Position numbers and translations under genes: made by a program. 25,336 nt of DNA from a virus. Shown here one piece after another: positions 1-25,336 of the stretch; within the stretch, counting starts at the first letter, position 1, and the number at the start of each line of letters is the position of its first letter. A model generated the notes under the pieces. The model was given only the letters and a program-made list of their open reading frames with translations. It ran no database searches and was not told the origin of the DNA. The DNA lies in IMG/VR virus record IMGVR_UViG_3300034642_000365, positions 1 to 25,336 of that record. One strand, 5' to 3'.

Positions 1-328
1 CATCCTGGTATAATATTTGGAAACTTGCTTCTCCTAGCATTTTTAAATCCAATGCTATTTTTTTTAAACAAGAATCATGGAATATGCTTTTTAAAGCAGC
101 ATACTCTTCCGTTTTGGTGCTACTATCTAAAGCATCTATACCCTTACCATATATCATATTACTTACACCATTTATAATCGCATTATTGGTTGTAGAATTA
201 ATATATAAGTCTATTAAATATTGATAGTAATTATTATCCTCCCCATAAGTTACCCAATCTTTTCTTTTATCCTCTTTTATTTTAGGTCTATTGTAGGTTG
301 ATAAATTAATTATGTGTAAGTTTTCCAT
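1..328 (-). CDS. Phage portal protein, N-terminal part (cut by window edge)
   Basis: An open frame starts at ATG 328 and runs off the left edge after 109 codons. The N-terminus begins MENLHIINLS; further on it has YGEDNNYYQYLIDLY and a segment reading AIINGVSNMIYGKGIDA. This pattern, an early lysine/tyrosine stretch followed by 'NAIINGV..MIYGKG', is one I associate with portal proteins of Bacteroidetes siphophages, the dodecameric ring at the capsid vertex through which DNA is packaged. The gene lies one base downstream of the 113-aa gene and follows capsid genes, which suits a head gene, although portal genes usually precede protease and capsid. Only the N-terminus is visible, so the call rests on recognition of this segment and on context. 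Confidence 0.7.
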   Translation of the reverse strand, partial: MENLHIINLSTYNRPKIKEDKRKDWVTYGEDNNYYQYLIDLYINSTTNNAIINGVSNMIYGKGIDALDSSTKTEEYAALKSIFHDSCLKKIALDLKMLGEASFQILYQD

Positions 329-329
329 T

Positions 330-671
330 CTATAAAACTATAAATTCGTTGTTTTCGCTGTTAACGGTATATTGACTATTATTAATAGTAAAGCTATCCA
401 CTGTTTGGTTAGTGCAAAAAATTCTATCTCTAAATATAACACCGGATGCAGCTGTGATTTCTAGATTGTAATAGGTGTCCTGTACAAGCGTAAAAATTCC
501 GCTATATTGGTAATAATATTTATCTTCCGTAAATGAAGTAGCGGTATCGCTATATACCTCCTTGTTAGTAGTTTCATTAATTATTTTAATTGTATAAGTT
601 ATACCTGATGTGTAAGATCTGGGTATAAAATTAAAAGTTTGTGAACTACTTGAACTTTCTAAAATAATCAT
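330..671 (-). CDS. Conserved small phage structural-like protein, 113 aa
   Basis: I cannot assign a function. The protein is rich in Thr, Ser, Tyr and Asn and reads like a beta-sandwich: alternating hydrophobic/polar strands such as TYTIKIINE, YYNLEITA and DRIFCTNQT, with no membrane segment or signal peptide. It ends NNEFIVL. Proteins of this look commonly accompany head and tail genes in Bacteroidetes phages, so a minor virion or assembly protein is plausible. It starts at ATG 671, preceded by a 15-base leader (TATTGTATATATATG including the start) that is identical to the one before the protease gene at 4863. A hairpin terminator (708-735) lies upstream, so it probably has its own promoter in the AT-rich 36 bases before the start. 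The portal gene begins one base after its stop. Confidence 0.65.
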   Translation of the reverse strand: MIILESSSSSQTFNFIPRSYTSGITYTIKIINETTNKEVYSDTATSFTEDKYYYQYSGIFTLVQDTYYNLEITAASGVIFRDRIFCTNQTVDSFTINNSQYTVNSENNEFIVL

Positions 672-707
672 ATATATACAATAAAAGTAATTCCAATTTG
701 TTAAAAT

Positions 708-735
708 AAAAAAAGGGCAACATTTCTGCTACCCT
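708..735 (-). terminator. Rho-independent terminator, GAAA-loop family, copy 1
   Basis: On the minus strand an 8-bp stem (GGGTAGCA / TGTTGCCC, two wobble pairs) closes a GAAA tetraloop and is followed by seven T. It lies 16 bases past the stop of the 71-aa gene (751-966). The loop and inner stem match the terminators at 1068-1094 and 1380-1406. Confidence 0.85.
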
Positions 736-750
736 GTTATATATAAAAAT

Positions 751-966
751 TTAGTAATCAAATAAATCTTCAAAACTTCTTGGGTTAGCTAATTTAAAGT
801 ATGAGAAATCTGTTCTGATTTTTCCTACTTTTTTTATAGCTTCTAAAGCTGTGCCATTTTTATAAGCACCTCTACCTTCTGTTAGTTCTAAAAATCTTTG
901 TTGGCTAATTTCAGTCCAATCATCTGAACCATCAGCAGAACATTGATAAATTCTATATCGTGTCAT
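751..966 (-). CDS. Hypothetical protein, 71 aa
   Basis: Not recognised. It begins MTRYRIYQCSADGSDDW and ends RSFEDLFDY, with one Cys, many aromatics and mixed charge, and no membrane segment, so it should be soluble. It sits alone between two terminators (1068-1094 upstream, 708-735 downstream), so it is probably a single-gene transcript from the promoter-like element near 995-1002. That promoter region carries a 24-bp direct-repeat element (1038-1061) which recurs, almost unchanged, only before the 87-aa gene at 14739. The two small genes may therefore share a regulator. The isolated, self-terminated layout resembles a phage moron or accessory gene. Confidence 0.65.
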   Translation of the reverse strand: MTRYRIYQCSADGSDDWTEISQQRFLELTEGRGAYKNGTALEAIKKVGKIRTDFSYFKLANPRSFEDLFDY

Positions 967-994
967 AATTATAGTTTTTTATTGTTTTACTATG

Positions 995-1002
995 TAAATA
1001 TA
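995..1002 (-). promoter_or_regulatory. Putative promoter -7 element for the 71-aa gene
   Basis: TATATTTA on the minus strand is one mismatch from the Bacteroidetes -7 consensus TAnnTTTG. It lies 29 bases before the start codon at 966, and the longer TATATTTACA recurs at 21538-21547. TTG triplets upstream are at non-ideal spacing (13 and about 24 bases), so the -33 element is unclear. Confidence 0.35.
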
Positions 1003-1037
1003 CTATATTTATTTACAATTTATTGACAATTTACATA

Positions 1038-1061
1038 TTTTAACGTTTCTTTAACGGTTTA
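1038..1061 (-). promoter_or_regulatory. Putative operator, two CGTTAAA direct repeats
   Basis: The minus strand has TAAACCGTTAAAG, a three-base spacer AAA, then CGTTAAAA: two CGTTAAA half-sites 11 bases apart, about one helical turn. The same 24-bp element with spacer TTT is at 14801-14824, 21 of 24 bases identical. Each copy is about 30 bases upstream of a promoter-like box and a small gene. It could bind a phage regulator or copy a host regulatory site. Confidence 0.45.
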
Positions 1062-1067
1062 GAATAT

Positions 1068-1094
1068 AAAAAAAGGCAACATTTCTGCTGCCTT
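1068..1094 (-). terminator. Rho-independent terminator, GAAA-loop family, copy 2
   Basis: A 7-bp stem (GGCAGCA / TGTTGCC, one wobble) closes a GAAA tetraloop and is followed by seven T. It lies just past the 64-aa gene (stop at 1116). Confidence 0.85.
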
Positions 1095-1115
1095 AAAAAT
1101 AAAAACACAAACTCC

Positions 1116-1310
1116 CTAATCCAAGATTATATCTCTTGAATCTTCGTTATATATTTCTAATACTACTGGATCGTTGTAATAACCATCCTTTAAAACCACG
1201 CCTTGTTTTTGAAACCAATTTGTGTTAAGCCTAACTTGTTTAGTTCCGTTATCAGGGTCTTCTGTTATTTTTATTGCTTTTGACATTCCTGTCAACACTG
1301 TATTTTTCAT
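1116..1310 (-). CDS. Hypothetical protein, 64 aa
   Basis: Not recognised. The sequence begins MKNTVLTGMSKAIKI and ends NEDSRDIILD. It alternates charged and hydrophobic residues without a membrane segment; the stretches KQVRLNTNWF and DPVVLEIYNE suggest a small beta-rich soluble protein. It is flanked by terminators (1380-1406 upstream, 1068-1094 downstream), so it is probably a one-gene transcript from the promoter-like box at 1339-1348. Its position next to capsid genes is compatible with a small virion or accessory protein, but nothing in the sequence decides this. Confidence 0.6.
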   Translation of the reverse strand: MKNTVLTGMSKAIKITEDPDNGTKQVRLNTNWFQKQGVVLKDGYYNDPVVLEIYNEDSRDIILD

Positions 1311-1338
1311 AATTCTTATGTTTTATTAGTTATTATAT

Positions 1339-1348
1339 TGCTAATATA
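1339..1348 (-). promoter_or_regulatory. Putative promoter -7 element for the 64-aa gene
   Basis: TATATTAGCA on the minus strand is identical to the element before the 87-aa gene (14766-14775). Its first eight bases differ at one position from TAnnTTTG. It lies 28 bases before the start at 1310 and downstream of the terminator at 1380-1406. Confidence 0.35.
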
Positions 1349-1379
1349 AACATTTTTTTAACAATAAAAAATAAATCAC

Positions 1380-1406
1380 AAAAAAAAGGTAGCATTTCTG
1401 CTACCC
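1380..1406 (-). terminator. Rho-independent terminator, GAAA-loop family, copy 3
   Basis: A perfect 7-bp stem (GGTAGCA / TGCTACC) with a GAAA tetraloop is followed by eight T. It lies about 30 bases past the stop of the tail-tube-like gene (1434) and would end its transcript. Confidence 0.9.
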
Positions 1407-1433
1407 TTTCTAATTATCAAATGAAATAACAAA

Positions 1434-1982
1434 TTAAGAGTTAGTTCCTTCAGTTACTGTAACTGTTGCACTACCCATACCTGCATAAGGATCTGCTGCT
1501 GTTGGACTATCAACAAAGTTAGCTGGAAGGGTTTCTTGTGCAGTAAAGGTAAGCGTATAGCCACTAAGGTCACCCATAGCTGCTCCCGTTACAATTGTAC
1601 CTCCACTTACATCTGCTCCATGTTCCCTACCCATAAGCATTACATTTCCATTATAATCTTCTATAGCTATATGGGGTCTACCATAAGCCAATAGTTTTAA
1701 TTCCTTATTATCTTCCTTAGATAATTTCTTTAAAGTTAAATTTAAAGTTTGCTCATAAAAAACTGTTCCGTTTTCTCTTGAGGCATTTACCGTTTGTTCA
1801 AAACTAGAATTACCTTTAACTTCATATTCAAAAGCGGTAAACGTACCACTCATATCTGTAATTTCGTCATCTGTTAAGGTAATAGTTCCTAAATCTCCAA
1901 AGTCTGTAAAATAAACTTTACGGATGCCTCCCACTGTATCTTTGCAGGGTTCTTTTCGTCCCCTTGTAATATCACATGCCAT
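1434..1982 (-). CDS. Putative major tail (tube) protein, 182 aa
   Basis: Begins MACDITRGRKEPCKDTVGG and continues with KVYFTDFGDLGTITLTDD, an N-terminus I associate with a structural protein found near capsid genes in Bacteroidetes phages. The length (182 aa) and the all-beta, Thr/Gly-rich composition (EQTLNLTLKKL, GYTLTFTAQETLPANFV) fit a tail tube subunit, which polymerises to form the tail shaft. It follows the major capsid gene but is separated from it by a terminator (1998-2032), and a second terminator follows it (1380-1406). It is therefore probably transcribed on its own at high level, as a major virion protein would be. A head decoration protein is the main alternative. Confidence 0.6.
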   Translation of the reverse strand: MACDITRGRKEPCKDTVGGIRKVYFTDFGDLGTITLTDDEITDMSGTFTAFEYEVKGNSSFEQTVNASRENGTVFYEQTLNLTLKKLSKEDNKELKLLAYGRPHIAIEDYNGNVMLMGREHGADVSGGTIVTGAAMGDLSGYTLTFTAQETLPANFVDSPTAADPYAGMGSATVTVTEGTNS

Positions 1983-1997
1983 AGGATCTATTTTATT

Positions 1998-2032
1998 AAA
2001 AAAGGGTAGGCAGATTAATTACCACCTACCCT
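1998..2032 (-). terminator. Rho-independent terminator after the major capsid gene
   Basis: An 8-bp perfect stem (AGGGTAGG / CCTACCCT) with a 14-base loop is followed on the minus strand by a run of T. It starts 22 bases past the capsid stop codon and ends about 15 bases before the next start, so it can separate capsid from tail-tube expression. Confidence 0.85.
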
Positions 2033-2054
2033 AATTATATTAATTAATTATTTA

Positions 2055-3008
2055 TTAGTTAGCAGAGTTAGTAATTCCGTATGTTACTATATCTTCTACT
2101 ATTCCGTATTGTACACCAGCAGTAAATCTCATTACCACTCTTACATTATCAGAACCATCTAAGTCAGCCATATCTAAAACTTTTACTTCGTTATGATCTG
2201 CTAAAAGACCAGTTCCAAAGAATAAGTTAGATTTTTCAGCTGCAATAGCAGTGTTATCAGAAAGACCATTACAAACGAATAATTTAACACCATCAAAACT
2301 AAGTGAACCGTTGTTCCACCATTGAGTTCCCATGTCGTTTGTACCAGCTGCTCCTAAACCGCTAGCTCCAAATCCACCTAAAGCACGAACGTATGCTCTT
2401 GCAATATTTTGTGAAACGTAAATATAAAGATCTTCGTTTCCATAAAGCGCACTAGGTATAGCATCTACAATACTTCCGATTTGTGCTATAACATTAGAGC
2501 TAGTAACAGTTGTACCTGCAACTTCTTGTGCTGCTGGTAAATCAGCATCTAATGCTAATGTAGTTTCAAATCCGTCAAATTGACCATTGTTACTTGTTGC
2601 ACCTGACCAGATAGATTGTTCTGTTCTTTGTGCAACTTTAGCAGCTACATGTGAAATTAAAAAATCAGCAAAAGAACTTGGTAGTTCATGATGTGCTGAA
2701 TATCCCATAGAAATTGCTTCCCAATCGCTAATAAAATCTTTTTTACAAAGTTGCAAGTTAACTTGCTGATACTCTGGTTGTAAAATTCTTTCCGTTAATG
2801 TAATTGTAGAAGTAGCATCAAAGTCACAAGTTGCATCTTTAACGATAGCATTTGTAGCAAGCTTTTTAATTACTTCTTTGTATTTTACATTAGGTTTTAC
2901 AGTAATACCACCGTTATCGATAGTAGAACCGCTTAGTAAAGCAGCACTAATAAACTGCCCCGCTGACTCACCAGCATAAGTTGTGGTGATTGAAGTTGTC
3001 GTTGCCAT
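2055..3008 (-). CDS. Major capsid protein, HK97-fold-like, 317 aa
   Basis: This is the shell subunit of the phage head. The N-terminus is MATTTSITTTYAGESAGQF, followed by a long alpha/beta protein with PEYQQVNLQLCKKDF, a helical segment FADFLISHVAAKVAQRTEQS (about 115-134), and a C-terminal segment RFTAGVQYGIVEDIVTYG typical of HK97-type capsids. Length and composition match capsid proteins of Bacteroidetes siphophages. It is preceded by protease, a Cys-rich small protein and a Glu-rich scaffold, the usual order for capsid maturation genes, and is followed by its own strong terminator. There is no long N-terminal delta domain, consistent with the separate scaffold gene directly upstream. Confidence 0.88.
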   Translation of the reverse strand: MATTTSITTTYAGESAGQFISAALLSGSTIDNGGITVKPNVKYKEVIKKLATNAIVKDATCDFDATSTITLTERILQPEYQQVNLQLCKKDFISDWEAISMGYSAHHELPSSFADFLISHVAAKVAQRTEQSIWSGATSNNGQFDGFETTLALDADLPAAQEVAGTTVTSSNVIAQIGSIVDAIPSALYGNEDLYIYVSQNIARAYVRALGGFGASGLGAAGTNDMGTQWWNNGSLSFDGVKLFVCNGLSDNTAIAAEKSNLFFGTGLLADHNEVKVLDMADLDGSDNVRVVMRFTAGVQYGIVEDIVTYGITNSAN

Positions 3009-3020
3009 ATTAAATTAAAT

Positions 3021-3632
3021 TTATTTTTTAATGTTTGAAATTTTTTGCATAACTCGATCCAAAGTAGTTAATGGTTTTTTCTGCGAATAAAGGTTCATTT
3101 TAACCTCTGATTCAGCTTCTGGGTTATGCTTTATTTTTTCTACTTTAGATAATTCTTCTTTAGGTTCCTCTTTAGGCTCTTCTTTTACCTCTTCAGATAA
3201 AACCTCTTTTTCTTCTACTACCTCCTCAGACATTTCTTCTTTGTCTTTTATCATAGCTTTAATTTCTTCGATCATATCTTTAACCTCAGCTAATTCTTCT
3301 TTAGTAGCATAATTCATTTCCTCTTTTTCCTCTTCTAATTTTTCTTCTTTAGAAGCTTCCTCCTCTGCTGGTTCTTCCGCTTGCCCAATATTGGCAATAA
3401 TCCCCTCTTCTTGGACGGTTAACATTTCACCATCCTCTAGTGTGTACTCCCCTACAGGTAATGCTACTTTTTCATCTTCTGTTACGATAAAAACTTCGCT
3501 ACCTATAGCAAAATCTTCACTTTCTATAACAGTTCCGTTTTCCAAAGTAGCTTGCGCTAGTTTTACTTCCTGTGATTCTAATTCAACCCCAAGAACTTCT
3601 TTAACTTTGTTTAACATATCTGTTGCTTTCAT
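3021..3632 (-). CDS. Putative capsid scaffolding protein, Glu-rich, 203 aa
   Basis: Residues about 27-85 form a beta-rich segment with ENGTVIESEDFAIGSEVFI and VGEYTLEDGEM. Residues about 86-165 are almost entirely Glu, Lys and Val with repeats of the EEPKEEPKEE type, predicted to be a charged coiled coil or disordered rod. The C-terminal part (about 185-203) is basic: KPLTTLDRVMQKISNIKK. Acidic middle plus basic C-terminus, with the gene between protease and major capsid protein, fits a scaffold that nucleates procapsid assembly through its C-terminus and is then removed. The start ATG 3632 lies 38 bases past the stop of the small Cys-rich gene. A decoration protein is less likely. Confidence 0.7.
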   Translation of the reverse strand: MKATDMLNKVKEVLGVELESQEVKLAQATLENGTVIESEDFAIGSEVFIVTEDEKVALPVGEYTLEDGEMLTVQEEGIIANIGQAEEPAEEEASKEEKLEEEKEEMNYATKEELAEVKDMIEEIKAMIKDKEEMSEEVVEEKEVLSEEVKEEPKEEPKEELSKVEKIKHNPEAESEVKMNLYSQKKPLTTLDRVMQKISNIKK

Positions 3633-3670
3633 ATAATTATAAATAAAATAAAATACTTTTTGTTATATTT

Positions 3671-3814
3671 TTAAGAATCTATTTTAGTAATATTCCCTAT
3701 TCCCTGTGCTTGGAAACTACCATCGCAACATTTTCTAGAATAGGTACCATCTGGGCATAAGCATGCCCTTCTATCATTTTTTGGACTAGGTGCTTTTTCG
3801 TCGTACTTTCTCAT
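3671..3814 (-). CDS. Small Cys-rich phage protein, 47 aa
   Basis: A short gene starting MRKYDEKAPSPKNDRRA, with the core ACLCPDGTYSRKCCDGSFQ (residues 17-35) and then AQGIGNI. Its four Cys, as CxC and CC, could bind a metal or form disulfides. The combination 'C-C-x-DGTYSxxCCDGS..AQGIG' is one I recall from other Bacteroidetes phage proteins, sometimes attached to larger structural proteins, but I know of no assigned function. The start overlaps the protease stop by one base (TAATG), so it is probably translationally coupled to it. It sits between protease and scaffold, suggesting a role in head assembly or simply cotranscription. Confidence 0.7.
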   Translation of the reverse strand: MRKYDEKAPSPKNDRRACLCPDGTYSRKCCDGSFQAQGIGNITKIDS

Positions 3815-4863
3815 TACTTTATTGGAACACAATTAGGAACCCTTCTACCATTTTTAATTTTAAAACCAATCATTTCATAACCATTGTAACAAGGTTCTTT
3901 TAAACTCGCTTCTAGCAGATCCAATTCTTTTAATTTAGCACCCGCCCATCTTAAACCAGCTTTACCTCCCCATAATAAATAGGAAATTGTTCCACATGCT
4001 TCGTTATCACCTTCGTCATAGTATTCACCTGCTCTACTTAAATAACTAAACATTCTTTTTATAGTTTCTACACTAATTGGTTTTCCTTGTGCTAATTGTT
4101 TTGCTCTAACTTTTCCTACTTGTGTAGCACATCTGTTATTTACTTTTTCATTTAATTCAATACCACGTTTAGCATTATTACTAACAGCTTTTGGATAATC
4201 CGAATAACTTTCTAATTCAGTATGTTTACCGTTTTTTCTTCTATTATCTTTTTTAATAATAGCTGTTATTTGGGATAACATATATTCCGCTTCCTCTTCT
4301 TCTATTTTTTGCATCTCTTCTAAAGCGCTAGGTTCATTTGGTCTTTCTAGCCTATCTGCAAAATAACCTTCTATACTAAAACCTTTAACTTTCCCCGTTT
4401 GTACATAATCGTTCCAAACATCGTCGTTTAATACTTTCATGCTAAGCATCCAAGTACCCAATGGAACTTCCATACCATACTTTCTGCTTTTATCTTTTTT
4501 TTCATCCTCTACAATCCATGATTCTACAGCTACTAAACCGTTTAAAGGCATACTATGTTCCAATGTAGATCTATTGTAATTACCCCTAATAAAAAACAAT
4601 TCACTTGCTTTTCTTACAGTTTCCCGTGAAAAATAAATATAGTATTCTTTATCCTCTTTTTCGTTTCTTCTATAAATAGGTTTATTAGGAATAAGAGCCG
4701 CACCCATTAATATCCTTTTTTCCTTGTTTACTTCTGCAAACTTAAATTCTTGATTTTTCAATGCTATAAAGTCTTCCTCGATTGCCGGATTTTCTACTAT
4801 AGATACGGCGTCTATTCCGGAAACTTCATCGTTCTCATCTATAAAAAGTTCGATTATATCCAT
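3814..4863 (-). CDS. Prohead protease, XkdF/S78-like, with C-terminal extra domains, 349 aa
   Basis: The N-terminal half (about 1-170) resembles PBSX XkdF-type capsid maturation serine proteases: MGAALIPNKPIYRR, then STLEHS with probable catalytic His103, GLVAVESWIVED, LGTWMLSMKV, and KGFSIEG with probable nucleophile Ser163. It should cleave scaffold and perhaps capsid protein during head maturation. A Glu-rich linker (180-195) leads to a separate helical module (222-315: YPKAVSNNAKRGIELNE, ISVETIKRMFSYLSRA, SYLLWGGKAGLRWA), of a kind seen fused to various phage proteins and of unknown function as far as I know. A short C-terminal tag ends GRRVPNCVPIK. The gene precedes the scaffold and capsid genes. 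Its leader has the same 15 bases as that of the 113-aa gene. Confidence 0.8.
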   Translation of the reverse strand: MDIIELFIDENDEVSGIDAVSIVENPAIEEDFIALKNQEFKFAEVNKEKRILMGAALIPNKPIYRRNEKEDKEYYIYFSRETVRKASELFFIRGNYNRSTLEHSMPLNGLVAVESWIVEDEKKDKSRKYGMEVPLGTWMLSMKVLNDDVWNDYVQTGKVKGFSIEGYFADRLERPNEPSALEEMQKIEEEEAEYMLSQITAIIKKDNRRKNGKHTELESYSDYPKAVSNNAKRGIELNEKVNNRCATQVGKVRAKQLAQGKPISVETIKRMFSYLSRAGEYYDEGDNEACGTISYLLWGGKAGLRWAGAKLKELDLLEASLKEPCYNGYEMIGFKIKNGRRVPNCVPIK

Positions 4864-4892
4864 ATATATACAATAGTTATTGTTATTATTTG

Positions 4893-6419
4893 TTAACCTA
4901 TAGAAGCACTACGTTCTATATTTCTATCCAATGCTTGTTGTGTTGTTACCTCGTTGCTTACCACATAAGCTTTAACAGGTTTTTGTTCTCTATCCCCTAT
5001 AGCTTGTGCTAATTGGTTTTCTGGTGCTGCCCCTATTATGTTAAATCTAGGCGGCTGTGCTCCTCTTGGTGTTGCACTTGGTGCAGATACTGGTGGTCCT
5101 ATTTGTTGTATTGCTTGTATGTTTTTCATTCCAGCTACAACCGCTGCAGCTGCTGCTATACCACCTAATGCTGGACCAACTATAGGGATACCTGCTAAAG
5201 AACTATAGGCAGAAGTTGCACCTTTGTATGTTTCAATAGTTGTTTGTGCTATTGCTGCTGCTTTTCCTGCTTTACTTTCTTCTCCCATTATAGAGGATAA
5301 ATTGCCTAATGCATTGCTAGCTAAATTTACTTTGTCTTCCGTAGTTAATTTATCTATCTGCTTTTCTTCTTTAGCTTTTGTTTTTAATAAACCTTTTAAC
5401 TTATCATTAATATCCTTTTCGGAGGATATAACAAAATCGTTGTTTTTGGCAATGCTATTTTTTAAAATACCGGATATATCATCCTGCTGTTTTTGGAAAT
5501 CAGCCAACTCTTTTTCTCTTTCCGCTTTTAGCTTGTCAGCTTCCATTTTTCTTAATCCCGCAGCTACACCCAATAACTCTTTGTTTTTAAGTAACCTTTG
5601 TTCCTCTAATTGTATAACATTAGCTATTAATTGTGCTTCATCATCCAGATCTTCTTTAGAACTTTCGCTTAAACTATTTTCTTCTATCTTAATATCTCTT
5701 CTTAATTCAGCTAATGCAACTTCTTTTCCGGTTATTTCATCTTCTAGAGCTGCAGCTTGTTCTAAAAATTGTATTCTTTGTTCACTAGTAAATTTATCTA
5801 CCTCAGCTGCTTTAGTTTTTAATTCATTTATTTTTACATTAGTCTGGGATCTTTCTACTAATAATTCCCTTTCTCTTTTATCAGCATCCGCTATTTTATC
5901 TGCTAACTCACCAGCTAATTCTAATTCTCTTTTAGTTTCATCACCAAAATTAGTTACCCTTTCTTTTAATCTATCAAAAGCTTTTCCTGCTTCATCAAAA
6001 TTACCAGTAATTACATTATAAATAGTATCCCCTAGACTGTAGAATATATCACCAACATTTCCAGCAATAACCCCAAATTGTTTTAAAACTTTAGCTAATC
6101 TATTTTGTCCTGTTTCACTAGCTGTAAAAGCTTGGGTTAAAGATGTAACTGCTATTACCAAAGCACCTATACCAGTAGCAATAATAGCACCTTTTAATGT
6201 TTTAAAAGATCCAACTACTTTTTTTAAAGTACCAGTTAGTCCTTTAAATTTAGTTATAGCACCACCGGTAACACTATCCAGCTGGTTACCCATTTCCTGT
6301 GTGCTTTCGGTAACGTTTTTAGTTTCTTTATCTACATCTTGTATAGAGTCCTGTAAGTCACCGGCATTTTTAATAGCGGATCCTGTTTTAAGATCTACTT
6401 CCATTACTATTTCTGCCAT
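4893..6419 (-). CDS. Tail tape measure protein, 508 aa
   Basis: Spans the inside of the tail and sets its length during assembly. The N-terminus is helical; residues 77-94 form a hydrophobic segment (GAIIATGIGALVIAVTSL) and 165-310 a long charged coiled coil (KRERELLVERSQTNVKINEL onward). A Gly/Ala-rich hydrophobic region at 410-431 (IPIVGPALGGIAAAAAVVAG) is followed by a Pro-rich tail. The stretch ESKAGKAAAIAQTTIETYKG before it is typical of tape measures in Bacteroidetes phages. At 508 residues it is short for the family; with about 0.15 nm per residue as the general rule the tail would be under about 80 nm. Its start is overlapped by the 49-aa gene. Tape measures usually follow chaperone genes, but here three large tail genes lie between. 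Confidence 0.85.
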   Translation of the reverse strand: MAEIVMEVDLKTGSAIKNAGDLQDSIQDVDKETKNVTESTQEMGNQLDSVTGGAITKFKGLTGTLKKVVGSFKTLKGAIIATGIGALVIAVTSLTQAFTASETGQNRLAKVLKQFGVIAGNVGDIFYSLGDTIYNVITGNFDEAGKAFDRLKERVTNFGDETKRELELAGELADKIADADKRERELLVERSQTNVKINELKTKAAEVDKFTSEQRIQFLEQAAALEDEITGKEVALAELRRDIKIEENSLSESSKEDLDDEAQLIANVIQLEEQRLLKNKELLGVAAGLRKMEADKLKAEREKELADFQKQQDDISGILKNSIAKNNDFVISSEKDINDKLKGLLKTKAKEEKQIDKLTTEDKVNLASNALGNLSSIMGEESKAGKAAAIAQTTIETYKGATSAYSSLAGIPIVGPALGGIAAAAAVVAGMKNIQAIQQIGPPVSAPSATPRGAQPPRFNIIGAAPENQLAQAIGDREQKPVKAYVVSNEVTTQQALDRNIERSASIG

Positions 6420-6556
6420 AATCCTTTTTTATATTGTTCGTATCCTTCTTTTATAGATTCAGGAAATTTGTACTTTCCTAAAGCTATATCAATTGTTTTA
6501 TTTCTTACTTTTTCCTGTTTTGCTATTTCTAATAACTGTATTATATTTTGTATCAT
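6407..6556 (-). CDS. Small hypothetical protein between tail gene and tape measure, 49 aa
   Basis: ATG 6556 overlaps the stop of the 1029-aa tail gene (ATGA) and the stop at 6407 lies 13 bases inside the tape measure gene, so the frame exactly fills the gap and is probably coupled to both neighbours. The product begins MIQNIIQLLEIAKQEKVRNK, an amphipathic helix, and contains ALGKYKFPESIKEGYEQYK. It has no membrane segment. It may be a small tail assembly factor, but this is based on position only. Confidence 0.6.
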   Translation of the reverse strand: MIQNIIQLLEIAKQEKVRNKTIDIALGKYKFPESIKEGYEQYKKGLWQK

Positions 6557-9500
6557 GGGCATGTATTTACTCTTACTACTTTTCCCGTTATTTTATCTAC
6601 CCTTATTGCCATATATTGACTTCTGTTTTCATCTAGTATTTTCCAATCATAAAAATTAACAAAATCGTAATCGCTTTTGGGTATATCTGTTTGGAACTGT
6701 GCAAATGTGTTAACACCGGATCCATATGTTGTATTAAATACTTTAGTTTCACCCTTATATTCTAAACCTGTAACACGCACAAAATCACCAACAGCTGGAT
6801 CGTTTGTTCCTCCAGTATGGTCAAAAAACCAAACTTTATAAATATCAGAAGATGCTCCTGTTCCACAAGAAACTGCTGGTGGGTAAGAAGGTGAGTCGCT
6901 TACTACATAAACAGAAGAAACAAAATTAATACCTTTAGGATTAGCGGATGGTATAGTCTTAGCTATTACCGTTTCACTAACTACATTTCCGTTTGGAAAT
7001 AAATCACCTCTATATGTTCTTGCATAAAATTTATAATAAACAGTAGTCGGATCTGTTAGACCTGATATAGGAACTGTTATTGGATCCGGTGGTAAATCAT
7101 ATTTAGTTTTAAAAGATGTTTTATAAGGAACGTTTATAAGTTGTGTGGGTGTACCTGATAACGATATATTTGTAGTAGCACTATCAGCAATTAACTCATC
7201 ATATGTAGTAGGCAATAAATCATTAGCATCATTAGATATAAAAAATCCGTATTCATCAACTTGGTTGGTATTAATTAATTTCCCTAATTTGGTAACTGCA
7301 AATCTTAAATAAACAGTATCTTCGGTATTTAAGTTACTAAGTCTTACTTGTATTTCCGGTGCAACAACAGTTACCACCTCATCTTCGTAAGCTGGCTTAG
7401 GCTCATTTTTAGGTATTTCGCTAGGAACATCCGTTGTTATATTTGGAATATCAAATCCATCCGTGCTACCATCCCCATCAGCAGTTAAATTACCTTCGTC
7501 TGCCGTTTTCTGTGTTGTATCAGCTGTTATAGCTTGGACAGCTACAGATAATACGGTATTGTATTTTATTTCTTCAAATATATTATGCAATTCAACAGTA
7601 CTTAAATTATTACTAAAATCTGTTGTTATTTTATTAATCCTATATATATCATCAAACACTATTATTCTATCTGCTAAAGAAAGATTATGTAGCATTTCCA
7701 TTGGTAAATAAGCTTTAAACGTGGAAATCCTTTTACGTAAATCCATCATATCTTTTACGTAATTTTCATAATATGTTTTAAATAAAGATGTAACATTAGG
7801 TTTTCTATGCCATTCACTTATTTCGGAATTAAAATTTAATGTTTGTAAATTATTATATATAGAACCGCCCATATGATTAAAAGGCATATAAACATTATTT
7901 ACTAAACTTACAGTAGAATCATCCAAACTTCTAACTCTAATAGTAGAGGTTACTGCAGGTGCAAAAAATATAATTGGTTTTCCTAAGTAGGATTGTTGGT
8001 TATCATCTACTGCAAATCCGTATTGTATGGGGCTATTTGTTTTTTCTAAATTACCATCCGAAGTGGTTGTAGTTTGTACTACATTATTAGCAGTTGTATA
8101 TAACCTTTCATATTGCATATGTTCAAAAGGTATATTTACATCATAGTTATTACCATCAAACTTATCCCCATCTCTGTAATTTAATCCACCCCATTTTTTG
8201 TTAAATAAGTTTTCGTGCTGGTCTGCTAAAAAAGTTTCTAAACCTTCGTAATTAAAATTAATTTCTTTGTAAGGTAAAACTGCATCTACACTTGACTGTG
8301 TTTTATCTAAATGCTTGGTTATATCCCAAACTTTAGTACTAGATGCATAATAGTCATCCAATGGTTTTATATCGATAATTCCATCACTATTAACAAAAGC
8401 GGTTAAATTAAAAAGCTTAAATAAACCAGATAAAAAATCTATTATCTTCATATTTGGCATTAAGCTGGGAATGTTAATGGTTTCATCAGCACTATACTCA
8501 GCTGTTCCGGAGTAGGTTACTTTTTTATTTAAATTAAATATACCATTAGGTTTATGTTTTACTATTACCTCCACCGTATAGCTAGAAACTGTTTCTGTTT
8601 CAATAAAAAAGGTATAAGTACCATTAGGTATAATTATTTCTTTGTTTTCTGTAGTCCCAGTAAGATTATCAAATTGCTGAAATGCTTCGCCATCTTTTTT
8701 AATTATCAAGTTATAAGAAGCTGTTCCGCTTGGTGTAACCTCTACACTTATTTCTCTTTCAGCACTGGATTCAGAAAATAAATTTTCAAAACTTCCCCCT
8801 TTAAATCCCCCTATATCTCTAGGGTCACCTTTAACAATACTAAAACCGGAAACAGGGTATTGTGCATCTTGATCGCTAAACAACCTTCCTTTTTTGTTAT
8901 GCAACCACATATATAAGCTACTAAAAATCCCACCTAAATTATTATTAAAAAAGTTTTTACTAAACCTTAAAGAATCATATTGTGCTTCTATAGCACTAAT
9001 TATAGGATATAGCTTTATAGCTGGCTTTAATTGGTTTAAAGGTAAACCCAAATCACCGATAGAAGCAGATGCATTTACATTTTTTATGGAATCAGTATTT
9101 GCAACTGTTGTATCGTATACAATCCTATCATCAACTGTTATTAAAGGAAATATTATAGCATCAGAAATAGTTTCATTAAAAAAATTAACATCCTTACCAT
9201 TGGCCATATAGGTTTTAATGTTGGTATCATTATAATCGAAATTAAAATACTCCAAGTTAACAAGGTTGCTAAGCTTATCTTCTCCCAATACATCTTTTAA
9301 AGTAACTGTATTTCCATAGAATGTTATTTCGTAAGTTTCAGGCTCATTGTTTTTTAATTTTACACCTTCCAGCTTAATTTTACCTTCTTTAAAAGGTTTA
9401 TAATTTAACAATAATGTTGCATCCCTTTTCTTTCTCGCATCAAAACCAATTATATTAAAATTGTAAAAATGCTTAAATAATTTGTTATTTATTTTAGATG

Positions 9501-9642
9501 CTGGAACATTAAACGTTCTAGTGAAATCCGTAAATATCTTAGATATATCCCTAATATCCTGTATACTCTGTGTTAAAGAGACGGATTCATCTTTAAATAA
9601 TTCTACTTCCTTACCTTCTATATATAACTGTAATTGTAGCAT
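6553..9642 (-). CDS. Large tail/baseplate protein with C-terminal adhesin-like domain, 1029 aa
   Basis: The longest protein of the window. The N-terminal part (LQLYIEGKEVELFKDESVSL, IFTDFTRTFNVPASKINN, LEGVKLKNNEPETYEITFYG) is of a type common in Bacteroidetes phages and likely forms part of the distal tail or baseplate. A middle beta-rich region is followed, from about residue 740, by an acidic Thr/Asp-rich linker (TADGDGSTDGFDIPNITTD) and a fibronectin-like segment (TTVYYKFYARTYRGDLFPNG). The last 125 or so residues form a Cys-bearing domain ending AIRVDKITGKVVRVNTCP, which resembles the end of the 484-aa protein. Together this suggests a hub or fibre whose tip contacts the host. Its start overlaps the stop of the 328-aa gene (TAATG), and its own stop overlaps the 49-aa gene. 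The exact tail role is not decidable from sequence alone. Confidence 0.7.
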   Translation of the reverse strand: MLQLQLYIEGKEVELFKDESVSLTQSIQDIRDISKIFTDFTRTFNVPASKINNKLFKHFYNFNIIGFDARKKRDATLLLNYKPFKEGKIKLEGVKLKNNEPETYEITFYGNTVTLKDVLGEDKLSNLVNLEYFNFDYNDTNIKTYMANGKDVNFFNETISDAIIFPLITVDDRIVYDTTVANTDSIKNVNASASIGDLGLPLNQLKPAIKLYPIISAIEAQYDSLRFSKNFFNNNLGGIFSSLYMWLHNKKGRLFSDQDAQYPVSGFSIVKGDPRDIGGFKGGSFENLFSESSAEREISVEVTPSGTASYNLIIKKDGEAFQQFDNLTGTTENKEIIIPNGTYTFFIETETVSSYTVEVIVKHKPNGIFNLNKKVTYSGTAEYSADETINIPSLMPNMKIIDFLSGLFKLFNLTAFVNSDGIIDIKPLDDYYASSTKVWDITKHLDKTQSSVDAVLPYKEINFNYEGLETFLADQHENLFNKKWGGLNYRDGDKFDGNNYDVNIPFEHMQYERLYTTANNVVQTTTTSDGNLEKTNSPIQYGFAVDDNQQSYLGKPIIFFAPAVTSTIRVRSLDDSTVSLVNNVYMPFNHMGGSIYNNLQTLNFNSEISEWHRKPNVTSLFKTYYENYVKDMMDLRKRISTFKAYLPMEMLHNLSLADRIIVFDDIYRINKITTDFSNNLSTVELHNIFEEIKYNTVLSVAVQAITADTTQKTADEGNLTADGDGSTDGFDIPNITTDVPSEIPKNEPKPAYEDEVVTVVAPEIQVRLSNLNTEDTVYLRFAVTKLGKLINTNQVDEYGFFISNDANDLLPTTYDELIADSATTNISLSGTPTQLINVPYKTSFKTKYDLPPDPITVPISGLTDPTTVYYKFYARTYRGDLFPNGNVVSETVIAKTIPSANPKGINFVSSVYVVSDSPSYPPAVSCGTGASSDIYKVWFFDHTGGTNDPAVGDFVRVTGLEYKGETKVFNTTYGSGVNTFAQFQTDIPKSDYDFVNFYDWKILDENRSQYMAIRVDKITGKVVRVNTCP

Positions 9643-10628
9643 TAACGTATATTATTTATTTTATCAAATGCAAATTCAAACTCTATATTATAATTAGTTA
9701 ACTTATCGTTTAATGATGTTTTAAAATCTAAGCTTTGGCTAACTGGTATAATTGGTAAAGTTTTGTTTTCGTATCTTATCCAAACATTTTCTGATAAAAA
9801 TAACTCCTCCACTGTTTTATTCATATCTTCTTTTATAAATCCAGTATTAGTAGAAAGCTTTGTTTTACCATTTACATTATATCTTTCCCTTTGTCCTTCG
9901 TAAGTTTGGTAAGTAGCTGTGGAGTTAGCAATAATATTTCTTTTAAATAAATCATTAGTTATATTTAAATTTTCTGATGTTTTCTTAAACACATAAAAAT
10001 CCTGAAATGCTCCGTATTTATTAACGAACGTAATTTTATAATTTGTAAATTTAGGTTCACATATATTAGTTACTGTAATTGTTTTTAATAAAGTTGTATC
10101 ATCAGTATCATAAACTTGTATTGTAGAGCTATTTGCAGGAATAGTAATGTATTGTATTTTTTGGTTAGTGTTTCCATTATCCGTTATTTCGGTATCCGTA
10201 GAATCTATTGTAACCCTTCCTACCCCTTCAGCAAATATTGGTAACTTACCTGCTACACCTTCCGGTAAATAAATATTATCCGAACTTATTAAAGCATGTC
10301 TTTGTAATTCCGGATTCGTGCCATCTTCAAAATAACCATAACCATCCAAAGCTAAATATTGGAACTTTTCTGGATTAGAATAAGTAAAAGGTTGGTCAGC
10401 ATCGTCAAAATAATTCACATCCGCCTCAACCCATTTAGTATGACTTATATAATCATCGTTAAATGTTATATTAAACTGGTCCCTTATTAATTCACCTATT
10501 TCTAATGTTATATTATTATGCGTTTCTATTCTTGCTTTATTTATTTGGTAATCCGGTGTAGATGGTTTATTGGTTTCAACAATACCATCATATATAAATA
10601 AATCTAATTCTACTCTTTTTAATGCCAT
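9642..10628 (-). CDS. Putative tail protein, 328 aa
   Basis: Begins MALKRVELDLFIYDGI and is beta-rich throughout, with SSTIQVYDTDDTTLLKTITV and NICEPKFTNYKITFVNKYGAFQDFYVFKK. The stretch 'KY(G)AFQDFYVFKK' is one I associate with tail proteins of Bacteroidetes phages that lie next to the 1000-residue baseplate protein. No enzyme motif or membrane segment is visible. It lies between the 484-aa adhesin-like gene (10 bases away) and the 1029-aa gene (one-base overlap), so it is most likely a distal tail or baseplate component. The name is by context and resemblance, not by a defined domain. Confidence 0.65.
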   Translation of the reverse strand: MALKRVELDLFIYDGIVETNKPSTPDYQINKARIETHNNITLEIGELIRDQFNITFNDDYISHTKWVEADVNYFDDADQPFTYSNPEKFQYLALDGYGYFEDGTNPELQRHALISSDNIYLPEGVAGKLPIFAEGVGRVTIDSTDTEITDNGNTNQKIQYITIPANSSTIQVYDTDDTTLLKTITVTNICEPKFTNYKITFVNKYGAFQDFYVFKKTSENLNITNDLFKRNIIANSTATYQTYEGQRERYNVNGKTKLSTNTGFIKEDMNKTVEELFLSENVWIRYENKTLPIIPVSQSLDFKTSLNDKLTNYNIEFEFAFDKINNIR

Positions 10629-10638
10629 TTTTTTTATT

Positions 10639-12093
10639 TTATAATACTACAGAACCACTTCCAGATCCACCTGTATCACAAGTGTGTAATCTAACTTTCT
10701 GGACAATACCAGATGAGCTAATTTGTACTGCGTAAAACTTATCTGCCCCTAAACCAATAGCTGAAACTACATATGCTGAAAATATTCCCCAAAACTGACC
10801 CCTTCCATCAAATGGTGTTCCACCATCACATATTTGTGCACCTAACTGGCCAGCTATAGTAGATGCGGTAGAGGTAATTAATCTAGGTGAACCATATGAA
10901 GCATCACAAAAATCACCTATAGCATTTTTACCTACTGATGTTATATAGAACTCATGCAAACCACAATCACTTACATCTGCTGGTTGTATTATAGTTACTG
11001 GACATGTAGATCCAAAATTACTACCAGCATTAGTATATCCACTTGGTATTTCTATTGTAAAGTTAACAGTTCTAGATGTGTTAGTAGTAACTGGGTCAAA
11101 ACTTTTAGGTGACCAATCTACTATAGTTCCCGCTGCTGCACTACCTTTAAATACGCTACCATTTTTAGCTATTGTTTGTCCTGTTAATCCTGCAATAGTA
11201 CAACTAAAATCGGGTGTTACACTTTGTGCTGGTTGGCTAAAGGTAGCATCACAATCTACGGAAGCCCCAGCATTTGAATAACCGGCAGGGACAGTTAAAG
11301 TAAATGTTATAGTAACATCCCTTGCACTACCTGTACTATTTGCTGTTGGTGTTGGAGTGGATGATGCTATTGTAGCAATTGTACTTGGATTAGTTAAATT
11401 ACCATCCGCATCTATACCTCCACCTGTTAATGGTGATGTGTTACAATCGAAAGCTGCTGGAGTAGCTAAACTAACAGTTACCGATATTAACTGTAATGCC
11501 TCACATGTTGTTGGATAACTTGCATCCCTACCTATAGCATATATAGTTACAGAACCAGCTATTGTGTTGGATTGTATTACTAAATTAGAACCAGTAATTG
11601 TTGTAGTTATTAAACTTGGATTTGAATTACTTACAGCATAAGTTGTTTCACTAGTAAAATAACTAGATAAATCTATTGTTGTAGAAGCTCCACCACTATT
11701 TAAATTAACAGCTGATATAGATCCAGAAGTTGTAGGACCACCAGTACAAGTTGTTGTTCCCGGTTGGACAGCTGTAATATCACAATCTTTATATATATCA
11801 CTTGTATTAGAAAATCCGTCTGGTATCCTTACTCTTGCTGTAACTGTTCTAATAGTGTCCGATGTTTCTGTTGCAAATTTATTATTACTAAAATCGGAAT
11901 CCGTACTTGTCATAGATTCAAAAACACCATAATCAGGAATTGGATCCGTAATTATGCCCTGGTTATCTACAGCAAATCCAGTATCATCTAATCCCCTTGG
12001 GAATGCAGTAGCACATGTAAACTCCCTAGCTGGTATAGATGGTGCGGATAAATTTAAATAAAACGGACTTCTTACATTTATTTTTGTACTCAT
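10639..12093 (-). CDS. Repeat-containing tail fibre/adhesin-like protein, 484 aa
   Basis: Three related beta-sandwich repeats are visible at about 25-112, 215-290 and 296-373. Each opens F-x-C, has a strand ending in 'P-x-G-[FY]-[ST]-N' (VRIPDGFSNTS, LTVPAGYSNAG, IEIPSGYTNAG), and closes with a second Cys before 'QP[AG]'. The paired Cys may form a disulfide in each repeat. Between repeats 1 and 2 lies an Ig/cadherin-like module (about 125-208, TTIDLSSYF and SNPSLITTTITGSNLVI). The C-terminal domain (378-484) ends YAVQISSSGIVQKVRLHTC and a Gly/Ser tail, similar to the end of the 1029-aa protein. The composition is rich in Thr and Ser with few charges, as in surface-exposed fibres or Ig-decorated tail proteins. 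A receptor-binding or decoration role is inferred; a major tail protein with Ig-like domains is an alternative. Confidence 0.65.
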   Translation of the reverse strand: MSTKINVRSPFYLNLSAPSIPAREFTCATAFPRGLDDTGFAVDNQGIITDPIPDYGVFESMTSTDSDFSNNKFATETSDTIRTVTARVRIPDGFSNTSDIYKDCDITAVQPGTTTCTGGPTTSGSISAVNLNSGGASTTIDLSSYFTSETTYAVSNSNPSLITTTITGSNLVIQSNTIAGSVTIYAIGRDASYPTTCEALQLISVTVSLATPAAFDCNTSPLTGGGIDADGNLTNPSTIATIASSTPTPTANSTGSARDVTITFTLTVPAGYSNAGASVDCDATFSQPAQSVTPDFSCTIAGLTGQTIAKNGSVFKGSAAAGTIVDWSPKSFDPVTTNTSRTVNFTIEIPSGYTNAGSNFGSTCPVTIIQPADVSDCGLHEFYITSVGKNAIGDFCDASYGSPRLITSTASTIAGQLGAQICDGGTPFDGRGQFWGIFSAYVVSAIGLGADKFYAVQISSSGIVQKVRLHTCDTGGSGSGSVVL

Positions 12094-12611
12094 CTTAGTC
12101 TATCTTGTTTTAATGAATATGCTAAAAAATCCTCTACATCCAAACCAAACTTTTCTTTTAACTCTGTTGGTAACTTTTTAAAAGCTTGTTCGAATGGTTT
12201 CGTAAAAAACATACTCCCTTTTATACCTTTTTTATAAATACTTCTAGCAATTAAAAAACCTATAGTTTTATAATTACCTTTTTTATACTTACCTTTTTCA
12301 TCCCTTAACCTAATATTCCTATCCTTTGCCCATTGTGCTAAGGGTTTTATAGGTGGCATTTTATCCGTGTATGAAAATGGTGTATCCCTTTTTCTTTCTA
12401 CACCACTAACACCCTTGTCCTGATAAATACCATATTCTTCCATTTCAAATTCTACCAATATACTGTTTGGCATTTCTTTAACATTACCTTTTAAACTATC
12501 GTACAAAGTTTTGCTAACATTTTTTTTATCCTTGCTTAATCTACTTCTAGATTGTTGTATAACAAAATTCTTAAACTTATCTAATGTTTCTTGTGTACGT
12601 GTTAGCTGCAT
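12090..12611 (-). CDS. HK97-gp10-like head-tail joining protein, 173 aa
   Basis: Resembles the HK97 gp10 family of neck proteins that link the portal/adaptor to the tail. Visible family features are an N-terminal helical region, then YGIYQDKGVSGVERKRDTPF (about 60-79), MPPIKPLAQWAKDRNIRLRD, GFLIARSIYKKGIKGSMFF and an FEQAFKKLP helix. The 'Y.i..ydKGvsG' and 'R.IykkGi.g..Ff' patterns are the diagnostic parts. Its start overlaps the tail terminator-like gene by 10 bases and its stop overlaps the following gene by four (ATGA). Its place beside the tail terminator-like protein is typical for neck genes. Confidence 0.7.
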   Translation of the reverse strand: MQLTRTQETLDKFKNFVIQQSRSRLSKDKKNVSKTLYDSLKGNVKEMPNSILVEFEMEEYGIYQDKGVSGVERKRDTPFSYTDKMPPIKPLAQWAKDRNIRLRDEKGKYKKGNYKTIGFLIARSIYKKGIKGSMFFTKPFEQAFKKLPTELKEKFGLDVEDFLAYSLKQDRLR

Positions 12612-13060
12612 ATTGTCATATCGTTTTGTACAATAACATCAAAAGTTGCTGACCAGCCAGCTAATTTATTTTCAAATCTATCTACAAACGGTTCGCATGT
12701 TACTGGTCCATCTATCTGGTATTTTTCTGTATGTAAACTTCCTCTTTGTAATAAATTAATAACTCTTGTTTGTAATGCTAATTGTGCATTTAAAACATCC
12801 TGCTCGTTATCGTTTCCTACAAAGCTATCAGTAACCTCATCTTTACTAATATTTACTATATCCATACTTAATATACTAATATTAAAAGTTAATACATTAG
12901 TATCCACTATAGTATTATTAATAGTAATATGCGATAATGGGAATATAGTTTGTTTGTTAAGATCCACATCATCTAAAGATCCAAACGTAACTGTATTTAC
13001 AAAAGTTTCCGCATTTAATGCATCCTTTATTTTTGTTGTTAATTCGTAAAAACTTTTCAT
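12602..13060 (-). CDS. Putative tail terminator/neck protein, 152 aa
   Basis: A mixed alpha/beta protein starting MKSFYELTTKIKDALNAE, with a strand-helix pattern and a central LSMDIVNISKDE. The segment DVLNAQLALQTRVINLLQRG is a helix often seen in small tail completion or terminator proteins, and the C-terminal strands include AGWSATFDVIVQNDM. Such proteins cap the tail tube and join it to the head. It overlaps the chaperone extension by four bases (ATGA) and the gp10-like gene by 10 bases. Assignment is by overall pattern and neighbourhood; an alternative is another neck adaptor. Confidence 0.6.
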   Translation of the reverse strand: MKSFYELTTKIKDALNAETFVNTVTFGSLDDVDLNKQTIFPLSHITINNTIVDTNVLTFNISILSMDIVNISKDEVTDSFVGNDNEQDVLNAQLALQTRVINLLQRGSLHTEKYQIDGPVTCEPFVDRFENKLAGWSATFDVIVQNDMTICS

Positions 13061-13308
13061 TGTTTTTTAATTAATCTTTTTTCTAATTCCATTTTATCTT
13101 TTTCAAATGCTAAATACATTAAACATTTATGTAAATTTAATTCGGTAATTTCATCAAACTTGGTAACATTTCCCTGACTAAGTCCATAGATTGATTGATA
13201 CCAAGACCACTTTTTTCCAAATGCTCCTTCTGCTGTGTAGTCAGGTTCTTCGCTTCTTTCTGTAAATAATTCAGGGTAATTGTTACTAACTCTTTGTTTA
13301 AATTCCAA
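13057..13308 (-). CDS. Tail assembly chaperone C-terminal extension, made by -1 frameshift, 83 codons
   Basis: This frame overlaps the chaperone gene by 172 bases and has no ATG start; its first possible codon, TTG 13308, lies in the nine-T run. The sequence reads like a real protein: NNYPELFTERSEEPDY, FGKKWSWYQSIYGLSQG, then ITELNLHKCLMYLAFEKDK. It is similar to proteins I recall following the chaperone in Bacteroidetes phages. The likely expression is as the second part of a 244-residue fusion with the first 161 residues of the upstream gene after -1 slippage, analogous to lambda G/GT. The T-domain part normally recruits tail tube subunits to the tape measure. Independent initiation from TTG is possible but less likely. 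Confidence 0.65.
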   Translation of the reverse strand: MEFKQRVSNNYPELFTERSEEPDYTAEGAFGKKWSWYQSIYGLSQGNVTKFDEITELNLHKCLMYLAFEKDKMELEKRLIKKQ

Positions 13309-13790
13309 AAAAAAACCATTGCTGAAAATACAACATCTAATGGTGCTTGTTTTAATTGGTCGTTAGTACCCTTATACTTTTCTATATTGTATTTGTTATT
13401 TCTTTTTAAAACAATTGGCCTATATAAAACACTCATTGCTTTATGCATAGTTTCCCAGCTGCTAAGATTATCATCTAGGTCTATATATTCACCTAATGTT
13501 ATATTATCCAAATCAGGTATAAAACCATATTCTATATTATTTAATTTAAATGTAGTTATTAAATCATGTTTAGTATCGAATATAGAATTTAAATGGCTTA
13601 TAATAAGCTCTATAGATCTGTATTTTATATTTGCAACATCTTTAAGATTTAAGTTACAAAATATTTCTACCATTTTTTGTAATAAAAAAGCAGAACCCTG
13701 ATTTTCTTTTGTATTTAACTTTTCAAACTTTTGGTACTGTTCTAAAGTTATTTCGTTTAAAGAATCCGGTACTCGTATCTTAACTTTCAT
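13137..13790 (-). CDS. Tail assembly chaperone, 217 aa (short form)
   Basis: Starts MKVKIRVPDSLNEITLEQYQ; the middle has GFIPDLDNITLGEYIDLDD and METMHKAMSVLYRP-like text (WETMHKAMSVLYRPIV at 112-127), and then a helical region VVFSAMVFFWNLNKELV. This organisation is one I know for tail chaperone-like proteins of Bacteroidetes siphophages. The 0-frame continues past the nine-T run to residue 217 with coding-like text (NYLQKEAKNL, MDLVREMLPSLMKLPN), so both the unshifted and shifted products are probably made. No promoter is obvious upstream; a terminator at 13822-13860 precedes it, so a promoter should lie in the AT-rich 30 bases between. Confidence 0.65.
   Translation of the reverse strand: MKVKIRVPDSLNEITLEQYQKFEKLNTKENQGSAFLLQKMVEIFCNLNLKDVANIKYRSIELIISHLNSIFDTKHDLITTFKLNNIEYGFIPDLDNITLGEYIDLDDNLSSWETMHKAMSVLYRPIVLKRNNKYNIEKYKGTNDQLKQAPLDVVFSAMVFFWNLNKELVTITLNYLQKEAKNLTTQQKEHLEKSGLGINQSMDLVREMLPSLMKLPN
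13307..13315 (-). promoter_or_regulatory. Putative -1 ribosomal frameshift site (nine T)
   Basis: In the chaperone frame the mRNA reads GTT TTT TTT TGG; slipping back one base gives TTG GAA and enters the 83-codon downstream frame. The run contains the U UUU UUU heptamer that fits X XXY YYZ. The position at codons 159-161 suits a chaperone-fusion switch. Confidence 0.65.
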
Positions 13791-13821
13791 ATAATAGCAA
13801 TAATTATATTTAACTTTTGTA

Positions 13822-13860
13822 TAAAAGAAAAGGCCATACTAGACTGCATTGTATGACCTT
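13822..13860 (-). terminator. Rho-independent terminator after the 84-aa gene
   Basis: A 10-bp stem (AAGGTCATAC / GTATGGCCTT, one wobble) with an 11-base loop is followed by TTTCTTTTAT on the minus strand. It lies about 30 bases beyond the stop at 13890 and separates the small-gene cluster from the tail operon. Confidence 0.85.
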
Positions 13861-13889
13861 AACATGGTAATTAAACCAAATGAAAAAAA

Positions 13890-14144
13890 CTAAGGATTCT
13901 TTTTTTTATTATTACTAATATAATAAAACCTGTATAAATCCAAAATCTTTTTTGCTATTTTTTCCTTATCTTCCTGTGTTTTTTGTTTCCATATTATATC
14001 CCCAGTTCTTTTAAATCCCTGGTAATCCACCTGTATTGCTACTCGTGGCGGTTGGTGTTTTTCCCATTCTTTCCATACAATAGGATAAATATAAATGTTA
14101 TTATCTAAACACCAAGACATGTGCTTTGCTTGTTCTTTTGTCAT
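13890..14144 (-). CDS. Hypothetical protein, 84 aa
   Basis: Not recognised. It begins MTKEQAKHMSWCLDNNIYIY, has an aromatic-rich middle (PIVWKEWEKHQPPRVAIQVD, FKRTGDIIWKQK) and ends with a basic helix and a poly-Lys tail (YYISNNKKKNP). It is soluble and basic at its end. Its start overlaps the stop of the small membrane protein (ATGA), implying coupling, and it is followed by a terminator, so it is the last gene of the cluster that begins at 14739. Confidence 0.6.
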   Translation of the reverse strand: MTKEQAKHMSWCLDNNIYIYPIVWKEWEKHQPPRVAIQVDYQGFKRTGDIIWKQKTQEDKEKIAKKILDLYRFYYISNNKKKNP

Positions 14145-14314
14145 CCGTAAATAAGATATATTAAACTAAAAGTAAATACAACGGATATAGTGCCAAATAA
14201 AGCTCCATAAATTACCATTTTGGTAATATTCCTAATATTCTCTTCCCTTGTTATTTGTTTTACTTTTAAATAATACCAATCGTCTTTCCAAGGTTTATTC
14301 AATTGTTTTTCCAT
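14141..14314 (-). CDS. Small single-span membrane protein, 57 aa
   Basis: Begins MEKQLNKPWKDDWYYLKVKQ, a charged N-terminal half, followed by one hydrophobic span of about 22 residues (33-55: MVIYGALFGTISVVFTFSLI). The positive N-terminus suggests N-in, C-out insertion in the inner membrane. The frame opens further upstream, to ATGATG at 14350, but that start lies inside the terminator hairpin 14334-14358, so ATG 14314 with leader TAAATTTTTAATT is preferred. A holin-like or superinfection-exclusion role is conceivable; nothing in the sequence shows it. The WKDDWYY motif has a weak echo in the 55-aa protein at 21350-21517. Confidence 0.6.
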   Translation of the reverse strand: MEKQLNKPWKDDWYYLKVKQITREENIRNITKMVIYGALFGTISVVFTFSLIYLIYG

Positions 14315-14333
14315 AATTAAAAATTTAGTTAAA

Positions 14334-14358
14334 CATAAAAAGGGCATCATCTGCCCTT
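14334..14358 (-). terminator. Rho-independent terminator at the end of the 41-aa gene
   Basis: A 6-bp stem (AGGGCA / TGCCCT) with a GATGA loop is followed by TTTTTATGTT. The stop codon of the 41-aa gene lies in the loop, so the coding region ends within the hairpin and termination may be partial while ribosomes translate it. Confidence 0.7.
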
Positions 14359-14472
14359 ATTTTTTAATTTCTTTTTACTTTTCCTTTCTCCCTGTAAATC
14401 TTCGTAATTAAGTAAATACCACTTTTCAAATTTATTGAAATGCTTTTCCAGTTCTGATTTTTTCATTTTCAT
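14347..14472 (-). CDS. Small basic hypothetical protein, 41 aa
   Basis: ATG 14472 (or ATG 14466 two codons later) begins three bases after the stop of the 87-aa gene. The product starts MKMKKSELEKHFNKFEKWYL and ends with a Lys/Arg-rich tail (ERKSKKKLKNKGR), a helical, strongly basic protein that could contact nucleic acid. Tight spacing to the upstream gene and a terminator at the end support a two-gene transcript. No family recognised. Confidence 0.55.
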   Translation of the reverse strand: MKMKKSELEKHFNKFEKWYLLNYEDLQGERKSKKKLKNKGR

Positions 14473-14475
14473 ATA

Positions 14476-14739
14476 CTATTTTCTTAATATGTTAATTAAT
14501 TCAATAGTTTTATCCTGTGTCATAAAACGGAAGTTAAATGTTTCAGTACAAGATAACCATATTTTAAATACACGTTTTACTTTTCTTAGTTTTTTACTAA
14601 CTTTTGTTTGCTTTAACTGTACAAACTTACCACTAGATTTGCTAAATAAAGCAACATCACTTGTATCGAACGTACCTATACTAACCCAGAAATTACCTGC
14701 GTTTATTTGTTGACCTTTTGTAAAAATTTGATTTTTCAT
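14476..14739 (-). CDS. Hypothetical protein, 87 aa
   Basis: Not recognised. It begins MKNQIFTKGQQINAGNFWV and has a beta-rich first half (VSIGTFDTSDVALFSKSSGK) and a basic stretch (TKVSKKLRKVKRVFKIW, residues 46-62) that could bind nucleic acid. It is the first gene of a small cluster directly after the large terminase gene. Upstream is a promoter-like box (14766-14775) and the two-repeat operator shared with the 71-aa gene at 966, so the two may be controlled together. Confidence 0.6.
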   Translation of the reverse strand: MKNQIFTKGQQINAGNFWVSIGTFDTSDVALFSKSSGKFVQLKQTKVSKKLRKVKRVFKIWLSCTETFNFRFMTQDKTIELINILRK

Positions 14740-14765
14740 TTTGTTCTATATTTTTTGTTTTACAT

Positions 14766-14775
14766 TGCTAATATA
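14766..14775 (-). promoter_or_regulatory. Putative promoter -7 element for the 87-aa gene
   Basis: TATATTAGCA on the minus strand is identical to the element at 1339-1348; its first eight bases are one mismatch from TAnnTTTG. A TTG lies about 15 bases upstream (14791-14793). It is 27 bases before the start at 14739. Confidence 0.4.
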
Positions 14776-14800
14776 TTAACAATTTATTTACAATAAAAAC

Positions 14801-14824
14801 TTTTAACGAAACTTTAACGGTTTA
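14801..14824 (-). promoter_or_regulatory. Putative operator, second copy of the CGTTAAA direct repeat
   Basis: TAAACCGTTAAAG, spacer TTT, CGTTAAAA. Its first three bases are the TAA stop of the large terminase gene. It matches the element at 1038-1061 except for the three spacer bases. Confidence 0.45.
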
Positions 14825-15991
14825 ATATATGTAATAATTACCCTTGTTTGGGTTCTCTAATGTATCAGTTAATACATATCTAGCAGCATCTATACAGTCC
14901 GGATGTGCACCGGATGGTTTTTGTAACGTGTTACCTTCTTTGTCCTTACTCCAAACATATCCTTGTAATTCTTTTTTCATGTTTTTACTATTTCTAGTTA
15001 TATATATTTCGTTCTGATTTATTAAGTTAATTCCATAAACAACACTATCCCTACCTTTACTAACAGGGAATACACTATGCCCATAACCAACTAACTCTGC
15101 AATACTTTTTGGTTCTGCACTATCTGCTATTATATTTTGTGTTATACCATTTCTTTGTAAATACAAACTAATATCCCTATTTAGCATTCCTTTTTTGTAT
15201 AATACCTCATCGAATATATAAGCATTATTCCATTTATATAATCCTATTAAAGTTGTAGGATCCACACTATAACCAAAATCCATACCATAAGCTATTAACT
15301 TAGCATCTTCTGGTATATTATCTATTTCTTTCCAATCCGGTATACAAACACCCTCTAAACTACCTATTTGACCTAATCCATATACTTTCCACCAATTTGA
15401 CCAATATGTTGAGGTTTGTGCTTTTATTTTAGCTTTCTCTATTTCTGTTATTATTGTTTCCGGTAATGCATTATTATCTTTATAGGTTAATGTAACAAAA
15501 TCAGTATCCTTATTCCCTATTAGTTCTTTATCCACCCAAAATAAATTAGTTGGGTTGTAATCCATCCATACAGTTCCGGATGTTCTAACAGCTAACTGCT
15601 GGTAAGCATCGAACGGTATATTATTACATTCGTTTATATATAGATCAGTTCTTCTTGCACCTCTAAGTTTATCCGGTTGGTCTGTGCTAAAGAACTCCAT
15701 GTAACTACCATTACTAAAAATGTATTTTAAAATGCTTCTATTGAATTGATTTTCCTTATACCTATGTAAACCATTAAGTATAGATAAAAAGTCTTTTAAA
15801 GCACCTCTACGTAGATGAGGCACGGACTCTGACACTATGCTTATTTCTTTACCTGGATTCCTAATAGCATAATCTATTAAAATCAATAAAATACAAATAG
15901 TTTTTCCTGCAGAAGTACCTCCTCTAACTATTCTTATTCTATTTTCTAATTCCCTAAGTTTATTTAGTGCTTTGGTTTTTTTAACAACCAT
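14822..15991 (-). CDS. terL: Terminase large subunit (TerL), 389 aa
   Basis: The ATPase-nuclease motor that packages DNA into the prohead. Walker A is at 23-31 (RGGTSAGKT), the Walker B region at 117-121 (LYINE), and the coupling-like segment VWMDYNPTN at 141-149. The RNase H-like nuclease has its first acidic residue at Asp238 (YGMDFGYSVDP), a second at Asp290 (IIADSAEP), and a C-terminal pair in HPDCIDAARY (365 and 368). This arrangement matches the PBSX-type terminase family; at 389 residues it is slightly short. The gene follows the small terminase candidate by one base. Its stop codon overlaps the operator of the next transcript. Confidence 0.93.
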   Translation of the reverse strand: MVVKKTKALNKLRELENRIRIVRGGTSAGKTICILLILIDYAIRNPGKEISIVSESVPHLRRGALKDFLSILNGLHRYKENQFNRSILKYIFSNGSYMEFFSTDQPDKLRGARRTDLYINECNNIPFDAYQQLAVRTSGTVWMDYNPTNLFWVDKELIGNKDTDFVTLTYKDNNALPETIITEIEKAKIKAQTSTYWSNWWKVYGLGQIGSLEGVCIPDWKEIDNIPEDAKLIAYGMDFGYSVDPTTLIGLYKWNNAYIFDEVLYKKGMLNRDISLYLQRNGITQNIIADSAEPKSIAELVGYGHSVFPVSKGRDSVVYGINLINQNEIYITRNSKNMKKELQGYVWSKDKEGNTLQKPSGAHPDCIDAARYVLTDTLENPNKGNYYIY

Positions 15992-15992
15992 A

Positions 15993-16223
15993 TTAATCTA
16001 CAAACAACGGGATGTCTTCGTTGATTGTAATATCTTTAGTTTCCCTAGGTCTACCAGCATAATAATTATAAAATAACTGTACAAACTTAAAGTCACCTTT
16101 TTCTACACCTGCTTTTAGTGCTGCAAATGCTGTATCTTCTAAAGGAGAAAGCTTTTCTATTAAATTAACTTCTTCGCTTTTAGATCTTCTTCCTGCTCCT
16201 TCTCTTTTGCCACCGTGTGCCAT
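15993..16223 (-). CDS. Putative terminase small subunit, 76 aa
   Basis: Short protein beginning MAHGGKREGAGRRSKSEE. The 'GGkReGAGR' N-terminus occurs in many small phage DNA-binding proteins, including terminase small subunits of Bacteroidetes phages. The rest is helical (EDTAFAALKAGVEKGDFKFV, LFYNYYAGRPRET). It sits one base upstream of the large terminase, the standard place for the DNA-recognition subunit. No complete helix-turn-helix is obvious, and at 76 residues it is short for the family, so the role rests mainly on position. Confidence 0.6.
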   Translation of the reverse strand: MAHGGKREGAGRRSKSEEVNLIEKLSPLEDTAFAALKAGVEKGDFKFVQLFYNYYAGRPRETKDITINEDIPLFVD

Positions 16224-16271
16224 CTTGATAAAACTTGATTATTCAATAACAATAATATTATTTATAATTTG

Positions 16272-16703
16272 TTAACATACAACATTTCTTTCTATAACAT
16301 CCCTTAGCTTATTGTTATCTTTTACTAATTGGTCGTTAGTTTCTTGTAACTCTTTATTTAGCTTATTAATTTCATTGTATTTTGTTAGAAGCTTTTCATA
16401 AGACATTACCTCACCATCTTCCTCGTCTATTATAGATTTAACAGCTAATTTTACTCTTTGCTGCAATACTTTAAACTCCCGATCAGTTTCTTGCCAATCT
16501 TTTAAATGTTTTAAACTATGCAGAACTGTTGCATGGTTAACTCCTACTGATTTACCTATAGACATTAAACTTCTATTAGTAAATTCCCTAGATAAGTTAT
16601 AATATATTGCTCTTGCATTTATTAGTCCCCTTACCCTGCTTTTAGTACCTAATTGTTCACCAGATACCTCTTCTACTATTTTACGTATTGTTTCTAATTT
16701 CAT
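16272..16703 (-). CDS. DnaA domain IV-like DNA-binding protein with coiled coil, 143 aa
   Basis: Residues about 1-75 resemble the C-terminal DNA-binding domain of DnaA: ARAIYYNLSREFTNRSL followed by SIGKSVGVNHATVLHSLKHL. The 'VNHATVLHS' part corresponds to the DnaA signature around 'DHTTVLHA', which contacts the DnaA box. The ATPase part of DnaA is absent. Residues 100-140 form a coiled coil (LLTKYNEINKLNKELQETND). The TTG six bases upstream is less likely as start than ATG 16703. It overlaps the 73-aa gene and precedes the terminase genes by about 50 bases. It may act at the phage origin or as a transcription regulator; the sequence supports DNA binding only. Confidence 0.7.
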   Translation of the reverse strand: MKLETIRKIVEEVSGEQLGTKSRVRGLINARAIYYNLSREFTNRSLMSIGKSVGVNHATVLHSLKHLKDWQETDREFKVLQQRVKLAVKSIIDEEDGEVMSYEKLLTKYNEINKLNKELQETNDQLVKDNNKLRDVIERNVVC

Positions 16704-16902
16704 TTTCAAATATTATTTTCTTTAACTCTTTTATTGTTTTTGTTTCAGCTATTTCTAAAGCTTTTTTTATACCTGCACATTCTTCATACAACTCTTCTCT
16801 TTCATAAAGCTCCAACTCTGCTTCAAGATCCGTAATAGCTCCACCATGTACTATATCTATTAAAGCCATTATGTAAAACTCGCGAATTATTTCTTTTTTC
16901 AT
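16681..16902 (-). CDS. Hypothetical helical protein, 73 aa
   Basis: Not recognised. It begins MKKEIIREFYIMALIDIVHG and is acidic and helical through the middle (DLEAELELYEREELYEECAG), with a basic helix later (KTIKELKKIIFENE). It has no membrane segment. It overlaps the nuclease gene by four bases (ATGA) and the DnaA-like gene by about 20, so it is likely coupled between the two. Confidence 0.55.
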   Translation of the reverse strand: MKKEIIREFYIMALIDIVHGGAITDLEAELELYEREELYEECAGIKKALEIAETKTIKELKKIIFENEIRNNT

Positions 16903-17933
16903 GCATCTAATGTGCCTTTTATAACATACGAATTAAGATCCTCCTCTTCTTTTATAAAATACTTTTCATATATCTTTAAACCATATTCTAGCTTTTCCTT
17001 TCCGCTATTATAAAAGTTTTCAGTAACATCATATATTCCCAAATCACCAGTAGATTTATCTATAGCAAAAAATACAAATTCCTGCCAATCCACTTTAAAA
17101 ATATTACAGTAAATATATACTTGTACATCATAACCATATTTTTTAGCACTCCAAGGAAATGCTTTTAGATCCGCCGTTGTTTTTAAATCCGCAATATAAT
17201 CAAATCCCAAAACATCCGCTTTTGCTCTAAAAGGATAACCATGTAATATATCAAAGCCAGGTTTTTCAAAACTAGCACCACGTGTTAACTTCTGCCATAC
17301 ATCGTTTTGCATTAAAGCATCCACTGTGTACATACTTTTATCGTAATCTTTTCTAGTGTAAACAAATTGGTCGCTACCTATTTCTGCTACCTTATCTTTA
17401 AACTTTTTAGTATTTTCTGATTGCACTTCTACTATATGACAAATGCTATTTAACTTTTCAGGCTCTAATGCTGCTAAATGGATTAACCTACCTACTTTAA
17501 AAGCTTTAGAATCCGAACTAAAGTTTAAAGATCTAGCATAAGACTTAGGAGAATCTATTAAAGATTTTATAGCGGAAGAACTTAAAGCGTATTTACCTAA
17601 CTCACCGTAGTAAAAATTATCATCATACATCTTTTTTATCAGTTCTTCTTTATTATATGTTTTACCATTAAGTAAACTTATTGTTTGCATTCTTTCTTGT
17701 GTTTTAGCATATATACTTTTCAATTCCGGTATAGGTATAAAACAGGTATCATTTCCTTTATAAGATGGATTTATACTTAACCTTAAAGCTTCCAGCTCAT
17801 ACTCCGTTTTAAATTTATATTCTTTTTCGTTTATAACTACATTAATACCACCCTTTGCCCAATTTAAAAAATTAAGTTTAGATGTTGTAAAAGTTACATG
17901 CTTCCAGCTTGGTTTCTTTATTATTGTTCTCAT
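16899..17933 (-). CDS. RecE-like PD-(D/E)XK exonuclease, 344 aa
   Basis: The C-terminal two thirds match the exonuclease VIII/PDDEXK family, which resects linear double-stranded DNA to make 3' overhangs for an annealing protein. The motifs are ALSSSAIKSLIDSPKSYA (116-133), VGRLIH with His152, then FEKPGF with Glu223, FRAKADVLG with Asp240, and the core IADLKTT with Asp249 and Lys251, followed by YDVQVYIY with Gln271. Residues 1-100 form an N-terminal region I do not recognise. The natural partner is the ERF protein about 7 kb upstream. It overlaps both the MazG-like gene before it and the 73-aa gene after it by four bases. Confidence 0.85.
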   Translation of the reverse strand: MRTIIKKPSWKHVTFTTSKLNFLNWAKGGINVVINEKEYKFKTEYELEALRLSINPSYKGNDTCFIPIPELKSIYAKTQERMQTISLLNGKTYNKEELIKKMYDDNFYYGELGKYALSSSAIKSLIDSPKSYARSLNFSSDSKAFKVGRLIHLAALEPEKLNSICHIVEVQSENTKKFKDKVAEIGSDQFVYTRKDYDKSMYTVDALMQNDVWQKLTRGASFEKPGFDILHGYPFRAKADVLGFDYIADLKTTADLKAFPWSAKKYGYDVQVYIYCNIFKVDWQEFVFFAIDKSTGDLGIYDVTENFYNSGKEKLEYGLKIYEKYFIKEEEDLNSYVIKGTLDA

Positions 17934-18232
17934 ACTTCCTTTACAAAAGAACCATTTTTTATACTCCCGGTTCTGTCTTTTATTTCATTATAAGCATTAT
18001 TAATGCAATTCTCTATAGTTGTTCCATTAAAATGTGCAATGCTTGTTAATACAACTACCATATCACCTATAGCATCATTAATTTCTTCTTTGTTTTGTGT
18101 TAACAAAGCTTTGGATAATTCCCCTGCTTCTTCCATTAATTTTATGTATTGCTTTTCTGCACTACCACTAGAATATATATCTCTTATTGTTGCCCATGTT
18201 CTAATGGGCTGGAACTCGTTTTTTAAATGCAT
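17930..18232 (-). CDS. MazG-like nucleotide pyrophosphohydrolase, 100 aa
   Basis: Small all-alpha NTP pyrophosphatase. The metal-binding motifs are visible: EEAGELSKAL (EExxE) and, after about a dozen residues, EINDAIGDMVVVLTSIA (ExxxD-type helix). The family hydrolyses (d)NTPs to monophosphates; which one cannot be told from sequence. Lying next to a possible dCMP hydroxymethylase, a dCTPase role, as with T4 gp56 (an all-alpha dCTPase), is an attractive inference. The start is ATG 18232; a TTG two codons upstream is the alternative. It overlaps the end of the amidotransferase gene by about 30 bases and the nuclease start by four. Confidence 0.75.
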   Translation of the reverse strand: MHLKNEFQPIRTWATIRDIYSSGSAEKQYIKLMEEAGELSKALLTQNKEEINDAIGDMVVVLTSIAHFNGTTIENCINNAYNEIKDRTGSIKNGSFVKEV

Positions 18233-19505
18233 AATCAAATAATTTTTTACCGTTGTTATAATTATCTTCTTTACTTCCTGTTGGTCTTAACGGTCTTTTT
18301 TTAGAACCAACAAAAGGTATTTTTTCGTTATATATCTTTTTTAATATATACTTATTTGTTCTTTCTATCTGCGGTAACTTCCTAGAAAAATTAACTATAT
18401 CTGAAGCAAGAAAAGGATTCCTACATTCTACAGTATGTGCCATCGAGCATCTATCTAACCTTACGTGGTGATAATAAGGTAACTCCATTAATACATCGTA
18501 TTCATAGGTATCCGATTCCTGACTTCTAGAATATCCACCAAACAATTCATCAGCGCCATCACCAGTTAAAACAGTATGTAATCCTAACTCCTTACATTTT
18601 TTAAAAAGTAAATATTGTGGTATAACACTTCCCAAATCCATGTCATATTCGTAAGATCTAAAAACCTCTACCTTTTCTTCTTCTGTTATTTTATTACTAA
18701 TAAAAATAGGTTTAAAACCTAAATAGGAACTAATTTTTTCACATCTTTCTTTTTCGTTATTATCTATAGATATAGCTGTAAAAGGTATGTTATTTTCTAA
18801 TAAATGGTAAGCTATAATAGAAGAATCTAATCCGCCAGAGAATAACAAACCTAATTTTCCGTAACTTTTTTCTGATCTTAATTTTACTGATTTGTTTATT
18901 AATTCGTATAATGTTAAGGTACTGGGTGGTTGAAATAAATAATCCTTTATATTAATTTTTAATCCATAAGCTAAACCATTTTCATATTCATATACATAAA
19001 ACTTACCAGGCATAGCTCTTAGAACACTATTAAACTTTGTATTTAACGTACCAAACTTAGGACTAGGCATTGTTAAAGAATCATTGTTTATTGGTTTTAT
19101 CTCACTGCATATACCCAACTTGCTATAGTATAATTGTTTTTTACCTAAGGGATCTGTAAAAAATAAAACACCTTTTTCATCTATATAACATATTGCCCAG
19201 AAACCATCCCATTTTTTATATTCGGTATTAAATCTTTTATTATGTATTCCCCTAGAAAAAAGATCTTTTAAATAATGCAAATCACTTTTATACTTACCAA
19301 AATCTTTATAATTAAATATTTCACCATTAAATAATAATATCCCACTATCTAATTTCAATGGTTGTTCTAATCCTTTTTCGTTACTAGACAAAGGTAATGA
19401 AGCAAAATGGTAATGCCATTTATCCTTTACACCGTAAACAGAAGATATTCCTCTATGTGATATTCCGTTTTCTTTTTTGCTTTTAGTTATCTGTATCCCG
19501 CACAT
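18201..19505 (-). CDS. Asparagine-synthase-like glutamine amidotransferase, 434 aa
   Basis: Two domains as in AsnB. The N-terminal Ntn amidotransferase has the nucleophile Cys2 (MCGIQ), NGEIFNY at 60-66 and TDPLGKKQLYY at 117-127. The C-terminal synthetase has the PP-loop FSGGLDSS at 222-229, TGDGADELFGGY at 314-325, and DRCSMAHTVECRNPFL at 351-366. The family adenylates a carboxylate and replaces AMP with ammonia from glutamine. Two oddities: where AsnB has the glutamine-binding Arg (H-x-R-L type) this protein reads HFASLPL, and the C-terminus (FVGSKKRPLRPTG) departs from the usual R.K.GF.P pattern. At 434 residues it is about 120 shorter than E. coli AsnB. Its place between a thymidylate-synthase-like enzyme and a MazG-like enzyme suggests a nucleotide or DNA-base substrate, but plain asparagine synthesis is possible. 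Confidence 0.85.
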   Translation of the reverse strand: MCGIQITKSKKENGISHRGISSVYGVKDKWHYHFASLPLSSNEKGLEQPLKLDSGILLFNGEIFNYKDFGKYKSDLHYLKDLFSRGIHNKRFNTEYKKWDGFWAICYIDEKGVLFFTDPLGKKQLYYSKLGICSEIKPINNDSLTMPSPKFGTLNTKFNSVLRAMPGKFYVYEYENGLAYGLKINIKDYLFQPPSTLTLYELINKSVKLRSEKSYGKLGLLFSGGLDSSIIAYHLLENNIPFTAISIDNNEKERCEKISSYLGFKPIFISNKITEEEKVEVFRSYEYDMDLGSVIPQYLLFKKCKELGLHTVLTGDGADELFGGYSRSQESDTYEYDVLMELPYYHHVRLDRCSMAHTVECRNPFLASDIVNFSRKLPQIERTNKYILKKIYNEKIPFVGSKKRPLRPTGSKEDNYNNGKKLFDYAFKKRVPAH

Positions 19506-20208
19506 ATTTATTTATATAATATAAATCACTTTTAAAACAATGTAAAGAACCAATCCACATATACATATTACCAGGCTCTTCTAATATATCCTGACAAACA
19601 AATTGTAGCAATCTATAAGTCATATATATATCGTTTCTTAAATGCCTAACAGCATCACAACTTCTTATATGGTAAGTTATATTTATTTTTCCATTCTCTT
19701 TATAGAACCAATAACCCAAAGTACAAGGAACCCTAACATCATTGTTACTTTGGTCTTCCGGATGCCAAACAGATAAATAAGCTTGTCTAGTATTTGGATT
19801 TTTTCTTAATCTATCCATAACATCATGCAAATCCCCGTATTGGTATCTTCTTCCTTTTAAATCGCTACACCAATATCTTTCCATATAATTATGGCTAAAT
19901 TTACCTTTGCTCCTAAACAACCTATCATTATCCAAATCTTTAGCTTCGTAAAAAGGCCAATTGCGATATTCTTTTCCAGGGTTTATAGGAAAACCATTTA
20001 CCCTTTCTTCAAAATGATCCATAGCCCAAGGTAAGTTAGGATCCGTATCTTTTATTAAATCATTAGAAGAACCTAAGTTTACAAATACATTTGTTATTTC
20101 TACCAATGGGTTGTTATCAGCTATCTTTATACTTTGCCAATTTTTATTATCGCTTTCTATATGGTAGCTATATAACTTACTATAAAGATCTATAATTGTT
20201 CTTTTCAT
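19483..20208 (-). CDS. Thymidylate-synthase-family enzyme, possible dCMP hydroxymethylase, 241 aa
   Basis: Methylates or hydroxymethylates a pyrimidine deoxynucleotide using methylenetetrahydrofolate. Family residues visible: Arg141 (NTRQAYLSVWHPED), catalytic Cys162 in RVPCTLGYWFY, phosphate-binding RSCD at 182-185, and His223 in MWIGSLHCF. Counting eight residues on from Asp185, as E. coli ThyA goes from Asp169 to Asn177, gives Asp193 (RNDIYM). Asn at this site selects dUMP; Asp occurs in dCMP-specific hydroxymethylases such as T4 gp42 (Asp179). Asn192 is adjacent, so a one-residue alignment shift would change this reading. The tyrosine two after His in ThyA is Phe225 here. It overlaps the methyltransferase gene (ATGA) and the amidotransferase gene by 23 bases. 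Confidence 0.85.
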   Translation of the reverse strand: MKRTIIDLYSKLYSYHIESDNKNWQSIKIADNNPLVEITNVFVNLGSSNDLIKDTDPNLPWAMDHFEERVNGFPINPGKEYRNWPFYEAKDLDNDRLFRSKGKFSHNYMERYWCSDLKGRRYQYGDLHDVMDRLRKNPNTRQAYLSVWHPEDQSNNDVRVPCTLGYWFYKENGKINITYHIRSCDAVRHLRNDIYMTYRLLQFVCQDILEEPGNMYMWIGSLHCFKSDLYYINKYVRDTDN

Positions 20209-21080
20209 TTATGATTTATTTTTTTTAATACTACACCTATTTGATATAGAGGTAATTTTACTTCTGGGTATTTTAATCTATAAGTTCTAATAAACAAAGT
20301 TTCTGGTACATGTTTATGACAAAACCAACTATGATAAACTAAACCAGTATCTTCTGTTATCCAATTGCATAGCATTTTTTGTAATAAAAAAGGTTGCTTA
20401 TTCCTAATAGGATCTTTTATTATTAAACATAAATAAGAACCAGGATTCATAAGTTGATAACAATCCTTATACATCTTACGTATAAATTTTTCGTAATTAC
20501 CATTAGGGTATCCTAATAAACCATAAGAATCTTTTTCTATATAATTACTCATCCTTTCCATCCTAAAAGGTGCATCACTGGATGTTCCACCATCTTTTCC
20601 ATTAACAGGATAAGGTGTTCCGTTTATTATTAGATCCGTTTTTAAACCACCCATAATCTTTAACAAGTCATGGGCATTTCCTTTAAAAACTTTCCCATTG
20701 TTTTTTTTCTGGTAATCTATATTTTTTTTACATAGATCTGGCCATTCTAATTCGATACCATATCCTACACGATCGTTGTTTATAGCTTCTATTATAGCAG
20801 TACCAGATCCAACAGTAGGATCGAAAACTACTTGTTTAGGTTTGGTTAAATGTTGTATAGCAAATCTATACCCCTGGAAATGACCTTCGTCTAAATGTTT
20901 ATTATCATGCTTTGGTCTATATTTTTTACCACCTAAAGAAGAGTAATGTTTATCATTAAATATATCATATATTTCACCTAAAAAAGTTCCTGGTGGTACC
21001 CAATGTAAATCGCTAGGAATAACCTGCCTAGTGGTTAATAATTCCGTTTTTGTTACCGTATTTGTGTTTTTACTTTCCAT
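20205..21080 (-). CDS. Class I SAM-dependent DNA methyltransferase, 291 aa
   Basis: The SAM-binding motif I is at 87-94 (DPTVGSGT), preceded by GYRFAIQHLTKPKQVVF, a motif X-like segment, and followed by RVGYGIELEW, the acidic loop binding the ribose. The catalytic motif IV position reads INGTPYPVNG (152-161), where amino-methyltransferases usually have D/N-P-P-Y. Thus Thr takes the place of the first Pro. Beyond this, MYKDCYQLMNPGSYLCLIIKD (203-223) is typical of phage and archaeal N4/N6 DNA methyltransferases. No restriction nuclease lies nearby, so it is an orphan enzyme, used for protection or for modification of a hypermodified base. Overlaps: 11 bases with the DUF6378-like gene, four with the thymidylate-synthase-like gene. 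Confidence 0.75.
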   Translation of the reverse strand: MESKNTNTVTKTELLTTRQVIPSDLHWVPPGTFLGEIYDIFNDKHYSSLGGKKYRPKHDNKHLDEGHFQGYRFAIQHLTKPKQVVFDPTVGSGTAIIEAINNDRVGYGIELEWPDLCKKNIDYQKKNNGKVFKGNAHDLLKIMGGLKTDLIINGTPYPVNGKDGGTSSDAPFRMERMSNYIEKDSYGLLGYPNGNYEKFIRKMYKDCYQLMNPGSYLCLIIKDPIRNKQPFLLQKMLCNWITEDTGLVYHSWFCHKHVPETLFIRTYRLKYPEVKLPLYQIGVVLKKINHK

Positions 21081-21372
21081 CCTTTTCTACTATATCTGCT
21101 TTTTCAATCTTAATGTTTTCTTTGTAGTTATTTAAAGCACCTATATAAGCTACAAGATCTAATAAATTATCCTCTTTATGGTGCCAACTTTCTCTAGCTA
21201 ATTTTAAAGCTATTTGCATATTATACATGTCTGTTACTGTTATTTCTTTGCTAGATAAAACAGAAGCTATAACAGATGCACGTCTATTGCATTCACTAAA
21301 AGGTCCATACATTCTTTCCTTTTCTTCTGACCTTTCGTTTACAATCTGATTAGCTTTTTCTAGAATATTCAT
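21070..21372 (-). CDS. DUF6378-like phage protein, 100 aa
   Basis: Matches my recollection of the DUF6378 family: ERMYGPFSECNRRASVIASV (19-38), MYNMQIALKLARESWHHKED (49-68) and NLLDLVAYIGALNNYKEN (69-86). The 'ERxxxYG', 'KLAR' and 'D.vAYi' patterns are the family features. These small phage proteins are all-helical and of unknown function; similarity in layout to MazG-like pyrophosphatases is suggestive only. The start overlaps the 55-aa gene by 23 bases and the end overlaps the methyltransferase by 11, so it is part of the modification cassette. Confidence 0.75.
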   Translation of the reverse strand: MNILEKANQIVNERSEEKERMYGPFSECNRRASVIASVLSSKEITVTDMYNMQIALKLARESWHHKEDNLLDLVAYIGALNNYKENIKIEKADIVEKDGK

Positions 21373-21517
21373 TTTGTTCTAATTTTTTATAATACCAATC
21401 TTTGCAACGATTTCTATAGTAATCTAAAAGGTTAGGATTATCCATATCTGTTTTTAATTGCTCCAATGTCATATTATCATAATACCAATCATCGGATAAA
21501 TCTTTTCTGAGTTTCAT
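21350..21517 (-). CDS. Small hypothetical protein, 55 aa, with DWYY repeats
   Basis: Starts at ATG 21517 and ends within the next gene. The product has two similar stretches: DDWYYDNMTLEQL and KDWYYKKLEQNE, about 30 residues apart, each with D-W-Y-Y and a following L-E-Q. A related WKDDWYY is in the 57-aa membrane protein (14141-14314). No family recognised. A promoter-like element (21540-21547) lies 23 bases upstream, making this the first gene of the cassette on that transcript. Confidence 0.6.
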   Translation of the reverse strand: MKLRKDLSDDWYYDNMTLEQLKTDMDNPNLLDYYRNRCKDWYYKKLEQNEYSRKS

Positions 21518-21539
21518 ATGTTAAATTGTTTATACATTG

Positions 21540-21547
21540 TAAATATA
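21540..21547 (-). promoter_or_regulatory. Putative promoter -7 element for the modification cassette
   Basis: TATATTTA on the minus strand, extended to TATATTTACAATGTA, matches the element at 990-1002 for ten bases and differs from that at 14761-14775 at two of fifteen. It sits in the 57-base gap between the MazG-like and 55-aa genes. No TTG at a proper distance was found, so it is weak evidence. Confidence 0.3.
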
Positions 21548-21574
21548 TAAATTTTTTTTATATAAACATTTAAT

Positions 21575-21838
21575 TTACAATTTATTTTGTGTTTTTAATT
21601 TTTCTATATATAAAATAGCATCCATTAACTCTTCTTGTAAATGGTTTAAAAATTCATAATAACCATCAGGAGAATCATACAAGGTTGTTCCATATTTTTC
21701 TATACCCTTACGGCTTCTAGCTTTCATCCTATCTATTACGCTTACTACTATAGGATCTTTAGGTAAATGGTTATAAGTATTATCTGTTGTCCAACCATTA
21801 TCTAACATTTCATAATATTTTTCTACTGAATCACTCAT
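21575..21838 (-). CDS. MazG-like phage protein, 87 aa
   Basis: The C-terminal part reads RMKARSRKGIEKYGTTL (about 36-52) and FLNHLQEELMDAILYIEKLK, with the EExxDxxxY pattern of all-alpha nucleotide pyrophosphatases and small relatives found in many phages. The length allows only part of the four-helix bundle, so it may act as an oligomer, and the substrate is unknown. ATG 21838 (MSDSVEKYY) is used rather than TTG 21844. It overlaps the stop of the gene before by eight bases. It ends the operon segment before the 57-base gap. Confidence 0.6.
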   Translation of the reverse strand: MSDSVEKYYEMLDNGWTTDNTYNHLPKDPIVVSVIDRMKARSRKGIEKYGTTLYDSPDGYYEFLNHLQEELMDAILYIEKLKTQNKL

Positions 21839-22118
21839 CTCCAACTATTTCTTCTATTTTACTTTCCGCTTCCCTTGCTCTTAATACAGCTTTGTTTTTT
21901 TGTTCCCTATAATCCTGTATAGCTTTTATCATATAGGTTTTGTTTCTTTCTAATTCAAAAACATATTTATATATTTCACTTAAAGCATCTATCATTTCTT
22001 GTACAACCTTATTTTTGTTTTTCTTTTTTAACTCTAATAAAGTTTCAGATAGAAATAAAAAATTAGAACTAAATTCCATTTCTTTTAATAATGTAATTTT
22101 TTTATTTATATTCCGCAT
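21831..22118 (-). CDS. Coiled-coil hypothetical protein, 95 aa
   Basis: Almost entirely helical and charged: TLLELKKKNKNKVVQEM, EIYKYVFELERNKTYMIKAI, and LRAREAESKIEEIVGDE at the end. No membrane segment and no enzyme motif. It overlaps the neighbouring genes on both sides (17 bases upstream, eight downstream), so it is cotranslated with the replication genes. Function unknown. Confidence 0.6.
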   Translation of the reverse strand: MRNINKKITLLKEMEFSSNFLFLSETLLELKKKNKNKVVQEMIDALSEIYKYVFELERNKTYMIKAIQDYREQKNKAVLRAREAESKIEEIVGDE

Positions 22119-22524
22119 ATAGCTTTTTTAATTTATTATAAACGTTATTAGCAAAACAACTACCACAACTAGTAGTGCTAGCATTTTCTTTAAATACCCT
22201 ATTATATATAGTTAGTATTTCTACCTGTATATCAGGTGTTATGGTGTTAGTGTGTTTAGCAAATATATCGCTTAATTTAATATATTCACTCTCAGTTAAA
22301 CAATCAGGTTTTTGGTAATCAAAAAGTTTATTTAATTTTTCCTTTCTTTCGTCACAACCACAATCTTCACCAGCTAACCATTTAACAGCTTTTTTAATAC
22401 CTGTTGCTGTGGTTATTTTTTCAACGGTATCTCCCAAACCTTTGCTTTTTTTATCATACTTTTTTTTCCATTCTTTATATTCTTTACTACGTTTATCTCC
22501 TTTAAATTCTGTCATAATCTTCAT
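22102..22524 (-). CDS. Conserved hypothetical Cys-bearing phage protein, 140 aa
   Basis: The N-terminus is basic and helical (KGDKRSKEYKEWKKKYDKKS). The core VEKITTATGIKKAVKWLAG is followed by EDCGCDERKEKLNKLF (about 53-68), then Cys in KPDCLTES and SCGSCFANNVYNKL near the end. Paired Cys (CxC and CxxC) suggest zinc binding. The 'GLGDTVEKITTATGIKKAVKW.....CGCDERKEKLN' text is one I recall in phages of Bacteroidetes, with unknown role. It overlaps the sigma-like gene by 23 bases, with two possible ATG starts (22524, 22515). Confidence 0.65.
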   Translation of the reverse strand: MKIMTEFKGDKRSKEYKEWKKKYDKKSKGLGDTVEKITTATGIKKAVKWLAGEDCGCDERKEKLNKLFDYQKPDCLTESEYIKLSDIFAKHTNTITPDIQVEILTIYNRVFKENASTTSCGSCFANNVYNKLKKLYAEYK

Positions 22525-23047
22525 TTTTATAATCTAAATAATCTTCACCAAATTTTTCTTTAATAATATCTTTACAATTTTTTAAAGTATTAAATATACT
22601 AACCCAACTTATAGTAGTTTCCATAGCTATTTTTCTAATACTCATATCAGTATCCCTGTATAGCTTAAACATTTTTCTATCATACCAATGCCACTTTTCT
22701 GCTTCCTGGTCTATCATTTGGCATATTTTATGAAAAGCTTTATTTTCTTGTATATTGTTTGTATCCGGTATTTGTAAAAAATTAGCATCATCATCCAAGC
22801 TAACTTTATGTATTTTTTTCTTTTTATTGTAATATTGGAACATTAAACTTCTTAATGTAAAAAACATATATCCTCTTTTAACTATACCGTTTTCTATAAT
22901 ATTTTTAGGCTTAGCGTATTTATATAATGCTATATATGCTTCCTGTACAATATCCTCAGCATAATTTTTTTCGCCCATGGATTCCACTATACGAACCCAT
23001 TCTTTATGTTGCTTAGCTACAGTAGCTAACCATTCTGTTTTTCCCAT
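22502..23047 (-). CDS. Phage RNA polymerase sigma factor (sigma-70 family), 181 aa
   Basis: Region 2 is visible as NYAEDIVQEAYIALYKY (28-44) with RGYMFFTLRSLMFQYYNKKK (58-77), the core-binding and promoter-melting part. Region 4 has FKLYRDTDMSIRKIAMETT and then ISWVSIFNTLKNCKDII (about 127-162), a helix-turn-helix contacting promoter DNA. It resembles small sigma factors encoded by phages of Bacteroidetes, which redirect host RNA polymerase to phage promoters. ATG 23047 (MGKTEW) is preferred over ATG 23080 because the N-terminal extra (FNIYCLYICS) is atypical. It overlaps the membrane protein and the 140-aa gene by about 20 bases each. Confidence 0.8.
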   Translation of the reverse strand: MGKTEWLATVAKQHKEWVRIVESMGEKNYAEDIVQEAYIALYKYAKPKNIIENGIVKRGYMFFTLRSLMFQYYNKKKKIHKVSLDDDANFLQIPDTNNIQENKAFHKICQMIDQEAEKWHWYDRKMFKLYRDTDMSIRKIAMETTISWVSIFNTLKNCKDIIKEKFGEDYLDYKNEDYDRI

Positions 23048-23244
23048 ACTACAGATATACAAACAATAAATATTAAACATTGTAATGTGTATTCCGTAGT
23101 TTCTTCCAATTCGGTTTTACTATATAAAAATCCAGCCATTATACCAATAACTGGACTAATTATAATTTCAGCATTAACAAATTCACCTATTAAATAAAAC
23201 ATTAAAGCTATTAAAACTAATAGTATAACAATTTGTAATATCAA
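23026..23244 (-). CDS. Small membrane protein, 72 aa
   Basis: The sequence begins with a hydrophobic segment (ILQIVILLVLIALMFYLIGE, residues 2-21), then SPVIGIMAGFLYS (30-42), and near the end CLIFIVCISVVW (56-67), giving two or three membrane spans. The start is probably TTG 23244, whose TTGA overlaps the helicase stop; an ATG at 23202 would remove most of the first span. No family recognised. It sits between helicase and sigma genes. Confidence 0.55.
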   Translation of the reverse strand: MILQIVILLVLIALMFYLIGEFVNAEIIISPVIGIMAGFLYSKTELEETTEYTLQCLIFIVCISVVWEKQNG

Positions 23245-24146
23245 AATTTTACATTTATATTTTTGTAATTTAACAAATCCTGCCCATTTAATTCGAATCC
23301 TACATTGTTAATTGCCATTTTTAATTTAATTCCTTGCTCATAAGGTGTGCATCTACCACCAGTTTCATTTTCTTTTACCTTTAAAACATGTAAATGGCTA
23401 AACATCCATTCATTAGGATGGCTTGTGTATCTATGTATGCATATTACATCATCAGCCCTGTTTGCCCACTTACCTCCACCTTCTACGGATGCTAAAGCTA
23501 AAGGTGTTGGTAAATTTTCGTATTCATGTCCTTTAGGATGGGATCTTCTTAAAGCTTCCGTTACCCCATGTGCATTTAAAAAAATAGTAATATTATTTTT
23601 CTTAGCAAATAATCTAAATTCTGATGCTACTTGGTAATCATATTCATGACCACCAACAAGTTTTAATAAATCCTTATCCTTAGCTAAACTGTTATACGGA
23701 TCTATAACCAATCCATTATAATCCCAAGTTTCTTTGATAGCCAATGCTTCCTTTACAACAGCATTATAATCATACAAATCATCTACGTCTATAATTTTAA
23801 AATAAGTATTACACCATTTTAAAGCATCATCTATATCTTTATCATTTGCTTTAGATATAGGTTGCTGCATTTTAAATTCTATAATTTTTCTTGCTATACT
23901 TTGTGAGGTGTTTTCACTAGACCATATTAAAAATTTTAACTTATGTTTTATAGCATATAAAGTTAATAGGTACATTAAAACAGTAGTCTTACCTACATTA
24001 GCGTGTCCAATTATTAAATTAAAGTTACCTGGCTTATATCGGAAATATTCATCTATTTCATTAACACCTATCCCCAGCCCACCTTTTACTCTACCATATT
24101 TAAGGTCAAGTATTTTATTTTTAATTAATTGTGTATTCGCTATCAT
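23241..24146 (-). CDS. DnaB-like RecA-fold replicative helicase/ATPase, 301 aa
   Basis: Unwinds DNA at the replication fork in the DnaB/gp4-like manner. Walker A is GHANVGKT (47-54), Walker B GLVIDPYNSL (145-154), and the sensor NAHGV at 191-195 (the DnaB H3-like motif). ADDVICIHR (231-239) and HVLKVKENETGGRC (253-266) match the C-terminal core, including the Lys/Arg finger region. The N-terminal primase-binding domain of DnaB is missing, so it represents only the motor domain, as in other short phage helicases. ATG 24146 lies within the upstream 50-aa gene (26-base overlap). A RadA/KaiC-like ATPase is a less likely alternative. Confidence 0.85.
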   Translation of the reverse strand: MIANTQLIKNKILDLKYGRVKGGLGIGVNEIDEYFRYKPGNFNLIIGHANVGKTTVLMYLLTLYAIKHKLKFLIWSSENTSQSIARKIIEFKMQQPISKANDKDIDDALKWCNTYFKIIDVDDLYDYNAVVKEALAIKETWDYNGLVIDPYNSLAKDKDLLKLVGGHEYDYQVASEFRLFAKKNNITIFLNAHGVTEALRRSHPKGHEYENLPTPLALASVEGGGKWANRADDVICIHRYTSHPNEWMFSHLHVLKVKENETGGRCTPYEQGIKLKMAINNVGFELNGQDLLNYKNINVKF

Positions 24147-24273
24147 CCTTAGGTGCTCTAGCTCTATTTCCCGTTGGTCTAAAAGGTTCTTTCCAACCAG
24201 TTATTGGATTAAGTGTATAATTCCAAAAATCATTTGGAAAAGGATCGTCTAATTTGTGTTTTTTATAAGACAT
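24121..24273 (-). CDS. Small hypothetical protein, 50 aa
   Basis: ATG 24273 overlaps the stop of the SSB-like gene (TAATG) and the stop lies 26 bases inside the helicase gene, so the frame exactly bridges the two. The product begins MSYKKHKLDDPFPNDFWNYT and contains PITGWKEPFRPTGNRARAPK, rich in Pro, Trp and Arg, likely an extended peptide. It could help load the helicase, but this is position-based speculation. No family recognised. Confidence 0.65.
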   Translation of the reverse strand: MSYKKHKLDDPFPNDFWNYTLNPITGWKEPFRPTGNRARAPKDDSEYTIN

Positions 24274-24602
24274 TAAAAAGCTAAATCTTCTAAATCCCTA
24301 TCGCCATTTTGTTCCCCATTTGTAACTTCCTGGTTGCTATCTATACGCCAAGCTGATAATTCATGGAAAAACTGGTCTTTTGACGTTTTAGGATTTGTCC
24401 ATTTTTTTCCTTTTATATTAATGCCTATCCTAACCTCGTCGTTAACTTTATAAGAATCTAATAATGGCATTTTATCGTTCCAAAATTTTACTCCCAAAGT
24501 AGTAGGATAATCACCTAAAGTTTCTATTTCTGCAGTTACAGAAGAATTATTACCGTATGTTTCTTTTTCACTAACGTTTTTAATTTTACCTTTTACTTCC
24601 AT
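24273..24602 (-). CDS. DUF3127-type ssDNA-binding-like OB-fold protein, 109 aa
   Basis: Resembles DUF3127, an OB-fold family common in Bacteroidetes and their phages: MEVKGKIKNVSEKETYGN, LGDYPTTLGVKFWNDK, VNDEVRIGINIKGKKW, then FFHELSAWRID. The last residues, DRDLEDLAF, are acidic and end in Phe, like the C-terminal tip of bacterial SSBs that recruits repair and replication partners. Lying between an annealing protein and a helicase, it probably serves as the phage ssDNA-binding protein; the family's DNA binding is inferred rather than shown here. Start ATG 24602 lies three bases past the ERF stop. Confidence 0.75.
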   Translation of the reverse strand: MEVKGKIKNVSEKETYGNNSSVTAEIETLGDYPTTLGVKFWNDKMPLLDSYKVNDEVRIGINIKGKKWTNPKTSKDQFFHELSAWRIDSNQEVTNGEQNGDRDLEDLAF

Positions 24603-24605
24603 TTT

Positions 24606-25163
24606 TTAATTATTTATTGTTTCTAGTTTTTCTAATGCATCTTTTGTTAAATCATATTTAGCAGTAATTTGTGACAAAGGTTTACCTTCTGTTACATGCT
24701 CTACTGCTTTTTGAAATTTTTCATGATTAACACCCATTGTTTGTTTATTAACTGGTATTACTGGTTTATTAATTACTTTATTACTAGCTAAATTACCATC
24801 GTCATCAACAGCTTGTAAACCTAATAAGCTGGCTAAAGTATATCTTCTGTAATAAGTTATTTGGCTACCTTTTTTTTGTGGATCAGCTTCTGTTAGTTTT
24901 AACCTAGACATTGCAGATCTTTGTAAAGATTCAGCACACTGAAAATAAGTACAAATAAATTCAATACCTGTTTCAAAATCCACATCTGTTGGTTGTTGTA
25001 ATAAAAGCTTGTATTTTTTTAAATAAGGTTGTAATTGATTAATTAAAGAATTAATATCAAAGTATTTGCTTTTGTAAAAAGGATTTTTACTATCCTTACT
25101 TAATGCTCCTATTTCTTGCTGCAAGTTAAAAAGCTTAAGATTTATGTTAATTTGTTTGTCCAT
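24606..25163 (-). CDS. erf: ERF-family ssDNA annealing protein, 185 aa
   Basis: Recombinase of the P22 Erf type, which anneals complementary single strands for repair or genome circularisation. The family pattern is clear: FYKSKYFDINSLINQLQPYL (29-48), VDFETGIEFICTYF, then GSQITYYRRYTLASLLGLQA (98-117) and DDDGNLASN (119-127). The C-terminal 50 residues form a linker plus a small helical part (EGKPLSQITAKYDLTKDALE). The gene is first in its transcript, with a good Bacteroidetes-type promoter at 25180-25207 behind a terminator. The matching nuclease is probably the RecE-like protein at 16899-17933. Confidence 0.88.
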   Translation of the reverse strand: MDKQININLKLFNLQQEIGALSKDSKNPFYKSKYFDINSLINQLQPYLKKYKLLLQQPTDVDFETGIEFICTYFQCAESLQRSAMSRLKLTEADPQKKGSQITYYRRYTLASLLGLQAVDDDGNLASNKVINKPVIPVNKQTMGVNHEKFQKAVEHVTEGKPLSQITAKYDLTKDALEKLETINN

Positions 25164-25179
25164 ATTAGATAATTTTTAA

Positions 25180-25207
25180 CAAATGTATATAAAAAAAGTT
25201 TACACAA
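25180..25207 (-). promoter_or_regulatory. Bacteroidetes-type promoter for the early/replication operon
   Basis: On the minus strand TTG (25205-25207), a 17-base spacer and TACATTTG (25180-25187) match the TTG / TAnnTTTG consensus exactly. The start of the ERF gene is 17 bases further on, and a terminator lies directly upstream. This is the best promoter match found in the window. Confidence 0.6.
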
Positions 25208-25208
25208 T

Positions 25209-25240
25209 AAAAAAAAAGGTGATTAAAATTTAACCACCTT
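25209..25240 (-). terminator. Rho-independent terminator of the upstream gene
   Basis: A 10-bp stem (GGTGGTTAAA paired with TTTAATCACC, one wobble) with a very short loop is followed by nine T. It lies about 40 bases past the stop at 25278. Confidence 0.8.
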
Positions 25241-25277
25241 TCAAGAACAAAAAAAAACTAATGAAACACAAATTACA

Positions 25278-25336
25278 TTATTCTGTATTTTTTACAAATG
25301 TACTATAATTATTTATCTTTTCTTCCAATTCGTAAT
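25278..25336 (-). CDS. C-terminal end of an unknown protein (cut by window edge)
   Basis: One minus-strand frame stays open from the right edge for 18 codons, reading YELEEKINNYSTFVKNTE, and stops at TAA 25278; the other two frames close after about eight codons. A helical, acidic end followed 40 bases later by a terminator supports a real gene end. Nothing can be said about its function. Confidence 0.45.
   Translation of the reverse strand, partial: YELEEKINNYSTFVKNTE

Follow-up and report, generated by a model that had tools for sequence, protein, structure and literature searches.

A cassette of overlapping genes on the minus strand of a 25,336-nucleotide viral stretch (IMG/VR record IMGVR_UViG_3300034642_000365; here, the window) probably encodes a pathway of at least two steps that hypermodifies cytosine in the phage's own DNA, in which an AsnB-like amidotransferase (AsnB) would use ammonia from glutamine to derivatise an activated group of a base derived from TS-D, a dCMP-type thymidylate synthase (TS) homologue. 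The TS-D and AsnB genes are associated across viral contigs far beyond chance, and their pairing is seen again in many viruses that are not related to each other. The amidotransferase family, apparently specific to phages and divided into at least 17 divergent clusters, is thereby linked to a dCMP-type TS homologue. Hypermodification of phage DNA forms one layer of an arms race and determines which restriction and CRISPR systems are effective; it is also a source of DNA-labelling enzymes.

Layout of the cassette

The cassette occupies positions 17930-21372, where the DUF6378, N6_N4_Mtase-fold, TS-D, AsnB-like and MazG/PRA-PH genes follow one another in the order of transcription. Neighbours overlap by 4 to 38 bases, in agreement with the overlapping ends described in an earlier note on this DNA. 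The features of the region are as follows.

16899..17933, minus strand: DUF3799/exonuclease VIII-like gene of the replication module (PF12684, 4e-20; PHROG exonuclease VIII, 4e-26)
17930..18238, minus strand: MazG/phosphoribosyl-ATP-pyrophosphohydrolase-type protein (PRA-PH), candidate dCTP/dNTP pyrophosphatase (PF01503, 5e-5, and PF03819, 2e-4, both above the cut-off; PHROG MazG-like, 4e-34)
18201..19505, minus strand: AsnB-like glutamine-dependent amidotransferase, 434 aa (PF00733, Asn_synthase, 8e-28; PF13537, GATase_7, 3e-6)
18819..18839, minus strand: SGGLDSS pyrophosphate loop of AsnB, the ATP site (Ser223 and Asp227 in 27/27 members)
19500..19502, minus strand: codon of AsnB Cys2, the N-terminal glutaminase nucleophile (MCGI start; Cys2 in 26/27 aligned family members)
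19483..20208, minus strand: TS-D, dCMP-type TS homologue, 241 aa (PF00303, 5e-13; PHROG 160, 1e-33; alignment with T4 gp42)
19630..19632, minus strand: codon of TS-D Asp193 (E. coli TS position 177, T4 gp42 Asp179; Asp in 49/49 AsnB-linked TS-D)
19720..19722, minus strand: codon of TS-D Thr163 (E. coli TS position 147; Thr or Ser in 49/49 AsnB-linked TS-D, His in the Motura TS)
19723..19725, minus strand: codon of TS-D Cys162, the catalytic nucleophile (invariant in the TS-D family alignment)
20205..21080, minus strand: SAM-methyltransferase-fold (MTase-fold) protein with non-canonical motif IV, 291 aa (PF01555, 4e-9; AlphaFold2 pTM 0.83)
20610..20621, minus strand: motif IV of the MTase-fold protein, GTPY (G154, P156, Y157 and P158 invariant across the family)
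21070..21372, minus strand: DUF6378 protein, 100 aa (PF19905, 2e-10; gene maps)
21350..21517, minus strand: 55-aa ORF without a family match (ORF list and Pfam search)

The exonuclease VIII-like gene is flanking context, outside the modification pathway. The 55-aa ORF probably shares the cassette transcript and lies outside the conserved cassette.

The MazG gene starts with TTG, with an alternative ATG 6 nt downstream, and shares 38 nt with the AsnB gene. Its product matched MazG-type structures in the PDB (best match 1vmg, 1.6e-9), and the EE...D..D pattern is conserved. Two MazG-like pyrophosphatases had been proposed for this region, of which this one stands. The second was not recovered: even at E 0.1 the 89-aa ORF at 21575-21844 matched no Pfam family, its PHROG matches were all of unknown function, and the DUF6378 protein was rejected as a further MazG because it gave no alignment with the MazG profile and no PDB sequence match. 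Its assignment to DUF6378, also made earlier, agreed with the Pfam match listed above, and gene maps of relatives place this gene usually directly upstream of TS-D.

The MTase-fold protein has a SAM-binding motif I (DPTVGSGT) and, by fold search, a Rossmann fold. The canonical motif IV of amino-methyltransferases is D/N/S-P-P-Y/F/W; all members of this family carry G(T/F)PYP, and the window protein has GTPYP, not DPPY. The earlier description as an orphan DNA methyltransferase was thus right as to orphan, but the catalytic motif is non-canonical. Foldseek returned many SAM-methyltransferases with TM values up to ~0.5, archaeal Trm11 being among the best, and with matches so widely spread and TM at or below ~0.5 we dropped the attempt to name a substrate from structure.

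The TS homologue and its pairing with AsnB

TS-D has the TS fold and the catalytic Cys (PF00303 above the cut-off), ends at residue 241, shortly past the GSLHCFK motif and without the TS-type C-terminal tail, and is 22% identical to T4 gp42. It bears the dCMP signature, which in E. coli TS numbering is Thr at 147 and Asp at 177. Its Asp193 falls in one alignment column with Asp179 of T4 gp42 and with the substituted residue of the engineered L. casei mutant N229D, which confirms the dCMP-type residue that the earlier note had pointed out. The pattern Cys-Thr/Ser-Asp was present in 49/49 distinct AsnB-linked TS-D sequences, and T4 gp42 has Cys-Thr-Asp; the residue at position 177 was not Asp in ViI-like homologues and in the Motura TS. 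In an experimental study, positions 177 (Asp) and 147 were those of TS most strongly associated with cytosine-modified phage contigs, in which PRA-PH also co-occurs with TS (PMC8670742). At least five AsnB/TS-D records also have ThyX or a second, strong match to TS as a separate source of thymidylate, and this, together with the dCMP signature, led us to reject TS-D as the phage's thymidylate source.

The residues that activate water in T4 gp42 are Ser94 and Asp145 (PMC6400193). In our alignment these two residues, whose role is established for T4 alone, are replaced in TS-D by His and Arg159, so that it is uncertain which nucleophile completes the TS-D reaction, and TS-D is a putative hydroxymethylase. 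A nucleophile other than water, such as glycine, might yield a carboxylate-bearing dCMP directly, which AsnB would then amidate as the nucleotide or in DNA. Such a reaction would account for cassettes with only TS-D and AsnB, and the Arg that replaces Asp145 in the TS-D family could hold a carboxylate; MnmE/MnmG carry out a parallel glycine-type nucleophile chemistry on tRNA. However, the identical Arg is present in TS-D of the AsnB-free phages Muddy, Vine and Polewnik, and we know of no TS-family enzyme that gives a carboxylate-bearing dCMP by way of a non-water nucleophile. We regard this alternative as very unlikely.

Next, we looked at how TS-D and AsnB are arranged across viral contigs. 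TS-D was no more than six genes away from AsnB in all members of 15 of the 17 AsnB-like clusters, so the co-occurrence for which a gene-neighbourhood search had been suggested is indeed found. In the remaining two clusters the AsnB gene lies behind a P-loop protein gene without an adjacent TS-D. These clusters might have supplied amidotransferase relatives lacking the TS gene, which had been named as evidence against the pathway, but five of their large contigs, including both contigs of >200 kb, encode TS-D elsewhere. The two genes were on the same strand in 26/26 representatives, frequently overlapping, and occurred in two gene orders.

A reverse search starting from TS-D found AsnB at 37 of 73 TS-D loci, and none of the 25 AsnB-free TS-D records had any Asn_synthase gene. 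The occurrence of TS-D without AsnB and without any such gene indicates that AsnB is probably downstream. Nearly all records surveyed are fragments, which makes any absence from them weak evidence. TS-D and AsnB distances were correlated across the 26 representatives (r = 0.70); in the seven representatives with a terminase gene, AsnB distances were correlated with those of terminase too, and co-evolution of TS-D and AsnB is therefore not separable from phage ancestry.

Most AsnB cassettes hold TS-D and AsnB only. The MTase-fold (GTPYP) gene was present in 8 and a C5-type MTase gene in 4 of the 48 AsnB/TS-D records, several sister cassettes have a dCMP deaminase gene, and one of the 40 TS-D records searched for Carbam_trans_N had it, the window record having none. 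The 5-hydroxymethylcytosine carbamoyltransferase system (MetaGPA, PMC8670742) resembles the window in its TS and PRA-PH neighbourhood and in having one interchangeable hypermodifying enzyme, a carbamoyltransferase where the window has AsnB. These arrangements suggest that TS-D serves as a shared platform on which different finishing enzymes (AsnB, C5-type MTase and carbamoyltransferase) can replace one another.

The AsnB-like amidotransferase

The asparagine-synthase-like amidotransferase of the earlier note was recovered by both Pfam domain matches: the protein has an Ntn glutaminase domain with an N-terminal Cys and a PP-loop synthetase domain. Its AlphaFold2 model is well defined (pLDDT 88.6, pTM 0.89), and its top PDB matches were human ASNS and E. 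coli AsnB (1CT9), followed by beta-lactam synthetase. Across the family, Cys2 is conserved in 26/27 members and NGE and the PP-loop Ser and Asp in 27/27, and where E. coli and human AsnB have PFLD, 26/27 have PFL[ASGN]. Arg49 of AsnB is a glutamine-binding residue; the clade of the window protein has Ser at this position, so glutamine may not be its best ammonia source. The family had no match in 50,697 cultured-phage records (tblastn, window query, E 1e-5), and bacterial genomes gave a single weak match to the window protein (26%). The family appears to be restricted to phages.

Many bacterial AsnB-type enzymes supply asparagine or amidate cell-surface or small molecules. The window phage could accordingly make plain T4-like 5-hydroxymethylcytosine and carry AsnB as a metabolic gene, for free asparagine or for amidation of a host cell-surface or small molecule, and both the AsnB fold and the top NCBIfam match (TIGR01536, asparagine synthase) are consistent with this. 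That match, however, reached 136.8 bits, half of the cut-off of 267.1, and the change in PFLD also argues against a metabolic role. Linkage to TS-D in 15 of 17 clusters, with no Asn_synthase gene in the AsnB-free records, would be unexpected for a general metabolic gene, and we consider this explanation unlikely. An ordinary asparagine synthase was rejected on the score and because AsnB is locked to TS-D.

Known systems and the proposed pathway

The closest precedent is the CmoA-CmoX-CmoY system of Synechococcus phage S-B43, which involves 5-carboxymethylcytosine and 5-glycylcarboxymethylcytosine and, like the window, has an AsnB-superfamily gene beside base-modifying genes (PMC12783734). There, the AsnB homologue CmoY turns 5-carboxymethylcytosine in DNA into an amide (PMC12783734), so that ATP-driven amide ligation at a C5 substituent of cytosine is proven for that system. 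The window protein has a glutaminase domain, which is missing from SpCmoY (271 aa), and a cluster of glutamine-hydrolysing ligases in the same study gave insoluble protein and was left uncharacterised there (PMC12783734). That paper does not mention thymidylate synthase, which in the form of TS-D is the core partner of the window AsnB. We rejected a straight CmoA-CmoX-CmoY system, as the window has neither CmoA nor CmoX. CmoA was found in 0/47 records tested with a profile that does find phage CmoA (positive control SpCmoA, 2.8e-33); host CmoA is able to stand in for phage CmoA (PMC12783734). A C5-MTase of the CmoX type (SPPC with Arg350) was found neither in the window nor among TS-D-linked C5-type MTases; the window record has no member of this TS-D-linked MTase family either, and no cassette protein matched PF00145.

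Streptomyces phage TurkishDelight gp124 combines glutaminase and synthetase domains, as does the window AsnB, and its gene is flanked by one of CmoX type, whose product has an SPPC motif and Arg at position 350, and by a further gene annotated as a methyltransferase. It is 21% identical to the window AsnB, retains PFLD, and is CmoX-linked, not TS-D-linked. The profile match between the window AsnB family and gp124 (E 3e-26) places the family among the AsnB-superfamily amide ligases.

These homologies to CmoY and gp124 would also fit a variant in which carboxy-SAM is used to carboxymethylate DNA cytosine, the enzyme being the MTase-fold protein here and the C5-type MTase where sister cassettes have one, with AsnB giving 5-carbamoylmethylcytosine and TS-D having a separate role. 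The C5-type MTases beside TS-D, some of them in cassettes with AsnB, have PEC, TEC or PDC motifs and, in every member showing the CmoX Arg350 position, a Lys there, which matches engineered M.MpeI N374K, an enzyme that accepts carboxy-SAM (PMC12783734). Yet CmoA was absent from all 47 records, the two MTase types occur in too few records to be needed for the core, and C5 carboxymethyl and C5 hydroxymethyl groups would compete for one position. Moreover, no carboxymethyltransferases of the N6/N4 type came to light in the CmoX study (PMC12783734). We therefore judge this variant improbable.

The T4 hydroxymethylcytosine pathway (gp42, gp56 dCTPase) shares with the window a tail-less dCMP-type TS homologue, a nearby MazG-type pyrophosphatase, and Asp and Thr at the specificity positions. 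It differs in that an amidotransferase takes the place of the T4 glucosyltransferases and in that Ser94 and Asp145 are not conserved.

From the genes, domains, catalytic residues, dCMP signature and recurrent linkage we infer the reactions, the order of the steps and DNA cytosine as their target. By analogy, the MazG protein would remove unmodified dCTP or a related nucleotide. TS-D would transfer the one-carbon group of methylene-tetrahydrofolate to C5 of dCMP. The most likely product, 5-hydroxymethyl-dCMP, would be phosphorylated and then incorporated into DNA. An intermediate step before AsnB, for instance attachment of the group that AsnB would amidate, falls most plausibly to the GTPYP protein of this phage. 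At AsnB, Cys2 would release ammonia from glutamine, a channel would pass it to the ATP-binding synthetase domain, and the C5 side chain would be adenylated at a carboxylate, or with lower probability at a carbonyl, and converted to an amide.

This pathway, a T4-type step followed by an amidotransferase as in the earlier note, is supported by the dCMP signature in all 49 AsnB-linked TS-D, by the pairing in 15 of 17 divergent clusters with two gene orders, and by the cytosine-modified contigs (PMC8670742). AsnB in turn retains the glutaminase and ATP-site residues and the AsnB fold, and CmoY is a precedent for an AsnB homologue that acts on a DNA base (PMC12783734). Two parts of the original proposal are softened: dCTP removal is by analogy, and hydroxymethylation is putative. 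Against the pathway, cassettes of TS-D and AsnB only do not account for the carboxylate that AsnB would use. We tentatively suggest that TS-D and AsnB might build an undescribed amide-bearing cytosine, whose carboxylate would come from a new carboxyl-transfer step on hydroxymethylcytosine (the GTPYP protein here) or from TS-D with a carboxylate-bearing nucleophile; the latter, if true, would be a reaction new to the TS family. The earlier statement that no product is assigned to the combination of TS-D and AsnB holds in the literature searched, although CmoX/CmoY is a closely related precedent.

In the SPO1 region examined, the dUMP hydroxymethylase was not within that region, and in Muddy-like phages a ~280-aa protein upstream of TS-D matched nothing in Pfam and, at best, a PHROG without an assigned function. 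Achromobacter phage Motura has an AsnB-like gene in a DNA-modification cluster (queC, queE and a tRNA guanine transglycosylase homologue); this is a guanine (7-deazaguanine) pathway, and its AsnB is 27.6% identical over 57% to a distant member of the family. In the cultured Mycobacterium phage Muddy and Gordonia phage Vine, the protein annotated as "thymidylate synthase" bears the dCMP signature.

Gene content of the cassette

Family searches of the 25,336-base IMG/VR virus record resolved five genes, all on the minus strand and overlapping one another by 4 to 38 bases; the overlapping ends described in the earlier note were thus borne out.

Cassette genes in transcription order, from first to fifth
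21070-21372, minus strand, DUF6378 protein
20205-21080, minus strand, methyltransferase-fold protein
19483-20208, minus strand, thymidylate-synthase (TS) homologue TS-D
18201-19505, minus strand, AsnB-like amidotransferase
17930-18238, minus strand, MazG/PRA-PH protein

An exonuclease VIII-like gene comes next in transcription order. The same searches placed DnaB-like helicase and ERF genes upstream of the cassette and a DnaA-type helix-turn-helix protein and terminase downstream, an ordinary tailed-phage replication-packaging junction. The protein at 16272-16709, which carries the DnaA domain IV helix-turn-helix (PF08299, 8e-11) and adjoins a terminase small-subunit-like gene, is possibly a phage-encoded DnaA-box binder. 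The second MazG protein claimed previously, probably the open reading frame at 21575-21844, was without a Pfam match and was not confirmed. The DUF6378 protein was rejected as a MazG relative; profile comparison and a PDB search gave no relation to the window's MazG protein.

The dCMP signature of TS-D

The top PDB match of TS-D was an L. casei enzyme chain with Asp at position 229. Asp193 of TS-D aligned with T4 gp42 Asp179, upholding the dCMP-type residue noted earlier, and Thr163 aligned with E. coli position 147. All 49 distinct TS-D proteins encoded at loci with AsnB had the triad of Cys, Thr or Ser, and Asp; the Asp was missing from the Motura TS and from two ViI-like homologues, which we take to be dUMP hydroxymethylases. 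By these residues, TS-D is of the dCMP type. In the MetaGPA study of cytosine-modified phage DNA, TS positions 177 (as Asp) and 147 were the two most associated with modified contigs, where PRA-PH and dCMP deaminase domains co-occurred with TS (PMC8670742); the window MazG protein likewise matched PRA-PH.

TS-D ends early, as does T4 gp42, which is without the C-terminal tail of TS (PMC6400193). In the T4 enzyme, Ser94 and Asp145 place and activate the attacking water (PMC6400193); their aligned equivalents in TS-D are His and Arg159, so hydroxymethylation is predicted as likely. ThyX was found in at least three AsnB/TS-D records and a strong second TS match in two others, and TS-D is therefore not needed for thymidylate there.

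Three proteins named thymidylate synthase in cultured phages also had the Cys-Thr-Asp signature: Mycobacterium phage Muddy gp46 (L100:2968-3741), Gordonia phage Vine gp51 (L209:3935-4723) and a Brevundimonas phage Polewnik protein (L099:3923-4765). A dCMP deaminase lies near the homologue in Muddy and Vine, and all three phages may carry modified cytosine. Locus L174 encodes tandem TS homologues, the shorter with Asn at 177 and without Cys in the aligned catalytic column. Unnamed proteins of about 250 to 300 amino acids near TS-D in AsnB-free phages (L100:2072-2965, L170:5147-5980 and L153:118-882) had no Pfam match where tested; from visual inspection, they might be strongly diverged TS-like proteins.

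Pairing of TS-D with AsnB across viruses

The AsnB family was present in 80 viral contigs, in 17 clusters below 55% identity. The window query matched none of 50,697 cultured-phage records, and a pattern-limited scan of bacterial genomes gave one weak match only. TS-D lay within six genes of AsnB in every member of 15 of the 17 clusters, mostly in the order TS-AsnB (AsnB-TS in L008, L021, L034, L069 and L189), and both were on one strand in all 26 representatives. In the remaining two clusters, T4-like on our reading of gene content, a P-loop protein (family F1) directly precedes AsnB, as it does in L008. TS-D was located elsewhere in five large contigs of these two clusters, the 245-kb and 219-kb contigs included; among their ten contigs above 110 kb, none known to be complete, it was found in five and not in the other five. 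The reverse search found AsnB near 37 of 73 TS-D loci, and none of 25 AsnB-free TS-D records held an Asn_synthase gene. These results indicate that the association is real and asymmetric. TS-D occurs without AsnB, and no full genome was seen with AsnB but lacking TS-D; most simply, then, AsnB would use the product of TS-D.

The P-loop protein of L008-type and T4-like phages (L027:5431-6000, L008:5474-6016) has about 180 to 190 amino acids, GxRNSGKT and DRG motifs and weak, sub-cut-off AAA matches; it is possibly a nucleotide or base kinase. In L212, an AsnB/TS-D contig of 245 kb, a gene lying about 150 kb away from AsnB encodes a protein of the carbamoyltransferase type (PF02543, 3e-61).

AsnB and the proposed amidation pathway

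The AsnB family retains Cys2, the NGE and GDGxDE motifs and the residues of the PP-loop, and the confidently predicted structure was closest to solved AsnB and beta-lactam synthetase. On this alignment and model, the window AsnB is a complete glutamine-dependent amidotransferase. Its score was just half the threshold set for asparagine synthase, and the PFLD motif of the E. coli and human enzymes was altered in 26 of 27 family members. Arg49 of AsnB binds glutamine; the equivalent residue is Arg in 11 of 27 members overall and Ser in the window's own clade, and for this reason the ammonia source there deserves scrutiny.

CmoY, the AsnB homologue of a cytosine carboxymethylation/amidation system, couples glycine to the carboxylate of 5-carboxymethylcytosine in DNA, via a proposed adenylate; a glutamine-hydrolysing AsnB cluster was predicted to use ammonia, although purification was not achieved (PMC12783734). 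The window AsnB shares that cluster's architecture and is distantly related to the CmoX-linked gp124 of phage TurkishDelight (21% identity, profile E 3e-26). Given the CmoY precedent and this architecture and kinship, the best account is a pathway that TS-D would start on cytosine and ammonia-dependent amidation by AsnB would end. The cassette would act as a combination of the T4 and CmoY systems, but it lacks a membership feature of each. Comparative evidence supports the earlier note's cytosine-modification reading well, and we consider it probable; that AsnB acts on the TS-D-derived base has moderate support and is somewhat favored.

The weak point of this pathway is the carboxylate: most cassettes hold TS-D and AsnB only. 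It may come from the odd methyltransferases, host enzymes, or TS-D with another nucleophile. Of 48 records, 8 had the window-type methyltransferase-fold protein and 4 had a C5-type methyltransferase, never both in one record and each always inside the cassette. The former has G(T/F)PYP in place of the (D/N/S)PP(Y/F/W) of amino-methyltransferases and, because of this motif, may not methylate exocyclic amines.

C5-methyltransferase-like proteins near TS-D
L017:4873-5991
L020:4060-5178
L042:3262-4491
L149:6729-7730

All C5-type members in which the relevant sites are present have an acidic residue ahead of the catalytic Cys, and Lys where CmoX has Arg350. Carboxy-SAM is used by CmoX and by a related engineered enzyme with Lys at that position (PMC12783734). 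The C5-type proteins are possibly a second type of carboxy-SAM enzyme, a pointer to, rather than a demonstration of, carboxymethyl chemistry in these sister cassettes. CmoA was found in none of 47 records by a profile that detects phage CmoA.

In Achromobacter phage Motura, an AsnB-like gene (L192:8001-9281) lies between queC and a tRNA-guanine-transglycosylase homologue, a case in which AsnB-like enzymes have also entered 7-deazaguanine DNA pathways.
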